From NCBI GenBank assembly GCA_017938435.1, contig JAGBBO010000006.1:72945-136944 (forward strand): 64,000 nucleotides of DNA. Direction: 5' to 3'. The notes under the pieces were generated by a model, which saw nothing but the letters and a program-made list of their open reading frames with translations, ran no database searches and was not told the DNA's origin. The translations under genes were made by a program, and so were the position numbers. This DNA comes from Alphaproteobacteria bacterium (GTDB lineage Bacteria; Pseudomonadota; Alphaproteobacteria; Rs-D84; CACZYB01). Shown in pieces: positions 1 to 64,000 of the stretch (position 1 is its first letter; each line of letters begins with the position of its first letter).

Positions 1-278
1 TTATCGAAAATTCTGTGAAGAAATTGTTTGAATATATGGGGGCAACCGGAAACCCAAGAATCGATTTTTTGTGTGATTCAAAAACTGGGAAATTATGGCT
101 TAATGAAGTAAATCCTATTCCGGGAGCATTTGCATTTTATCTTTGGGAGCGTTCCGAACATAAAATAAATTATGCAAAATTGGTTGATATAATTATTCAA
201 AATGGATTTAAAAATTTTGATGCAAGGCAAAGGAATATAGATTTAAAATCTTCGGCGTCTGTGATTTTTAAAAAATAA
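1..278 (+). CDS. ddl: D-alanine--D-alanine ligase family protein, C-terminal part (5' end outside window)
   Basis: The reading frame is open from the window edge (in frame from base 3), so this is only the last 91 or so residues of an ATP-grasp ligase. The motif NEVNPIPG matches the Ddl/VanA-family magnesium-binding motif (NE-N-x-I/L-PG), preceded by a RIDF strand typical of Ddl. Such enzymes join two D-Ala, or D-Ala and D-Lac or D-Ser, for the end of the peptidoglycan stem peptide. The residues that set the second substrate lie outside the window, so Ddl and VanA-type ligases cannot be told apart. The FAFYLWE continuation differs from E. coli Ddl and resembles Ddl-like enzymes of other phyla. 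A terminator follows directly. Confidence 0.85.
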   Translation, partial: IENSVKKLFEYMGATGNPRIDFLCDSKTGKLWLNEVNPIPGAFAFYLWERSEHKINYAKLVDIIIQNGFKNFDARQRNIDLKSSASVIFKK

Positions 279-282
279 TTTT

Positions 283-306
283 ATCCCCTCTTTGCAGGGG
301 ATTTTT
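283..306 (+). terminator. Rho-independent terminator after the ligase
   Basis: Stem ATCCCC (283-288) pairs with GGGGAT (297-302) and is followed by a T run to 306. Confidence 0.8.
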
Positions 307-325
307 AAGAATTTTATGTTTGATT

Positions 326-357
326 GTGGATTCCAGTGTCGTTGCTACTAAAATGAC
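326..357. repeat. Possible degenerate copy of a dispersed palindromic repeat
   Basis: The segment contains GGATTCCAGTGTCG followed shortly by AATGACA. Many alphaproteobacteria and neisseriae carry short intergenic palindromes of the form GGATTCCAG...CTGGAATGACA; here the right arm is damaged (ctactaaaATGACA). One degenerate copy is weak evidence. Confidence 0.2.
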
Positions 358-390
358 AAATTAGTGAAGTTTAATATTAAGCCCCTAGAA

Positions 391-417
391 TAAAAACACC
401 CAATTAACTTGGGGTGT
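391..417 (-). terminator. Terminator on minus strand after the cysteine-rich fragment
   Basis: Read on the minus strand, ACACCC (417-412) pairs with GGGTGT (401-396) and is followed by a T run (396-392). It lies about 20 bases after the stop of the fragment at 439-567. Confidence 0.7.
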
Positions 418-438
418 CGGTAGAAATATTAGTAAAAA

Positions 439-567
439 TCAATAACAGTTAGATCCTCCACAATGTCCTGAACTATCGCAACTATAATAACTAAGACATA
501 AACCGTTTACACAGGTATTACCACTTGAACAACTTAAAGTTTCAGCTTCTGTTCTAGTTAAAGTCAA
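439..567 (-). pseudogene. C-terminal remnant of a cysteine-rich secreted protein
   Basis: A minus-strand frame closing at 441-439 (TGA) reads through a regular cysteine pattern including SCSSGNTCVNGLC and ends SNCY. It has six cysteines in about 34 residues, typical of disulfide-rich exported proteins. No ATG start or ribosome binding site is present; the only in-frame start-like codon is the TTG at 567, and the frame then runs into the end of the dipeptidase gene. It has kept its own terminator. It looks like the 3' end of a gene whose front was lost, possibly a relative of the cysteine-rich protein at 32673-33974. A very short leaderless gene cannot be excluded. Confidence 0.4.
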
Positions 568-584
568 TCTGAAATACTGTAAGA

Positions 585-1298
585 TTATTTTACATCTTTA
601 CCGTAGCAAACACTACCTTTTGTATCACAAATGCGAATCAATGGATATGATGATAAATCACCAGGTTTTTGATAATGCCACCATTCATTTTTAATGCTTC
701 GGAAACCTGCCTGCTCCATTATAGATTTTAGTAAAGCACGATTATCACATTTGTATTGTTCCTCTGGTTTACATTTATATGCGTGTGCTGACTCGGCTAC
801 AAAATGATCCATTCCAGTTGCAAATTCCATTTTTTTCCCATTCATATCAGCAAGCCCAATATCAAGAGCCAATCCCTTTGAATGAAGAGATCCCTTTTTA
901 TTAGGATTAGCAAGAAAGTATGGGTTCGGATTTCTGTTCCACATATAAATTTGTGCCTCGTGTGGACGGAAACAATCAAACATCATTGCCTTTACATTAT
1001 TTTTCTTTAAAAGAGCCTCTAACTTTAAAATATTTGGATAAATATCCTTGTGAACATAACAATCATTCATACCAAACTTGTGATAAAATTTATGATGAAG
1101 GAAATTTTCATCCTTAGCATAGGATAAATCATTTATGAAATACTCCCCACTAACTTTTTTTAATGGAAAATGTTCCTCAAAGAAATCAACTTCGATCTCT
1201 TCTTCTATATTATCATTGGCAATAACAACCGAGCCAAACTTGAAAATTGAGAAAATAATAAAAAAAACGGCAAAAGAAATAAAAAATATTTTTTTCAT
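585..1298 (-). CDS. Exported VanX-type D-Ala-D-Ala dipeptidase (peptidase M15D)
   Basis: A 237-residue zinc dipeptidase. The VanX family signatures are present: an FRP arginine motif (CFRPHEAQ), the zinc motif SxHxxGxAxD (SLHSKGLALDIG) and the catalytic Glu plus third zinc ligand in NEWWHY. An N-terminal hydrophobic stretch after MKKIFF looks like a signal peptide or membrane anchor, placing the enzyme in the periplasm, unlike the cytoplasmic VanX of resistant enterococci and more like Salmonella PcgL. ATG at 1298 was chosen because it opens the signal peptide; a TTG ten codons upstream is possible but has no better ribosome site. It probably releases D-Ala from D-Ala-D-Ala during wall turnover. 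It diverges from the dehydrogenase gene. Confidence 0.85.
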   Translation of the reverse strand: MKKIFFISFAVFFIIFSIFKFGSVVIANDNIEEEIEVDFFEEHFPLKKVSGEYFINDLSYAKDENFLHHKFYHKFGMNDCYVHKDIYPNILKLEALLKKNNVKAMMFDCFRPHEAQIYMWNRNPNPYFLANPNKKGSLHSKGLALDIGLADMNGKKMEFATGMDHFVAESAHAYKCKPEEQYKCDNRALLKSIMEQAGFRSIKNEWWHYQKPGDLSSYPLIRICDTKGSVCYGKDVK

Positions 1299-1314
1299 AA
1301 TCTTATTTTTCCTA

Positions 1315-1343
1315 TTGTTAAAATTCAAAAAAGAGAATATAAT
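1315..1343 (+). promoter_or_regulatory. Sigma-70-type promoter for the D-2-hydroxyacid dehydrogenase
   Basis: TTGTTA (1315-1320), 17-base spacer, perfect TATAAT (1338-1343). The start codon is about 40 bases downstream. Confidence 0.65.
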
Positions 1344-1384
1344 ATGTTGAAATGAAAAACAAGAAAAATATAAAGGAGATAATT

Positions 1385-2401
1385 ATGCAAATACTTTTCT
1401 GTGATGTTGATGACTTAACAAAACAATATTTATCAGAGCACCCTGCTCCAAATGGAGTTAGTTATGTGATTTGTGAAAAAAGTCTTAATGATATGGATGA
1501 TGATGAACTTGGCAAGTATTACGATACAACAGATATTATTTCTACTTTTGTTTATTCAAGATTGACAGGTGAACTTCTTTCAAAATTTAAAAATTTGAAG
1601 ATGGTTTCTACTCGCTCAACTGGATATAACAATGTTGATTTAGATTATTGCCGTGCACATAATATTAAAGTAGCAAATGTTGTTGGTTATGGTGAAATCA
1701 CAGTTGCTGAATTTGCTGTTGGACTTCTTTTAAATCTTACAAGAAATATTGAATTTTCTCATCAAAAACTTAATCGTGGTATTGTAAATGTTGATCAAGA
1801 TATCGGTATTGATTTGCATGGAAAAACTGTTGGTGTAATTGGAACTGGTGCGATTGGTCGCCATTTTGCAAGACTTGTTCACGCATTTGGTTGCAAGGTT
1901 TTAGCATATGATTTGTATCCAAACCAAGCATTGGCTGATGAAGGAACATGCGAATATACTGATGTTGAAACAATTTATAAAAATGCAGATATTATCAGTA
2001 TTCATTGTCCAGCAACAAAAGAAAATTATCATATGATAAACAAAGATACTATCGCAAAAATGAAAGATGGTGTTTATATTATAAATACTGCCCGTGGTGA
2101 TTTGATTGATACAGTTGCACTTTATAATGCTTTGGTTTCAAAGAAAGTAAAAGGTGCTGGACTTGATGTTTTGGAATATGAAGATATAATCCTTAAAAAC
2201 ACAGTAGAATCTGCACCAGAACAAAGCAAAGAATATATTTTATATTCTCTTATCAATCAGAAATTATTGCAACTTAACAATGTTATTGTGACACCTCATA
2301 TTGCATTTAATTCTATTGATGCGAACTATAGAATATTGAATACAAGTATGCAACATATGATGGATTTCATTGATGGTAAAGAAATAAGGTCTGTTGCATA
2401 A
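1385..2401 (+). CDS. D-lactate dehydrogenase / D-2-hydroxyacid dehydrogenase (VanH-like)
   Basis: A 338-residue NAD-dependent D-isomer-specific 2-hydroxyacid dehydrogenase. The Rossmann motif is GVIGTGAIG, the substrate-binding Arg is in NTARGDLID, the Glu of the relay in GLDVLEYED and the catalytic His in VTPHIAFNS. The ATG at 1385 is preceded by AAGGAGATAATT, a strong ribosome site; an upstream start at 1352 lacks one. Sequence and length fit fermentative D-lactate dehydrogenase (LdhA/VanH clade), which reduces pyruvate to D-lactate in the cytoplasm. Its position next to a VanX-type dipeptidase and a Ddl/Van ligase recalls vanH-vanA-vanX, but the strands alternate and this is not an operon, so a fermentation role is at least as likely. 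Confidence 0.85.
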   Translation: MQILFCDVDDLTKQYLSEHPAPNGVSYVICEKSLNDMDDDELGKYYDTTDIISTFVYSRLTGELLSKFKNLKMVSTRSTGYNNVDLDYCRAHNIKVANVVGYGEITVAEFAVGLLLNLTRNIEFSHQKLNRGIVNVDQDIGIDLHGKTVGVIGTGAIGRHFARLVHAFGCKVLAYDLYPNQALADEGTCEYTDVETIYKNADIISIHCPATKENYHMINKDTIAKMKDGVYIINTARGDLIDTVALYNALVSKKVKGAGLDVLEYEDIILKNTVESAPEQSKEYILYSLINQKLLQLNNVIVTPHIAFNSIDANYRILNTSMQHMMDFIDGKEIRSVA

Positions 2402-2429
2402 AACAAAACATAAAAAGTAATTTGCAAAA

Positions 2430-2458
2430 ATTCCCCCTTAATTGGGGGATTATTTTTT
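2430..2458 (+). terminator. Terminator between dehydrogenase and VirB6 operon
   Basis: TCCCCC (2432-2437), loop TTAATT, GGGGGA (2444-2449) followed by TTATTTTTT. It lies between convergent genes. Confidence 0.8.
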
Positions 2459-5084
2459 ATCTTTTATCTGGATTTATTTTCGATTTCCTTTTCATCTTTT
2501 TTATACGCCAGTTTGCAACAATACTATCGTATTCATCTTCCAATTCAAGAGAATCTTTTTCTTTAAGTGCATCAATTTCTGATTCAAGATTTTTAAGCTG
2601 ACGATTCAAATAAGAACGTTTTATAACATCTGTAAAATCAGTATTATCAATTTCTTTTACCAAATCATTTAATTCATCATTTTTAATAACCTCAATAACT
2701 TTACGAGTAGTCAAAATAGATTTTACCTTATTATGTTTTTGCAAATTTTCGCGTTCAGAGATAAGTTCCTTTATCTCCTTCTGTTTCATAAGCATATCTG
2801 ACTTAACCTTGCTTTCTAATTTTTCATAAATTTTCTTTTGTTCTTCAAACTTTCTTTTCTTCTCTGGATTAGAAAGGTTAGGTTTTTTTGTTAAATTCAT
2901 AAACGATTTAATTGCTGCTCGTTCTTGTGGAGGCAAAGTATTTATTTCTTCTATAACTTTTTCCCTGATATAAACCGCCTGCATTTTAACCATTGGATTG
3001 GATAAATCATCAGGTGTTTGTATATCCGTTGCAACAAGATTATCTGTTATAAATTTATCATTTACGATTTCATCATCTTCCTTTGGAGTTGCATTTATTG
3101 TTTCAAACATCTGAGAAATCTCAGGTTTATTTGAAAAGTTTTTTAACTCCTCTGGATTATTAGAAAGAATAACCGTAGCCATTTCTTGCTTTTCTTTTTC
3201 TGGCAAATCCTTATATTCAGGTGAAGCAATTTGAGATTCAACAAATTCCATTTCTGGTTGTTGCAACTTATTCACTTCTTCTTCGTTTTTACGAATATTT
3301 GGAGCCAATGGAGCATTTTCAAGTTTTATAGGATTTTCACTTTCTTCTTTTGTCTTTGGCCCAATAGGTGCTTCTGTTTTAGTTTCTGCTTCTTCAATAT
3401 CATCTTGTTCATTATTTCTTATAGCATCAAAAGCATTTACAACTGTTTCAGCAGGAATATCAAAAATATGAGTATCGTCCCCTTCATTTAAAACTTCGTT
3501 TTCCCATTCTTTGATTTTTGATTTACGAGCTTTTTCTGCATTATTTTCTATTTCTTTCTTTAATTCTTGTTTAGCACCACTCATTTTTTTATAAAAATCG
3601 ACTTCGCGTTTTGCACCACCAAGCACATACTTAATAGATGTTTCTGTTAACTTTTGCAAACCAGCCAAAATATTAGCATCCGAAAATCCACTGTAAAGTT
3701 GCCCAGAAAGTTCATCTGCCTTTTGAATACTTTGGCGAAGAAGCATCCAAGATACAAGTGTTGTAAATACCATCGCAATTAAAAGTCCAGTATTTGAAAT
3801 GATTAAATACAAGAAATCTCGGGTTTCTTTATTCAGACCAGTTCCCTGATTCCATAAATTTTTAGAACTACCCAAACTGTCATAAAGTGAAAGCATCGTT
3901 TCTCCAGAATAACTATCAAAACTTGTAGTCATAAGTTCATTTAAAAGAAATATACTTATACTCATAGATATAGCAAGAAAAGCAAGCCTAAATGAACAAG
4001 TGAGGACATTCCAGAAAAGTTTTCCTGACAATTTTCCCCTTAGGTTCATAAATCCCTTATCAGCAAATGCCCATGAACCAATAACAATAGGCAACATTAC
4101 CCCAACAAGGGCAAGTTGAATCACTATATCCAAAATTAGTGTAATAAAAGTAAGTCCAACATACATAAACTGTATCATTATAAAAAGTCCGATAACAGCA
4201 ATAAAGAAATTTATGATTACACCAACAAAAAATAGGACTTTTAAAACTACTAAAATAATTTTAATTATAACTTGAACAACTTTTGCCCAACCAACAGATG
4301 GAATCATTGATGCAATAGAATCAATACCTTTTGTGATTTTTTCACCAGAATATGCCCCTACTACACCAATCATTCCACGGGAAAAAATTTTTGCCCCAAG
4401 ATTTAAACCTATGGTATAACTGTTTGCATACTCACCTGTTATACATATAAGATTTTTAAGTGTAGCTGTATTCATATCCGCACTTGCATTTACATTATTT
4501 ACATTAAGCATATTTACTGTATTTGCAGAAAGTTTTATGTCTGAACAATCGTATTTAGGTAAAGATTTTTTTGTAATAGCATTGCTGTAATTTTGCATAA
4601 TTTCATTATCATTTCGCGTTTCCACCAAAATCCATTTGCCAAAACCTGCACCAAAACTCATAATAGGATCAATAGTATAACTGAACATTTCATTTGCAGG
4701 AACCTTTGCAAGTAAAGTTATAACAAATAAAACAGTAAAAAGTTTTTTCCAGATATCTTCTTTTAGAAAATCAAATACATTTCCACCTTTGAAATTCATA
4801 TGAGCACGAATTACTTTGTCCCAAACAATCCACAAAAACCAAAATGCAAGAAAGACTAAAACTATACTTTGGATAATAGGAGCAAGAATTTTATACATTT
4901 TAAAAACAAAATTAAATGTATAAGTATAAACCCCCTCTACAAGTTTACATTCCCAGCATTTATCCATACTTTTTATACCACCAGTAATGTGTTCATCATA
5001 ATTTGCCGATGCAATTTCTTGGGCAAAAGTGGGCAAAGAAAAGAATAAATTAAATAATAATGTTAATAAAAATTTTTTCATCAT
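2457..5084 (-). CDS. VirB6/TrbL-like type IV secretion membrane protein, paralog 5 (long C-terminal tail)
   Basis: An 875-residue protein, last in the operon. After a signal peptide ending near FAQ (about residue 21) there is a C-W-E-C pair at residues 43 and 46, then a hydrophobic half with several membrane segments. The VirB6-type motif (LPIVIGSWAFADKGF, conserved Trp/Phe and a basic turn) lies about halfway through that part. Roughly the last 400 residues are charged, Lys/Glu-rich and probably coiled coil in the cytoplasm or outside; such extensions are known in rickettsial VirB6 paralogs. VirB6 proteins form the inner-membrane part of the type IV channel. It overlaps the preceding gene by four bases (ATGA), implying translational coupling. 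Confidence 0.75.
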   Translation of the reverse strand: MMKKFLLTLLFNLFFSLPTFAQEIASANYDEHITGGIKSMDKCWECKLVEGVYTYTFNFVFKMYKILAPIIQSIVLVFLAFWFLWIVWDKVIRAHMNFKGGNVFDFLKEDIWKKLFTVLFVITLLAKVPANEMFSYTIDPIMSFGAGFGKWILVETRNDNEIMQNYSNAITKKSLPKYDCSDIKLSANTVNMLNVNNVNASADMNTATLKNLICITGEYANSYTIGLNLGAKIFSRGMIGVVGAYSGEKITKGIDSIASMIPSVGWAKVVQVIIKIILVVLKVLFFVGVIINFFIAVIGLFIMIQFMYVGLTFITLILDIVIQLALVGVMLPIVIGSWAFADKGFMNLRGKLSGKLFWNVLTCSFRLAFLAISMSISIFLLNELMTTSFDSYSGETMLSLYDSLGSSKNLWNQGTGLNKETRDFLYLIISNTGLLIAMVFTTLVSWMLLRQSIQKADELSGQLYSGFSDANILAGLQKLTETSIKYVLGGAKREVDFYKKMSGAKQELKKEIENNAEKARKSKIKEWENEVLNEGDDTHIFDIPAETVVNAFDAIRNNEQDDIEEAETKTEAPIGPKTKEESENPIKLENAPLAPNIRKNEEEVNKLQQPEMEFVESQIASPEYKDLPEKEKQEMATVILSNNPEELKNFSNKPEISQMFETINATPKEDDEIVNDKFITDNLVATDIQTPDDLSNPMVKMQAVYIREKVIEEINTLPPQERAAIKSFMNLTKKPNLSNPEKKRKFEEQKKIYEKLESKVKSDMLMKQKEIKELISERENLQKHNKVKSILTTRKVIEVIKNDELNDLVKEIDNTDFTDVIKRSYLNRQLKNLESEIDALKEKDSLELEDEYDSIVANWRIKKMKRKSKINPDKR

Positions 5085-6640
5085 TCTTCAACATCCTTTG
5101 CTTCTTCAAGTATTTCATCTGCTTCTTTATTTACTTGCATTTTTACGATATTTTCACCAACAGCTTTTTTGAATCCTGCGACACTGCGTGAAACATTTTG
5201 TTTTGTCCAACCCCAAAAACTTTTTATTAAATTCATAGAAGCATCACCTATTGCAAAAGTATATCCTCCTAGCATTTTAGCATACTTTTTTGCACTTCCC
5301 ATAATCATAATAGATAAAAGTCCAAATGTAAACATAGGAAGGAAACTTCCACCTGGATTTTCCAAACTTGGCATTTCAAAATCAACACCTATTTTCAACA
5401 AACATTTTTGAACATTTGATATATCACCATTTGCAGCATCAAAACATTGTTTGAAACCTTGATTTTTCATTATTATATCAGTTTGACTTCCAACCATATC
5501 TTTATACATAAAATCAGGAAATAAATATGTAAAGTTATCAAGTGGACCTGGATAATACATATCTGCAATATATACAAATGATGAATACATAATTCCTAAA
5601 AATATTGAATACATTATCATATAAAAGCACATACCCCATAATGACTTTATCCCTATGGATGAGAAATTTTTTGTCTTGTCATACGCATATCCACCTATCA
5701 TAAGAGGTAAAAATGAAAGCAAAATTCCAAATGTGAAAACCATATCAATCAACATAAATGGAATGGTTATATACATAAGTAGAAAGATAGCAATCAATGC
5801 CATACCTGCAATTATATCCGGAATTAAATGAAATTTACCTCTCTTTACCCGTGTTGATAAATCAAAAGCGCTGTTCCATGCCAAAGAAACCATATTTGAA
5901 CCCGCAGTCATAGCACTTAGATAAACACTGCTTACTGAATTTAGAAGACAAAGCATATCATTTTTTAAATCATTACTTAATAAACCTTTTACTTCTGTTT
6001 TTGGATATTCAAGATTGGAACAAACATTAGTATCTAAAATTTCAGAACTTACACCGACACCCATTTTTATTATAGGAACAGCAGTGCTATCAACTATGGC
6101 ATCTGAAACATATTGAAGATATTCTTCGTTTTTATTTTTATCCCCTATAAAAAATAATCCTGCACCGACAATGGAAATAATAATTATTCTTTTTACAACA
6201 TCCACAATCATTTTATGAACATCGCCATTTTGATCTTTTATAATATTGTCATACATATATATCAAAAGCCAAACTGCAAACCCCATTGTGATAAGTGTCC
6301 ATGCAATATCAGCAATATAAGTATACATTTTCAAGCCCATAACACTCATTAAATCAAAACACTTTGCAAATAAATCACAAACAAGACAAGTCCCAGGATC
6401 AATGGCAGAAAATTTACCGTTTTCTAATGGAAGTCGAGTCATAGACCCCCACCATTCAGCAAATGATGTTCCTATTGTCCATTCGCCACTTAAAATATTA
6501 CCAACAACTGCCAAAACAATAAGACTGGAAAAACCAGCAATAAAGGTTACAAAAATACTTTTTATCCCAGCAAGAGAAAAAAGAAACACATCTTTTATTT
6601 TATCATAAGCAATCGCCTTTGCAGTTTCCCTAAACCTCAT
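5081..6640 (-). CDS. VirB6/TrbL-like type IV secretion membrane protein, paralog 4
   Basis: A 519-residue multi-spanning protein. It begins with a membrane segment rather than a cleavable signal, has a C-L-V-C pair at residues 85 and 88 just before a long hydrophobic stretch, and carries the shared VirB6 motif FLPLMIGGYAYDKTKNF followed by further membrane segments and a short charged tail. It overlaps the upstream gene by 11 bases and the downstream gene by 4. The spacing of Cys pair, membrane segments and P-L-x4-Y-A/Y-x-D-K motif is the same as in its neighbours, so it is a diverged tandem paralog. Confidence 0.75.
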   Translation of the reverse strand: MRFRETAKAIAYDKIKDVFLFSLAGIKSIFVTFIAGFSSLIVLAVVGNILSGEWTIGTSFAEWWGSMTRLPLENGKFSAIDPGTCLVCDLFAKCFDLMSVMGLKMYTYIADIAWTLITMGFAVWLLIYMYDNIIKDQNGDVHKMIVDVVKRIIIISIVGAGLFFIGDKNKNEEYLQYVSDAIVDSTAVPIIKMGVGVSSEILDTNVCSNLEYPKTEVKGLLSNDLKNDMLCLLNSVSSVYLSAMTAGSNMVSLAWNSAFDLSTRVKRGKFHLIPDIIAGMALIAIFLLMYITIPFMLIDMVFTFGILLSFLPLMIGGYAYDKTKNFSSIGIKSLWGMCFYMIMYSIFLGIMYSSFVYIADMYYPGPLDNFTYLFPDFMYKDMVGSQTDIIMKNQGFKQCFDAANGDISNVQKCLLKIGVDFEMPSLENPGGSFLPMFTFGLLSIMIMGSAKKYAKMLGGYTFAIGDASMNLIKSFWGWTKQNVSRSVAGFKKAVGENIVKMQVNKEADEILEEAKDVEE

Positions 6641-8663
6641 TTTCTCCTCCGGATGTATTTATGTTGTTTATAACATCATCTTTTTCTTTTTTTTCTTTGT
6701 TTATCTTACCACGAATCTTTTCTGCTAAAATCCCTGTTTTTACCTTCATCTGGGCACGAGTTACAGTAATACTTGTCGCTGTTTTAATAGTATTAGTCAT
6801 AAATGCCTTAAATGTTTCAGGCAAACTTTCTTTGTTGTTTCCAAAAATATTTGCAATTTCCAATGCCCTTCCCATCAACCACCAACTTATTATGCCAGTA
6901 TAAATCATTTCTAACACACTGTTAGTATTAAAGGAAAAGAACATAAGCATTGATGAAGCAATTTCTTGGCTATTATTTTCCTCAATAGCTTTTTGAATAC
7001 CATAAAAATCTATTGATGAAATATAGAACATTAACAAACTTATCACTGAGCACATAATGGATAGTGCAACTATTTGAGAAATACCAGACAAGAAAGTATC
7101 AAGACCTTTTTTCACGAAACCCTTTCCCTTATCAAATGCGTATGCCATCAAAAATAGTGGGAATAAAAATACTACAAGTGCAATATTAAACAATGACTCG
7201 ATAAAGAAATATGGAACAGCCAGATTAAACATAAAAAATATTCCAGCAAGGGCCAACCCAAGCAAAATTTTTATTATGCCACTTCCAAATTTGAAATTTA
7301 TAAACTCCTTAAGTCCAATCTTCATTTCTGTTTTACCAATCAAAATATTCATATTATTAAAATCGGCAATACGTTCGATTGTGCAGACAATATCTTGTTT
7401 AATATCCCTAGAGAATAGATATTTGTTATCCTTAAGTTTTTTTGTTTGATATTTACAGGTCCATTGCGAAGAGGTAGAATCAATAGCCTTTGTCATAACA
7501 CGATTATATCCTGTCATAAAATCAGTAAATGGTCGAATTGTATAATTAACAATATTATTTTCATCTGTAATGGATACTGATAAAAATGCACCAATAATAA
7601 ATACCCAAACAAGTTTTGTGAAAAATGTTTTAATATAACCAAGTCCATCTTGCTTTTTTATTGCATTATCAAAAAACATCAATAAACTCCAGCAAGAAAA
7701 AAGAACTATCATTAAATCAAGTGCATATCTTGAAAGTTTATCATATAAAACAAAACCAATCCTTGAAACAACATTAAATGCAATTTCAAACATAGTGCAT
7801 GGTGTGCAAGAAAATGCCTTTTTCATAGTGCGATTAAAATCTGTAACACCACAAGCGACACTATTCCATTCACCAAGACTTTTATTATCACCAGGAAGAC
7901 GGATTTTATATTCTGGAAATATCGCCCTATCCTTATTCACAATAAGTTCAAGTGATGTTTCACCAAAAGCATTTACAAAATATTTTCCAACAACGCCAAT
8001 GGGTTGTAAAGCATCCTGATATTGAACAAGCACATTGTTCATTGTTTTATTTCCAAGTGGAATACAGTTTTCACCAAAAAGTATAAAGAATGGATCAAAA
8101 ACAGATGGTTCTTTTAATTGAGCAAGTCCTGGAATATAGTCTGTGCTACTTAACGCCCATGTAATAATATCTTGAGGCTTTTCAACAGCACTAACTCTTG
8201 TGACAGATTCAGCAGGATTTAATGCAACATATGACACAATAGGTTTTCCATATTTATATTCAACTTTATCCTTCATATAATTTTTTGCTTTTTTTATAGC
8301 CTTTTCAATTTCATTTTTAAAGTTATCTGTATCCGAAATTTCATCATCAATAAAATATTTGTAAAGGTAGTCATATTTTTCTGGTGTAATACCAAGATTT
8401 CGTAAAACTTCAATATTTGCCTTAGTCAAATTGTTTGCATAAAAGTTGTAATAAGATTCCATATTTATTGATAAGGTATTATGATATTGTTTCAAATATT
8501 TAATTTCCCAACAATAAAAATCGGCATTAGACATATTTACTTCGTCACTGGAAAGTCCATAAAGTTTTGGATTATCGCATTTATGTGGTGCAGAAACAGC
8601 AATCCCACTTTGCATAACAAAGAAGAAAATAATCAATGACAAGATATATTTTATTTTATTCAT
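6630..8663 (-). CDS. VirB6/TrbL-like type IV secretion membrane protein, paralog 3
   Basis: A 677-residue protein with a signal peptide (cleavage near VSA, residues 23-25), an N-terminal exported domain of about 250 residues, a C-T-P-C pair at residues 286 and 289, then membrane segments with the VirB6 motif FLFPLFLMAYAFDKGKGF. The exported domain shares a pattern with the next paralog upstream: a Cys-x2-I-x-Y-L-K-Q stretch, then L-R-x-x-G-I-T-P. This suggests the two arose by a more recent duplication. It overlaps the upstream gene by 8 bases. Confidence 0.75.
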   Translation of the reverse strand: MNKIKYILSLIIFFFVMQSGIAVSAPHKCDNPKLYGLSSDEVNMSNADFYCWEIKYLKQYHNTLSINMESYYNFYANNLTKANIEVLRNLGITPEKYDYLYKYFIDDEISDTDNFKNEIEKAIKKAKNYMKDKVEYKYGKPIVSYVALNPAESVTRVSAVEKPQDIITWALSSTDYIPGLAQLKEPSVFDPFFILFGENCIPLGNKTMNNVLVQYQDALQPIGVVGKYFVNAFGETSLELIVNKDRAIFPEYKIRLPGDNKSLGEWNSVACGVTDFNRTMKKAFSCTPCTMFEIAFNVVSRIGFVLYDKLSRYALDLMIVLFSCWSLLMFFDNAIKKQDGLGYIKTFFTKLVWVFIIGAFLSVSITDENNIVNYTIRPFTDFMTGYNRVMTKAIDSTSSQWTCKYQTKKLKDNKYLFSRDIKQDIVCTIERIADFNNMNILIGKTEMKIGLKEFINFKFGSGIIKILLGLALAGIFFMFNLAVPYFFIESLFNIALVVFLFPLFLMAYAFDKGKGFVKKGLDTFLSGISQIVALSIMCSVISLLMFYISSIDFYGIQKAIEENNSQEIASSMLMFFSFNTNSVLEMIYTGIISWWLMGRALEIANIFGNNKESLPETFKAFMTNTIKTATSITVTRAQMKVKTGILAEKIRGKINKEKKEKDDVINNINTSGGENEV

Positions 8664-10683
8664 TATTTTCTACCTTTTCGGTTGTAGTTTCCGTTTCTTT
8701 TTCATTTGGTTTTGTTTCATCTTTTTTATCTATTTTCTTATAACCACTTGCCTTTCGTGATCCAGAAGCCATAGTCTTTCGCAACATATTGATAAGAGAT
8801 CTTATTCCACTACCAATACTGATACTTCCCATTTTACCACCATAACTTGATGCAAATTTACCAAGTTGTGAATAGATATAATAGATGCAATAAATTATAA
8901 ATAAAAATTGTGTTATGGCAAGTAAATCTGTTGTCACACTGGATAGAATCAATGAAACATTATTTTCATCAATCGCTTTGTTTAAAATAGTGAACAAGTT
9001 TTCTTTTGATCCAACAAAATAAAAACTATTTAAAAGTGCAGAATTAAACATTGCAAAAACAGCAAGATTTATCATTGTTAAACCAAAATTTTTTGCAACT
9101 TCAACTATTCTTGTTATTTTAAATTTTACAACAGGGAAAGCATAACCAAATACATAAACTGGCCACATAATAGCAAGTTCGAAGAAATCAAGAAGTCCAT
9201 CCAAAATATAAAATGAAATCATTATATTTATCAAGAAATATAATCCGAAAATAATAACCCCAAAAATAAAGCCAAGAAAACGATTTTCATACTCACTTTT
9301 GAAATTAAATGCGTTTGTCACCAAAACTTCACCCATAGTCATTTGAGTAGCATTTGATTCTAAGGTATTAGTTAAAAAGCAAATAATATTTCCCATTGTG
9401 GTTTTAGAAATTATGGCATCATTTTCCTGTGAAGCCATAGTTTGCATTTGTTTTTGCTTAACTATTGGAGGAACCATCATTTCTTTGTGTTCATCTATAT
9501 GTAGTTGAAGAATTTTATCAACAATAGTGTCACCATTACATGTATATTTTTCGGTATCTGTATTCCCAATTTCCATAATAGTATCAGAAATATAAAGTGT
9601 TAAATCCAATACCGGCTGAACAGTCCAAGAAAAAAGTGTTTTTGGTGGCACCCAAAGAAGTGTTACGACAACAAGTATTGCCTGCATTTTTTTTGCCACT
9701 TCCTTTGGATAACTTGAAACATCGGCATCAAATGGAAGTGATGAAAATCCCTTTGCAAACTTTGATACCATAAATAATGCACCAAAAACTATTAAAAATG
9801 AAATCATAATATATTTGAATGTATTATACATATAATTGAATAAATATGATACTTCGTTAAATATCATAACTATGTATGGACAAAGATAGCAGGTGCTATT
9901 TCTTTTTACTTTTTCCTTTAATGTATTTGGTTTGCAAACACGCTCTTTCCATTCAATAGAAGTAGAATTATTTTTTTCAAAAATTTCATTTGAAAAATTG
10001 ACAAGACGCAAACTTTTTGAAGCCAAAGAAGGGTTATTTTCTATCTGTGCAACATCTATATCGAAAACATTTTTTAAAGTTCCATCACTAACAACAACTG
10101 GTTTTAAAGCATAAGGAATTGCCGACATAATTTGATTATAGCCAATACTATCAGAAGAATACATAGAACTTTCACTTGGTTTTGAATCTTTTGATGTTGC
10201 ACATAGTTTGAAATGTTTTTCTTCGTTAACTATGTCACCAATTTTGTTATTTTTAAATAAATCATCATTCGATTCAAAAATTCCAGCAGTAACAACCTGT
10301 ATATTTTCATCAGCTCTTAAATTCGCAACCAAATTTTTAAAATAAACATCTGTTGTTTCCTTTGATGAAAAGAACGCATAATCTTCATTATCGATATCTT
10401 CATCAAAAATATTTGGTGTTATTCCAATGCTCCTCAAATACTGAATATTCTTTTTAACTTCTTTTGGATAAAGGGCATTATATTCTGTAAGTGGTATATT
10501 TTTCTTTCCTGATTGTTTTAAATAAAGGATATCACTACAATAATACTCTGGTGAATATTCAGAAAGAGTGACACTTGGCGATGAAAAATAAACAATCGCA
10601 TCATTATATGAACAATTCCCAGCAAAAACATTTGCCGAAATGAAAAAAGATAAAATAAAAAATAACGCTTTAATTTTTTTCAT
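8656..10683 (-). CDS. VirB6/TrbL-like type IV secretion membrane protein, paralog 2
   Basis: A 675-residue protein: signal peptide ending near VFA (residues 19-21), exported domain of about 240 residues with the YLKQ and LRSIGITP landmarks shared with paralog 3, a C-Y-L-C pair at residues 265 and 268, membrane segments, and a variant of the VirB6 motif (MWPVYVFGYAFPVVKF) without the usual DK. The C-terminal 70 residues are basic then acidic. It overlaps the upstream gene by four bases. Confidence 0.75.
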   Translation of the reverse strand: MKKIKALFFILSFFISANVFAGNCSYNDAIVYFSSPSVTLSEYSPEYYCSDILYLKQSGKKNIPLTEYNALYPKEVKKNIQYLRSIGITPNIFDEDIDNEDYAFFSSKETTDVYFKNLVANLRADENIQVVTAGIFESNDDLFKNNKIGDIVNEEKHFKLCATSKDSKPSESSMYSSDSIGYNQIMSAIPYALKPVVVSDGTLKNVFDIDVAQIENNPSLASKSLRLVNFSNEIFEKNNSTSIEWKERVCKPNTLKEKVKRNSTCYLCPYIVMIFNEVSYLFNYMYNTFKYIMISFLIVFGALFMVSKFAKGFSSLPFDADVSSYPKEVAKKMQAILVVVTLLWVPPKTLFSWTVQPVLDLTLYISDTIMEIGNTDTEKYTCNGDTIVDKILQLHIDEHKEMMVPPIVKQKQMQTMASQENDAIISKTTMGNIICFLTNTLESNATQMTMGEVLVTNAFNFKSEYENRFLGFIFGVIIFGLYFLINIMISFYILDGLLDFFELAIMWPVYVFGYAFPVVKFKITRIVEVAKNFGLTMINLAVFAMFNSALLNSFYFVGSKENLFTILNKAIDENNVSLILSSVTTDLLAITQFLFIIYCIYYIYSQLGKFASSYGGKMGSISIGSGIRSLINMLRKTMASGSRKASGYKKIDKKDETKPNEKETETTTEKVENNE

Positions 10684-12362
10684 TCTTGTTCGTCTTTCAT
10701 TGTTTCTTTTTGTTTGCTTTTTTCCTTTTTCTTATCAAGGCGAGATTGCCGTTTATCAGAAATAAATCTATCTATAAATCTTCCAGTGTCCTTTCCTGAC
10801 ATTTCCCCTTTGTTAGCAAAAAGTTTAATTTCACGCACAACAGATTTTGTTGTTTTATAAGTAGAAGTTCCAATATCCCATAGTGGCTTTACCAAATCCG
10901 AGTCTGAAATAGAACCATTAAACCAACTTGCAAATGTTCCCGCAGATTTAATCAAAAGTGCATTTACACCTATTACAAAAATTACATAAATAAAATACCA
11001 ATTACTTCCAACAAGATCATTAAACTCGTCAATTTTTCCAGCTTTTATCAAAGCAATAGCTTTTGCCGTTTGTGTAATATTATCAGCATCCGGTGCAGAA
11101 AACATTCCACCCAAAATCCAATCGTTTATTTCAGCACACATAACCATTGTAATACTCATAAAAATAAGCCCTATTGCAAAACTAAAAGTATCCTTTAGAG
11201 CAGTAGTCGCAAAATTTCGTGTCTGTTCAAAAATATAACATGCTGCCAAAAGTGGTAAAAGCAGAATTGATATTCCTAGAAACAAAATCTTTTCAATAAT
11301 AATAAATGCAAAAAACATATTGATAATAAAAAGCCCCAGAACAAGTCCAATTCCAGCCAATCCCATACGAACATCTTCAAAAAGGAAGAAATCGAAAATA
11401 GCAGAAGCTAATGCTACTGTATTAGATGATTTTGAAAGAGTTTTTCCCCAGAATTTATACTTTTTTGCCTTTTTTCCACCATTTTTAGCATCATTTTCGA
11501 TATCCTTTATACTCTTTTCTAATCGTTCAATAGCTTGTTTATTTTTTTCAGCATTTTCACTATTTTTACTAAGTTTTGCAAGTTTTTTCTTTTGTTTTGC
11601 AAGATGTTTTGGGCTAAACTTTTTTGCAATCGCACGCCCACCCAAAGATATTGCTGCTTTAATAAATACGGTTTTTACGAACAAATAAATCAAACCAGGT
11701 TTTGAATGTTCAACAAGTGCAATTCCGATATCCATATAATCATGACGAAGAAGATTGACTTCCTTTAACAAACAAACCATATCATCGCGAGTATTATCAG
11801 AAAGAACACCACCATTTGAATAACTTAATTCCTTTGAAGTTTCTACACATTCAGGTGGTATTTTTGATTTATCAATAATTTTTTTTCTTAAAAATTCACG
11901 ACTAATATTTGTTCCAAAATCAAGAGTGATTTCAAATGTATTTGAAAAAACATTCCTTGGGTTATTTAAAATAACAAGTCCAATAACGGCAACAGTCAGA
12001 AAAATCTTTTTATAAATATTTTTAATAAAATCTGCATTAAATTTTGGCTCACTAGGAGCTAGAAATGTTAAACTTGGTTTCAAAGCGATATATGTTTGAT
12101 GCACAATCCAAAGGGCAAGACAAACCGAAATCAAAACCATTACATTTTCTTGAAAATATTCAAAAGTTTTTGCACCCAAAATAGAAAATGTATTATAAAT
12201 ACCTGATAATATATTACATGTCCAACAATCTTTTAATATAGGATAAAGTTTAACACCAAGTATAAAAAGTAAGATAACAATCAAAAGCACGATAATCCAC
12301 TTTACCCATGTAAAAATGGAACCAAAAATACTGAAAAAGCCATTACCCTCTTTTTGTGCCAA
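10680..12362 (-). CDS. VirB6/TrbL-like type IV secretion membrane protein, paralog 1
   Basis: A 560-residue protein starting with TTG at 12362, next to the stop of the small gene upstream (TAA-TTG) and preceded by AAGGA; no ATG lies near the first membrane segment. It has an N-terminal membrane segment, a C-W-T-C pair at residues 46 and 49, then a Lys-rich cytoplasmic insert (about residues 230-310), and the VirB6 motif LLPLLAACYIFEQTRNF followed by more membrane segments and a charged tail. Among the five paralogs it comes closest to a classical VirB6 in layout. Confidence 0.75.
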   Translation of the reverse strand: MAQKEGNGFFSIFGSIFTWVKWIIVLLIVILLFILGVKLYPILKDCWTCNILSGIYNTFSILGAKTFEYFQENVMVLISVCLALWIVHQTYIALKPSLTFLAPSEPKFNADFIKNIYKKIFLTVAVIGLVILNNPRNVFSNTFEITLDFGTNISREFLRKKIIDKSKIPPECVETSKELSYSNGGVLSDNTRDDMVCLLKEVNLLRHDYMDIGIALVEHSKPGLIYLFVKTVFIKAAISLGGRAIAKKFSPKHLAKQKKKLAKLSKNSENAEKNKQAIERLEKSIKDIENDAKNGGKKAKKYKFWGKTLSKSSNTVALASAIFDFFLFEDVRMGLAGIGLVLGLFIINMFFAFIIIEKILFLGISILLLPLLAACYIFEQTRNFATTALKDTFSFAIGLIFMSITMVMCAEINDWILGGMFSAPDADNITQTAKAIALIKAGKIDEFNDLVGSNWYFIYVIFVIGVNALLIKSAGTFASWFNGSISDSDLVKPLWDIGTSTYKTTKSVVREIKLFANKGEMSGKDTGRFIDRFISDKRQSRLDKKKEKSKQKETMKDEQE

Positions 12363-12629
12363 TTATTTTCGTCCTTGCTTTTGAAATCTATCACGAACTG
12401 CAATCAAAAATGCAACAAATTTCGAATTCATAAATTTATTAAAATAAAAGTCAATTTTTGCCTGTAATTCCTTATTCTGACTATTTGCCTTTATATAAAG
12501 AATTCCAAGGCAAAATATAATAACAGTCCACGAAATAAAAAGTATAAAATATTTAAGTTTTGAGATGATAAAAAGACCACCAATTATACTTAGTAAAATC
12601 ATTAAAAATTTAAAATTTCCAGAAAACAT
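12363..12629 (-). CDS. Small membrane protein heading the VirB6 operon
   Basis: An 88-residue protein with two closely spaced hydrophobic segments in the first 50 residues and a basic tail ending QKQGRK. GAGAGGCAAGAA before the ATG gives a ribosome site. It is the first gene of the minus-strand operon and touches the first VirB6-like gene. Its size and two-span form would fit a VirB3- or VirB2-like small component, but no motif supports that, so no function is assigned. Confidence 0.55.
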   Translation of the reverse strand: MFSGNFKFLMILLSIIGGLFIISKLKYFILFISWTVIIFCLGILYIKANSQNKELQAKIDFYFNKFMNSKFVAFLIAVRDRFQKQGRK

Positions 12630-12703
12630 TTCTTGCCTCTCTCTCCTTTTTAGTATATAATAAACAATAGATTTAAAATAATCAAATAAAATTGAGGTAT
12701 TTT

Positions 12704-14110
12704 ATGGTAGAAAATGTAGATATTGCCGAAAAAGAAAAAGAGTCAAAAACTTTTATTAAAAGTGCACAAAATGCCTTAGGTGATAGAATTGAAAAAATTA
12801 TGAGCATTGCTCGAAATCCTGATAAAGATCGTGCAAAAAATGAAATTTTAAAATTGGAAAAAGAAGATAAAGAGGCAAATATTACTCAATATATCTCTAT
12901 GTATAATATTTCACTTCAGTTTATTGATGGTAAAATCCCTGAAATGGGGGAAAATGGATATAAAGACCTTGTTCAAAAATTTGAAAATGATGAAGTAACA
13001 AAAATCAATAAAATTGCAGATGCTATTATAGAAATAGCAATTGAAAATACTGGAAAATACGAAACTTTACAAGAATTAAGAAACAAATATCAAAATTTAT
13101 CATTGGAAGAGTTAGAAAAACGTGTTAATGAAGTATTGAACGACAAGGTTGATGAAACTGAAAATAAAAAAGAAGATTTACCAACTGGAACTGTTCAAGA
13201 AGGTATTAAAAATGTAAATGAAGCTACTCTTGCAGAAAATGAGCAAAAGCAAGAGCCAGTAAAACCATATGAACTTTCTCGACCAACACCAGATGAAATA
13301 AAAACAATATACAAATACAAAGTCGAAGGTAAAATTTCAACAGGTGGTAAAATTCCTGAACTTGATCAATTTTTGGGGATAATACAACCTGCACTAAACC
13401 AACTTATCATTGCTCCTTGGAAATTAACATATGGTTTGTTAGATGCAAAAGATTTAGCCCTTGAAAAATTCAAAGCATGGCAAACTCAACGAAAAAATGT
13501 TAATACTGCATTGGATACATTAAAATTTATGGGAATAGCTCCTGATGATTTGGAATTGGATGGAAATAATCATTCAAAACAAAATATGCTTGCCGGATAT
13601 TGGAACAGTTATATGACTGGTGAATTGAATACTAAACTTGAAGCAAAAAAATTGGATGCAATTAAGGAACTTGTTGATGGTGGAATGGAGCAACGTGAGG
13701 CCGAAACAAAAGTAAATAGAGATCCTAAATATGCCCCACGCAAAAAATTCTTTGATTTTTCAAAAGAACCTGATACAGCACAAGAAGTGTTAGTTGATGA
13801 ATTTAGAAGATTGTTAAAGGCTGATGGTGTGCGTGGTCCTGATGGAAAAATTACAGAAGATGGCGAAAAAAAGATAAAAGGTTTTTGTGTTATGATTGAT
13901 CTTTTCAATCAGGAAGATAAGGATATTATTCCGACATATTATACAAACATTATTTCATATATGGTGAAAGAATCAAAAAAGCGTTCAAAACCAGGTACTT
14001 CTAATATTGAAGATGATCTTGATATCATTTTAAAATTTAAAGAAGATGAAGAAAAAAATGATTATATGGAAAGTTTTGCTCAATTTATGTCATCAAGAGT
14101 TAAGGATTAG
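12704..14110 (+). CDS. Unrecognised helical, charged cytoplasmic protein, first gene of operon divergent from VirB6 array
   Basis: A 468-residue hydrophilic protein without signal peptide or membrane segment. The ATG at 12704 follows TTGAGGTATTTT; a TTG at 12692 is less likely because the ribosome site would fall inside the gene. The first 170 residues are Lys/Glu-rich and probably helical, followed by a Glu/Pro/Gln linker, and then a more globular part with APWKLTYGLLDAKDLALEKF. The head-to-head arrangement with the VirB6 operon suggests a linked role (for example effector, chaperone or scaffold), which is inference only. I do not recognise the family. Confidence 0.6.
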   Translation: MVENVDIAEKEKESKTFIKSAQNALGDRIEKIMSIARNPDKDRAKNEILKLEKEDKEANITQYISMYNISLQFIDGKIPEMGENGYKDLVQKFENDEVTKINKIADAIIEIAIENTGKYETLQELRNKYQNLSLEELEKRVNEVLNDKVDETENKKEDLPTGTVQEGIKNVNEATLAENEQKQEPVKPYELSRPTPDEIKTIYKYKVEGKISTGGKIPELDQFLGIIQPALNQLIIAPWKLTYGLLDAKDLALEKFKAWQTQRKNVNTALDTLKFMGIAPDDLELDGNNHSKQNMLAGYWNSYMTGELNTKLEAKKLDAIKELVDGGMEQREAETKVNRDPKYAPRKKFFDFSKEPDTAQEVLVDEFRRLLKADGVRGPDGKITEDGEKKIKGFCVMIDLFNQEDKDIIPTYYTNIISYMVKESKKRSKPGTSNIEDDLDIILKFKEDEEKNDYMESFAQFMSSRVKD

Positions 14111-14116
14111 TTAAAA

Positions 14117-15220
14117 ATGATAAAGAAAAAGTTGTTATATATTTTCATAATTACAGCTGTCCTTGTTGGACCTATTATGTATTGGCTTAATTCATTATGG
14201 GGTGTAAGTATCCTAAAACTTGCGAATATTGAACTTTTAAAATATATAATGACTCATGATAAATTTTTATCTACGGCAACAGCTATAAATTCTGCCCTTT
14301 ATATCATAGCTCTTGTTAAAATATTTACTATGAAAGAAAGACATAAAGATAATACAAATGAACAAGTAAAAACAACAAAAAACGAAGAAGTTGGTCCATC
14401 ATTTTTAAACAATACATCACAATCTGAAATTTCAAAGTGGGAAAATTTGTATGGTTCAAATAATACTCCTGTAAATCAAAATACACCTAAACAGGAAGAT
14501 GTTCAACCACTGCAAAGTCAATCTGAAATTTCACCTTCTGCACCTGTGCAACAAGAAAGACAAAATGAAGAAGTGCAGATTTCTGTGCAACCCAAAAATA
14601 ATGCCGAACAACCTCGTCCTGTATCGGAAAATATTGTAAATATGCCGGAAAGTGTGACTGCACGCGATGTGTATAAAAATATGATTAACGATATCATTTT
14701 GGATAATGGCTATACCAATATGGGAGCTCAGGTCATTGCAAATACAGATGTGGATTTTGTATCTATTGCTGAAAGCGACACTTTGATTTTAGGTTTAATT
14801 TCAACAGAAACTGGAGAAATTATTGCAAATGAAATATCAAATTCTAGTGATGATGCGCCATCTTGGTTTACAAACGAACATAAGTTTACTTCACCGGTTT
14901 GGGAAATAAAAAATGTTGCAAATATTGTTCAAAATATGATTAACGAAGTTTTACCGGAAGATAATGGTATAGTGATAAAACCTATTGTTGTTCTTCCTAG
15001 TGCGACTGTTTCTAATTTCGAAGATATTCATTCGAAATGGGAAGAAATTGGTGTTGATGTAGTAAGATTTATGAACCATTCTGAACTTCCTAATTTAACT
15101 GATGTTTTACCAGATAAAAAAGGAACTGAAGTATTGGAAAGTTATAAAAACTTTGTCGATACTTTGATGAAATATTTTAAACAAAAAGCAAGAAAGATAC
15201 CTGCTAAGAAAGTTGGATAG
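14117..15220 (+). CDS. Unrecognised membrane-anchored protein with Pro/Gln linker and C-terminal globular domain
   Basis: A 367-residue protein. Two hydrophobic segments lie within the first 75 residues (one starting at LLYIFIITAVLVGPIMYW, one around ATAINSALYIIALVKIF). A Gln/Pro/Asn-rich linker follows to about residue 180, then a globular domain to the end. That domain has an alternating strand pattern (VDFVSIAESDTLILGLIS, then GIVIKPIVVLPSATV), which loosely resembles nuclease-related (NERD-like) folds, but no catalytic motif is certain. It begins six bases after the previous stop, with AAGGA as ribosome site. Confidence 0.55.
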   Translation: MIKKKLLYIFIITAVLVGPIMYWLNSLWGVSILKLANIELLKYIMTHDKFLSTATAINSALYIIALVKIFTMKERHKDNTNEQVKTTKNEEVGPSFLNNTSQSEISKWENLYGSNNTPVNQNTPKQEDVQPLQSQSEISPSAPVQQERQNEEVQISVQPKNNAEQPRPVSENIVNMPESVTARDVYKNMINDIILDNGYTNMGAQVIANTDVDFVSIAESDTLILGLISTETGEIIANEISNSSDDAPSWFTNEHKFTSPVWEIKNVANIVQNMINEVLPEDNGIVIKPIVVLPSATVSNFEDIHSKWEEIGVDVVRFMNHSELPNLTDVLPDKKGTEVLESYKNFVDTLMKYFKQKARKIPAKKVG

Positions 15221-15228
15221 GAGGTAAA

Positions 15229-15795
15229 ATGTTATTCAGTCAAGAATATTATCATGATTTAATTTCAAAACTTGGGCTTCCGGAAATGCCTATATTAAAA
15301 GTTTCATATCAGGGGAAAAATGTTCTTGATAACAAAAGTTTCAGATCTGACTTCTTTAAAATTTCAAAAAAACTTATGCAATATGTTTCATACAATAATA
15401 TTTCTCAGTTAATGGAAGCAAATTTTCCGATTGAAACAATTCAGGAATTACATGAAGGACTTTTTCCTGAAAACATTACAATCTATCTTAAAAAGCCGAT
15501 TGAATATGGTGGAAAACTTGAATTTTCAAATATGTTTTTGATAAGAACACGCCCTTTTAAACATATACTTGATACCTTTATTGATGAACAAATTTTATCA
15601 TTTAATAAGGAACATCCTGGATATGATAAAAATAATGGTTTTTTACTTCCTACGGAACTTTATGTCCCTAATCCAGAAGGATTGATATTTCTTCCTGCGT
15701 TAAAGGGATTTGCTGGTGCTGGTGGAAATACTACTGCTGATAAAATGTCAGAAATTGGTAGCACTATGTTTTTAAAAAATTCAGGGAGGTTTTAA
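15229..15795 (+). CDS. Unrecognised 188-residue protein
   Basis: Starts after a strong GGAGG. No signal peptide or membrane segment. It reads as a soluble alpha/beta protein with a Gly/Ala-rich stretch near the C terminus (FAGAGGNTTADKMSE). The stop overlaps the start of the next gene by one base (TAATG), implying coupled translation. No family recognised. Confidence 0.55.
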   Translation: MLFSQEYYHDLISKLGLPEMPILKVSYQGKNVLDNKSFRSDFFKISKKLMQYVSYNNISQLMEANFPIETIQELHEGLFPENITIYLKKPIEYGGKLEFSNMFLIRTRPFKHILDTFIDEQILSFNKEHPGYDKNNGFLLPTELYVPNPEGLIFLPALKGFAGAGGNTTADKMSEIGSTMFLKNSGRF

Positions 15796-16241
15796 TGACT
15801 ATAAAAGAAATTATTTCTAAACTTGAAAGTAAGGTCCCTAATGCAAGAAAGTTTGATGGTGCGACAAAGGCAAAAATTGATTTTGCCAATGCGATGCTTA
15901 AAAATAATAATCTTGCTAATATATCAAATGAATATCAAGAATTTTTGATGGAAACAGATGGTATGATACTTCCTCCGTATGAATTTTATGGAACAGAAGT
16001 AATCAATAGACCTGAATATAATTATAAATTTCCAAATCTTATTGAGGCGAATATTGATCTTATAAAAAATAAAAATCCTCTTATTGAAAACAGAGTTATT
16101 ATTGGAAATGTGTTTTTTGACATTATAATTTTTGATGAAATAGATAAAAAATTTAAAATTTTAAACAGGGTAAATTTCGAAATTATTGAAACTTTTGAAA
16201 ATTTCAAACAGTTGCTTGAATATGTTATAAAAACAGTCTAA
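15795..16241 (+). CDS. SMI1/KNR4 (SUKH) family protein
   Basis: A 148-residue protein. The central pattern YQEFLMETDGMIL...EFYGTEVINR matches the SUKH superfamily: a helix ending in x-G-x-x-L/I-P-P followed by a strand with FYG, then a predicted D/E-rich beta half. SUKH proteins are best known as immunity proteins to polymorphic and contact-dependent toxins, and also occur as general binding domains. Here no toxin gene lies beside it, but it is coupled to an unknown gene in an operon divergent from a type IV secretion array. Immunity function is therefore only a possibility. Confidence 0.65.
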   Translation: MTIKEIISKLESKVPNARKFDGATKAKIDFANAMLKNNNLANISNEYQEFLMETDGMILPPYEFYGTEVINRPEYNYKFPNLIEANIDLIKNKNPLIENRVIIGNVFFDIIIFDEIDKKFKILNRVNFEIIETFENFKQLLEYVIKTV

Positions 16242-16255
16242 ATGGATTAAAACAA

Positions 16256-16465
16256 ATGCTTGAAAAACATTCAATAAATATTGCCGGACATAAAACAAGT
16301 ATATCATTAGAACCTGAATTTTGGCAGGAATTGAAGAATATTTGTGAAATAGAAAATAAGACCATTAGAAAAATTATTACCGAAATTGATGAAACTTCGA
16401 TGGATAATAATCTTTCAAGTAAAATTCGTATATTTGTTCTAAAAAAAATAAAGGAATTATTGTAG
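16256..16465 (+). CDS. Ribbon-helix-helix protein (RHH_4 type)
   Basis: A 69-residue protein with the pattern TSISLEPEFWQELKNICE, the strand and first helix of the RHH_4 family widespread in alphaproteobacteria. The family is thought to bind DNA as dimers; targets are generally unknown. It is the last gene of the 12.7-16.5 kb operon. Its 3' end overlaps the convergent AsmA gene by nine bases, so no terminator fits between them. Confidence 0.7.
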   Translation: MLEKHSINIAGHKTSISLEPEFWQELKNICEIENKTIRKIITEIDETSMDNNLSSKIRIFVLKKIKELL

Positions 16466-19400
16466 GTTTATATCCTTTTTCTTTTTTTGTAAATAAACTG
16501 TATTGATTTTTGAAATCAATGTAGATGTATCTACTTTACCACTAAGATTATTTATATATCCCTTTAAATTATACATAATCACAAGGTTATTTGGTGAAAG
16601 ATTTGCGATATCAAAAACACTTTCTATATTAAGAGATTTTTGAATAAGATTTCCACCTAAGAAACCGGATATATCAATATTTGGTGCAGAAAGTTTGAAT
16701 GCAGCATTTTCAACATTGGCTTCACTTAATTTTCCCTTGATATTCAAATTTGAAAAATCAATACTTCCTGATTTTAGTGATGCTTCAAGCGAATAAATAA
16801 CATTATTTGTCGTAATATTTGAAAGATTAATAATATTATAAAGTATTGTTTGATAATCACTTATCCCCCTAATAGTGCCATTTAAAATATCGACATCAAA
16901 ATCACCACTTAAGTTTGATAAAAGTTGATATGCTGTTGTGCCAAATGTTTTAAATTTTATTTTTGAAGAAAGACTACCTGAAACAAGATTTAAAAGTTCA
17001 TTGTTCATCAATTTATCAGGAATAGAAAAATTAGATATATCAATATTTCCTTCGAATACATTGGAATTTAAAATTTCAGAATTTAAATTTATTGAATAAT
17101 TACCCTTTTTCAAAGCAAACTTTAAACTTCCTGGATTATCAGAATTTTTTATATCCAAAGAAAAATCTTGGTATGAATTACCATCATAATCTTCGAGTTT
17201 CGGAGCAGAAATAGAAAGATTATATGGCAATAAACGAATCATCTTTAACATTAAATCAACATAACCATCCGTATCACGAATACGCTTTATAATGCCTTTT
17301 ATATCCAATTTATCAGAATTCAATACAACTGATGTAATGGTTTCTTTTTTCACCTTTTCACGAGTAATAGAACCTGTAATCTTATTCTTTTTAAGTTCTA
17401 TATTTATATTGCTTATATTATCACCCTTTATATCAGCACGAACAGTAAATGGAATATTATCATAAAAATAATTCATTAAATTTTCATCAATATATCCCCA
17501 AGAGAATAAAAAGCCTTTTAGTTCATTATGTGAAAGTTCAATTTTATATTCTGAATTTGAATCAAGCAATCTACCATTGACACGAACCCTTATATTATTC
17601 AAACTTGCATCAACATCAGAAACAGGATTTTTTGCATCTCCGTTAAGAAGTATATTTATTTGATTAACACCATTCGCAATCATTTTTTCAACAAATGTAT
17701 TTCTTATAAATGGAAGAGTTAATCCTTTTAATGTAGAAGATGAAATTTTATATTCAAAATCCTTAAATGAACCATTATTACCTGTAATATCAACCAAATC
17801 ACCCTTCATTTGACTGGAATAATCATTGTCTTTGAATGTAAGATTTTTAATATGTAATGTTCCATCAGAAAAATTAGAATTAAGTTTTAATGCTTCATAA
17901 TTATTTGAATTCATCTTAAACTTTTTGAATGCAGATGTAATATTAAGAGAACCTTTCCCTATTTCTGAAAGTTTTAATATTATAAACTGTAAATCAATTT
18001 TAGATTTAAAGATATTATCTAAATCAATAAAATCTGACTTAAGATTTGCTATATAACTATATTTTTCATTATCTTTGGTATAAGAAAAATTACCAAAAAT
18101 ATTATTGTTTCCAATATTCATATTCAAATTATCTAATTTTAAAAACTTTGGTGACATAGAAAAATCAGATTTGAATTTTGTTACCTTTAACCTTGTATCA
18201 AATACATTTGTAATAAAGAATGGAATATTTGTATCAACATTAAAATTTAATGTCATATCATCAAGAACATTTAAAATTTTTCCGGAAAGATTTAAGTAAT
18301 TATTTTTTATTTGATAATTCAAATTGTTAACATCAATTCCATTAAATTTATTATCGTAAAAAATTGGTGATGTAGAAAGTTTTAAGTTATTCATAACTGC
18401 ATTATTTAATATTATACTTTTTGCAGAAATATTAAGAGTTGCATACTTAAATAATTTAAGTAAATCCCTTGAATCCAAAAGAGTTGAAAGTGGATTTTGT
18501 GCAATATCTCTTTTAACATGAAAAATCCTATCCAAAACCAAATTTGAAAAATCAATATTTAATGATATATTTTTTGTATCTATCTTGAAATTTTCATTTT
18601 TTAAAAATGGCACTTTCCCTTTGAATGAAGCAACAACACTATTTCCTTCGAAACTTCCATCGTTAATCAAAATTGCATCCAAAGAGTTTTGGAATGATGC
18701 ACGAATGTTCAATTTATCACTAAACATAGGTGTTTTTGGTAAAGAAAATTCTTTGTTAAAAGTGTTAAAGAGTTTTGAAAGATTATCCGTCGAAATATCA
18801 ATTTTTCCAGAATAAGTTCTTTCATTATCTTTCATAATATAAGTTAAATTGTTTTTTATTTTATTTCTTCCAAAACCATAAATAAAATCGGTAACTACAT
18901 TATAATTTTCCTTGTTAAGATATGAAAGTTTTGCCGTTAAATCCTCGATTTTACCTTCTTTGAAACCTAAACTTCCGGTTCCAACAACTTTTCCATCATT
19001 AGTTGTTTTGAATGTAAGGTTTATTTTATTAATAAAATCATTACCTAAAACAACACGGCTATTTCTAACTGATATTTGCTTAAATGTTTTTCCATTTAAA
19101 AGGTTATCCAAGTTTTCATAACCCGAAGTTTTATAAGCATTAGCATAGAAAGTTGCATCCATAACTCCAATTTTATTTGCAGTAATATTTTTTTCAAAAA
19201 GATTTGAAATACCAGTATTAACAAAAATTTTTGATGCATTTAGGAAAATTCCAGCCTTACTATCCTTGTCTTTTGATGAAATTTGGACGCGATTTAAAAT
19301 AAGTGATGGTCGAGGAAGTATTGTAAAAGAAATTTTACCATTGATTGATACCTTAAAACCAAAAGTTTCCTCAATTTTATTTTCTATATAAGATTTTTGG

Positions 19401-19495
19401 CTGTTTAAATCAACAAAATTAGGTAAAACATATAAAGCTATCATAAAACCTAAAACTGATAACAATATTTTATAATTTTTTTTTAAAAAATCCAT
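16457..19495 (-). CDS. AsmA family protein (large envelope lipid-transport type)
   Basis: A 1012-residue protein anchored by one N-terminal membrane segment (about residues 10-27), followed by the AsmA start pattern (IENKIEETFGFKVSINGKIS, then LPRPSLILNRVQI) and a long, repetitive beta-rich periplasmic region. The C-terminal AsmA region (DIDILNGTIRGISDYQTIL, then a SLEASLKSGSIDFSNLNI stretch) is present. Large AsmA-like proteins are thought to bridge the periplasm and carry phospholipids to the outer membrane. GAGGGGAAAT precedes the ATG. It diverges from uvrB. Confidence 0.85.
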   Translation of the reverse strand: MDFLKKNYKILLSVLGFMIALYVLPNFVDLNSQKSYIENKIEETFGFKVSINGKISFTILPRPSLILNRVQISSKDKDSKAGIFLNASKIFVNTGISNLFEKNITANKIGVMDATFYANAYKTSGYENLDNLLNGKTFKQISVRNSRVVLGNDFINKINLTFKTTNDGKVVGTGSLGFKEGKIEDLTAKLSYLNKENYNVVTDFIYGFGRNKIKNNLTYIMKDNERTYSGKIDISTDNLSKLFNTFNKEFSLPKTPMFSDKLNIRASFQNSLDAILINDGSFEGNSVVASFKGKVPFLKNENFKIDTKNISLNIDFSNLVLDRIFHVKRDIAQNPLSTLLDSRDLLKLFKYATLNISAKSIILNNAVMNNLKLSTSPIFYDNKFNGIDVNNLNYQIKNNYLNLSGKILNVLDDMTLNFNVDTNIPFFITNVFDTRLKVTKFKSDFSMSPKFLKLDNLNMNIGNNNIFGNFSYTKDNEKYSYIANLKSDFIDLDNIFKSKIDLQFIILKLSEIGKGSLNITSAFKKFKMNSNNYEALKLNSNFSDGTLHIKNLTFKDNDYSSQMKGDLVDITGNNGSFKDFEYKISSSTLKGLTLPFIRNTFVEKMIANGVNQINILLNGDAKNPVSDVDASLNNIRVRVNGRLLDSNSEYKIELSHNELKGFLFSWGYIDENLMNYFYDNIPFTVRADIKGDNISNINIELKKNKITGSITREKVKKETITSVVLNSDKLDIKGIIKRIRDTDGYVDLMLKMIRLLPYNLSISAPKLEDYDGNSYQDFSLDIKNSDNPGSLKFALKKGNYSINLNSEILNSNVFEGNIDISNFSIPDKLMNNELLNLVSGSLSSKIKFKTFGTTAYQLLSNLSGDFDVDILNGTIRGISDYQTILYNIINLSNITTNNVIYSLEASLKSGSIDFSNLNIKGKLSEANVENAAFKLSAPNIDISGFLGGNLIQKSLNIESVFDIANLSPNNLVIMYNLKGYINNLSGKVDTSTLISKINTVYLQKKKKDINLQ

Positions 19496-19539
19496 ATTTC
19501 CCCTCTTAAGCGAATACCAAAACTAGGTATTTATTTTCT

Positions 19540-19569
19540 TTGACAAACTCCTTATAATATATATATTAT
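19540..19569 (+). promoter_or_regulatory. uvrB promoter
   Basis: Consensus TTGACA (19540-19545) with TATTAT (19564-19569) at 18 bases; TATATT at 16 bases is an alternative. No GTTC-N7-GTTC SOS box is visible around it. Confidence 0.6.
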
Positions 19570-19617
19570 ATTTATACTTTTATTAAGACAAGAAAAAAAT
19601 AAATTTTAGGTGGAAAT

Positions 19618-21660
19618 ATGGGTAAAAATCCGATTTTATCTTCTTTATACAATAAAATCCCAGCGGGAGAGCCGGCTGGATTTAAAATGGTATCAGAATT
19701 TACCCCAAATGGAGATCAGCCTACTGCAATAAAAGAACTTGTCCAAGGAATAAAAGATGGCAAACGAGATCAGGTTTTATTGGGTATTACCGGAAGTGGT
19801 AAAACATTTACCATGGCAAATGTCATTCAACAATGTCAGGTTCCAGCGATAATTATGGCACCTAATAAAATATTGGCTGCTCAACTTTATCAAGAAATGC
19901 TTGAACTTTTTCCAAATAATCATGTTGAATATTTTGTTTCATACTATGACTATTATCAACCAGAAGCATATATTCCGAAAACTGATACATATATTGAAAA
20001 AGATAGTGCAATAAATGAACAAATAGATAGGCTTAGACATTCGGCAACGCGTTCATTATTAGAGTTTCGCGATGTTATAATTGTTGCATCAGTTTCATGT
20101 ATTTATGGTTTAGGTTCACCAGAATCTTACTCTTCGATGAGTTTAACACTGGAAGAAGGACAAACTATTCCATTGGAAGATGTAACAAAAGCCTTGACCG
20201 AAATGCAATACGAACGAAATGATATTGCCCTTGACAGAGGGACTTTTCGTCTTCGTGGCGACACATTAGAAGTTTTTCCTGTTCATTTGGAAGATAAGGC
20301 TTGGAGATATTCATTTTTTGGTGATGAAATTGAAACTATTGCCGAATTTGATACATTAACGGGAAAAAGGACTTTATCATTAAAATCAACAACCATTTAT
20401 CCATCAAGCCATTATGTAACACCTGGCCCTGCTCTTTCAAATGCGATTACTGGAATAAAGGAAGAATTACAACAACGACTTCAATATTTTACCGAACATA
20501 AACAATTCGTTGAAGAACAAAGATTAAGGGAAAAAACAAATTTTGATATAGAGATGTTGGAAAGTACCGGATATTGTAAAAGTATTGAAAATTATTCAAG
20601 GTATTTAACTGGACGCCCAGCGGGGGCACCACCTCCTACTTTATTCGAATATCTTCCTGATGATGCGATTGTATTTATTGATGAATCTCATGTATCTGTT
20701 CCTCAGATTGGAGGAATGTATAACGGAGATAGAGCCAGAAAAACAACACTTTCTCAATACGGATTCAGACTTCCATCATGTCTTGATAACAGACCATTAA
20801 AATTTGAAGAATGGAATAGTTTTAGGGGTAGAACTATTTATATTTCTGCAACTCCTGGTGATTGGGAACTTGAACAAACAGGTGGAAAATTCACCGAGCA
20901 ACTTATTAGACCTACCGGACTTTTGGATCCAGAAGTAGAAGTGCGACCTTTGGAAAATCAAGTTGATGATTTAATGCACGAATGTAGAAAGGTTGCCCTT
21001 TCCGGAGGAAGAGTTCTTTGCACCACACTTACAAAAAAAATGGCTGAACAACTTACAGATTATCTTGCCGAATATGGAATAAAAGTTAGATATCTTCATT
21101 CTGATATTGATACATTGGAAAGAATTGAAATAATCAAAGATTTGCGTATGGGTGTATTTGATGTTTTAGTTGGAATAAACCTTCTTCGTGAGGGATTAGA
21201 TATTCCGGAATGTAAACTTGTCGCTATACTTGATGCAGATAAGGAAGGTTTCCTTAGATCTGAACGCTCGCTTATTCAAACAATAGGAAGAGCCGCAAGA
21301 AATGCAGAAGGCAAAGTTATACTTTACGCCAATCATATAACTAAATCTATGAAATATGCGATTGACGAAACAAACAGACGCAGACAAAAACAAATTGCAT
21401 ATAATACAAAACATGGAATCACTCCTAAAACTATTTCCAAAAAAATTGCTGGAAATATCGCTGATATGGACTATGTAAACATAGAAAAAAATCCTATTAC
21501 TAAGAAAAAACACTTTAAGACAAAAGAAGATATTCAAAAAGCAATTAAGACTAAAGAAAAGGAAATGCTTAAACTTGCAAATAATTTGGAATTCGAAAAA
21601 GCAAGTGTGCTTCGCGATGAAATTAAAGAAATGGAAAAAGTTTTACTTGAACTAGATTAA
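19618..21660 (+). CDS. uvrB: UvrABC excinuclease subunit B
   Basis: A full-length UvrB of 680 residues. Walker A is GITGSGKTF (about residues 57-65), the damage-probing beta-hairpin is around [18 protein letters not shown], the DESH box is in [12 protein letters not shown], helicase motif VI is in QTIGRAARN, and a C-terminal UVR domain ([20 protein letters not shown]) contacts UvrC. The protein works with UvrA and UvrC in nucleotide excision repair. AGGTGG precedes the ATG. Confidence 0.97.
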
Positions 21661-21704
21661 AAAATTTGATATTATATAGTCATCGTAATAACAGAGGGGG
21701 AAAA

Positions 21705-22259
21705 ATGAGAAAAACTTTATGTACTTTTTTTATTTCATCTTTGGTATTAGTAGCATTTTTATTTGTTGCCTATACTAAACGCGAACGAGTTTCTTTTAAG
21801 GATGTGGTTGCTGTAAAATATGATGAATATGCACATAATCAAAATGTTGATAAGGCTATTCGTGTTATGAAAGATGGCAAGTGGGGTGTTGCAAAAAAGA
21901 AAAATGGTGAACTTTTACTTGATATGAAATATGATTTCGTTGACAATTTTTATGAAGGTTATGCAATTATAAAAGAAAACGATCTTTATGGTGCTATTGA
22001 TGAGGATTTTAATATAGTTGTTAATCCAGTTTGGACATATATGTCACCATTTCATCTTGGATATTCGATTGTGACTGCAAAAAATGGAAAGTCAGGTGTT
22101 ATTGATGTAAATGGTAAAATTATAATTAAACCACTTTATTATGATTATATTTCTCCATTCGATGACAACTTTGTCGCAAGAGCAAGAAACTTTAAGGACA
22201 ATAAAGAAGTTGCGATTGATTTAAAAGGAAATATTGTTAAAGATTTTAGTGTAAAATAA
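21705..22259 (+). CDS. Exported WG-repeat protein
   Basis: A 184-residue protein. ATG at 21705 is preceded by GAGGGGG and opens a signal peptide or anchor (RKTLCTFFISSLVLVAFLF). The mature part holds WG repeats: KWGVAKKKNGELLLDMKYDF, LYGAIDEDFNIVVNP and KSGVIDVNGKIIIKPLYYD. WG repeats form beta-propeller-like or solenoid domains of unknown general role in the periplasm or on the surface. A terminator follows. Confidence 0.8.
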   Translation: MRKTLCTFFISSLVLVAFLFVAYTKRERVSFKDVVAVKYDEYAHNQNVDKAIRVMKDGKWGVAKKKNGELLLDMKYDFVDNFYEGYAIIKENDLYGAIDEDFNIVVNPVWTYMSPFHLGYSIVTAKNGKSGVIDVNGKIIIKPLYYDYISPFDDNFVARARNFKDNKEVAIDLKGNIVKDFSVK

Positions 22260-22276
22260 ATAGCAAAGTAATATTC

Positions 22277-22308
22277 AAAAGCCCTTTTATAAAGGGCTTT
22301 TTCTTTTC
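22277..22308 (+). terminator. Terminator after the WG-repeat gene
   Basis: AAAGCCCTTT (22278-22287), loop TAT, AAAGGGCTTT (22291-22300), then TTCTTTTC. Confidence 0.9.
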
Positions 22309-22310
22309 TG

Positions 22311-22339
22311 TTGGAAATAATATTTTTTTATGTTATAAT
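22311..22339 (+). promoter_or_regulatory. Promoter of the small lipoprotein gene
   Basis: TTGGAA (22311-22316), 17-base spacer, TATAAT (22334-22339) with an extended TG one base upstream. Confidence 0.6.
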
Positions 22340-22359
22340 CCAAAAATGGAGAGAGAGAA

Positions 22360-22749
22360 ATGAATACTAAATACATAAAATATAGTTTAATATTACTTTG
22401 TTTATCAGGATGTCTTGCATTTCCTGTGCCAGGTAATTTAGATGATGCACAAGTTTTTCATTGGGAAAATGATTATGTCGTAATGGCAAAATTTATTGAA
22501 GATCACAAGGCTTGTCTTGGGGTAAAGGGACCACAAGTTAAAACTCAGGCATCAAATATATTTAACAATATGAAACCAAAAACTGTTCCAAAGTGGGATA
22601 GTCTTTGGGCAACATTTGAATCTCATGATTATCGTGAAGTCGGTCAAAGAATTGCATTTTCTATACCATCTGATGGTGGAAATTCTAATGCAAATAATTA
22701 TAAAAGATGTATGCAAGATATGGGTTATAGATTAACATATAAAAGATAA
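22360..22749 (+). CDS. Small lipoprotein, family unknown
   Basis: A 129-residue protein with a lipoprotein signal peptide and lipobox LSGC (Cys about residue 18). The mature part contains a DHKACLG and a KRCMQDMGYRLTYK segment; the latter two-Cys pattern (C near residues 54 and 118) occurs in small alphaproteobacterial lipoproteins with a conserved C-M-x-x-x-G-Y ending. GGAGAGAG precedes the ATG. Monocistronic, with its own promoter and terminator. Confidence 0.75.
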   Translation: MNTKYIKYSLILLCLSGCLAFPVPGNLDDAQVFHWENDYVVMAKFIEDHKACLGVKGPQVKTQASNIFNNMKPKTVPKWDSLWATFESHDYREVGQRIAFSIPSDGGNSNANNYKRCMQDMGYRLTYKR

Positions 22750-22751
22750 AA

Positions 22752-22783
22752 AATTCCCCACCGCTTTGATGGGGATTATTTTT
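22752..22783 (+). terminator. Terminator after the lipoprotein gene
   Basis: TCCCCA (22755-22760) pairs with TGGGGA (22770-22775), then TTATTTTT. Confidence 0.85.
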
Positions 22784-22884
22784 AGAATTAAAATTAGATA
22801 CAATACAAAATGGAGCAACAAAATTATAATCTTTTAAGCACCACCTTCGGAACCTTTATCTACACTTATAATACCATAACTTTC

Positions 22885-23814
22885 TTAATTACCAGAACTT
22901 CCAAGGTTTTTCAATTCCTCTTCAGCTTCTTTTTTCAAATTATATTCATCAATCACAGAAGAAATTTTTGTTTTCAACTTTATAATATAATCCTTTGCCG
23001 AAGTTTTTGCCTGGGACAATTTAGTAGTCAAAAATACCTCATAATCCTTACATGTTTTTGAAAGACTTACATCCATATCTTTATATTTTTCAGACAATGA
23101 TTTTTTTAAAGTTGGACAACCTTCAAGTTCCTTATTTTGAGTTGGATCCATACAATATGCAACATTACTGTCAAACAAAGCATTTGTATCCAATGTTGTA
23201 ATTTTATATGAAACATCAGGAAGAGTTGCAAATTTCATATCAGATGGTTCTGTTTTAACATCTGCAAACTTAAGCACTTCTCTATCAACTTGTGTAACAG
23301 GAAGTCGTTTGTTTGCAACAGATGTAGCGTTATCTTTTAGATAAGAATAATATTCAATAGAATTGCTTTGAATTTTTTCATTCATTCCAGCCATAGGTGT
23401 AGAAATTTCGTATCCATAATAATATGTAGAATACAATGATTTAACCTTGTTAGAATAAATACATTTGAATGCAGGTGCAGTCATACCAGAATAAATATCA
23501 GAAAGCATATCTGAATAATCATTATAAATCAATTCATTAGTCATAACAGCTTCGTTTGTTTTTTCATCCATACAAGAATAAAAAATCTTTTCACAAGTTT
23601 TTGTATCTTTTGCCTCAGAAGTAGATGAAGTTTTCGAAGTTTCTTCCGATGATGTAGAAGAAGAAATAGCAGCTGCTCTCAAACTACCTCTTGTTGAACT
23701 TCGTTTTGTTGTATTAGATGCACGAACTGATTTTTTATTTCCACGAATATCAGCATTTGCCATATCAGAAATAAAAATTGATACTAATAATACGATATAA
23801 ATACTTTTTTTCAT
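22885..23814 (-). CDS. Exported protein of unknown function
   Basis: A 309-residue protein with a clear signal peptide (cleavage near MANA, about residue 22). A Ser/Thr/Arg-rich low-complexity stretch runs to about residue 75, then a region with spaced cysteines (CEKIFYSCMDEKT, FKCIYSNKV, AYCMDPTQNKELEGC, KTCKDYE) likely to form disulfides, and a helical C terminus rich in Lys and Glu. GAGAAAGAGA lies before the ATG. No family recognised; it is monocistronic. Confidence 0.6.
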   Translation of the reverse strand: MKKSIYIVLLVSIFISDMANADIRGNKKSVRASNTTKRSSTRGSLRAAAISSSTSSEETSKTSSTSEAKDTKTCEKIFYSCMDEKTNEAVMTNELIYNDYSDMLSDIYSGMTAPAFKCIYSNKVKSLYSTYYYGYEISTPMAGMNEKIQSNSIEYYSYLKDNATSVANKRLPVTQVDREVLKFADVKTEPSDMKFATLPDVSYKITTLDTNALFDSNVAYCMDPTQNKELEGCPTLKKSLSEKYKDMDVSLSKTCKDYEVFLTTKLSQAKTSAKDYIIKLKTKISSVIDEYNLKKEAEEELKNLGSSGN

Positions 23815-23867
23815 TCTCTTTCTCCATATTATAAATGTATTATACTCCTAAAAAGACTAATTAGCAA

Positions 23868-23895
23868 TAAAAAAACTCCCACCGAAATGGGAGTT
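23868..23895 (-). terminator. Terminator after fabI (minus strand)
   Basis: Stem AACTCCCA (23874-23881) with TGGGAGTT (23888-23895). On the minus strand it is followed by a run of seven T. Confidence 0.85.
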
Positions 23896-23916
23896 ATATT
23901 TTTCTAAATACAAACT

Positions 23917-24762
23917 TTAGTCTTTATTTTCAAGTCTGTCTGCAAATTGTGTTAAAAGTTCACCTGATTCACGAATGTGTTCAAGATTTACCATACCTTG
24001 TGCATGGTAACCACAATCACAGTGTAAAACTTCACCAGTTACGCCACTTGAAAGGTCTGATAACATATAAAGACCAGTTTTTGAAACATCTTCTAATGAC
24101 ATATTTCTGCCAAGGAATGCGTTATATGCGTTCCATTTTTGCATTAAAGTAAAGTCATCAATACCACTTGCAGCCAATGTTTTAATCGGACCAGCAGAAA
24201 TTGCATTTACACGAATACCTTTATTTCCCAAATCAGATGCCAAATAACGAACAGATGCATCCAAAGCAGCCTTTGCAACACCCATAACATTATAGTTTGG
24301 AATGTAATATTCACCACCAAGATATGTAAGTGTTAAGCATGAACCACCTTCGTTCATAATTTTTGATGCACGACGGCAAAGGTCACAGAATGAATATACT
24401 GAAATATCCATTGTATTTTTAAAGTTTTCACGTGTTGTTGTTTCAACATAAAGTCCAGAAAGTTCTTCTTTGTTTGAAAATGCAACTGCATGAAGTAAGA
24501 AATCAATTTTACCAAATTTTTTTTCTACTTCTGCAAAGAATGCATCCAAAGAAGCATCATCTTGAACATTTGCTGGCATAATAACAGGAGCGTTAATGCT
24601 TTCGCCCAATGGACGAACGCGTTTTTCCATAATATCACCCATATAATTCAATGCAACTTCGGCACCTTGGTCATGCAAGATTTTTGCAATACCCCAAGCC
24701 ATAGAGTGATCATTTGCAACTCCGAAAATTATACCTTTTTTACCTTCCATAATTCCAGCCAT
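23917..24762 (-). CDS. fabI: Enoyl-[acyl-carrier-protein] reductase (NADH) FabI
   Basis: A 281-residue short-chain dehydrogenase with FabI features: the glycine-rich GVANDHSMAWGIAK nucleotide motif, and catalytic Tyr157 and Lys164 in the Y-x6-K spacing special to FabI (YNVMGVAK), followed by NAISAGPIKTLAASGI. It performs the last reduction of each fatty-acid elongation cycle in the cytoplasm and is the target of triclosan-type inhibitors. The length is slightly above the usual 260-270. Monocistronic, with a ribosome site GGAGG before the ATG. Confidence 0.95.
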   Translation of the reverse strand: MAGIMEGKKGIIFGVANDHSMAWGIAKILHDQGAEVALNYMGDIMEKRVRPLGESINAPVIMPANVQDDASLDAFFAEVEKKFGKIDFLLHAVAFSNKEELSGLYVETTTRENFKNTMDISVYSFCDLCRRASKIMNEGGSCLTLTYLGGEYYIPNYNVMGVAKAALDASVRYLASDLGNKGIRVNAISAGPIKTLAASGIDDFTLMQKWNAYNAFLGRNMSLEDVSKTGLYMLSDLSSGVTGEVLHCDCGYHAQGMVNLEHIRESGELLTQFADRLENKD

Positions 24763-24949
24763 TTTTATAAACCTCCATTTTGTTTATAGCTAATAATATT
24801 TTGTAAAGTTATGATAATATAACAAACAAACAAAAGCAAGTCAATTTTATTTATGACACTAATTTTTAATATTTTTTGAAAAAAGTATAAAAAATTGTGG
24901 TAATGAGCTTTATTTTATGATATAATAGGGTTTGAGTTAAGGAGTTATT

Positions 24950-26458
24950 ATGGCGAAAAATTTAGGAAAATTACGGGATTTACTCACACTTTTCTGTGTA
25001 GGAGTGGGCTTTTTTACAACTGGGGAAGTAAAAGCCGAGGGTTCTCCTATATACTATGATTCATTTTATGAAGATTATTACAAGGCATATCCTGATAAAA
25101 AACCAAAGGAAAAGGTTGAAACAAAAAAACAACAACAAACCCAGTCACAACCTGTGTATTACAATGGATACGATCCATATATGCAATATCAAACAAATGC
25201 TATGTATTCACAGACTGTTTCTCCGTATGCTTCGTTCTATCAAAGTGTTGAACACCCAACAAAGGGATGGACTTTTGATGTTCAATATAAGAAAAATTCT
25301 GCACATTTTATGTTTAGATCTGATGTAGGTTCCATACTTAATTGGGACGAAATCAAAACAAAGGAAACAATATACAAAGTTTCAAAAGATTTTATGATTA
25401 AAAATCGCCAATATGTGTTTACTGCTAAATACGGAAAAGGTAGCGGTGAGACAACAAGAACTTCGGATGATGATATTTACAATGAGGCACATATTATATC
25501 ATTGGGTGCCGGAAGTGTTGATTTATCAAATTGGTCAGTATCTTTGGGATTAAGAAATTTCTGGAAACTTGGAACATGGGATGTGACTCCTTATATTGGA
25601 TACAAGGAAAAGAAAACTGATTTTGTAATGTTTGACCATGCTACACCATCAACATATTATCTTGATTACTTCTGTCAATTTGGTGATGATGAGGGTGTTG
25701 TAACAATAGGTAACGATACATACGAAAATGTTTGCTCGGCTGGTATTAAATTACTTGATCATCTTGATAATTACGATTATTGGTCACAAGTTATGTATTA
25801 TGCAGAGGAAGATGATGAAGGTAATATCACAAAACGTTCTGAAACTGTGAAAGAGGTGGATATGTTTATTCCTGGATTTGTTGATTTTGGTGATGGAACT
25901 GGTGTTGTAAATCTTTCTGCTGGTGATCAAATTTATCAAGAAGATTATTGTTATATTGCTGAATCTGGAAATATGGTTTGTATAGAATCTGGTGATGATG
26001 GCACACCATTACTTCTTGCATTTGGTGGAGTTTCTTCTGTCTTTATTCAGGACGGTATTACACACATGTATTTTGTAACATGGTCCGGTCCATTTGTTGG
26101 TGTAAACCTTGAAAGAAAACTTTCTGAAAAAGAAGATTTGAACCTTTATCTTGAATATTTCAAACCAAAATACAAAGTTTGGGGTAACTGGCCAAATAGA
26201 ACAGATTGGATGCACGATCCATCATTCAATGATGAAGGTGGTCAAGGTATGGGGTATTCTTTTGATTTATCTTATAAATATAGACTTTATAATAATTTGG
26301 CATTGACTGCTGATATAAATTATGAGTATTTAAAGAATAAAAATGCAACAACAATACTTTACTTTGCAGATGGTAGTGTTGGTGTATATCCTGATGCAAT
26401 ATTACTTTCAAGATGGAAAAGTTACGGTTTGACTTTGGGACTATCTTTGAAATTCTAA
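24950..26458 (+). CDS. Probable outer-membrane beta-barrel protein
   Basis: A 502-residue protein. A signal peptide ends near VKAEG (about residue 30), then a Gln/Tyr-rich linker leads to an alternating polar/aromatic sequence that ends in ...LGLSLKF, a C-terminal Phe as in outer-membrane barrels recognised by BamA. Strand-like segments such as WSVSLGLRNFWKLGTWDVTPYIGYKEK support a barrel. A middle region (about residues 230-360) is Asp/Glu-rich with four cysteines and may be a large loop. AAGGAG precedes the ATG, with a TATAAT at 24921-24926. Cargo unknown. Confidence 0.7.
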   Translation: MAKNLGKLRDLLTLFCVGVGFFTTGEVKAEGSPIYYDSFYEDYYKAYPDKKPKEKVETKKQQQTQSQPVYYNGYDPYMQYQTNAMYSQTVSPYASFYQSVEHPTKGWTFDVQYKKNSAHFMFRSDVGSILNWDEIKTKETIYKVSKDFMIKNRQYVFTAKYGKGSGETTRTSDDDIYNEAHIISLGAGSVDLSNWSVSLGLRNFWKLGTWDVTPYIGYKEKKTDFVMFDHATPSTYYLDYFCQFGDDEGVVTIGNDTYENVCSAGIKLLDHLDNYDYWSQVMYYAEEDDEGNITKRSETVKEVDMFIPGFVDFGDGTGVVNLSAGDQIYQEDYCYIAESGNMVCIESGDDGTPLLLAFGGVSSVFIQDGITHMYFVTWSGPFVGVNLERKLSEKEDLNLYLEYFKPKYKVWGNWPNRTDWMHDPSFNDEGGQGMGYSFDLSYKYRLYNNLALTADINYEYLKNKNATTILYFADGSVGVYPDAILLSRWKSYGLTLGLSLKF

Positions 26459-26460
26459 AA

Positions 26461-27285
26461 TTATTCTATAATTTCTAACAATGAAAATCCCATATATTTG
26501 GGATTTTTTTGTATTTTTTCTATATATTTTTCAAAATCATTATCAACAACTTTTCCGGCAACACTTGAAGCATGGCGAAGGTAAAGTTTACCATCTTTTT
26601 TTATCAAAAATCCAGTATGGGAAATATCAATTTCCGTGCCAGCCTTTTGCTTTAATGAATCATCTTTTATTACTGTCATAAAAATATATGGTTTATCAAT
26701 AAATAATGTAAATTTTGTTATATTATTTTTAAAATCAGACAAAGAGATATAATCAAGAGAAATAGTTTCTATTGGTGCATCAAAATCAATATTATAATTT
26801 TTTTTGAACCAAGATTTTCTATCAAGTTTAATTATCGATTTTGAAGAATTTTTATTTAAAACAGATTTTGAAATTTCATTACTTTTGTTTTGAACAAAGT
26901 GACTGTTGTTTTCAACCCAATCTGGATTTTGAAAATGATTTCTGGTAACAAAGGAAATGATACCATCTTTGTATCTTATTTTATTCATCAAATTTTTGAA
27001 ATAATTATCCCTATAATCACTTGGAGTTCGAAAACTTGCTGTGGAATTTTGAGTATAACTTTGTGCCAACACAGTTTCAACGAATGTTAAGCAATCAAAT
27101 TTATCGAATCTATACAAAGGATCCGCATCAATTCCTTCCCCTTCGCCAAGTGGACCAAGAGCGTAAGGCCTTCCTAAAAATTCATGCGAAACATTCAAAA
27201 TTATATCAGAAAACGAATCTGCAAATGCAGGAAACGAAGCAAATACAACTGAAAAAACTAATGATATAAAAAAATTTTTTCTCAT
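26461..27285 (-). CDS. DUF1460 family protein (NlpC/P60-like amidase fold)
   Basis: A 274-residue exported protein (signal peptide to about AFADS). Family marks: YALGPLGEGEGIDADPLYRF, the nucleophile Cys in FDCLTFVETVLA, and His residues in ISHTGFLI and LRHASS. DUF1460 proteins adopt an NlpC/P60-type cysteine-peptidase fold and are linked to peptidoglycan amidase activity; the precise bond cut is not shown by sequence. It would act in the periplasm. It converges on the outer-membrane protein gene with only two bases between stops. Confidence 0.85.
   Translation of the reverse strand: MRKNFFISLVFSVVFASFPAFADSFSDIILNVSHEFLGRPYALGPLGEGEGIDADPLYRFDKFDCLTFVETVLAQSYTQNSTASFRTPSDYRDNYFKNLMNKIRYKDGIISFVTRNHFQNPDWVENNSHFVQNKSNEISKSVLNKNSSKSIIKLDRKSWFKKNYNIDFDAPIETISLDYISLSDFKNNITKFTLFIDKPYIFMTVIKDDSLKQKAGTEIDISHTGFLIKKDGKLYLRHASSVAGKVVDNDFEKYIEKIQKNPKYMGFSLLEIIE
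26484..26511 (+). terminator. Plus-strand terminator embedded in the 3' end of the DUF1460 gene
   Basis: AAAATCCC (26484-26491), loop, GGGATTTT (26500-26507) and a T run. It serves the outer-membrane protein gene ending at 26458 while lying inside coding sequence of the opposite strand. Confidence 0.75.
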
Positions 27286-27464
27286 TTTATTCCTTTTATG
27301 TCTAAAATTATCGCTATTTTAGGAAATAGTTTGCAAAAAAACAATGGATATTTTTATTTACAAAAAGATTTCGTTCCTAAGAACATTTTTTTCAAAATTT
27401 TTAATGACTTTTTAAGAATAAGAAAGTATCATATATACAATTTTAAAATAAGGATTTCAAAATA

Positions 27465-28616
27465 ATGTCTGAAAATAAACATGTGCTTATGATTACGTCG
27501 TCACTTGAACGCGGTTTTATTGATAAAAATGTAATTGATATTGCTATTACTCTTAAAAACGGTGGATTTGATGTTTCTGTTATTTCTGCTGGTGGAAAGA
27601 TGGTAAAGGAACTTAAAAAAGAAGGTATAAATCACTATCTTTTGCCTGTGAATTCAAATGACTTTTTTGTTGTAAGGAGAAATATCAAAAAAATTACAGA
27701 AATTGTAAAACTAAATGGCATTGATTTAATTCATACATTTACTCCTCATTCTTCGTTTTATGGATTCAAAGTATCAAAAATTACAAAGGTTCCTTATATA
27801 ACTTCGTTCTTGAAAATTTATAACAAGACATTTTGGCCATTCACAAAAAAACGAATCAATTATCTATCAAAGGGTAAACTTGTTGTCGTGCCAAGTGAAT
27901 ATATGGCTTCGTTTGTTCAAGTCACATACAAAGTTCCAAATGATAAAATTGTAATTGTGCCACAGTGGGTCGATACTGATCTTTTTAACTCTCATAATGT
28001 AAGTGCAGAAAGAATTATTTCAACGGCATCAGATTTCAGAATTCCTGAAGATCATTTTATTATCACAACCGTTGGAAAATTAAAGAAATCAAGAGGTCAA
28101 GCTTTGCTTATCTATGCAATGGCAAAACTTCCACCAGAAATAAGAAATAAAATGCGTTGTGTTATTGTTGGTTCGTTTAAAGAACATAAAAGATATAAAT
28201 CTGAACTTGAAAATCTTGCAAGAAAATTAGGTGTGGAAGATATTATACATATTGCTGGGGAAACATCGGATATACCTGCATTTTTGATGCTTAGCGATGT
28301 TTATGTTGCAACAAATATTGAGCCAAAGGCATCAATGGTAACTATGCTTGAGGCAGAAAGTCTGGGGCGTCCAATTATTGCTTCGAATGTTGGTTCAACA
28401 CCTGAATATGTTTTTGATGATACAACATGCAAAATGTTTGATCCAAAAAATGTTGATGAATTAGTTGATGCAATCGTTTGGTCACTTAAAATTACAGAGG
28501 AAGAACGTGCTGAAATTTCACAAAAACTTTCTACAAATGTAAGACTTAATTTTGCAAAAAACACTATACCACAAAAAATTGTAAATATTTACAAATATAC
28601 ACTTGGGCTTAAGTAA
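27465..28616 (+). CDS. Glycosyltransferase family 4 protein
   Basis: A 383-residue GT-B enzyme. The C-terminal donor-binding half has VGKLKKSRGQALLIYA, VIVGSFKEHKRYKSEL and the E-x7-E type motif EPKASMVTMLEAESLGRPI, followed by ASNVGSTPE. No membrane segment. It lies 22 bases before glgA and is probably co-transcribed. It transfers a sugar from a nucleotide donor to an unknown acceptor, plausibly lipopolysaccharide or another envelope glycan. Confidence 0.85.
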   Translation: MSENKHVLMITSSLERGFIDKNVIDIAITLKNGGFDVSVISAGGKMVKELKKEGINHYLLPVNSNDFFVVRRNIKKITEIVKLNGIDLIHTFTPHSSFYGFKVSKITKVPYITSFLKIYNKTFWPFTKKRINYLSKGKLVVVPSEYMASFVQVTYKVPNDKIVIVPQWVDTDLFNSHNVSAERIISTASDFRIPEDHFIITTVGKLKKSRGQALLIYAMAKLPPEIRNKMRCVIVGSFKEHKRYKSELENLARKLGVEDIIHIAGETSDIPAFLMLSDVYVATNIEPKASMVTMLEAESLGRPIIASNVGSTPEYVFDDTTCKMFDPKNVDELVDAIVWSLKITEEERAEISQKLSTNVRLNFAKNTIPQKIVNIYKYTLGLK

Positions 28617-28638
28617 AAAAAATTGAGGGAGAGGGAAA

Positions 28639-30111
28639 ATGAAAACATTATTTGTAACATCAGAATTATTTCCATATAATAAAACTGGTGGACTTGGTGA
28701 TGTGTGTGCATGGTTGCCACGCGCACTTAAAAAGGCTGGAATAGACATAAGATATATTATGCCTGCATTTCCATCGATACTTCAACAATTTACTGAGCTT
28801 ACTCCGGTATATAAATTTGAAAACAAGTTCAAGGCAAAAGAAATAAATATTTACAAGGGGACAATTAAGGGAAATCCTATAAAATTTTATTTGGTAGAAG
28901 TGCCTGAATTTTTCCTTAGGGCGGGAAGTCCATATTCCGATACCTGTGGAAATCCATGGGGTGATAATTACTTAAGATATGCCTGTTTTTCATGGGTGGC
29001 TGCGCAATTTGCAGATGGCAAAATTGATGACTGGACACCTGATGTAATACATGCAAATGATTGGATGACTGGTTTAGTTCCAGTTTATTTAGAGATTTTA
29101 AAACGCAAAAATCCAGATATAAAAACATCATCCGTAATTACAATTCACAACCTTGCTTTCCAAGGGGTTTATCCATTTTCTATTTACGAAGATTTGGATA
29201 TTCCAAATTATATGTTCAACGAAGATGGTTTGGAATTTTATCGTCAGGTTTCTTTCCTTAAAGGTGGAATTTCATTTGCTGATAAGATTACAACCGTAAG
29301 TCCAACTTATGCTTCGGAAATTCAAACAAATGAATTTGGTTGCGGACTTCAGGGAACTTTGGTAAAAAGACGCGATGCCCTAACTGGAATATTGAATGGT
29401 GTTGATTATTCTATTTGGAATCCTGAAACTGATAAAAATATAAAGGAAAATTATAATCAAAACACTGTTGCACAAGGTAAAAAAATCAACAAAGAATACT
29501 TGCAATCAAAACTTGGAATACTTAAAAATTCAAAGGTTCCATTGTTTGGAATTTTAAGTCGTCTTACCGAACAAAAGGGTATTGATATTTTGATTGATTC
29601 AATCCCTGCAATACTTATGAACAATGTTCAACTTGTTATAATGGGAACGGATCAGGGAAATTACCTTCCACGACTTAAAAATATTGCAAGACAATATCCT
29701 GAACAATTTGCAGTTGTTGATTTTGATGAAGATTTTTCACATCAGGTTATTGCCGGTTGTGATGTCCTTATCAATCCAGCAAGGTTTGAACCATGCGGAC
29801 TTACACAAATGTTTGCGATGCGTTATGGAACTATTCCATTTACAAGAAAGACTGGGGGACTTGCAGATTCAATAATTGATGCAAATTTCCAAAATACTAT
29901 TGTAAGTAATACTGCGACTGGATTTTTGTTTGATAACTATTCTGTGCATGATTTTATTTATGGAATTAACCGAATACTTAACACATTTAAAAATGAAAAA
30001 AAGATTTGGGACAGAATTATCAAACAGGCAATGAACCAAAACTTTTCGTGGGACAAGTCGGCTGCGGAATACATTGACTTGTATAACACACAACTTAATT
30101 TAATAAAATAA
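28639..30111 (+). CDS. glgA: Glycogen/starch synthase GlgA
   Basis: A 490-residue GT5 enzyme with the ADP-glucose motif KTGGLGDV near the N terminus (residues 15-22), a HANDWMTGLVP acceptor-site segment, and the C-terminal RFEPCGLTQMFAMRYGT motif. It elongates alpha-1,4-glucan from ADP-glucose in the cytoplasm. GAGGGAGAGGGAAA precedes the ATG. No glgC, glgB, glgP or glgX lies in the window, so either the rest of the pathway is elsewhere or the enzyme serves another glucan. Confidence 0.93.
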   Translation: MKTLFVTSELFPYNKTGGLGDVCAWLPRALKKAGIDIRYIMPAFPSILQQFTELTPVYKFENKFKAKEINIYKGTIKGNPIKFYLVEVPEFFLRAGSPYSDTCGNPWGDNYLRYACFSWVAAQFADGKIDDWTPDVIHANDWMTGLVPVYLEILKRKNPDIKTSSVITIHNLAFQGVYPFSIYEDLDIPNYMFNEDGLEFYRQVSFLKGGISFADKITTVSPTYASEIQTNEFGCGLQGTLVKRRDALTGILNGVDYSIWNPETDKNIKENYNQNTVAQGKKINKEYLQSKLGILKNSKVPLFGILSRLTEQKGIDILIDSIPAILMNNVQLVIMGTDQGNYLPRLKNIARQYPEQFAVVDFDEDFSHQVIAGCDVLINPARFEPCGLTQMFAMRYGTIPFTRKTGGLADSIIDANFQNTIVSNTATGFLFDNYSVHDFIYGINRILNTFKNEKKIWDRIIKQAMNQNFSWDKSAAEYIDLYNTQLNLIK

Positions 30112-30142
30112 AAAATCCCCCTCGATTGAGGGGGTGTTTTTT
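30112..30142 (+). terminator. Terminator after glgA
   Basis: CCCCCTC (30117-30123), loop GATT, GAGGGGG (30128-30134), then TGTTTTTT. It touches the stop of the convergent gene at 30141. Confidence 0.9.
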
Positions 30143-30803
30143 AATCTCTTTCTCCAAATAAATTTCTTCTAATAAAACTTTCTCGTCTTTTATGTTCAAA
30201 ATAAATTTTTGCAAATTTCTCGCTATCAGCAGATCTTAGTAAATATAACAATTCATTTTCTGCTGTATGTCCCCGAAAATAGCTATTAAAAACTTTACTT
30301 ATTGGGAAAGTATGATCATGAGAAGTATAATAGAACATTAGTTCTCTAACAGCCTCTCGTTCATCATCATAATTATCTATAATTGGGTTAATTATTGCAA
30401 GTAAAGAAGGAAGTGAAATTCTACTAATAACTTCTAAGACCCGTTTAGAAAAGTTTTCTAGAAATTCTGCTTCCTTAACAAGTTTTTCTATTTCAGCATT
30501 ATCTGTTTCAAAATCTAATTCTATTTTATTTTTTAAAACTGGTTCAGTATATCTTGGTATAGCTATTTCAGTAGAAAAAACTTTTGGAGTAAAATTTCCC
30601 GTCATATCTTTCAATTTTTGCTGAGCTTTTTGATATCTATCCTGTTTTTCTGTAAAATCCCCAACATCAGAGTAATTATCTTCTATTGTAGAATTTTTAT
30701 AAACATTTCCACCCTCGGTATAGTATCTGCCCATATGCAATCTTCTAGTATCACGAGTATATGCTTTTTTTGGTGTAATTTTTTCCTTTTTTGTTTCGGG
30801 CAT
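30141..30803 (-). CDS. Unrecognised hydrophilic protein
   Basis: A 220-residue soluble protein. ATG at 30803 is preferred because AAGGAG sits six bases before it; the ATG two codons upstream directly abuts that site. The N-terminal 80 residues are basic and likely disordered (RRLHMGRYYTEGGNVYK), the rest helical with a charged C terminus ending FGERD. No family recognised. Convergent with glgA and divergent from lysS. Confidence 0.55.
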   Translation of the reverse strand: MPETKKEKITPKKAYTRDTRRLHMGRYYTEGGNVYKNSTIEDNYSDVGDFTEKQDRYQKAQQKLKDMTGNFTPKVFSTEIAIPRYTEPVLKNKIELDFETDNAEIEKLVKEAEFLENFSKRVLEVISRISLPSLLAIINPIIDNYDDEREAVRELMFYYTSHDHTFPISKVFNSYFRGHTAENELLYLLRSADSEKFAKIYFEHKRRESFIRRNLFGERD

Positions 30804-30902
30804 TTTCATCTCCTTTTTTATTATTCCTATGCCCTCTATTTTAACAAAAAAAAAAAATAGTCAACTAGTTTGTATTATTTAACAGAATTTTCTTTAATTT
30901 TA

Positions 30903-30930
30903 TTGACTGTATCTGATTTTAGGGTATCAT
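30903..30930 (+). promoter_or_regulatory. lysS promoter
   Basis: TTGACT (30903-30908), 16-base spacer, TATCAT (30925-30930). The start codon at 30960 follows AGAGG. Confidence 0.55.
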
Positions 30931-30959
30931 ATTCCTATATTTTAATTTAGAGGTTTAAA

Positions 30960-32564
30960 ATGGTAGATAAAAACGAAAATCAAAAACAAACTTTTCATTG
31001 GGCTGATCAGATTGCTGAAAAGGTTATAAGGGAAAAAGGCGATAAGGAAACCTATACCGTTGCGAGTGGTATTACCCCATCCGGTGTAGTTCACTTTGGT
31101 AATTTCCGTGAAGTTATTACTGTGGATTTGGTGGCAAGGGCTTTGATGCAAAAGGGTAAAAAGGTTCGCTTTATTTATTCTTGGGATGATTATGATACTT
31201 TCAGAAAAGTTCCTGCAAATATGCCAAAGCAAGAGGAATTAAAGGAACTTTTGTTCCAACCTATTGTTGATGTGCCGGATCCATTTGGGGAATATTCTTC
31301 TTATGCTGAACATAATGAAAAAGTTTTTGAGCGTGATTTGCCAAGAGTTGGTATAACCTATGTTGACTTTATTTATCAAAACAAAAAATACCGTGCTGGC
31401 GACTATAACGAAAATATTATTCACATTATGGATAACAAGGACAAGGTTGGCGAAATACTTCAACAATTTAGGACAAGCGAGTTGGAGGAAGATTGGGCAC
31501 CACTTCTTACATACTGTCAACATTGTAATAGGGATAGAATTTCTATCACTGGATATGACAAGGATACAAAAACAATAACATACAAGTGCGAACTTTGTGG
31601 ATTTGAAGGCAAGGAAGATTTGAAAACCTCAAAACGCCTTAAACTTCCTTGGAGAATTGATTGGCCAATGCGTTGGGCATACGAAGGTGTCGATTTTGAA
31701 CCAGGTGGTCGTGATCATTCATCGGCTGGTGGTTCAAGGGATACTGCATCAATCATAATTAAGGAAATCTTTGGTAAAGATGCTCCGGTTTATGCTGCGT
31801 ATGATAATATTGGTATTAAGGGTTTCAATGGAAAGATTTCTTCATCAAAGGGGAATGTTATCACCCTAAAAGAAATTTTGGATGTTTATGAGCCTGAAAT
31901 GGTGCGTTGGATTTTTGCATCATACAAACCAAATGCTGCATTCGATTTGGCATTCGATTTGGATGTCCTTAAAAATTACGAAGATTTCGACAGGATGGAA
32001 AGAACTGTTTATGGATTGGAGCAAGTAAAAGAAGAAAAGAAAGCAAATGCAAAACGAATCTATGAACTTTCTCAACTTAATGCTGATGGCAAGATTCCAG
32101 AAGTTATGCCATTCCAACCAAGTTTCAGACATCTTTGCAACATTTTGCAAATCAATGATTTTGATATTGCTAAGGCTAGAAAATATTATGAATCAGAAAT
32201 TAAAAATGAACGCGATGAAAGAAGATTTAATGAACGTGCTGAACGTGCGGTATTTTGGATTAAAAACCATGCACCAGAGGATTTCAAATTCATTATAAAT
32301 AAGGAAAAGCGTTCTGATGTTGAACTTTCTGATGTGGAAGCAAAATTTGTGGAAGCTCTTCATAATGAACTTTCTGAAAATTGGGATAATTACCAAACTG
32401 ATAAAGAACTTCAAAATAAAATCGGTAATATGGTTTCAGAGTTTGGTTTGACACCGGAGATTTATAAAAAACTTTATCAAATTCTTATCAATCGTGATTT
32501 AGGTCCAAAGTTGGCTGGATTTATAAGAAGTATTGGCAAAGAAAAGATTTTGAATTTACTTTAA
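30960..32564 (+). CDS. lysS: Lysyl-tRNA synthetase, class I
   Basis: A 534-residue class I enzyme, the form used by alphaproteobacteria, spirochaetes and archaea, as opposed to the class II enzyme of most bacteria. The HIGH-like motif is in GVVHFGNFRE, the KMSKS-like motif is KISSSKGN, and a zinc-binding CQHCN...CELCG segment lies between. It charges tRNA-Lys in the cytoplasm. Full length, monocistronic, followed by a terminator. Confidence 0.95.
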   Translation: MVDKNENQKQTFHWADQIAEKVIREKGDKETYTVASGITPSGVVHFGNFREVITVDLVARALMQKGKKVRFIYSWDDYDTFRKVPANMPKQEELKELLFQPIVDVPDPFGEYSSYAEHNEKVFERDLPRVGITYVDFIYQNKKYRAGDYNENIIHIMDNKDKVGEILQQFRTSELEEDWAPLLTYCQHCNRDRISITGYDKDTKTITYKCELCGFEGKEDLKTSKRLKLPWRIDWPMRWAYEGVDFEPGGRDHSSAGGSRDTASIIIKEIFGKDAPVYAAYDNIGIKGFNGKISSSKGNVITLKEILDVYEPEMVRWIFASYKPNAAFDLAFDLDVLKNYEDFDRMERTVYGLEQVKEEKKANAKRIYELSQLNADGKIPEVMPFQPSFRHLCNILQINDFDIAKARKYYESEIKNERDERRFNERAERAVFWIKNHAPEDFKFIINKEKRSDVELSDVEAKFVEALHNELSENWDNYQTDKELQNKIGNMVSEFGLTPEIYKKLYQILINRDLGPKLAGFIRSIGKEKILNLL

Positions 32565-32586
32565 TCACAATTTTTGAATATATTTA

Positions 32587-32614
32587 CCCCCCAGATTTTG
32601 TTTGGGGGGCTTTG
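32587..32614 (+). terminator. Terminator after lysS
   Basis: CCCCCCA (32587-32593) pairs with TGGGGGG (32603-32609); the T run is short (CTTTGATTT). Confidence 0.65.
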
Positions 32615-32618
32615 ATTT

Positions 32619-32655
32619 AAAAAGTCACTATGAAATGCTTTTGGATGACATAGTG
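32619..32655 (-). terminator. Terminator of the cysteine-rich protein operon (minus strand)
   Basis: CACTATG (32626-32632) and CATAGTG (32649-32655) form a perfect 7-bp inverted repeat. On the minus strand it is followed by ACTTTTT. Confidence 0.6.
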
Positions 32656-32672
32656 CAATAATAATATTATTA

Positions 32673-33974
32673 TTATTTTATTCTCGTTATACTATGATTA
32701 AAATAGCAATTATTTCTCCCAGAACCGACTTTTAAAACATTATTATCAAAGTTATATGTATATACTTCGCTAATAGGAATATAATTACCTTTATATTTAA
32801 CATACGGTCCACTATACTGACAAGAGCATTTATTACCACAAGAACAAAGACTACTAAAGCCGAAAAATGAATCAATACCGTTTGTATTTGTTGCGTCACA
32901 ATCTAATAATACTTCTTTTGTCTTAGTATAAATATTAGTTGCGAAGGCATTATACCCATAGATTTTATATTGTTCATATGGGGTACCATCACCAGTTCCA
33001 GTCTCAAACGCATATATATGTTTATCATCAAGTGTAATATAACAATTATTGTTATGTTTAAAGTATCCGCTATTGCAACTCCAACTACAGCCAGAATCTG
33101 AACTCCAACTTGAATTACTTGGTTTTGAACAACTGGTGCAGGTTCCGTTTGTTGACGCAGAGCAATAAGTATGTCCTGAACAAGACATTTTTTTTGATTC
33201 TGTTGTTGTTGACGCATTTCCAGTTGATGATGTAGAACCTGCTTTTGTGCAATAACTTGTCACACTTCTTGTTACCGTTCCACAATTTCCACTCCATGTT
33301 CCATAACTTGTTGAAGAACAAGAACTACAACTACTTGCACTACCAGTGGAATAAGTTCCGGCAGAGCAACTTGTGCAACTTGTATTTCCAGCACTGGATT
33401 TATAAGAACCAGCTGCACAGGCAGAACAAGAACCATTACTATGAGCATAACCAGCCCTACAATGCCAACCACATCCAGATGATGAAGTCCAACTTGAACC
33501 ACTTGGTTTTGAACAGGATATACAGGTTCCATTTGTTGATGCAGAGCAATAAGCATGTCCTGAACAAGACATAGTTTTTGATTCTGTTGTTGTTGACGAA
33601 TTTCCAGTTGATGATGTAGAACCTGCTTTTGTGCAATAACTTGTCACATTTCTTGTTACCGTTCCACAATTTCCACCCCATGCTCCATAACTTGTTGAAG
33701 AACAATAACCGCAACTTGATGCTCCACCAGTGGAATATCTTCCAATCGCACATTTTGTGCAACTTGAGGAACCAGCACTTGATGCATATGTTCCAGCCGC
33801 ACAACTTGTGCAACTTGATGCACCGGCATAGGCATAAGTTCCAGCAGAACACTTATTACAGTTTGTTCCATCACCCCATGTGCCGGCTGGGCAAGCCTCA
33901 CACACATATGTTGTGGCAAGGGCTGGGGTTGGTATAAAAGCTAAACTTACTATTGATAAATTTCTTAATCTCAT
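32673..33974 (-). CDS. Exported cysteine-rich repeat protein (GCC2/GCC3-like)
   Basis: A 433-residue secreted protein: signal peptide cleaved near ALA-TTY (residue 20), then many short C-x2-C-x-A-G-T-Y modules (CSAGTYAYAGASSCTSC and similar), like the ephrin-receptor/GCC2_GCC3 modules of eukaryotic and host-associated bacterial surface proteins. A 128-residue unit is repeated in tandem, with nearly identical DNA at 384-bp spacing (33151 and 33535 are equivalent points). The last 115 residues form a different Tyr/Asn-rich domain with further cysteines. Probably cell-surface and disulfide-bonded. AAGGAGG precedes the ATG; it follows a small exported gene. Confidence 0.75.
   Translation of the reverse strand: MRLRNLSIVSLAFIPTPALATTYVCEACPAGTWGDGTNCNKCSAGTYAYAGASSCTSCAAGTYASSAGSSSCTKCAIGRYSTGGASSCGYCSSTSYGAWGGNCGTVTRNVTSYCTKAGSTSSTGNSSTTTESKTMSCSGHAYCSASTNGTCISCSKPSGSSWTSSSGCGWHCRAGYAHSNGSCSACAAGSYKSSAGNTSCTSCSAGTYSTGSASSCSSCSSTSYGTWSGNCGTVTRSVTSYCTKAGSTSSTGNASTTTESKKMSCSGHTYCSASTNGTCTSCSKPSNSSWSSDSGCSWSCNSGYFKHNNNCYITLDDKHIYAFETGTGDGTPYEQYKIYGYNAFATNIYTKTKEVLLDCDATNTNGIDSFFGFSSLCSCGNKCSCQYSGPYVKYKGNYIPISEVYTYNFDNNVLKVGSGRNNCYFNHSITRIK
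32769..33974 (-). other. Note: repeat-bearing part is Gly/Ser/Cys/Thr-rich and generates long antisense frames
   Basis: Several long open frames on both strands across 32.9-33.9 kb are by-products of the repetitive codons and are not annotated as genes. Confidence 0.5.
33151..33918 (-). repeat. 384-bp in-frame tandem duplication inside the cysteine-rich gene
   Basis: The two copies share long identical runs, for example around GATGATGTAGAACCTGC and CTTGTTACCGTTCCACAA, offset by exactly 384 bases (128 codons). Differences are scattered single bases, so the duplication is fairly recent but not fresh. Outer edges are approximate. Confidence 0.75.
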
Positions 33975-33984
33975 TTTTTCCTCC

Positions 33985-34311
33985 TTAATTCTTTCTATTT
34001 ATTGGGTGTGCTTTGTAGCCCTTTGGACAACTTGGTTTTACTACTGCCCGAGTCCCCTTTGGGCATACAACTTTGCAACGTCTTAAACTTGGATCGTATT
34101 GCATATATTTTGTATCGTCGGCGTGGCAACCACAGGCTGAACCAGATTGGAAATAACCTTCAAATTCGGTTCCACAAACTTTTGTTCCATCGACATAATC
34201 ATTTGGTTTTGGCACACAGTATTTGCTAAGTGCATTAGTGATTTGCTCGGTTGTTGCAGAATGGGCGACGCCACCTGACACCAGCAAGGCAATTAGAAGT
34301 AATTTTTTCAT
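33985..34311 (-). CDS. Small exported cysteine-containing protein
   Basis: A 108-residue protein with a signal peptide cleaved near AHS-ATT (residue 18-20). Paired cysteines (KYCVPKP, KVCGTEFEG, SACGCHAD, RCKVVCPKGT, PSCPKGY) suggest disulfides, as in its downstream partner. GGAGGGAGA precedes the ATG. It lies 10 bases before the cysteine-rich repeat gene and is probably co-transcribed. No family recognised. Confidence 0.65.
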   Translation of the reverse strand: MKKLLLIALLVSGGVAHSATTEQITNALSKYCVPKPNDYVDGTKVCGTEFEGYFQSGSACGCHADDTKYMQYDPSLRRCKVVCPKGTRAVVKPSCPKGYKAHPINRKN

Positions 34312-34608
34312 TCTCCCTCCATAATTTTGTTCTTTGGTTTTTGTTGACTTTGCTTTTTCCCTTTACCTTTGCCTCCTTTTAAAGAGGGAGGGCGGAAAAA
34401 CTACGAAAATCCGCCCATGGTAGGACGAAGTATAAATATGGAAACTTCGCCCATAAGGGGGGTAAGTCGCTATGAGAAGCTTACCCACAAAGTGGAATGT
34501 TAAACCAATTAAAAACACTCCTTACATTTTGCCCCAAAACGCATACGCGAAATTGTTGCAAAAGTGCAACGCTAAATGCGGGGAGTTAGTAAATCATAAA
34601 ACAGAATG

Positions 34609-34637
34609 ATCTCCTTGATCTTTAAGGAGATATTTTT
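34609..34637 (+). terminator. Terminator-like hairpin in the structured region
   Basis: ATCTCCTT (34609-34616) and AAGGAGAT (34624-34631) followed by ATTTTT on the plus strand. Confidence 0.5.
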
Positions 34638-34771
34638 CATTGTTATAGTCCCCTCTGAACATTCATCAAGGACTCCCCACTTTTTCAAGTAGGCAATCAG
34701 ACATAATATAGCTTTATATTATGTTCCGCTGTTTTCAAGGACTTACTACGGTCCCGTATCACTTAGGTGAC

Positions 34772-34799
34772 ACAGTTATATATTAACAGTTATATATTA
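34772..34799. repeat. Perfect 14-bp tandem repeat
   Basis: ACAGTTATATATTA occurs twice head to tail (34772-34785 and 34786-34799). On the minus strand the repeat provides TATAAC and TAATAT promoter-like hexamers just ahead of the structured region, so it could be part of a promoter for the minus-strand genes. Confidence 0.6.
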
Positions 34800-34841
34800 T
34801 AAAAACAAGATTTTTTATTTAATAAAATTTTTTTGATAAAA

Positions 34842-36431
34842 TTATATCTTTATTTTTGCCTCGAATACATCAGGAAGATCATTTTCATAAAGTATAACAT
34901 CATTCTTTTTAGAGTTAGCCGAAAGCCACTGTCTTGCTTCGGCAAGAGTATTTACCAAAATGATTTCTTGCTTTGATTTTTTCCCAGCGGTAAATGTATC
35001 AACAAATGATTTTATTCTTTCTGGCACAACGGCAATAACTATATCACAAGTATCAAGTGCCATATTTGCTACTTCAATATGTTGTGCATTATGTTCACGA
35101 CCAAGTTCAACCATTCCTGGTGTGATCAAAATTGCCCTTCCCTTTTTCTCCTTTGCAAGAATGTGAAGTGTAGAAAGTGCAGATTTGAATCCGGAAATAT
35201 TAGAATTAAAAGCATCATCAATAATTGTTAAATTATCTTGTTGTTTAACTTCTAATCTATGTTCTGTTTGAGGAAGTGTTTTTAGTGCAGCAATAATTGT
35301 ATCAGCAGGAATACCCAACTTTAATGCCATAATGAAAGCAAGAGAAATATTTTGTGCCTGATGAATACCAAAAACCGGAGCAGATATAGTATATTTTTGC
35401 TTGTTATACTCTAGTTTAAATTTAATACCATTTGATGAAACAGAAATATCAGAAGTTTTAAAATCTGTCGCAACAGTATGATACTTGTTTATATATTTTT
35501 CATCAACAAGATCGGAATTTATAATATATGCACCATCGTTGTTTATAACTGATTTTATTAAATCAAATTTTTCACGAGCAATAGCATCTTTTGATTTAAA
35601 ACTTTCGAAATGTGCTGAACCAACCGCTGTTAAAATTCCATATTGTGGCTTTATAAGATTGCAAATTTTTCTTATTCTTCCCTTTTTCGAAGTACCAACT
35701 TCTACAATAAAATATTTATATGATGGTTTCAATTCTTCCCTTATAACCCTTGTTATTCCCATAAGGGTATTGATACTACGAGCAGTAGTCATAGATGAAG
35801 AAACTGATGATAAAATATGATTCAATATATTTTTTGTGCTGGTTTTTCCAAACGACCCCGTAATTCCAATAACTATTGGATTGCATTTTTTAAGTATAGA
35901 TTTTGCCTCGGATACATACTTATGCTTTGTAAATACTTCAACTGGGAAAAGACAAATATTTGAAAGTATGAGCATAAATGGAAGACTTTGGATAAACAAA
36001 ACCATATATCCCATAACTTCACAAAAACAGTAAAATCCTTTTACATTAAGTTTGTATGTGTATAGTGAAAGTAAAGATAAAACCAAAACATCAAACAAAA
36101 ATGCAAGTTCAAGAATCCTTTTTAACCTTTTTGTTATATCAAGTTGTTTTTTTGCAAATCCAGAACGAGGATTGGGCGTCAAAATTGCAAAAATCAAAAA
36201 TAATCCTGAAATAATGGACATATCTAAATTATATATTTTTGTTCCTGTTGCAAAAATTGTATAAAAGAACAAAATTAAAGATAACTTTTTATCAATAAGT
36301 TGAAATTTTTTAAAAATAAATTTTGTAAAAGATATATTTCCATAATGTTCTTGTTGAAAAAAAAGACTATAGAACAAACTTCTTTTATACACAAAGAAAA
36401 GTCCAGATAAAAACATTAAAAATATAAGCAT
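34842..36431 (-). CDS. murF: UDP-MurNAc-tripeptide--D-Ala-D-Ala ligase MurF, membrane-anchored form
   Basis: A 529-residue Mur ligase. About 180 residues at the N terminus are largely hydrophobic with several membrane segments, in place of the usual MurF domain 1. The ATP-binding loop GITGSFGKTSTKN lies at about 189-200, followed by STLHI/ITPGMVELG and a C-terminal domain. MurF adds D-Ala-D-Ala to the UDP-MurNAc tripeptide. The membrane-anchored layout is known from epsilonproteobacterial MurF, where the gene also sits by an alpha/beta hydrolase gene (as in H. pylori HP0739-HP0740), so the pair may have been acquired. It starts three bases after the hydrolase stop with AAAGGAATAATAA as ribosome site. 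No other murF is in the dcw cluster. Confidence 0.8.
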   Translation of the reverse strand: MLIFLMFLSGLFFVYKRSLFYSLFFQQEHYGNISFTKFIFKKFQLIDKKLSLILFFYTIFATGTKIYNLDMSIISGLFLIFAILTPNPRSGFAKKQLDITKRLKRILELAFLFDVLVLSLLSLYTYKLNVKGFYCFCEVMGYMVLFIQSLPFMLILSNICLFPVEVFTKHKYVSEAKSILKKCNPIVIGITGSFGKTSTKNILNHILSSVSSSMTTARSINTLMGITRVIREELKPSYKYFIVEVGTSKKGRIRKICNLIKPQYGILTAVGSAHFESFKSKDAIAREKFDLIKSVINNDGAYIINSDLVDEKYINKYHTVATDFKTSDISVSSNGIKFKLEYNKQKYTISAPVFGIHQAQNISLAFIMALKLGIPADTIIAALKTLPQTEHRLEVKQQDNLTIIDDAFNSNISGFKSALSTLHILAKEKKGRAILITPGMVELGREHNAQHIEVANMALDTCDIVIAVVPERIKSFVDTFTAGKKSKQEIILVNTLAEARQWLSANSKKNDVILYENDLPDVFEAKIKI

Positions 36432-36434
36432 TTA

Positions 36435-37199
36435 TTATTCCTTTATATTATTTAAAATTATTGATGTCACCTGATATTTTCCAGCAGTTAAAATACCATT
36501 ATGATCGAATGTTGGAAGAATATAAAATTTAGAATCTTTTATCAATTTATGATATTTTTTACCAAAATACACAGGTGTAACAGTATCATTTTCACCATAA
36601 ATTAAAACGGTTGGAACAGAAACCTTTCTTGCAATAGGAGCAAGATTTTCCATAACTGTTTTTTTCAAAATCTCTCGCATTAAAGGTTGAGCATTTTTAT
36701 AATCACTACTTGCGAATCTTTCATAATATTTACGATAAAGAGCCGATGTCATAACATCCTTTCCTATTACTTTATAAATAATTTTAAGACCACGCGCACC
36801 AGTTATAATAAGTTGTCGAAACAGTTTTTTGTGTTTTTTTAGTCCGGCACCTGCCAAAATAAAAGCACCAGAAATCAAATCTGGATAATTAGCACCAATA
36901 TAGATACCAATCCTACCACCAAAAGAATGACCAATAATATATACTTTATCTTTCTTTGAAAACTGGGTTTTTATAAAATATGCGATAATATCAGTATAGT
37001 TAGATACAGAAAGAACAGATTCTGGTTGTGGACTTTCACCAAATCCAGGAAGGTCAATTAAATAACAATCATAATCCGAAAGTTCATTTGCAATAGGTCT
37101 AAGATTTTCAAGAGAATGCCCCCAACCGTGAAGCAAAACAAACTTTACATTAGATTTTTTTGCACCTTTTATATATTCAAAATGTAAATCTTTATACAT
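36435..37199 (-). CDS. Alpha/beta hydrolase
   Basis: A 254-residue alpha/beta-hydrolase. The oxyanion segment is LLHGWGHS, the nucleophile elbow GHSFGG, the acid in GENDTVTP and the His in FDHNG. The substrate is unknown; relatives are often named as meta-cleavage hydrolases (MhpC-like). It is translated just ahead of murF, an arrangement also seen in epsilonproteobacteria, which hints at a role in wall or lipid metabolism rather than aromatic degradation. Confidence 0.8.
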   Translation of the reverse strand: MYKDLHFEYIKGAKKSNVKFVLLHGWGHSLENLRPIANELSDYDCYLIDLPGFGESPQPESVLSVSNYTDIIAYFIKTQFSKKDKVYIIGHSFGGRIGIYIGANYPDLISGAFILAGAGLKKHKKLFRQLIITGARGLKIIYKVIGKDVMTSALYRKYYERFASSDYKNAQPLMREILKKTVMENLAPIARKVSVPTVLIYGENDTVTPVYFGKKYHKLIKDSKFYILPTFDHNGILTAGKYQVTSIILNNIKE

Positions 37200-37268
37200 A
37201 ATATTCCTTTGTTTTATTTGTGTTAATTATACAATAATATAAGAAAAAAGACAAAGAAAATCTTTATC

Positions 37269-37297
37269 TTGATTTTTCCTTTGGTTTTTAGTATTAT
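37269..37297 (+). promoter_or_regulatory. Promoter of the SRP RNA gene
   Basis: TTGATT (37269-37274), 17-base spacer, TATTAT (37292-37297). The RNA starts about seven bases later. Confidence 0.7.
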
Positions 37298-37303
37298 GTT
37301 TCT

Positions 37304-37390
37304 GAGGTTTGACGGACAACCTTTATAATCAAACTGGTCAGGTTCGGAAGAAAGCAGCCAAGGTTGTGATAGTTGGGTCGTCAATACCTC
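37304..37390 (+). ncRNA. ffs: Signal recognition particle RNA (4.5S, small bacterial type)
   Basis: About 87 nt. The conserved apical loop is present (GGTCAGGTTCGGAAGAAAGC, then AGCCAAGG), and the ends GAGGT...TGACG and CGTCA...ACCTC pair. It binds Ffh to target membrane proteins to the inner membrane. The 3' end abuts the convergent DUF3126 gene. Confidence 0.95.
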
Positions 37391-37391
37391 G

Positions 37392-37601
37392 TTATTCCAA
37401 ATCTATATCAATAATTGACATATTAAAATCATAAGATATTTCACCTTCATCTTCGTCACGATAGATTGTTCCGATGAATTCAGATGCAATATAAACCTCT
37501 GCCATATCAGCATCGGATTTACTTAATTTCAAATTTATATCTTGATTACCAAATTTATTTCTTAGGTATGATGTTAATTTTAAGAGGTCTTGTTGTATCA
37601 T
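37392..37601 (-). CDS. DUF3126 family protein
   Basis: A 69-residue protein that matches DUF3126 over its full length: YLRNKFGN near the front, AEVYIASEFIGTIYRDEDEG in the middle and a final SIIDIDLE. The family is found in alphaproteobacteria and has no known function. AAGGAGATTATT precedes the ATG. Confidence 0.9.
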   Translation of the reverse strand: MIQQDLLKLTSYLRNKFGNQDINLKLSKSDADMAEVYIASEFIGTIYRDEDEGEISYDFNMSIIDIDLE

Positions 37602-37653
37602 AATAATCTCCTTTGTTTATATATATTTTACAATATTTATACATATAAAGCAA

Positions 37654-37682
37654 AGAAAAAAAATAGGCCCAATATTGGGCCT
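37654..37682 (-). terminator. Terminator after the lipoprotein gene at 37690-38190
   Basis: AGGCCCAATATTGGGCCT palindrome (37665-37682) followed on the minus strand by ATTTTTTTT. Confidence 0.85.
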
Positions 37683-37689
37683 TTGGATT

Positions 37690-38190
37690 TTAACTATTAA
37701 ATGCCTCTATTAAAACATTGATTTGCGATTCATCATAATAAGGTTTCTTTTCTTCACCTTGTTTATAAGTTCTTTCGGTTTTGCCTTTTGTTTTATCATC
37801 AATTTCTTTTGATAAGACACTTCCATCTCTGTAATAAGTTACCAAAGTGAATTTGTTTCCATCAGAACTTTTCTTAAAATAATTTCTTACTTGTTTAGAA
37901 CTTGGGTAAAAAATAATTCCATTTAATTGTTCGCCGTTTTCATAATAAGAAATATAACTTCCACTTGATTTTATGTATCCGGTAATTTTTTCACCATTAA
38001 CATCACAATATTTGAAATTTCCTTTTGATGTTTTATCACAAATAAACGCATCTACTTCATTTTCATAGACTTTGTATGTTTGTGTTTTTTGTGGTTTTGA
38101 GTCTGATGTATTATTCATATGATAGTTATTTGTTGTTTCAGTAGAGCTACAAGCTGCTAGCACACATAAAATAGGCAATACTTTTTTCAT
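37690..38190 (-). CDS. Lipoprotein of unknown function
   Basis: A 166-residue lipoprotein with lipobox LAAC (Cys about residue 14). After a Ser/Thr/Asn-rich spacer the mature part has beta-rich units (GEKITGYIKSSGSYISYYEN, then GEQLNGIIFYPSSKQVRNYF), similar to MORN-like or antitoxin-repeat folds in layout, though no family is certain. Probably anchored in the envelope. Confidence 0.65.
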   Translation of the reverse strand: MKKVLPILCVLAACSSTETTNNYHMNNTSDSKPQKTQTYKVYENEVDAFICDKTSKGNFKYCDVNGEKITGYIKSSGSYISYYENGEQLNGIIFYPSSKQVRNYFKKSSDGNKFTLVTYYRDGSVLSKEIDDKTKGKTERTYKQGEEKKPYYDESQINVLIEAFNS

Positions 38191-38250
38191 AAAAACCTCC
38201 TTTATTTGTTAAACAAAATAATTATCCATCAAAATTGAACACTTTGCAAA

Positions 38251-38286
38251 TAGAAGAAATCCCTAGGCTTTCAAACCTAGGGATTT
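38251..38286 (-). terminator. Terminator between two minus-strand genes
   Basis: AAATCCCTAGG (38257-38267), loop, CCTAGGGATTT (38276-38286). On the minus strand it is followed by CTTCTATTT, a weak T tract. Confidence 0.6.
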
Positions 38287-38310
38287 TATATTTGGATTGC
38301 CCCCAAATTT

Positions 38311-38658
38311 TTATGCTGTCTTTCTTTCTGATGTTGAAAGATTAAGTTCTCTTTCAAGAAGAAGCATTTGTTCGCGTGTATCTTCAAAAATAAATAATTT
38401 GATTTTATCAGATAATTCTTTATCACTCATATCACGAGTATTTTCTGCAAAAGACTGTCTTTTGATTTGAAATGATGTATATGCACCCAAAAGATCACTT
38501 CTTTCAAGACTATCAACATTTCCCATACCACCAGCCTTTATATTTCTTGCAATGGCATCTTTTAATGATACAGTTTCACCAGATTTATTAACCCAAACTG
38601 TTTCTTCTAGGATTGTATCGATAACCGTCATTAAAACTGTTTTATTTTTACTCTCCAT
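38311..38658 (-). CDS. Unrecognised small cytoplasmic protein
   Basis: A 115-residue soluble protein. ATG at 38658 is chosen because AAAGGAG lies six bases upstream; an earlier ATG directly abuts that site, the same arrangement as at 30803. The sequence is charged and helical (FIFEDTREQMLLLERELNLS near the end). No family recognised. It diverges from mraZ with 230 bases between. Confidence 0.5.
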   Translation of the reverse strand: MESKNKTVLMTVIDTILEETVWVNKSGETVSLKDAIARNIKAGGMGNVDSLERSDLLGAYTSFQIKRQSFAENTRDMSDKELSDKIKLFIFEDTREQMLLLERELNLSTSERKTA

Positions 38659-38842
38659 TTTCATCTCCTTTGTTAATTAGTGTTGCTGTTTGTTCCGCTC
38701 CATACCCTTATTTATGAATCATTCCGATTCTGTTGTCAAGTAAAAAAAACAAAAAAAATCATTTTTATTTAAAAAAGTTTATTTTTTACACAAAAAATTA
38801 CATTTTTGGCATACGAAACCATATAAAAACATATTTTTGTCA

Positions 38843-38871
38843 TTGACAACCACGAAATACCATAATATGAT
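38843..38871 (+). promoter_or_regulatory. Promoter of the dcw cluster (mraZ)
   Basis: Consensus TTGACA (38843-38848), 17-base spacer, TATGAT (38866-38871). I see no TGGG direct repeats of the MraZ-binding type near it. Confidence 0.75.
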
Positions 38872-38895
38872 GGACTCGAAATAGAGGTAAAAATT

Positions 38896-39345
38896 ATGTT
38901 ATTTTTGGGAACTATTGAAAATAAAATTGATACAAAAGGACGCGTAAGTGTGCCTTCGGATTTTCGTATGGCAACCAAAAATGATGATTTCCAAGGTGTA
39001 ATACTTTATCATTCCTTTACTCATAAGTGTATCGAAGGTTGCACAATGCAAAGAATGGAACAACTTTCTGATGCAACAGATAATTTGGATTTGTTTAGCG
39101 AAGAAAATGAAAATCTAAATTCACTTATTTTTTCAGATGCAAGACAACTTTCTTTTGATGTAACAGGAAGAATTGTAATTCCTGCTGATTTAATTGAATT
39201 TGCCGGAATAAAGGGAAATGCTCTTTTTGTCGGTCGTGGTAAAACTTTTCAAATATGGGATAAGGATGAATTTGAAAAGTATCAAAAGGAAACAAGAGAA
39301 AAGGCATTTAAAAATAGACCTTCACTTTCTTTTAAAAAGGATTAA
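38896..39345 (+). CDS. mraZ: Transcriptional regulator MraZ
   Basis: A 149-residue protein with two SpoVT/AbrB-like halves: DTKGRVSVPSDFR (residues 13-25) and VTGRIVIPADLIEFAGI (about 93-109). MraZ is the conserved first gene of the dcw cluster and a DNA-binding repressor of it in E. coli. It is three bases from rsmH, and AGAGGT precedes the ATG. Confidence 0.93.
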   Translation: MLFLGTIENKIDTKGRVSVPSDFRMATKNDDFQGVILYHSFTHKCIEGCTMQRMEQLSDATDNLDLFSEENENLNSLIFSDARQLSFDVTGRIVIPADLIEFAGIKGNALFVGRGKTFQIWDKDEFEKYQKETREKAFKNRPSLSFKKD

Positions 39346-39347
39346 GT

Positions 39348-40274
39348 ATGCAAAATACTCCCCATATACCAGTAATGCTTAACGAAGTGTTAGAAAATCT
39401 TAACATAAAAGATGGCGGTGTATATATAGATGGGACATTCGGAAATGGTGGATATACATCTGCAATACTTGATGCCAAAAATACAAAAGTAATTGCATTT
39501 GATAGGGATGAAACTGTTCTTCCTAGGGTAAAAGAAGTAAAAGAAAAATATGGCGATAGATTTATTTTTTTTCAAGAATGTTTTTCAAAAATCCTTCCAA
39601 CATTAAAACAAAATGATATTAAGCGTGTTGATGGACTTGTCTTAGATATTGGCGTTTCATCAATGCAAATTGATACTCCAGAACGGGGATTTTCATTCAG
39701 ATTTGATGCACCACTTTCTATGGCAATGGGACAAAACAACCTTGATGCCAAAGAGGTAATAAATAATATGTCCGAATCTGAATTATCAGATATATTTTAC
39801 AAATACGGTGAAGAACCAAGATCAAGAGCTATTGCCAGACGCATTGTAAGTATTCGTGGGGAAAAACCTATAAAAACTACTTTTGAATTGGTTAATATAA
39901 TCAAAAATATTGTTGGGGAATGGCAAGCAACAAAAGTTGTGCCACGAATCTTTCAGGCACTAAGAATTTATGTGAATGATGAACTTGGCGAACTTGAAAA
40001 GGTTTTAGGTGATAGCGAATCTATTCTATCAAGTGGAGGAAGATTAGTTGTTGTAGATTTTCATTCTTTGGAAGATAGAATTGTCAAAAATTTTATAAAA
40101 GAAAAAACTGAAATAAAACAGGCTGTATCTAGATATATTCCTGTGGCTATTGAAAATAATCAAAAATTATCCTTTAAAAGTGTTAATAAAAATGCTATAA
40201 TTCCATCTAAGCAAGAAGTTGAGATGAACCCAAGGGCTCATTCTGCAAAACTTCGTGTGATGGAAAAATTGTAA
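39348..40274 (+). CDS. rsmH: 16S rRNA (cytosine(1402)-N4)-methyltransferase
   Basis: A 308-residue SAM-dependent methyltransferase (formerly MraW). The SAM site is YIDGTFGNGGYTSAI and a LVLDIGVSSMQID segment follows, with the family ending NPRAHSAKLRVMEK. It methylates C1402 in the ribosome decoding centre. Standard dcw position. Confidence 0.95.
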   Translation: MQNTPHIPVMLNEVLENLNIKDGGVYIDGTFGNGGYTSAILDAKNTKVIAFDRDETVLPRVKEVKEKYGDRFIFFQECFSKILPTLKQNDIKRVDGLVLDIGVSSMQIDTPERGFSFRFDAPLSMAMGQNNLDAKEVINNMSESELSDIFYKYGEEPRSRAIARRIVSIRGEKPIKTTFELVNIIKNIVGEWQATKVVPRIFQALRIYVNDELGELEKVLGDSESILSSGGRLVVVDFHSLEDRIVKNFIKEKTEIKQAVSRYIPVAIENNQKLSFKSVNKNAIIPSKQEVEMNPRAHSAKLRVMEKL

Positions 40275-40293
40275 TTTTGTTAAAGGGTAAAAA

Positions 40294-40593
40294 GTGAATA
40301 AGTCTAAGTTGTTATTTTTTTCATTTCTTGGCATACTTGAGATAGGTCTTGCTATACTTTCTTTTGTATTACAGTTAAAAATAAATCAATTTGATAAAAA
40401 TATAAGTATAAATAAAGATGAAATTGCAAGAACTGATATTGAAATAAAAATTCTTAAAACTGAAATTTCACATTTGACTTCTATTACAAAAATAAAGGAT
40501 ATTTCGAATACATACCTTCCAAATTATAAAAATATTACTCCTAATGATTTTGTAAGAGTAATAGATATTCCTGTAAATCCACAATTTGAGTAA
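40294..40593 (+). CDS. ftsL: Cell division protein FtsL
   Basis: A 99-residue protein with a GTG start after AAAGGG, one N-terminal membrane segment (about residues 7-26) and a short periplasmic helical region ending in PNDFVRVIDIP. Sequence identity in this family is low, so the call rests on size, topology and its place between rsmH and ftsI. FtsL joins FtsB and FtsQ to activate FtsWI. Confidence 0.8.
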   Translation: MNKSKLLFFSFLGILEIGLAILSFVLQLKINQFDKNISINKDEIARTDIEIKILKTEISHLTSITKIKDISNTYLPNYKNITPNDFVRVIDIPVNPQFE

Positions 40594-40596
40594 AAA

Positions 40597-42267
40597 ATGA
40601 AAAACTTTTTGAAAAAAATTTTTAAATATGAAGAAAAAGAGCCTACAGGTTTTTTGTTTGGCGATGATATTCCATTGGAATGGATTCCTGTTAAAAATAA
40701 ATCTGTTGCCGAAGGAAGAATCGTTTTTATTTCATCAGTATGTATTTTATTATTTTCTTTAATAATTATTAGAATTTTATCAATAAATATTGATTTTAGT
40801 TTTTTACATGAAAAAAATACCGTAAATAAAAATGTATCTTCGTTTTACAGGCCTGATATTGTTGATAGAAATGGGGAAATATTGGCAACAAATCTTCAGA
40901 CATTTGATTTATATGTTGAACCTCATAATATGGTGGATCCTGAAATATCAACACGAAAACTTTTAACAATATTACCAGACTTGAAATATAATGATGTTAT
41001 AAAAAAGGTAAAGTCGAAAAAAAAGTTTATTTATCTTGCTAGAAAAATTTCGCCAAGTGAACGCGAACGAATCATTTTGATTGGTGAACCTGGTTTCCAA
41101 TTTATAAAAAATGAAGGTCGTGTTTACCCTCAATTAAATCTTTTCTCTCATGTTATAGGAAGTGTCGATGTTGATAATAAGGCGATGAGTGGTATTGAAA
41201 AATATATTGATGATAACAAGTTGGTAAATCAAAAAAAGCCTATAACACTTTCCCTTGATATGTATATTCAAGATGCAATCAGGCAAAACCTTTTAAAGGC
41301 TATGGAAAATTATGGTGCAAAAAGTGCCGGTGGTATAGTTATTGATGTTAAAACTGGGGAAATTTTGGGAATGGTTTCTCTTCCAGATTTTCTTAACAGT
41401 GATTACAAAGATGTTGTATTAAATCCTCTTTATAACAATCATACTACATTGGATGTATATGAAGTTGGATCTGTTATGAAAATTTTCAATACGGCACTTG
41501 CAATAGAAAATGGATATCCAAATGATAAAATATTTGATGTATCAAAAGTATTTATGGTTGGAAGTTATAGAATCAAAGACTCTCATCCTAAAAAATGGCT
41601 TTTGAATATGGCCGAAGGTTTTATTTATTCATCGAATATTGTTATGGCAAATATTGCAAAAGATTTAGGTATTGAAAAGCAACAAGAATTTTTAAATAAA
41701 TTAAATCTTCTTTCAAAAATAAATATAGAACTTCCTGAACGAGGACAACCTTTACTTCCAAAAGAATGGAATGAGCACGCAAACGCAACTATTGGATATG
41801 GATATGGTTTATCACCAACTATGCTTCATATTGTAACAGCAGTTAATGCTATTGTAAATGATGGTTTGTTTATAAATCCAACTATACTTAAACGCGATGA
41901 AAATTCACTTTTAAAATCATATCAGGTAGTAAGTCCAGAAACTTCGGATGCTATGCGAAAATTGATGAGATTAGTTGTGACAAATGGAACTGGATATATG
42001 GCAAATCTTCACAATATTTTAGTTGGTGGGAAAACTGGAACTTCGTATAAACTTGTTAATGGAAAATATGATACAAGCAAGACAAGAACTTTTTTCCTTT
42101 CTATATTTCCAACAGACAACCCTAAATATACTATGCTTATTATGCTTGATGAAGCAAAGAATAATGGGTGTGATACAGCAGCTTGCACAACGGTTCCTGT
42201 ATCTGCAAAAATCATTGATGATATAACACCAATATTAAATCTTGATTTAAAAATTTCAAAAAAATAA
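40597..42267 (+). CDS. ftsI: Peptidoglycan D,D-transpeptidase FtsI (PBP3)
   Basis: A 556-residue class B penicillin-binding protein: one membrane anchor (about residues 45-65), a pedestal region starting YRPDIVDRNGEILATN, and the transpeptidase domain with S-x-x-K in GSVMKIF, S-x-N in YSSNIVMAN and K-T-G in GGKTGTSYK. It crosslinks septal peptidoglycan with FtsW and is the target of beta-lactams. Three bases after ftsL. Confidence 0.95.
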   Translation: MKNFLKKIFKYEEKEPTGFLFGDDIPLEWIPVKNKSVAEGRIVFISSVCILLFSLIIIRILSINIDFSFLHEKNTVNKNVSSFYRPDIVDRNGEILATNLQTFDLYVEPHNMVDPEISTRKLLTILPDLKYNDVIKKVKSKKKFIYLARKISPSERERIILIGEPGFQFIKNEGRVYPQLNLFSHVIGSVDVDNKAMSGIEKYIDDNKLVNQKKPITLSLDMYIQDAIRQNLLKAMENYGAKSAGGIVIDVKTGEILGMVSLPDFLNSDYKDVVLNPLYNNHTTLDVYEVGSVMKIFNTALAIENGYPNDKIFDVSKVFMVGSYRIKDSHPKKWLLNMAEGFIYSSNIVMANIAKDLGIEKQQEFLNKLNLLSKINIELPERGQPLLPKEWNEHANATIGYGYGLSPTMLHIVTAVNAIVNDGLFINPTILKRDENSLLKSYQVVSPETSDAMRKLMRLVVTNGTGYMANLHNILVGGKTGTSYKLVNGKYDTSKTRTFFLSIFPTDNPKYTMLIMLDEAKNNGCDTAACTTVPVSAKIIDDITPILNLDLKISKK

Positions 42268-42295
42268 AAAAATACTTAAGAATCAATTAAATTTG

Positions 42296-42304
42296 TGCTA
42301 TAAT
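42296..42304 (+). promoter_or_regulatory. Possible internal promoter before mraY
   Basis: Extended -10 element TGCTATAAT (42296-42304) in the only sizeable gap of the dcw operon; the -35 is weak. Confidence 0.4.
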
Positions 42305-42331
42305 ATAAAAAAATAACGAAAGAGGCGTAAA

Positions 42332-43405
42332 ATGTTTTATAGTTTAAGTGCAAATTTTGACGGTATATTCAATCTTTTTAGATATATCACTTTTAGAACT
42401 GGGGCATCACTTTTGACATCCCTTTTTATCTATATTCTTTTAGGAGATAAATTTATAAACTTTATTAAAACTAAGTTTACTCAACCTATAAGAAAAGAAG
42501 GACCACAGACGCACCTTAAAAAACAAGGAACTCCTACTATGGGTGGAGTATTGATACTTTTTTCAATACTAGTATCTTCGCTTTTGTGGTGTAATTTAAG
42601 CAATGGATATGTTTGGATTGTTCTTTTCACAATGTGTTCATTTGGAATGATTGGTTTTGTTGATGATTATTTCAAAGTTGTTCATGGAAATGCGTATCGT
42701 GGACTTTCTGCAAAATTAAGACTTATTCTTCAATTTACACTAAGTTGGATTGTTTGTTTTGGTATTTATAGACTTATGCCAAACGAATTTAAGATGACAA
42801 TAACAATTCCATTCTTCAAGAATATCTTGTGGAATCTTGGCATACTTTATTTTGTATTTGTGGCATTTGTTATTGTGGGAACTGCAAATGCTGTAAATCT
42901 TACTGATGGTATTGATGGACTTGCAAGTATGACAATGGTAAGTTCATTTGCTGTATTCTTGCTTGTATCATATTTGATAGGTAGAGCTGATTATTCTCTT
43001 TACCTTTTCCTTCCTTATGTGCCTGGTGTTGGAGAAGTGACAGTTTTAGTTGGTTCAATAATTGGGGCGGTATTAGGCTTTTTATGGTTCAATGCTTATC
43101 CTGCAAAAATATTTATGGGGGATGTTGGTTCTCTTGCTTTGGGAGCAGCATTGGGTGTAATTAGTGTTATTACAAAAAATGAATTTTTACTTCTTATTTG
43201 TGGGGCAATTTTTGTTGTTGAAGCAATGTCTGTTATGCTTCAGATTGCATCTTATAAATTTAGAGGGAAAAGGCTTTTCCGTATGGCACCAATTCATCAT
43301 CACTTTGAACTTAAGGGGTGGAGTGAACAAACTGTTGTCATAAGATTTTGGATTATATCAATAATACTGGCTTTGATTGCATTATCATCGCTTAAAATCA
43401 GATAA
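42332..43405 (+). CDS. mraY: Phospho-MurNAc-pentapeptide transferase MraY
   Basis: A 357-residue, roughly ten-span membrane enzyme. Signature segments: GFVDDYFKV, NAVNLTDGIDGLA, FMGDVGSLALGAALG and the His-rich loop PIHHHFELKGWSE. It moves phospho-MurNAc-pentapeptide from UDP to undecaprenyl phosphate, giving lipid I. It follows ftsI directly; murE and murF, which usually lie between, are absent. Confidence 0.96.
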   Translation: MFYSLSANFDGIFNLFRYITFRTGASLLTSLFIYILLGDKFINFIKTKFTQPIRKEGPQTHLKKQGTPTMGGVLILFSILVSSLLWCNLSNGYVWIVLFTMCSFGMIGFVDDYFKVVHGNAYRGLSAKLRLILQFTLSWIVCFGIYRLMPNEFKMTITIPFFKNILWNLGILYFVFVAFVIVGTANAVNLTDGIDGLASMTMVSSFAVFLLVSYLIGRADYSLYLFLPYVPGVGEVTVLVGSIIGAVLGFLWFNAYPAKIFMGDVGSLALGAALGVISVITKNEFLLLICGAIFVVEAMSVMLQIASYKFRGKRLFRMAPIHHHFELKGWSEQTVVIRFWIISIILALIALSSLKIR

Positions 43406-43419
43406 TTTTAGAGGAAAAA

Positions 43420-44835
43420 ATGATAAATAATTTACTTAATAAAACAGTAGCCATTTTAGGGCTTGGTAAAACTGGTATGGCTGTTGCTAGAGAATTAAAA
43501 CTTCGTGGTGTTCATGTTATTGGTTGGGACGATAAAGAAGAATTAAGAAAAGAAGCATTGAAAATAAAAGTTTCTGTTCAAGATTTGAAAACTATAGATT
43601 TTTCGACTGTTGAACTTTTGATTATAAGTCCAGGAATTCCTCATACATACCCTACTCCTCATCCTATTGCAAAATTGGCAAAGGAACATGGCGTAAGGAT
43701 TATTTCTGATATAGAACTTTTCGTTTCATCATACAAGGATGCAAAATATATTGGTATTACCGGAACAAATGGAAAATCAACTACGACTGCACTTATATAT
43801 CACATATTAAAGGAAAATAATATTCCGTGTGCTATTGGTGGAAATTTTGGTATTCCTGTTTTTGATTTACCTGTATTAGGTAGTGATGGATACTATGTTT
43901 TTGAAATGTCTAGTTATCAAATAGAACTTTCTCCATCTATTGATTTTGATATATCGATACTTTTGAATATTACTCCGGATCATTTATCAAGACATAATGG
44001 AATGAATGGATATATTGCTGTAAAAAAACAAATATTCACTAGAAAGTCCGGAAAATCTGGCGTAAATATTGTTGCTGTGGATGATGAAAATACTAAAAAG
44101 ATTTTTACAGAACTTAATAAGGAACAACCTAAATCTAAAAATATCCCTGTATCATCATCAAGAAAAGTTGATGGATATTATGTAACATCCAATGGTATTT
44201 TGATTGATAATACAAAAGGTGAAAAGAAGGAAATATTTGATTTAAAAACACTAACAAATCTTCGTGGTAAACATAATTGGCAAAATATTGTTGCAGTGTT
44301 TGCTGCTATGAAAAAAACTGGGCTTTCAACAAACAAGATTATTGATTCAATTAAATCTTTTAAAACTTTGGAACATAGGATTGAAGATGTTGGGACATTT
44401 GCTGGTGTCCAATTTATAGATGATTCAAAGGCAACAAATGCCGAATCTGTGAAATATGCTATTGATTCAATGAATGATATTTATTGGATAATTGGTGGAA
44501 GACAGAAAGAAGGCGGAATTGACCTTTTGAAACCTCAACTTGGCGATGGGAAAATAAAACGTGTTTTTGTAATAGGTGAATGTGAAAAAGTATTTTATAA
44601 TGATACAAAGAATATACTTCCTTCATATAAATGTCATAAGTTGGATAAGGCTGTGTATAAAGCATTTAAACTTGCAATAAAAGATTTGAAAAAAGGAAAA
44701 GTTCAAAAACCTATTATTCTTTTATCCCCTGCTACGGCTTCGTTTGATCAATACAAATCATTCGAAGAAAGGGGCGATCATTTCAAATCTTTATTTAAAG
44801 AAATAAAAGAAAAGTATGCAAAAAAATTAGGATAA
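43420..44835 (+). CDS. murD: UDP-MurNAc-L-alanine--D-glutamate ligase
   Basis: A 471-residue Mur ligase with N-terminal Rossmann motif (AILGLGKTGMAVA), ATP loop GITGTNGKSTTTA and ligase residues around ITPDHLSRH. It adds D-Glu to UDP-MurNAc-L-Ala in the cytoplasm. Starts after AGAGG, 15 bases after mraY. Confidence 0.95.
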   Translation: MINNLLNKTVAILGLGKTGMAVARELKLRGVHVIGWDDKEELRKEALKIKVSVQDLKTIDFSTVELLIISPGIPHTYPTPHPIAKLAKEHGVRIISDIELFVSSYKDAKYIGITGTNGKSTTTALIYHILKENNIPCAIGGNFGIPVFDLPVLGSDGYYVFEMSSYQIELSPSIDFDISILLNITPDHLSRHNGMNGYIAVKKQIFTRKSGKSGVNIVAVDDENTKKIFTELNKEQPKSKNIPVSSSRKVDGYYVTSNGILIDNTKGEKKEIFDLKTLTNLRGKHNWQNIVAVFAAMKKTGLSTNKIIDSIKSFKTLEHRIEDVGTFAGVQFIDDSKATNAESVKYAIDSMNDIYWIIGGRQKEGGIDLLKPQLGDGKIKRVFVIGECEKVFYNDTKNILPSYKCHKLDKAVYKAFKLAIKDLKKGKVQKPIILLSPATASFDQYKSFEERGDHFKSLFKEIKEKYAKKLG

Positions 44836-44837
44836 AT

Positions 44838-46112
44838 ATGTTTATAAGACGAACAGAAAATAATTTATTTACAAAATGGTGGCTTGGAGTTGATAAGTTC
44901 ATTTTATTTTCTGTCTTGGCTCTTATAGTATTTGGAATACTGATACAATTTGCAGCAAGTCCATATCAAGCAAGAAGGATGAAATTTAGTGATGAATACC
45001 ATTTTATAAAAAACATTGGCGTTTATATGTGGTTTGGACTTTTTATAATGATTTCCGTATCTACTATGAAATTACAAAGCATAAGAAAGTGGACCATAAT
45101 TGGGTTTCCTGTTTTATGTTTAATGCTTGTTGCAACATTGTTTTTTACTGGGGCAAAAGGTGCTACAAGATGGATAAATTTTGGCGTTATGAAAATACAA
45201 CCTTCGGAATTATTAAAACCATTTTTTGCTATTGCTGTTGCTATGATTTTAGTAAGGATTAAAGATTTGCACAAAATGATAAAAGATATGGAAAAGAAAA
45301 ATGGTATGGATAAAAAACGAAAAATCTTTTTCCCAATAAAGGCAGTGATTTTCACAGTTCAATGCATCAGAAAATTTTGTTCTTTGTTTTCAAAAAAGGA
45401 AAAAATTAAGAAACCGATGGATGAATATTCAAAACTTAAAAAACGAAGAAAAAATTACTGTTTATTATTGTGTTGTATATTAGGATTTATTTGTGCCGTT
45501 TTGATAAAACAGCCGGACTTTGGTATGACCATTACTTATTTGGTAATATTTTTTGCTGAAATTCTTGTTGCTGGGCTTCCGTGGAAAATATTTTTTATAT
45601 TTATTGCTATGGCATCAGGAATCATTCCTTTTGCATATAAATTTTTTCCACACTTTTTTATCAGAATAAATAAATTTTTGATGAATGATAACTATCAACT
45701 TGATAAAGCATTGGATGCAATAAAAGAATCGAATCTTTTATTCGGTGGACATGCAAATAATTTAAAAACTATTGTGCCTGATATTCATACCGATTTTATT
45801 TTTGCAGCAGTTATTGAAGAATTTGGTCCAATACTTTCTATATTATTGATACTTTTGTTTTTAATTTTAATAATTCATATTCTTTATAAATTAAAATCAA
45901 AGGAAAATTCTTTTGTTATATTTTCAGGAATTGGAATTTCAAGTTATATTACATTCCAAATTACATATAATCTTATTTCAACTTTGGGAATAGGACCGAC
46001 AAAGGGAATGACTTTACCATTTATTTCCTATGGTGGATCATCATTTTGTTCATCATGTCTTGCTATAGGAATAATTTTATCATTACTTCAAGATCAAAAT
46101 TTGCGGAGGTAG
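44838..46112 (+). CDS. ftsW: Peptidoglycan glycosyltransferase FtsW, with cytoplasmic insertion
   Basis: A 424-residue SEDS protein. Family segments: GATRWINFG, QPSELLKPF, QPDFG, and the late GMTLPFISYGGSS. It polymerises lipid II at the septum with FtsI. Between QPSE (about residue 121) and QPDFG (about 225) there are about 104 residues, against roughly 50 in E. coli; the additional stretch (about 143-206) is strongly basic with many Lys/Arg and lies on the cytoplasmic side. Confidence 0.94.
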   Translation: MFIRRTENNLFTKWWLGVDKFILFSVLALIVFGILIQFAASPYQARRMKFSDEYHFIKNIGVYMWFGLFIMISVSTMKLQSIRKWTIIGFPVLCLMLVATLFFTGAKGATRWINFGVMKIQPSELLKPFFAIAVAMILVRIKDLHKMIKDMEKKNGMDKKRKIFFPIKAVIFTVQCIRKFCSLFSKKEKIKKPMDEYSKLKKRRKNYCLLLCCILGFICAVLIKQPDFGMTITYLVIFFAEILVAGLPWKIFFIFIAMASGIIPFAYKFFPHFFIRINKFLMNDNYQLDKALDAIKESNLLFGGHANNLKTIVPDIHTDFIFAAVIEEFGPILSILLILLFLILIIHILYKLKSKENSFVIFSGIGISSYITFQITYNLISTLGIGPTKGMTLPFISYGGSSFCSSCLAIGIILSLLQDQNLRR

Positions 46113-46115
46113 ATT

Positions 46116-47216
46116 ATGAAAAAAAATAATAGAATTGTTATTGGTGCTGGGGGAACTGGTGGACATTTATTTCCTGCATCCTCAATAAAAAAAGCATTAG
46201 AAAATATTGGATATAAAGTTTATCTTATCACTGATAAAAGAGGGAAAAGATTTGCTGATAAATTTGAAAATATTTCCGTTATAATTGGTGGTGGAATGAG
46301 TGGAGAAAGTTTTTTTTATAGATTAAGAAGCCTTTCAAAACTTGCTGTTGGGTTTATACAAACACTTTACTTTATGCTTAAAATACGCCCAGTTGCAGTT
46401 ATTGGTATGGGTGGATATATTTCTGTGCCTGTGGTTTTGTGGGGTAAAATTTTAAGAAAAAAAACATTCATTCACAATGCAGATTCAATATTGGGTAATG
46501 CAAATATTTTGCTTTCTAAATTTGCTGATGTGACAATGGTTTCATTTAAAGACACAAAAAAAATACCGACAAAGGCAAATGTTAAATTTACGGGACTTCC
46601 TCTTCGTGAAGATGTAAAAAATGTTGCAAATACTCCTTTTACATCGGTAAAGGGTGGAAAAAATATCACCATAGTTGTGATGGGTGGATCCCAAGGTGCC
46701 AAAATTTTTGGAGATATAGTTTCAAAGGCAATTTCTATGTTTGATGAAAAAGCAAAAAAAAGATTTTTTATTTATCAACAGGTAGTTGCTGAAGATATAG
46801 AAAAAATAAAAAAGTTTTATAAAAAAATTGGAGTAAAAGCTGAAATAAAAGCATTTTTTAATAATCCAGCTGAACTTTTAGCGAAATCTAATATCTTTAT
46901 TGGTAGATCTGGGGCATCGACTGTTTTAGAAGTTGGAACAGTTGGAAGACCGGCAATTTTTATTCCTATTATGCATAAAGATAGGCAACAATTTATAAAT
47001 GCCGAACAAATAACTTCGGTTGGTGGGGGTGAAATTATTCCACAACCTGAGTTTTCTGCGAAAAATTTGTATAAAGTCCTAGAAAAAATGGTAAAAAATG
47101 AGAATTTACTTGAAAATATGGCAAAAAAAGCTAAAATCTTCCAAGTCAAAAATGATGCAAGCAAAAATATTGCAAAATTGGTTGATGGTATAATTAAGAA
47201 TAAAAAAGGTTTTTAA
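46116..47216 (+). CDS. murG: UDP-GlcNAc:lipid I GlcNAc-transferase MurG
   Basis: A 366-residue GT-B enzyme of family 28: N-terminal GAGGTGGHLFPA, GMGGYISVPV, then GGSQGAKIF and GRSGASTVLEV in the donor half. It converts lipid I to lipid II at the inner face of the membrane. Starts three bases after ftsW. Confidence 0.95.
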   Translation: MKKNNRIVIGAGGTGGHLFPASSIKKALENIGYKVYLITDKRGKRFADKFENISVIIGGGMSGESFFYRLRSLSKLAVGFIQTLYFMLKIRPVAVIGMGGYISVPVVLWGKILRKKTFIHNADSILGNANILLSKFADVTMVSFKDTKKIPTKANVKFTGLPLREDVKNVANTPFTSVKGGKNITIVVMGGSQGAKIFGDIVSKAISMFDEKAKKRFFIYQQVVAEDIEKIKKFYKKIGVKAEIKAFFNNPAELLAKSNIFIGRSGASTVLEVGTVGRPAIFIPIMHKDRQQFINAEQITSVGGGEIIPQPEFSAKNLYKVLEKMVKNENLLENMAKKAKIFQVKNDASKNIAKLVDGIIKNKKGF

Positions 47217-47217
47217 A

Positions 47218-48615
47218 TTGTTAAATATTGATTTGAAAGAACTTCCTAGATCCAAAGTTTTCCATTTTATTGGAATTGATGGCATTGGTATGAGTTCTAT
47301 TGCCGAAGTTCTTTTTAAAACAGGTTTTGGCGTTCAAGGTTCAAACGAAGTTGAAGGTGAAAATATGCTTGCCCTTAAAAATATGGGGGCAAAAATTTTT
47401 GTTGGGCATAATGCAAAAAATATTGATGGTGCTGACTATGTTGTATTTTCTTCGGCTGTTCCTGAACATAATGTTGAAATGGTTGAAGCAAAAAAGCGTG
47501 GACTTCCTATCATTGAACGCGCAGAAATGCTTCAATATGTATTTACTCTTAAAAAATCTATTGCTGTTTCTGGAACACATGGAAAAACTACTACCACATC
47601 ATTTGTTGGAACGATGCTTGATGTTGCAGGTATGGACGCAACAATTATTGATGGCGGAATTATGAATCGCTACAACTCTAATGCAAAAGTTGGAAATGGC
47701 GATTTCATTGTAGCAGAAGCCTGTGAAGCATTTGGAAATATAAAACATTATACAACTGATATTGCTGTTATTACAAATATTGATGCTGAACATATGGAAT
47801 ATTATAAAACTTTTGATAACCTTAAGAATTATTTTAGAAATTTTATTTCCAGAGTTCGTAGTTTAGTTGTCGCATGTGCTGATCATCCTGTGGCTTTGGA
47901 ATTGGCGATGGAGGCAAAAGATAAGAAGACTGTATTGACTTATGCCCTTGATAACAAAGCTGATGTTATGGCGGAAAATATTACTTTTGATGTAAATGGG
48001 GCACATTTTGATATAAAATTTGCTGATGGAAAAGTAATAAATGATGTGTCGTTACCACTTTTTGGAAGACATAATGTGCTTAATACACTTGCATCTGTTG
48101 CTGTTGCAAAATATCTTGGTATTTCCGATGAAAAAATTAAACAAGCCGTTTCTGAATTTACTGGGACAAAGCATAGATTCACAAAAGTTGCAGATGTAAA
48201 TGGGCTTACTATTTTTGATGATTATGGGCATCATCCAAAGGAAATTGAAACCACTCTTGCTATGGCTCGTAGTATTGCTAAAGATAAGCAAATTTTTGCG
48301 ATATTTCAACCTCATAGGTATTCAAGACTTACTGATTTATTTAATGATTTTTTAAGATGTTTCAAAGATGCTGATTATGTTATTTGTATGCCTGTTTATG
48401 CAGCAGGAGAATCTGATGAAAATATGAAAAATCATTGTGATTTTTATGAAACTATGCAAAAAATTGTCGGGAAAAAATCCTTTAAAATCAATAAGTTTGA
48501 TGAAGTTTCTGAGATTATATTGTCAAATGCAAAATCTGGTGATATAATTGTTTCACTTGGAGCTGGAAATATAAAACATTTGATTTATACACTTCCAGAT
48601 TTACTAACAAAATAG
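47218..48615 (+). CDS. murC: UDP-MurNAc--L-alanine ligase MurC
   Basis: A 465-residue Mur ligase using TTG as start, one base after the murG stop, with AAGG eight bases upstream; no ATG lies ahead of the N-terminal motif. GIDGIGMSSIAE binds UDP, SGTHGKTTTTSF is the ATP loop, and DDYGHHPKEIETTL belongs to the C-terminal domain. It starts the stem peptide in the cytoplasm. Confidence 0.95.
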   Translation: MLNIDLKELPRSKVFHFIGIDGIGMSSIAEVLFKTGFGVQGSNEVEGENMLALKNMGAKIFVGHNAKNIDGADYVVFSSAVPEHNVEMVEAKKRGLPIIERAEMLQYVFTLKKSIAVSGTHGKTTTTSFVGTMLDVAGMDATIIDGGIMNRYNSNAKVGNGDFIVAEACEAFGNIKHYTTDIAVITNIDAEHMEYYKTFDNLKNYFRNFISRVRSLVVACADHPVALELAMEAKDKKTVLTYALDNKADVMAENITFDVNGAHFDIKFADGKVINDVSLPLFGRHNVLNTLASVAVAKYLGISDEKIKQAVSEFTGTKHRFTKVADVNGLTIFDDYGHHPKEIETTLAMARSIAKDKQIFAIFQPHRYSRLTDLFNDFLRCFKDADYVICMPVYAAGESDENMKNHCDFYETMQKIVGKKSFKINKFDEVSEIILSNAKSGDIIVSLGAGNIKHLIYTLPDLLTK

Positions 48616-48625
48616 AAAGATTGTG

Positions 48626-49537
48626 ATGAAAGACTTACCAAAAGTAAAGGGTGAATTACTTGAAAATTACGAACTTGCTAGTTTAACCAGATTTAAAACT
48701 GGTGGTGTAGCAGAGATTTATTTTTCCCCACGCGATGTTGATGATCTTACTTCTTTTTTGAAGAAAGCACCTAAGGATATGCCTATACATGTTATTGGTT
48801 TTGGATCCAATATACTTATACGCGATGGTGTATTGAATGGTATTGTGATAAGACTTCAAAATGACAATTTTTCTAAGATTGAAAAAATTGATGATATTAC
48901 ATTAAAGTGTGGTGCTTTTGCATCCAGTATTGCTGTTTCAAAGTTTTGTGCTGAAAATGGAATCGCAGGAATGGAATTTTTGTTTGGTATTCCTGGCACT
49001 ATTGGTGGGGCAATTTTAAGTAATGCTGGTTGTTTTGATCGTGAAATAAAGGACATAATTGTTTCTTTTGAAGCCGTTGATAAGTTAAATGGTAAAAGAA
49101 AAATTTTTACTGTTGATGAATGTGGTTTTGCATACAGAAAATCAAATATTTCTTCTAGATGGATTTTTACCTCTGTAATAATAAAGGGAAATACCGGAAA
49201 GAAAGAAGAAATCCTTGAAAAGATGGATAAGATTAAGGAGAAAAAAGACTCTAGTCAACCAACATACACAAAAACCTCGGGATCAACATTTAAAAATCCA
49301 AGCAAGGAGCATCCTGCATGGAAACTTATAAAAGAATCTGGCTGTCAGGGTATGAAATTGGGTGGTGCGATTGTATCACCTGTGCATGCAAATTTTATTG
49401 TAAATGAAGACAATGCGACATCTGCTGATATTGAGGATTTAGCTGAGCAAGTTAGGCTTAAAGTTTACGAAAAATTTGGTATTATGCTTGAATATGAAAT
49501 AAAAATTATTGGCTCGAGAAAACTTGAAAATCCATAA
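48626..49537 (+). CDS. murB: UDP-N-acetylenolpyruvoylglucosamine reductase MurB
   Basis: A 303-residue type I MurB. FAD-binding segments: LTRFKTGGVAE and GFGSNILIRDG; catalytic region: GIPGTIGGAILSNAGCF and SGSTFKNP, then ESGCQGMKLGGA. It reduces the enolpyruvyl group to make UDP-MurNAc. A GTG directly before the ATG is an alternative start. Last gene of the cluster here; the usual ddl, ftsQ, ftsA and ftsZ do not follow. Confidence 0.95.
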   Translation: MKDLPKVKGELLENYELASLTRFKTGGVAEIYFSPRDVDDLTSFLKKAPKDMPIHVIGFGSNILIRDGVLNGIVIRLQNDNFSKIEKIDDITLKCGAFASSIAVSKFCAENGIAGMEFLFGIPGTIGGAILSNAGCFDREIKDIIVSFEAVDKLNGKRKIFTVDECGFAYRKSNISSRWIFTSVIIKGNTGKKEEILEKMDKIKEKKDSSQPTYTKTSGSTFKNPSKEHPAWKLIKESGCQGMKLGGAIVSPVHANFIVNEDNATSADIEDLAEQVRLKVYEKFGIMLEYEIKIIGSRKLENP

Positions 49538-49538
49538 G

Positions 49539-49979
49539 TTATAATAGTATCGCGCTGTAATAAATGTCTTTTATTATAATGACTGTATTTTTTGGATTTG
49601 GGACTATAATCCATCGAAGTTTGTTTTCGTTTTTGCTAATAAAATATACTGAACCAAAATTAAATATTTTGCCAATTAGATTTTGTTTATATAAAACTTT
49701 GGACCAGTCGGAAAAATCTAAGAATACTATTTTTTTATAAAAAATACCTTTTTCAAAAATTATATTTTTTGTGGTAAAAAAATAATTAAATGATTTGAAA
49801 TACAAAGAAATTATCACTATTGCAAACAACGATAAAATTAAAAAAATGACATTTAAAAATGAAAGATTTGCAAGCAAATATATAGCCAAAGCGATGAAAA
49901 TCGACCAAAGTATAATGTAAAGTTTAGTCGAAATTTTACGCGACAATAAAATATGTGTATCATCAAAATATTTTTCCAT
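49539..49979 (-). CDS. Membrane protein with bacterial PH-like (DUF304-type) domain
   Basis: A 146-residue protein with two adjacent membrane segments (about residues 19-60) followed by a domain starting YFFTTKNIIFEKGIFYKK and containing VLYKQNLIGKIFNFGSVYFIS, the pattern of bacterial PH-like domains (strand with K-x-x-L/I-x-R/K-I-F-x-F-G-x-V). ATG at 49979 is preceded by AAAGGGG. Its start is only 14 bases after the terminator of the structured RNA upstream, so that RNA may control it. Function unknown. Confidence 0.7.
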   Translation of the reverse strand: MEKYFDDTHILLSRKISTKLYIILWSIFIALAIYLLANLSFLNVIFLILSLFAIVIISLYFKSFNYFFTTKNIIFEKGIFYKKIVFLDFSDWSKVLYKQNLIGKIFNFGSVYFISKNENKLRWIIVPNPKNTVIIIKDIYYSAILL

Positions 49980-49992
49980 TTTATTCCCCTTT

Positions 49993-50025
49993 AAAAAAAC
50001 AACCACTTTATATCCAAAGTGGTTG
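49993..50025 (-). terminator. Strong terminator of the structured RNA
   Basis: Perfect 10-bp stem CAACCACTTT/AAAGTGGTTG (50000-50009 and 50016-50025) with a 6-base loop, followed on the minus strand by seven T. Confidence 0.9.
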
Positions 50026-50165
50026 GGGTCTGAGAAATGTCAAAATACTACAAAATGACCATTGGCAAACGCCAACACCCCAACCATTGTTGGGTTTGTA
50101 GTATTTCTACGAGTTTCTCAGGCTCGAATCCTCTCGGATATAAGATTTAGTTTTAACCAAATCTG
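49993..50165 (-). ncRNA. Compact structured RNA: stand-alone small RNA or regulated 5' leader
   Basis: About 173 nt between a near-consensus promoter and a strong terminator. Stems (plus coordinates): TTATATCC/GGATATAA (50008-50015 with 50136-50143), CTGAGAAA/TTTCTCAG (50030-50037 with 50114-50121), a 12-bp helix (50043-50054 with 50095-50106), and two apical hairpins (50062-50075 and 50079-50094). The terminator stem reuses bases of the first helix, and CCCCAACCA (50078-50086) is fully complementary to TGGTTGGGG (50020-50028), so two folds exclude each other. The 3' end lies against the ribosome site of the PH-domain gene. It does not match TPP, SAM-II or cobalamin riboswitch motifs known to me; 6S RNA remains possible. 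Confidence 0.6.
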
Positions 50166-50171
50166 GGATGG

Positions 50172-50200
50172 ATTTTAGCATAATAAAAAAACTCTGTCAA
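50172..50200 (-). promoter_or_regulatory. Strong sigma-70-type promoter of the structured RNA
   Basis: On the minus strand: perfect TTGACA (50200-50195), 17-base spacer, TAAAAT (50177-50172). Predicted start near 50165. Confidence 0.75.
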
Positions 50201-50218
50201 ATGAAAGAGTTTATTAAA

Positions 50219-50246
50219 TAAAAAAAAGCCCCACTAACGGAGCTTT
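50219..50246 (-). terminator. Terminator after the small HTH gene
   Basis: On the minus strand AAAGCTCC pairs (one G-T) with GGGGCTTT and is followed by a T run. It isolates the structured RNA from the upstream gene. Confidence 0.8.
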
Positions 50247-50264
50247 GCTTATTGATAAAAATTT

Positions 50265-50510
50265 TTACAAATTTATTTTGCTTAAAATATCATTGATGAC
50301 ATCGACTGAATTTTTATTTAAAATTTGACATATTTTCAAAAATTCTAAAACATCTAATTTTCTATCGTTACTTTCATATTTACTAATAAAATATTGTTGG
50401 ACTTTTAATTTTTTTGCTAAATCTATTTGAGTAACCTTAGCCTCAGACCTTAAATGTTTCATTATTTTTGCAAAAATTTCATAATCTTTTATCTGTATTA
50501 CTTTGCTCAT
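50265..50510 (-). CDS. Small XRE-family helix-turn-helix regulator
   Basis: An 81-residue protein that is nearly all HTH_3 domain: KHLRSEAKVTQIDLAKKLKV, then QYFISKYESNDRKLDVLEF. AAGGAG precedes the ATG. Its size resembles stand-alone antitoxins or minimal phage-type repressors, but no toxin gene adjoins it. Confidence 0.8.
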   Translation of the reverse strand: MSKVIQIKDYEIFAKIMKHLRSEAKVTQIDLAKKLKVQQYFISKYESNDRKLDVLEFLKICQILNKNSVDVINDILSKINL

Positions 50511-50585
50511 TTTTATTCTCCTTAATATTCGTTATCATTATATTCTTTATTATTATAACATAAAACTTTTGATATCCAAAATCAG

Positions 50586-50624
50586 AATAAAATACCCCTC
50601 CCTTATGGAGAGTATAGGGAGGGG
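50586..50624 (-). terminator. recA terminator
   Basis: CCCCTCCC (50595-50602) and GGGAGGGG (50617-50624), then TATTTTATT on the minus strand. Confidence 0.75.
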
Positions 50625-50658
50625 AAAAATAAAATAAAATTAAATAACCGCAATAATT

Positions 50659-51720
50659 TTATTTATTGGCATCAATTACTGGCACAGCATCATCATCGGC
50701 ACGACTTGGTGTTGTATCCAACATTTTTTCGTTAATGATACCGGATTTTTCCATAATCTTTTTAATAAGTTCTTCAGCAACTTTTGGATTATCCTTTAAC
50801 CATTGACGAGCATTTTCTTTACCTTGGCCAATTCGTTCAGAATTATACGAGAACCAAGATCCAGATTTTTCAATTATACCAGCCTGAACACCAAGTTCAA
50901 TAATTTCACCTTCACGAGAAATTCCATAGTTATACATAATATCAAAATCTACTGTTTTGAATGGTGGGGCAACTTTGTTTTTAACAATTTTTACCCTTGT
51001 TTCATTACCTATAACATTTTCCTTGTCCTTTATAGAGCCAACACGGCGAATATCCATACGAACAGAAGAATAAAACTTTAACGCATTTCCACCCGTTGTT
51101 GTTTCAGGATTTCCAAACATAACACCAATTTTCATACGAATTTGGTTAATAAATATTACAAGAGCATTAGATCTGGAAACAGATGCAGTAAGTTTTCTTA
51201 ATGCTTGGGACATAAGGCGAGCTTGTAATCCCATATGTTGATCACCCATTTCACCTTCTAATTCAGCCTTTGGAACAAGAGCAGCAACAGAATCAACAAC
51301 CAAAACATCAATCGCACCTGAACGAACCAATGTATCCGCAATTTCTAATGCTTGTTCACCAGAATCCGGTTGAGAAATAATAAGATTATCAACATCAACA
51401 CCAATTCGTTTTGCATAAGCAGGATCAAGAGCATGTTCAGCATCAATAAAGGCACAAGTTCCACCTATTTTTTGTGCTTCGGCTACAACATGCAAAGTTA
51501 ACGTTGTTTTACCAGAACTTTCAGGACCATAAATTTCAACTATACGACCACGAGGAAGTCCACCAATTCCTAAAGCAATATCAAGACCAAGTGAACCTGT
51601 TGAAATAGATGGAATTTCAATTCCTTCTTGTTCACCAAGTTTCATTATAGATCCCTTTCCAAAAGATTTTTCTATTTGTGAAAGAGCTGCCTCTAAGGCT
51701 TTTTGCTTATTTTCTGACAT
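50659..51720 (-). CDS. recA: Recombinase RecA
   Basis: A 353-residue RecA: Walker [10 protein letters not shown], the loop regions [20 protein letters not shown] and [17 protein letters not shown], and a short C terminus rich in Asp (ADDDAVP). It drives homologous recombination and activates LexA self-cleavage. AAGGAAG precedes the ATG and an SOS box lies about 30 bases upstream. lexA is the next gene upstream on the same strand. Confidence 0.97.
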
Positions 51721-51749
51721 TATATACTTCCTTTCTTTCTTCTTTTAAT

Positions 51750-51764
51750 GTTCTTATTATGTTC
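51750..51764 (-). promoter_or_regulatory. SOS (LexA) box upstream of recA, alphaproteobacterial type
   Basis: GTTC (51750-51753), seven bases, GTTC (51761-51764), a perfect match to the alphaproteobacterial LexA site GTTC-N7-GTTC. Confidence 0.8.
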
Positions 51765-51808
51765 TAACACAGATTCGTTATTATTGCAAGTATTTTTTCA
51801 TATTTTTT

Positions 51809-52453
51809 TTAGTATGAACGAATAAGCATTGCAATACGGCCTTGGACACGCACACGATCAGGTGAGAAAATTCTTGTTTCATAATTTGGATTTGCTGGCT
51901 TAAGAGCGATTGAACCATCTTTTTTATATAAATATTTTAAAGTAACTTCCTCGTTATCAATCAAGGCAACAACTATTGTTCCATTTGGTGCATCAGCAGT
52001 TTCTTGGATAATAACCCTATCCCCACTGTTGATACCGGCATTTATCATAGAATCACCTTCAACCTTAAGAGCATAATATTTGCCATTTCCAAGCATATCT
52101 GCAGGGACATCCATTGTTTCAGTTTGATTTGCAATCGCAGCAATAGGTGTTCCGGCAGCAATCTTTCCATAAAGTGGAATAGTCACCATTTTTACATTAT
52201 CATTTACAGGAGTAACATCCTTTATATTATCACCATAATTTTCAGGATATTTGATAATTTCAAGAGCACGAGCCTTATTTGGAATTTGGCGAATAAAACC
52301 ACGTTCTTCAAGGTTTTTTATTAAACGATGAATTCCAGATTTAGATTTTAAACCAATCAAATTCTTCATTTCTTCAAATGAAGGACATACGCCATCACTT
52401 TTTAATCGTTCATCGATTATCATAAATAATTTTAACTGTTGTTTAGTTAGCAT
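51809..52453 (-). CDS. lexA: SOS repressor LexA
   Basis: A 214-residue LexA starting at the ATG preceded by GGAGGCGAAAAA (52453); an upstream start at 52474 is less likely. Winged-helix N-terminal domain (CPSFEEMKNLIGLKSKSGIH), self-cleavage site Ala100-Gly101 (KIAAGTPI), catalytic Ser135 (EGDSMI) and Lys173 (EEVTLKYL). It represses DNA-damage genes until RecA filaments trigger cleavage. Confidence 0.96.
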   Translation of the reverse strand: MLTKQQLKLFMIIDERLKSDGVCPSFEEMKNLIGLKSKSGIHRLIKNLEERGFIRQIPNKARALEIIKYPENYGDNIKDVTPVNDNVKMVTIPLYGKIAAGTPIAAIANQTETMDVPADMLGNGKYYALKVEGDSMINAGINSGDRVIIQETADAPNGTIVVALIDNEEVTLKYLYKKDGSIALKPANPNYETRIFSPDRVRVQGRIAMLIRSY

Positions 52454-52488
52454 TTTTTCGCCTCCTATTCTCATTTAATTTGATTCAT

Positions 52489-52503
52489 ATTCTACATTTG
52501 TTC
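52489..52503 (-). promoter_or_regulatory. Degenerate SOS box upstream of lexA
   Basis: ATTC (52489-52492), seven bases, GTTC (52500-52503), one mismatch to GTTC-N7-GTTC, 36 bases before the lexA start. It would give autoregulation. Confidence 0.5.
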
Positions 52504-52562
52504 TCCTTATTTGTCAAGTATTAAAATCACTGGTTGTATTTTGTGTGAAAAAATATACTAAA

Positions 52563-52940
52563 TTATTTTTTTGGCTGTTTATTAGAAGATTTAGAAGTTA
52601 GTTTTGTAAGCATATCAGAAAAGACTTGTTTTTGTTTTGGTGAAAGGCTGTTAATAAACTTAAATGCCTCGATATAATTATCCAATATGTGTGTAGCAAG
52701 AACGACACGACTATTTGGAATGCCTGTTAAAAAGTAATTCATTTCTGTTTTTAATATATCAGATATGGCAAAAAGCACATCCATTGTGATTTTTACGCGT
52801 CCTCTTTCAATAGAATCGATAGATGCAACAGAAATATCTAATTGTTCAGCAAGAAAAGATTTATCAATATTTTTTTCCAAACGAATCTTTTTAATTCGAC
52901 TACCTATTAACGCATAAGGATTTGTTTCTTCTTTTTTCAT
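52563..52940 (-). CDS. XRE-family helix-turn-helix regulator
   Basis: A 125-residue protein. HTH_3 domain at about residues 10-65 (IRLEKNIDKSFLAEQLDISV, then SIDSIERGRVKITMDVLF), followed by a helical tail (EAFKFINSLSPKQKQVFSDM). GGAGG precedes the ATG. It diverges from another HTH gene across a short AT-rich spacer with repeated operator-like sites, as in phage-type switch modules. Confidence 0.8.
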   Translation of the reverse strand: MKKEETNPYALIGSRIKKIRLEKNIDKSFLAEQLDISVASIDSIERGRVKITMDVLFAISDILKTEMNYFLTGIPNSRVVLATHILDNYIEAFKFINSLSPKQKQVFSDMLTKLTSKSSNKQPKK

Positions 52941-52982
52941 TTTTATTCCTCCATTTGACTATTAAAAAAAATAATGCTATAA

Positions 52983-53052
52983 TTTTTATGTATTTTAATT
53001 ATATACATATATTTTTATGTTTGTAAAGTAAAAAATACATATTTTTATATGT
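52983..53052. promoter_or_regulatory. Candidate operators between two divergent HTH genes
   Basis: TACATATATTTTTATGT (53004-53020) and TACATATTTTTATATGT (53036-53052) are imperfect palindromes of the form TACATA-N6-TATGT; a third half-site TTTTTATGTA begins at 52984. The arrangement suits a shared regulatory region for both genes. Confidence 0.4.
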
Positions 53053-53065
53053 TTTAAGGAATATT

Positions 53066-53518
53066 ATGGAAGAAAGATTAAAAAAAATAAGAGAAAACCT
53101 CAAGAAAACTCAAAAAGAAATGTCTGCATTTTTAGGGTTGGGTGAAATAACATGGCAAAATTATGAACGAGGTATTTCAAAACCAAAACTTGCAACCATG
53201 GAAAAATTAGCTTTGCTTGGATATAATATTGCATGGGTTACAACTGGAAATGGGAGTATGTTCGTTTCCGATGTTCATGAAAATACTCAAGCTAATTTTG
53301 AAACAGGAGCAAGTATTGATAGGGCTAAAATATTTAATCTATTACTAAATGAACTTGAAAATATTTATTCAGAAGATGAATTAAAATCTAAACCCAAAAA
53401 TTTTATTTCTATGCGTGCATTTGAAATGACTATGAATATTGCAAATCTTGCAGACAGTGATGCAACTGCAATAAATATGGTAAAACTTATGCTTATTGAA
53501 GAAAGGAATAAAAAATAG
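53066..53518 (+). CDS. Phage CI-like helix-turn-helix regulator
   Basis: A 150-residue protein. The N-terminal domain has ENLKKTQKEMSAFLGL, ITWQNYERGISKPKLATM and a WVTTGNGSMF segment, the ending typical of bacteriophage CI repressor N-terminal domains. The C-terminal half is helical and is not a self-cleaving peptidase domain. AAGGA precedes the ATG. No phage structural genes are nearby. Confidence 0.75.
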   Translation: MEERLKKIRENLKKTQKEMSAFLGLGEITWQNYERGISKPKLATMEKLALLGYNIAWVTTGNGSMFVSDVHENTQANFETGASIDRAKIFNLLLNELENIYSEDELKSKPKNFISMRAFEMTMNIANLADSDATAINMVKLMLIEERNKK

Positions 53519-53589
53519 GAATTTGTTCGGGTTGAATTTTACAATAACCTGCTTTAAAATATATTACAAATTAGGAATAAGAGGCAAAA

Positions 53590-54060
53590 ATGGCAACATA
53601 TTATATAGTATCAGGTGGATTTGATCCAATACACGAAGGACATATTGAAAATATTCTTGAAAGTAAAAATAATTCCGATGGTGTTATTGCACTTGTAAAT
53701 AGTGATGAATGGCTTTGTCGTAAAAAGGGTAAAAACTTTATGAACTTTCATACAAGAAGCACTGTTGTTGGTGCAATAAAAGGTGTGATTGATGTAATTG
53801 CATTTGATGACAAGGACAATTCTGCATGTGATGGATTAAGAAAGGCGCGTGCAAAATACCCAAATGATACATTAGTGTTTGCCAAGGGTGGAGATAGGAC
53901 TGCTGACAATATACCGGAAATTCCAGTATGCAAGGAACTTGGTATAGAAATTAAATATAATGTCGGTTCAAAAATTTCAGGTAGGCAAAAACCAAATTCA
54001 TCCTCTTGGATATTAAAAAATTGGGATGAAAGAAATAACAATGAAAGTAAAAAGGCCTAA
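53590..54060 (+). CDS. Cytidylyltransferase-like nucleotidyltransferase
   Basis: A 156-residue protein with the HxGH-type motif in GGFDPIHEGH (residues 9-18) and the matching GGDRTADNIPE segment, similar to the RfaE C-terminal/GlyCT superfamily. These enzymes attach a nucleotide to a phosphorylated sugar or alcohol. The substrate cannot be read from the sequence; the place just ahead of a surface-polysaccharide operon suggests precursor activation. AGAGGC precedes the ATG. A terminator overlaps the stop. Confidence 0.75.
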   Translation: MATYYIVSGGFDPIHEGHIENILESKNNSDGVIALVNSDEWLCRKKGKNFMNFHTRSTVVGAIKGVIDVIAFDDKDNSACDGLRKARAKYPNDTLVFAKGGDRTADNIPEIPVCKELGIEIKYNVGSKISGRQKPNSSSWILKNWDERNNNESKKA

Positions 54061-54193
54061 AAAGCCTTTTTATTTTTACCATAAACTTTCATATAATTTA
54101 TTTCGCTTTGAAAGAGTGTTATTTAATTTTTTTGCTGAAAATCTTTCACTTAAGGATAAAAATACTTTTTCAATTATTAAAAATAAAAAATAA
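54041..54193 (+). CDS. Possible 50-residue protein overlapping the nucleotidyltransferase end
   Basis: An open frame starts with ATG at 54041, inside the end of the previous gene, and runs through its terminator to a stop at 54193. The product is Lys/Phe-rich (KPFYFYHKLSYNLFRFERVL). The start lacks a good ribosome site and the terminator would interrupt the message, so it may be a chance frame or a gene remnant. Confidence 0.2.
   Translation: MKVKRPKKPFYFYHKLSYNLFRFERVLFNFFAENLSLKDKNTFSIIKNKK
54050..54077 (+). terminator. Terminator after the nucleotidyltransferase gene
   Basis: AAAAGGC (54050-54056) with GCCTTTT (54064-54070), then TATTTTT. Confidence 0.75.
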
Positions 54194-54388
54194 AATATGT
54201 CTATTTAGGAATTTCCTCCCTTAAAGTCAATGAAATTATGGATAATTGCCGTAAGTCCAAACAAAGAAAACAGATAAAAAAAGGGGTGGTTTAATTTACT
54301 ATACCATATTCAAGTTTTAGGTCTTATTTCTTATAAATTATAAAATAATATTTATTCGTATAAACAATAACTTAGGATTTTGTTCTTG
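54194..54388. other. AT-rich spacer ahead of the polysaccharide operon
   Basis: No gene, RNA motif or JUMPstart/ops element is visible. Only the promoter immediately downstream could be assigned. Confidence 0.5.
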
Positions 54389-54418
54389 TTGATTATTCTG
54401 TTGTGAAATGGATATAAT
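54389..54418 (+). promoter_or_regulatory. Promoter of the surface-polysaccharide operon
   Basis: TTGATT (54389-54394), 18-base spacer, perfect TATAAT (54413-54418). The first gene starts at 54477. Confidence 0.65.
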
Positions 54419-54476
54419 CCCTTTTATAAAAAAATAAAATTAAATGGGATTTTTCTTTTAACTATTGGAATAAAAA

Positions 54477-55454
54477 ATGAATGAAATTGCTGTATCTGTA
54501 ATAGTGCCGGTTTTCAATTCGGAAAGATATATTTGTGATTGCATAAACTCGCTTAGATCTCAAATATTATCAAGTATTGAAATAATTATTATTGATGATG
54601 GTTCAACAGATAGCTCGCCTTTAATTTGCGACAATTTTGCAAAAAAGGATCCTAGGATTACAGTCATTCATCAAAAAAATCAAAAACAAGGATCGGCTCG
54701 AAATGTTGGAATAAATCTTGCTAAGGGAGAATATATTACATTTGTTGACAGTGATGATTGGGTGGCTCCGACATTTTTATTTGATATGTATCAAAAGGCA
54801 ATAGAATTTGATGCGGACATTGTTATATGTGATTATTACAGGGCAAAATCTAACTCGGAAATAAAGAAAACTAAAAAATCAAGAATAGATAAGCATCTTA
54901 GAAAAAATGAAATTTACAATCTAAAAACTCTTAAAAAACAGCCATCAAAACATTTTGGTTTTGGTATGGCAGTATGTTGGAATAAACTTTTTAAATCAAA
55001 TCTTGCAAAAAAATATTTATATTTTCCAGAAGGTGTTTTTTTCGAAGATTCTGCCCCTGTATTTAGGACTTTGGCTATTGCAAACAGAATCGTAACATTA
55101 AATAAAAAACTTTATTTTTACAGGATATCAAATGTATTAAGCACGACTCATTCAAATGATATAAAAAGATTTGATTTATTTACTGTGCAAAATATTTTAC
55201 TGAATGACTTTGAAAAATATGAATTTGGAAGATTTAAAAAATTTTCTATCAACTTTATGATAAAAGATTTAATTAAACATTTTAAATCAATAGATAACTC
55301 CTTGAAATATAAATTTTATTTAGAAATGAAACGTATTCTTTTTATATTTCAAAAGAAAAATTATTTTAATGATATTGATTGGTTTTATCGAATAAAAGCC
55401 TCGGTTGCCCTTAATCATACATATTTTTTATTCAAATTATTATCAAGATTATAA
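54477..55454 (+). CDS. Glycosyltransferase family 2
   Basis: A 325-residue GT-A enzyme: start SVIVPVFNSERYICDCINSL, acidic IIIDDGSTDSS, and the DxD motif in FVDSDDW. The C-terminal half is basic and Phe/Tyr-rich, as in membrane-associated transferases. First gene of the operon. It adds one sugar to a lipid-linked glycan; donor unknown. Confidence 0.9.
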   Translation: MNEIAVSVIVPVFNSERYICDCINSLRSQILSSIEIIIIDDGSTDSSPLICDNFAKKDPRITVIHQKNQKQGSARNVGINLAKGEYITFVDSDDWVAPTFLFDMYQKAIEFDADIVICDYYRAKSNSEIKKTKKSRIDKHLRKNEIYNLKTLKKQPSKHFGFGMAVCWNKLFKSNLAKKYLYFPEGVFFEDSAPVFRTLAIANRIVTLNKKLYFYRISNVLSTTHSNDIKRFDLFTVQNILLNDFEKYEFGRFKKFSINFMIKDLIKHFKSIDNSLKYKFYLEMKRILFIFQKKNYFNDIDWFYRIKASVALNHTYFLFKLLSRL

Positions 55455-55463
55455 GGAGCAACT

Positions 55464-56318
55464 ATGAAATTATCTGTTATCACAATTTGTCTTAATGAAT
55501 TAGAAATAGAAAGAACTTGTAAAAGCATTTTTGAACAAACATTTAATGATTTTGAATGGATAATTATTGATGGTCAATCAAATATTCAAACAATCAATAA
55601 AATCAAAAAATATATTTCTAAAATAGATTTATTTATCTCGGAAAAAGATTCTGGAATATATGATGCCATGAACAAAGGTATTCTGTATGCAAAAGGTGAG
55701 TATGTTTCATTTATGAATGCAGGAGATACATTTTATTCAAAAACTACTTTATCTGAGATTTTTGAAAAAAATTTTTATATGGATGATGTAATTTATGGAA
55801 ATGTAAATATTATAAAAAACAATAAATCCCATATAGAAAATAACCCTAATTATATAACAAAAGACTTTTTTTTAAATGGAACAATTAACCATCAATCTTG
55901 CTTTATAAAACGAAATTTGTTTCAAAAATATGGGTTGTATGACATTACATATAAATATGCAAGTGATTATGAAAAATTTATATTATTTTCCAAGGCAAAT
56001 GTTAAATTTAGATATGTAAATCAAATAATTGCGAACCACTATAGAAATGGAATTTCATCAGATAAAAATTCTGTATCTATTGAATGGAAAAAAATTCAAA
56101 ATAAATATTTTTCAAAATCAGAAAGAAAAAATTGTGGCATAAAATACAAAGTAATATTGTTTGGATTAAATCTACTTTCAATAAAAGAAATCTTTCCCAA
56201 AAAATATGTAAAACTTTTCGGAATATTTACCATTTTTAAACTAAAGAAAAATTTAATTTATTTATTCGGACTCAACTTTTTACCAATTTTAAAATTAAAA
56301 GGAAATGTAAATGAGTAA
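55464..56318 (+). CDS. Glycosyltransferase family 2 (WcaA-like)
   Basis: A 284-residue GT-A enzyme: [30 protein letters not shown], and [10 protein letters not shown] then FMNAGD in the acceptor region, features of the WcaA/colanic-acid group. The last 45 residues carry a [13 protein letters not shown]...[13 protein letters not shown] tail that recurs in other proteins of this operon. It overlaps gmd by 8 bases. Confidence 0.9.
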
Positions 56319-57384
56319 AATAGCTTTAATTACCGGAATAACCGGACAAGATGGTTCTTATCTAGCTGAACTTTTATTAGAAAAAGGATATGAAGTTCAC
56401 GGACTTAAAAGACGAAGTTCTTCGTTTAATTCAGCAAGAATAGATCATATTTACACAAACCCATATTCAAAAAATAAATTCTTTCTACACTATGGAGATT
56501 TAACAGATAGTCTTAATATAGTTAGAATAATAAAAGAAATTAAACCGTGTGAAATATACAATCTTGGTGCAATGAGCCATGTGAAAGTTTCATTCGAAAG
56601 TCCAGAATATACTGCGGATGCCGATGGAATCGGAACCCTTAGGATATTAGAAGCAATAAGACTTTTGGGGATGGAACAATCTACAAGATTTTATCAAGCA
56701 TCGACTTCGGAACTTTTTGGTTTGGTTAGGGAAACACCACAATCAGAACTTACTCCATTTTATCCTCGTTCACCTTATGGAGTGGCAAAACTTTATGCGT
56801 ATTGGATAACCGTAAACTATCGTGAAAGTTATAATATGTTTGCATCAAATGGAATACTTTTTAACCACGAAAGTCCAAGAAGGGGTGAAACTTTTATAAC
56901 AAGAAAAATTACTAGAGCAGCGTGTCGAATCAAACTTGGGACACAAGAAAAACTTTATGTCGGAAATATTGATGCAAAACGCGATTGGGGACATGCAAAG
57001 GATTATGTCGAAGGTATGTGGCGTATTTTACAGCAAGAAAAACCTGATGATTATGTATTGGCAACTGGAATTACAACAAGTGTAAGAAAATTTATTGAAA
57101 TGACTTTTACTAATCTTGGGATAGATATTGTTTGGCAAGGAAACGGGCTTGATGAAAAAGGAATTGATAAAAAAACAGGAAAAATTTTAATAGAAATTGA
57201 TGAACAATATTTTCGGCCGGCAGAGGTTGATATTTTGCAAGGTAATTCTCAAAAAGCAAATAAAATTCTTAAGTGGGAGCCAAAATATTCTTTGGAACAA
57301 CTTTGCAAAGAAATGGTCGAGGAAGATATGAAAGAAGCGTTACGCGAAAAACTTCTTATTGATAATGGATACAAGCCAAAATAG
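56311..57384 (+). CDS. gmd: GDP-mannose 4,6-dehydratase
   Basis: A 357-residue short-chain dehydrogenase. NADP motif [14 protein letters not shown], the GDP-mannose binding [15 protein letters not shown], catalytic Thr in the STSELFG region and Y-x3-K in [10 protein letters not shown]. It turns GDP-D-mannose into GDP-4-keto-6-deoxymannose, the first step of GDP-L-fucose synthesis. AAAAGGAAATGTAA precedes the ATG. Confidence 0.96.
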
Positions 57385-57393
57385 GAGAAAAAT

Positions 57394-58458
57394 ATGGAAA
57401 AAAATTCAAAAATTTATTTGGCAGGACATACTGGTTTGGTTGGCTCGGCAATACATAGAAAACTTTTAGAATCTGGATATACAAATATCATAACAAGGAC
57501 ATCAAATGAACTTGATTTAACAAGACAATCTGATGTCGAAAAATTTTTTATGGAAGAAAAACCTGAATATGTAATTTTAGCTGCAGCAAAAGTTGGTGGT
57601 ATCCTTGCAAATTCGACCTATCCTGCTGAATTTATTTATAAAAATCTTATGATAGGTCTTAATGTTATACATTCAGCATACAAATATGGTGTAAAAAAAC
57701 TTTTAAATCTTGGGTCAAGTTGTATATATCCCAAAAATGCCCCTCAACCTATGAGAGAAGAAGCATTACTTTCTGGAAGTTTAGAAAAAACGAATGAAGC
57801 GTATGCCATTGCAAAAATTTCGATGATTGAACTTTGTAAATTCTATAATAAACAATATGGAACAAATTTTATTTCCGTTATGCCAACAAATCAATATGGT
57901 ATCGGTGATAATTTTGATATGGAAACGGCTCATCTTTTACCTATGATACTTAGGCGTTTTTACCTTGCAAAACTTTTATCAGAAAATAATTTTGATAGAA
58001 TTCGTGCTGATTTAAAAAAAAGAAAACTTGGGTTTGGAATAGATGAAAAACTTAATCTTGACGATGATAAATCTATTGAAAAAGCATTAAATAAGATTGG
58101 GGCATTTCGAGATAAGGTGGTCCTTTGGGGAGATGGTTCAGTATATCGTGAACTTATGTGTTCAGATGATTTAGCCGATGCATGTTTGTATCTTATGGAA
58201 ACAAAAAATTTTGATGAAATTGGGGACTTTGTAAATATTACTGCTGGGAATGATATAAAACTTTCAAAACTTTTTGAGTTAGTAAAAGACACCGTCGGAT
58301 TTACTGGAAAAATCGAATATGACAAAAGCAAACCTAATGGGACTTTCAGAAAACTTATGGATGATAAAAGAATAAAAAAATTAGGTTGGAGTCCCAAAAT
58401 AGATATAAGAAATGGAATCAAAAAATTCTTTAATCAATATAAAAATGGAGAAGCATAA
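57394..58458 (+). CDS. fcl: GDP-L-fucose synthase
   Basis: A 354-residue epimerase-reductase. NADP motif AGHTGLVGSAI, GSSCIYPKNAPQPM with the active Ser/Cys, and Y-x3-K in YAIAKISMIE. It completes GDP-L-fucose from the gmd product. An insert of about 45 charged residues follows the LRRFYLAKL helix (about residues 190-235), making it longer than E. coli WcaG (321 residues); such inserts also occur in other bacterial Fcl proteins. AGGAGAAAAAT precedes the ATG. Confidence 0.94.
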   Translation: MEKNSKIYLAGHTGLVGSAIHRKLLESGYTNIITRTSNELDLTRQSDVEKFFMEEKPEYVILAAAKVGGILANSTYPAEFIYKNLMIGLNVIHSAYKYGVKKLLNLGSSCIYPKNAPQPMREEALLSGSLEKTNEAYAIAKISMIELCKFYNKQYGTNFISVMPTNQYGIGDNFDMETAHLLPMILRRFYLAKLLSENNFDRIRADLKKRKLGFGIDEKLNLDDDKSIEKALNKIGAFRDKVVLWGDGSVYRELMCSDDLADACLYLMETKNFDEIGDFVNITAGNDIKLSKLFELVKDTVGFTGKIEYDKSKPNGTFRKLMDDKRIKKLGWSPKIDIRNGIKKFFNQYKNGEA

Positions 58459-59697
58459 ATGTTGGATTTTGTAATTATTGGTGGTGGAATTACCGGAATA
58501 ACATTGACCAAACAACTAAGACTTGATGGATATAATGTTTTATGTTTGGAAGCAAAGAAAAATGCCGGTGGACTTTGCAGAACTGAAAATATTGATGGAC
58601 ATATTTTAGATATAGGTGGTGGACACTTTTTTCATACAAAATACAAAGAAGTTTTTGATTTCGTTTTTAATTATATTCCAGAATCTGAATTTAATTTTAT
58701 TCCCAGAGTTTCAAAAATTCGAATAGGCGAAAATACTATTGACTATCCATTAGAATCGAATCTTTGGCAACTTCCTATGGATAAACAAATTCTATACCTT
58801 ATTTCTGTAATACGAAACGGAGAAGCATTAGGAATGCCCGAACCAAAAAATTACGAGGAATGGATAAGATGGAAACTTGGGAATCTTATTTGTGATAATT
58901 ACATGCTTCCGTATAACACAAAACTTTGGGGTGTAAAACCATCAGAAATGGATATAGATTGGCTTTATAAAATACCTAGGGTTAATGTGACTGAAATACT
59001 TAAATATTCACTAGAAAAGAAGCAAGATAAATCAAAATTTCCTGCACATATAAGTTTTTATTACCCTAAAAAAGGTGGATTTCAAAGAATATTTGATGCG
59101 TTATTTCAGGACGAAAAAAACTATGTTAAACTTGATACAAAGGTTGAAAAAATTGAAAAAGAAAAAGATGGATATTGGCTTATCAATAATGAATTTAAAA
59201 CAAAATATGTTATAAATACAACGCCATGGAATGACCTTTTTGAAGCATTAGGGAAACCTAAAAAACTTGAAAATGATTTTGCAAAAATTAAATATAATCG
59301 AATCGTAGTATCGCTTTATGAAAAAGAATATTCTCATAATTGGCATTGGCGATATGTGCCGGATATAAAACGAAATTATCACAGAGAATTTTATATTTCA
59401 AACTTTGCGAAAAGTTCAAAAGCAAATGGTATGTATGTTGAAACAAATCTTAAACGATTTGACGGAACGGAAGAAGTTTTAGATGCTGTAAATCTTTATA
59501 ATTATACAACCGATGCAGCCTATCCTATTCCAATTATTGGGCATAGTGAGGCAATAAAAAATATCCTTGAATATTATAAACCTTTTGGGCTTTTTGGGGT
59601 TGGACGATGGGGACAACATGAATACCAAAATGCAGATGTGTCTATGTTTAATGCACTTATGTTTGTGGAGGAGAAAAAATGGAATTATCAGGTGTAA
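58459..59697 (+). CDS. FAD-dependent oxidoreductase, UDP-galactopyranose-mutase/amine-oxidase-like
   Basis: A 412-residue flavoprotein with the N-terminal dinucleotide motif IIGGGITGITLTKQL, then LEAKKNAGGLCRTE (FAD-binding as in UGM and protoporphyrinogen oxidase relatives), GGHFFHTK, and a C-terminal FGLFGVGRWGQHEY segment. Such proteins in glycan clusters may isomerise or oxidise a nucleotide sugar. It does not look like a typical UGM in length or in its middle region, so the substrate is open. The start overlaps the fcl stop (TAAATG). Confidence 0.75.
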   Translation: MLDFVIIGGGITGITLTKQLRLDGYNVLCLEAKKNAGGLCRTENIDGHILDIGGGHFFHTKYKEVFDFVFNYIPESEFNFIPRVSKIRIGENTIDYPLESNLWQLPMDKQILYLISVIRNGEALGMPEPKNYEEWIRWKLGNLICDNYMLPYNTKLWGVKPSEMDIDWLYKIPRVNVTEILKYSLEKKQDKSKFPAHISFYYPKKGGFQRIFDALFQDEKNYVKLDTKVEKIEKEKDGYWLINNEFKTKYVINTTPWNDLFEALGKPKKLENDFAKIKYNRIVVSLYEKEYSHNWHWRYVPDIKRNYHREFYISNFAKSSKANGMYVETNLKRFDGTEEVLDAVNLYNYTTDAAYPIPIIGHSEAIKNILEYYKPFGLFGVGRWGQHEYQNADVSMFNALMFVEEKKWNYQV

Positions 59698-60638
59698 TGG
59701 ATTTAAAAATTAAAAAAAATGTAATGTATTTTTTATCACCTTATGGACTTGGTGACACAATGATTTTATGTGGATTCAAAGATGCCTTAGAAAAAAAATA
59801 TAATTGTAAAATTCATTTTTTAATCAAGTCATCACACAAAATTGTGATGGATATGTATAAAATAAATGATTTCTATATTATTGATATGGATAAAGTGGAT
59901 TTGTTTTTATTAGGAGATTCAACACCAGAACCAGAATTGGGTAAAATTTTTGTGGCACATCCTGAATTTCACAAAGAACTAATGTATCTTTTTAACGAAA
60001 TAAATACATCCATTGGTGGGGAAAAAACACAGTTTATTGAATGGTATAAGAAATTTCTTATGTTGCCACAAAAAACAAAATTTGAACTTCCTATGTGGTA
60101 TCCTGAATTATCAAATTATGCCAAAAAGAAAGTTAAAAAACTTGGGGGATTGGAAAAAATAGTTGTCCTTATTCCAGAGGCAAATTCGATAAAACTTTAT
60201 AACAAAACTATATGGAAAAATATAATAAAATCTAATAAACAATTCAAATGTATAACTGTTGTAAATGAACGAAAAAATAAGATAAAAGGTATAAGAAATC
60301 TTAAATTAGATTTGTATGATACTGTTGCTATTATGCTGAATGCACACAGCGTTTATGCCTTAAGAAGTGGTCTTTGTGATTTAGTGGCAAATGATATTAA
60401 GAATATGACTGTAATATATTCGAATCCTTATTTTAAGGATGTATATTCATTAAAATCAAGAAATGAAAATATTGTCGAATGGGTTATCAAAGATGAAAAA
60501 AAATATGATAAAAAAATCAAACTAAAATTGTTCGGAATATTAACTATTTTAAAAATAGTGAAAGTCAATAACAGTTTAAAATTTTATCTTTTTGACATAC
60601 TTCCTCTTATCAAATTTGAGAAAAAGGAACAAAAATGA
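59679..60638 (+). CDS. Glycosyltransferase-like protein (possible GT9/heptosyltransferase relative)
   Basis: A 319-residue protein. SPYGLGDTMILCGFKDAL resembles the G-x-G-D-x-x-x-x-x-P/G entry of heptosyltransferase-like GT9 proteins. The C-terminal half has DTVAIMLNAHSVYALRSG. It ends with the operon's recurring tail (KLKLFGILTILKIVK...FYLFDILPLIKF). GGAGGAGAAAAA precedes the ATG inside the previous gene. Function as a transferase is likely but not certain. Confidence 0.55.
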   Translation: MELSGVMDLKIKKNVMYFLSPYGLGDTMILCGFKDALEKKYNCKIHFLIKSSHKIVMDMYKINDFYIIDMDKVDLFLLGDSTPEPELGKIFVAHPEFHKELMYLFNEINTSIGGEKTQFIEWYKKFLMLPQKTKFELPMWYPELSNYAKKKVKKLGGLEKIVVLIPEANSIKLYNKTIWKNIIKSNKQFKCITVVNERKNKIKGIRNLKLDLYDTVAIMLNAHSVYALRSGLCDLVANDIKNMTVIYSNPYFKDVYSLKSRNENIVEWVIKDEKKYDKKIKLKLFGILTILKIVKVNNSLKFYLFDILPLIKFEKKEQK

Positions 60639-61567
60639 TAAGACCAAAAATTTCTATTATTACTGTTGTTTATAATATATTAGAACATAGAAGAAAAGAT
60701 TGTTTTATCAAAATGTTAGACAGTATAAAATCTCAAAATTATGGGAATATTGAACATATAGTAATTGATGGAAATTCAAATGATGGAACAAAGGAATTTT
60801 TAAAATCTTTGGGGGTTAAATTTTTTTCTAAAAAAGATAATGGAATTTATGATGCTATGAATAATGGTATTAAAAAAGCAACAGGAAAATACATTACTTT
60901 TTTAAATTCTGATGACTATTATTTTGATGAAAATGTGATATCAAAATCTATTTCTTTTTTACAAAGGACAAATGCCGATTTTTCATTCGGGAAAACAAAA
61001 TATATTGATGAAAATGAAAATATTATTCATGGAATTTTACAAGAAAATCCTGATATAAAAAATCTGTTTTTAACGATGCCTTGTTCTCATCAATCTATGG
61101 TAATAAAAACAGATGTAATAAAAAAATATATGTTTGATACAAATTTTAAAATCGTTGGGGATTATGATTTAACATTAAAACTATTTTTAAATAAGCATAA
61201 ATTCGTTTATATCTCAGAATATCTTGTATTTTTCAGGATTGGTGGAGCATCTAGTAATATAAAAAATGTGCATTTTGAAACGATAAAATTGTATAAAAAA
61301 ATGTTTAATGATTTAAAAATAAAAATACTAAATAAGGATGTTGAATATTTAGAATATCATAAAAAAATTTCAAAAAATATGGCTGGGATTTTATCAAAAA
61401 TTGTTGGATTTAGGATAAATAAAAAACTTTCTTTACCACTGGAAAAGACGAAAAAAATTTTAATTTTTGGACTTCCGATTTTAAAAATTGATAAGGCTGA
61501 AAACTATATAAATTTTTATTTTATGAATCTTATAAAAATATTAAGTATTAGGTGGCAAATATGTTAA
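60635..61567 (+). CDS. Glycosyltransferase family 2 (WcaA-like)
   Basis: A 310-residue GT-A enzyme: SIITVVYNILEHRRKDCF, IVIDGNSNDGT, DNGIYDAMNNGI and FLNSDDYYF. It ends with a tail of the recurring type (ILIFGLPILKIDKAENYINF). The start overlaps the previous stop by four bases (ATGA). Confidence 0.9.
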   Translation: MIRPKISIITVVYNILEHRRKDCFIKMLDSIKSQNYGNIEHIVIDGNSNDGTKEFLKSLGVKFFSKKDNGIYDAMNNGIKKATGKYITFLNSDDYYFDENVISKSISFLQRTNADFSFGKTKYIDENENIIHGILQENPDIKNLFLTMPCSHQSMVIKTDVIKKYMFDTNFKIVGDYDLTLKLFLNKHKFVYISEYLVFFRIGGASSNIKNVHFETIKLYKKMFNDLKIKILNKDVEYLEYHKKISKNMAGILSKIVGFRINKKLSLPLEKTKKILIFGLPILKIDKAENYINFYFMNLIKILSIRWQIC

Positions 61568-62442
61568 AATTTATAAAAAATTTAAATGGACATTCGGGGT
61601 GTGAAATATCTTTGTTCAAAGATGAAAATAAATTTTTTGTAAGGAAAAAATCATCTTCTAAAGAATATAATTTAAGACTTAAAAAACAATTCATAAAACA
61701 AAGCAAGTATGATTTAAAAATTGCTAAGACACCAAAAATATATGGTTATGGATATGATAAAGATTTATTTTTTTTCGATATGGAATATGTTCAATCAATA
61801 GCTTTTTGTGAATATATAAACACTATAAAAATTACTGAACTTGTCGATTATATAAAAATGCTTTTTAAAAGTTTGCCTATAAATAAATCTATTAAAAATC
61901 AATATGTTAATAATATTTTTAGGCAAAAAATTTCAAACCTTAATAAAATAATTTTCAATAAAAATACGACAATAAAGTATGTATTTGAGTTATTAAATAA
62001 GACTGATTGGAATGGGGTTTTGCAAAGCCCATCTCATGGGGATTTGACATTGGAAAATATTATGATTTCAACAGATAACAAACTTTATCTGATTGATTTT
62101 TTAGATACATTTTTTTCATCGTGGATTATTGATTTAGCAAAAATTTTTCAAGATTTAGAAATAAAGTGGTCGTTTAGAAATATTGGACCAGATACTAATA
62201 GAGATTTACGACTTTTGATTGCAAAAGAAACAATATCTGAAATGATAAAATCTCTTCCGGATGGTGAAAATATTTTATTACTTATATACAAAATACTTCT
62301 TTTAAACTTGGTTAGAATAATTCCTTATTTAAAGGATAAAAAAACTGAAATCTTTCTGTATTCTGGGATTGAAAATACAATAAATATCATAAAAAATATG
62401 GAGGCAAAAAATGAAAACTCTTATTATTCCATGTGCAGGTAA
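61561..62442 (+). CDS. Small-molecule kinase, aminoglycoside-phosphotransferase/choline-kinase fold
   Basis: A 293-residue APH-fold kinase. The Brenner motif is SHGDLTLENIMIS (catalytic Asp, metal Asn), followed by LIDFLDTF with the metal-binding Asp. ATG at 61561 follows AGGTGG; a GTG three codons upstream is less likely. With the nucleotidyltransferase next to it, it may phosphorylate a small substrate before activation, as LicA and LicC do for choline in H. influenzae. The substrate is unknown. Confidence 0.7.
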   Translation: MLKFIKNLNGHSGCEISLFKDENKFFVRKKSSSKEYNLRLKKQFIKQSKYDLKIAKTPKIYGYGYDKDLFFFDMEYVQSIAFCEYINTIKITELVDYIKMLFKSLPINKSIKNQYVNNIFRQKISNLNKIIFNKNTTIKYVFELLNKTDWNGVLQSPSHGDLTLENIMISTDNKLYLIDFLDTFFSSWIIDLAKIFQDLEIKWSFRNIGPDTNRDLRLLIAKETISEMIKSLPDGENILLLIYKILLLNLVRIIPYLKDKKTEIFLYSGIENTINIIKNMEAKNENSYYSMCR

Positions 62443-63469
62443 ATCTTCACGATTTCCAAATATGAAACCAAAATGGATGCTTACTCATCCGGATGGAAAA
62501 TTGATGATTGAAAAGGCAATAGAAGGAATAAATACTAATTTATTTAATCAAATTATTATCACAATTTTACAGGAACATATAGAAAAATATGAGGCGGATT
62601 TGATTTTAAAACAGGTCTTTGAAAAAAACAAAAAAATCAAACTTTGTGTTTTGGAAAAACCTACGAAAAGTGCAAGCGAAACTGTCTTTAATACTTTGAA
62701 AAAAATGAACATTGATGGCGAATTTGTCGTAAAAGATTCTGATAATTTTGTAAATGTTGAAATACCTATGGAAAATAAAAATTTTGTTGTGGGTTTTGAT
62801 TTACATAAACATCCAAAAATTACGAATATCCCAGAAAAAAGTTTTTTGATTGTAAATGAACAAAATATTACACAAGACATAATAGAAAAAAAGATTGTAT
62901 CCCACATAATTTGTTTGGGAATTTATGGATTTAATGATGCAAAATTATTTATGGAAACTTTTTCTTATCTTTCAAAAAATGGGATTGAAAATGAATTATT
63001 TATAAGTCATATAATTTCGTATCTTTTATCTCAAAAAAAATCTGTGTTCGAGTATATAGAAGCATCAGATTACAAAGATTGGGGAACATTAAATGAATGG
63101 ATTTTGGAACAAAAAAAATATAGAACTTTTTTCATAGATTTTGATGGAGTAATTATGAAAAATTCTGGGAAATATGGTAAAATAAATTGGTCAAATAATA
63201 CCGAATCTATTCCTGAAAATGTAAAACAAATTATAAATCTTCAAAATGATGGTGGACAGATAATAATCACTACTTCCAGAGGTGAAGAATACCGAAAAAA
63301 TTTGGAAAAAATTTTGACTGACCTTGGAATAAAACCTTATGCAATTTTGATGGGACTTAATCATTCAACAAGAGTTTTAATAAATGATTTTGCACCGACA
63401 AATCCGTATCCATCAAGTATTGCAATAAGTTTGCCACGAAACAGTTTAATAAAAGATTACTTAAAATAG
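62411..63469 (+). CDS. Two-domain protein: MobA-like nucleotidyltransferase plus HAD-type phosphatase
   Basis: A 352-residue fusion. The first 230 residues have a nucleotidyltransferase start (LIIPCAGKSSRFPNMKPKWM, where the GxSxRF and PK of this fold are visible). The C-terminal 120 residues start with FFIDFDGVIMKNSG, a HAD-type motif I (D-x-D-G-V), and go on to IIITTSRGEEYRKNLE. Such a protein could activate a phosphorylated group with CTP or UTP and also remove a phosphate. The ribosome site is GGAGG. It overlaps the kinase gene by 32 bases, so the two probably work together. Confidence 0.75.
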   Translation: MKTLIIPCAGKSSRFPNMKPKWMLTHPDGKLMIEKAIEGINTNLFNQIIITILQEHIEKYEADLILKQVFEKNKKIKLCVLEKPTKSASETVFNTLKKMNIDGEFVVKDSDNFVNVEIPMENKNFVVGFDLHKHPKITNIPEKSFLIVNEQNITQDIIEKKIVSHIICLGIYGFNDAKLFMETFSYLSKNGIENELFISHIISYLLSQKKSVFEYIEASDYKDWGTLNEWILEQKKYRTFFIDFDGVIMKNSGKYGKINWSNNTESIPENVKQIINLQNDGGQIIITTSRGEEYRKNLEKILTDLGIKPYAILMGLNHSTRVLINDFAPTNPYPSSIAISLPRNSLIKDYLK

Positions 63470-63477
63470 GATATAAA

Positions 63478-64000
63478 ATGATAGATTCATCTGAAATTTC
63501 TGTTGTAATTCAAGGGGCAATTTCCGAAGTTACAATAAAAACGATTAAAAGTATAAGAAAAATTCTTCCTGATTCTGAAATTATTATTTCTACATGGAAA
63601 GGTAGTAAAGTTAAAGGTCTTTTGTATGATAAAATAGTTTTTAATAATGATATAGGTGCCGTTGTTTTTCGCCTTAATGGTCAAAAACATAATCTTAACA
63701 GACAAATAGTTTCAACATTCAACGGAGTAAAAAATGCAACAAGAAAATATGTATTAAAACTTCGTTCGGATATGGTAATTTTAAATAAAAATTTTCTTAA
63801 ATATTTTGATAAATTTCCAGCACGAGATTTTAAATACAAAGTGTTTGAAAAACGAATAATTATTACAAATGTTTATACAAGAAATTCTTTACCAAGATTA
63901 AAGTGTTTATTTCATCCATCAGATTGGGTGATGTTTGGGCTTAGGTCTGATATGTATAAGATGTGGAATATTCCGTTGGCACCAGAACCTGAAACAAGCC
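63478..64000 (+). CDS. WavE-family lipopolysaccharide/glycan synthesis protein (3' end outside window)
   Basis: The frame opens at ATG 63478 after AGGATATAAA and stays open to the window end (174 residues seen). The start ISVVIQGAISEVTIKTIKSI, the STWKGSKVKGLLYDKIVF segment, NLNRQIVSTFNG and KYVLKLRSDMV match the WavE family, named for a V. cholerae core-oligosaccharide gene and thought to be glycosyltransferases. It belongs to the same operon. Confidence 0.8.
   Translation, partial: MIDSSEISVVIQGAISEVTIKTIKSIRKILPDSEIIISTWKGSKVKGLLYDKIVFNNDIGAVVFRLNGQKHNLNRQIVSTFNGVKNATRKYVLKLRSDMVILNKNFLKYFDKFPARDFKYKVFEKRIIITNVYTRNSLPRLKCLFHPSDWVMFGLRSDMYKMWNIPLAPEPETS

Follow-up and report, generated by a model that had tools for sequence, protein, structure and literature searches.

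A conserved, terminator-equipped leader RNA of gut Alphaproteobacteria is a divergent relative of sRNA-Xcc1 and most likely acts in the manner of C4 antisense RNA

Two described systems come closest to the RNA reported here. One is C4, an antisense RNA known from phage P1, whose logic recurs in multicopy Acinetobacter relatives that are processed at a GGW motif (PMC5320573); the same logic and GGW processing are described in PMC12197685. The second is sRNA-Xcc1 (RF02221), an 88-nt RNA seen as a single band near 100 nt (PMC2996969). In the integrons of Xanthomonas it precedes symE (PMC12444791), and Xylella has seven copies of it, five of them in a row (PMC12189769).

The window, by which we mean the whole 64,000-nt stretch of alphaproteobacterial DNA analyzed, carries a leader RNA on its minus strand, and its features are collected in Table 1. 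The original prediction had proposed a minus-strand RNA of about 173 nt that runs from a near-consensus promoter (TTGACA-17-TAAAAT) to a perfect 10-bp terminator set against a ribosome site. All of this held: the promoter is the best match of the region (11/12), the 173-nt RNA is strongly folded, with a folding energy of -64.0 kcal/mol (z -6.96, with 0 of 200 shuffles equal to it), and the T7 of the terminator is followed by the Shine-Dalgarno sequence and the ATG at 49979. Six terminator-like sites were found as against 0.3 in shuffles. The proposed long helices and apical hairpins were recovered as well, the 8-bp P3, the 12-bp P4 and the apical hairpins all being part of the minimum-free-energy (MFE) structure; that structure does not contain the opposing 14-nt internal loops. 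Two further bPH_2 genes elsewhere carry the same leader RNA (copies L176 and L225). Directly upstream of the RNA promoter stands a small gene of the HTH class, which has its own terminator (50265-50510, minus strand), and HTH genes also stand behind several leader copies elsewhere. A bacterial small SRP RNA lies at 37301-37396 on the plus strand.

Table 1. Features of the leader RNA and its surroundings in the window
Feature	Position	Strand	Basis or remark
sigma-70-type promoter TTGACA-17-TAAAAT	50172..50200	-	11/12 to consensus; TTGACA 50200-50195, 17-nt spacer, TAAAAT 50177-50172
Precursor leader RNA, ~173 nt	49993..50165	-	5' end inferred from promoter
5' hairpin AGATTTGGTTAAAACTAAATCT	50143..50164	-	folding; local to window copy
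P1 hairpin ATCC-GAGA-GGAT	50128..50139	-	covaries, at an unchanged position, in relatives G002 and G004
5' block, P2 CGAG/CTCG, putative decoy for antisense	50110..50126	-	predicted pairing; P2 loop contains CTGAGAAA (50121-50114), the 5' strand of P3
P4 5' strand AAATACTACAAA, putative variable specificity decoy (a1-like)	50095..50106	-	P4 permutation test
P5 CCCAAC/GTTGGG	50079..50094	-	folding; competes with P7
P7 5' strand GGTTGGGGT	50077..50085	-	covariation, folding; GGT at 50085, candidate GGW processing site
P6 hairpin TTGGC-GTTT-GCCAA	50062..50075	-	folding
P8 GTCA/TGAC, putative variable antisense loop	50039..50059	-	covariation, folding; loop contains TTTGTAGTATTT (50054-50043), the P4 3' strand
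P3 3' strand TTTCTCAG, putative second antisense segment	50030..50037	-	single-stranded in mature fold
P7 3' strand ACCCCAACC	50021..50029	-	covariation, folding
Intrinsic terminator, perfect 10-bp stem and T7	49993..50025	-	terminator search; stem CAACCACTTT/AAAGTGGTTG at 50025-50016 / 50009-50000
Shine-Dalgarno AAAGGGGA	49985..49992	-	GGGG-type; such sites enriched in leader genes
bPH_2 domain membrane protein gene, candidate target next door	49539..49979	-	ATG at 49979
Second leader copy	34578..34755	-	R2 match 34578-34680; 5' block 34755-34731; P7 34680-34673 / 34585-34578
Signal-peptide and Cys-rich (Ephrin_rec_like) surface protein genes behind second copy	32673..34311	-	gene annotation

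When searched at the DNA level, two further genomes of the genus proved to carry copies, and another family of the order gave a match to a fragment; the neighbor genes differ among these relatives, and the RNA is just 5' of a gene on the same strand. We then used two covariance models, R1 for the 3' half and R2, a broader model of 37 sequences that includes the terminator. Of 200 genomes of the order (gut Alphaproteobacteria of the Rs-D84/Enterousia type), 189 had an R2 match. Where the matches bear names, these are of Alphaproteobacteria from guts and termites, Candidatus Enterousia among them; the genomes of this lineage are reduced, and a partner-dependent life has been proposed for it (PMC12306168). 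Laxer settings gave 8 copies in the genome to which the window belongs, 36 and 59 in two genomes of ~1 Mb, and the second copy within the window (Table 1). Outside the order, 28 of ~381 sampled genomes of the class matched at E <= 1e-4, many of them multicopy and spread over many other alphaproteobacterial families, and in a sample of the phylum the matches were confined to genomes of the same class. Single matches in genomes of 2-6 Mb still keep P3, P4, and P8 with different letters. Single copies were also seen on a viral contig (L226) and in two records labeled as other taxa, Endomicrobiia MS502-22 (L161) and HyVt-418 (L193), owing either to transfer or to misassigned contigs. R2 also detects a second subtype, R3, to which ~24 of the ~38 copies in a complete Enterousia genome belong; it carries GGTCAGGAGG/CCTCCTGACC (L112-L117; G027), and a few of its copies have a P5 strand that is perfectly complementary to the ribosome site over up to 14 nt. 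We regard this many-copy leader family as previously unrecognized, with the reservation that the RNA Biology paper on sRNA-Xcc1 or the 224-motif paper may hold an earlier description.

The original prediction had also raised a 6S-like mimic of an open promoter, and the length and long rod of the RNA would fit a 6S RNA overlooked by Rfam. Against this, RF00013 is absent from 21 genomes (the window's own and 20 relatives) with a positive Caulobacter control, the RNA is present in many copies per genome, and there is no central bubble, which leaves the 6S explanation with next to no probability. Likewise rejected was tmRNA, which lies elsewhere in the same genome.

The copies follow one layout: promoter, P1, 5' block (consensus TTCGGGG..TTAGAAAAGCCC), P4 strand, variable hairpins, and P5 strand in the 5' part, followed in the 3' part by the P7 5' strand, P6, P8 with the P4' loop, P3', the P7 3' strand, usually a terminator, the Shine-Dalgarno sequence, and ATG. 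A -10-like box is directly 5' of P1 at a constant position in most relatives, and the 5' block was located from sequence alone where pairing predicts it in 76/77 copies. Complementarity of each strand to its own partner, compared with permuted partners over 82 copies, gave z values (which ignore kinship among the copies) of 21.5 for P3, 37.2 for P4, 10.5 for P7, 4.2 for P8, and 2.5 for P5. P4 is very variable, with the own partner among the top 5% for 81 of the 82 copies, and P7 shows exchanges of C-G/U-A, G-C/A-U, and U-A/A-U among copies. Covariation among the homologs is strong, in agreement with the proposal of a new structured leader RNA, and the 9-base complement TGGTTGGGG/CCCCAACCA that had been pointed out in the window is real, being the conserved and covarying helix P7. 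The other alternative pairing proposed, GGATATAA/TTATATCC, occurs in the window and is not retained by G002 and G004, the two relatives from the genus, and it is therefore probably due to chance.

In the MFE structure of the precursor P7 is missing from 81/82 copies and the rod P3+P4+P5 is favored, whereas the 3' half alone folds with P7/P6/P8 in 82/82, the window copy included; the mutually exclusive folds are thus conserved, as had been foreseen for P7 and the terminator base it overlaps. For the window RNA the free fold at -64.0 kcal/mol compares with -49.2 kcal/mol when P7 is forced, and the last 3-4 bases of P7 double as the base of the terminator stem in the consensus of the copies (AACC in the window). 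The modeled picture that recurs is of a precursor folded as the rod and a 3' half that, on its own, would form a closed three-stem RNA with two antisense loops exposed. Such competition could also be used by a new class of transcription attenuator or riboswitch devoid of antisense action, where a ligand or protein would pick P3/P4/P5 or P2/P8/P7, P5 serving as anti-antiterminator and P7 as an antiterminator that sequesters the base of the terminator stem. The P7 3' end (ACC) is that base throughout the consensus, P5 complementarity is kept in 56/82 copies, the rod beats the P7 fold by ~8 kcal/mol in 75/77, the P6 internal loop is conserved, and one RNA class precedes many co-functional genes, all of which agree with an attenuator. 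However, the P4 loop is highly variable among copies of one genome, which is odd for a shared ligand site, the window copy is without the conserved P6 loop (TATAnAACAGG/AAAG in most copies), and the sRNA-Xcc1 relatives show mimicry of the ribosome site with no obvious T-run; we consider this explanation unlikely, albeit one to be taken seriously. Rfam riboswitch families gave no match at gathering cut-offs, and a leader-peptide attenuator was discarded because no upstream ORF is found at a constant place. Of the terminator/antiterminator switch first proposed, the fold competition at the terminator base stands, and the anatomy has a better explanation than a metabolite riboswitch.

As regards known families, the window copy has no match in Rfam, so that the significant match named beforehand as a refutation did not occur. 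Its scan returned nothing for RF02221 or RF01695 (C4) at any E up to 10, and relaxed scans of the window copy and its relatives gave no covariance-model match to RF01695. Other members matched RF02221 in the right place and topology in the relaxed scan (34.4 bits, E 2.5e-4 on 501 nt), and G014 gave 39.7 bits, the gathering cut-off of 53 bits being reached by no alphaproteobacterial copy scored; in the reciprocal search, R2 and R3 detected 4-5 of 25 RF02221 loci. The RF02221 closing stem, which encloses two hairpins and an anti-Shine-Dalgarno strand, is present in the alphaproteobacterial RNA, and the 25 RF02221 loci that we read (L300-L324) carry the same 5' block upstream of the Rfam match. 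Judged by these sequences, the Rfam model covers the 3' half of the element only and misses its 5' half, and the 3' half of the window's family is a remote homolog of sRNA-Xcc1 below the Rfam cut-off. Many of the 25 loci have a start codon 25-40 nt downstream, they are without an obvious T-run, and the genes behind them include Bro-N, KilA-N, P22_AR_N, Rha, and SymE, a kind of gene that is under C4 control. An integron attC element (hairpin plus accessory genes) was also considered as an identity and set aside, the GTT core not being kept.

The ribosome sites behind RF02221 loci often repeat the 5' block, e.g., CCGAAAACCCCACCAAACAGCGG vs. CCCCGAAAAGGAGCAAACAGCCATG (similarity z 7.0), and antisense pairing with the ribosome site reaches z 6.7-7.4 there against 0.3 in the control. 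C4 follows the same logic. Since the nearest known family thus repeats the decoy at its ribosome site, we prefer an antisense leader to a metabolite riboswitch. In the alphaproteobacterial set the antisense pairs with its own ribosome site at z 5.1 (controls 1.2-1.9), a modest signal owed in part to GGGG/CCCC: a GGGG-type Shine-Dalgarno sequence is found in 30/54 leader genes vs. 58/269 (p 1e-6) and is complementary to the CCCC of the P7 3' strand, in the window as elsewhere. The antisense-ribosome site energy of the window copy is better than 98.8% of shuffles and 72% of the sites of other genes; as it beats only 72% of the latter, the target of this single copy is suggested, not shown. Pairing is in sum strong in the sRNA-Xcc1 relatives, weaker in Alphaproteobacteria, and suggestive for the window copy. 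A small RNA that acts in trans, its place before genes being incidental, would suit the independent promoter and terminator, and sRNA-Xcc1 is so described in a title cited in PMC12444791; yet the start codon follows 19-22 nt past the T-run copy after copy (interquartile range, complete genome), and the antisense fits its own ribosome site better than others, so we think it improbable.

The window RNA is a real conserved leader, a divergent relative of sRNA-Xcc1 equipped with a terminator, and its mode of action is most likely that of C4 antisense RNA; a C4-type antisense leader with a built-in terminator is the best explanation of the family and, in our judgment, a reasonably probable one. The C4 arrangement, with decoys (a1/b1) upstream of antisense segments (a'/b') in one transcript, is present in the family. 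The RNA's own promoter would give a precursor in which, from sequence, covariation, and folding, P4', P3', and P7' are held by the 5'-block decoy, yielding the stable rod and the terminator. If the 5' part were removed or unpaired, the 3' half would refold to the closed P7/P6/P8 form, which leaves P4' exposed as a hairpin loop and P3' exposed as a single strand. By analogy with C4 (GGW; PMC5320573) and sRNA-Xcc1, processing may occur at the GG that starts P7, where the mature antisense RNA is predicted to begin. P4', P3', and the CCCC of P7' would then pair with the downstream gene at its ribosome site and so prevent its translation. The terminator would stop most transcripts as small RNA, so that the gene would be expressed from read-through and kept low.

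Signal-peptide-like products are encoded behind 47/66 copies vs. 170/678 background genes (odds ratio 7.4, with a crude predictor), and in one genome behind 19/29 vs. 228/1,002. The downstream families comprise polymorphic outer-membrane repeats, YadA anchors, porins, glycosyltransferases, DNA methylases, HTH proteins, and three bPH_2 proteins including that of the window. The second window copy stands 250-270 nt before its surface protein genes, and a paralog of the gene behind it follows at least three other copies in the same genome (L106, L107, L109). Divergent pairs of copies ~1 kb apart (L047, L048) were also seen before Cys-rich secreted protein genes. Conceivably, and we offer this as a tentative proposal, a phage-type antisense switch was amplified in these reduced-genome, partner-dependent gut Alphaproteobacteria into a genome-wide layer of control, in which dozens of surface-protein genes each have a private leader and specificity loop. 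If so, the set of surface proteins on display would be chosen post-transcriptionally. In this order of tiny-genome gut bacteria, the leaders that precede genes for secreted and surface proteins number up to dozens. The findings link the orphan Xanthomonas sRNA family RF02221 to C4-type antisense control, and a testable hypothesis is provided for surface regulation in uncultured, partner-dependent bacteria.

In comparison with known systems, the family shares with attenuating riboswitches a terminator that has bases in common with an alternative helix, and differs from them in that the strands that switch are an antisense segment and the decoy for it. Like sRNA-Xcc1, it has the closing stem, P6 with an AUAxAA internal loop, P8, the anti-Shine-Dalgarno strand, the same 5' block, and a place just before the start codon; unlike sRNA-Xcc1, which accompanies antirepressor and SymE genes, the alphaproteobacterial RNAs have an intrinsic terminator, many copies, and a sub-cut-off score, and precede surface-protein genes. 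From C4 it departs by the mirrored order of variable and conserved target segments and by the terminator of the alphaproteobacterial branch. With C4 of P1 and P7 and the Acinetobacter group 1 sRNAs (PMC5320573) it has in common the leader transcript, the upstream decoy, and multicopy presence in the chromosome, as well as a predicted three-stem mature RNA starting with GG(W), whose loops in C4 face the ribosome site of the antirepressor.
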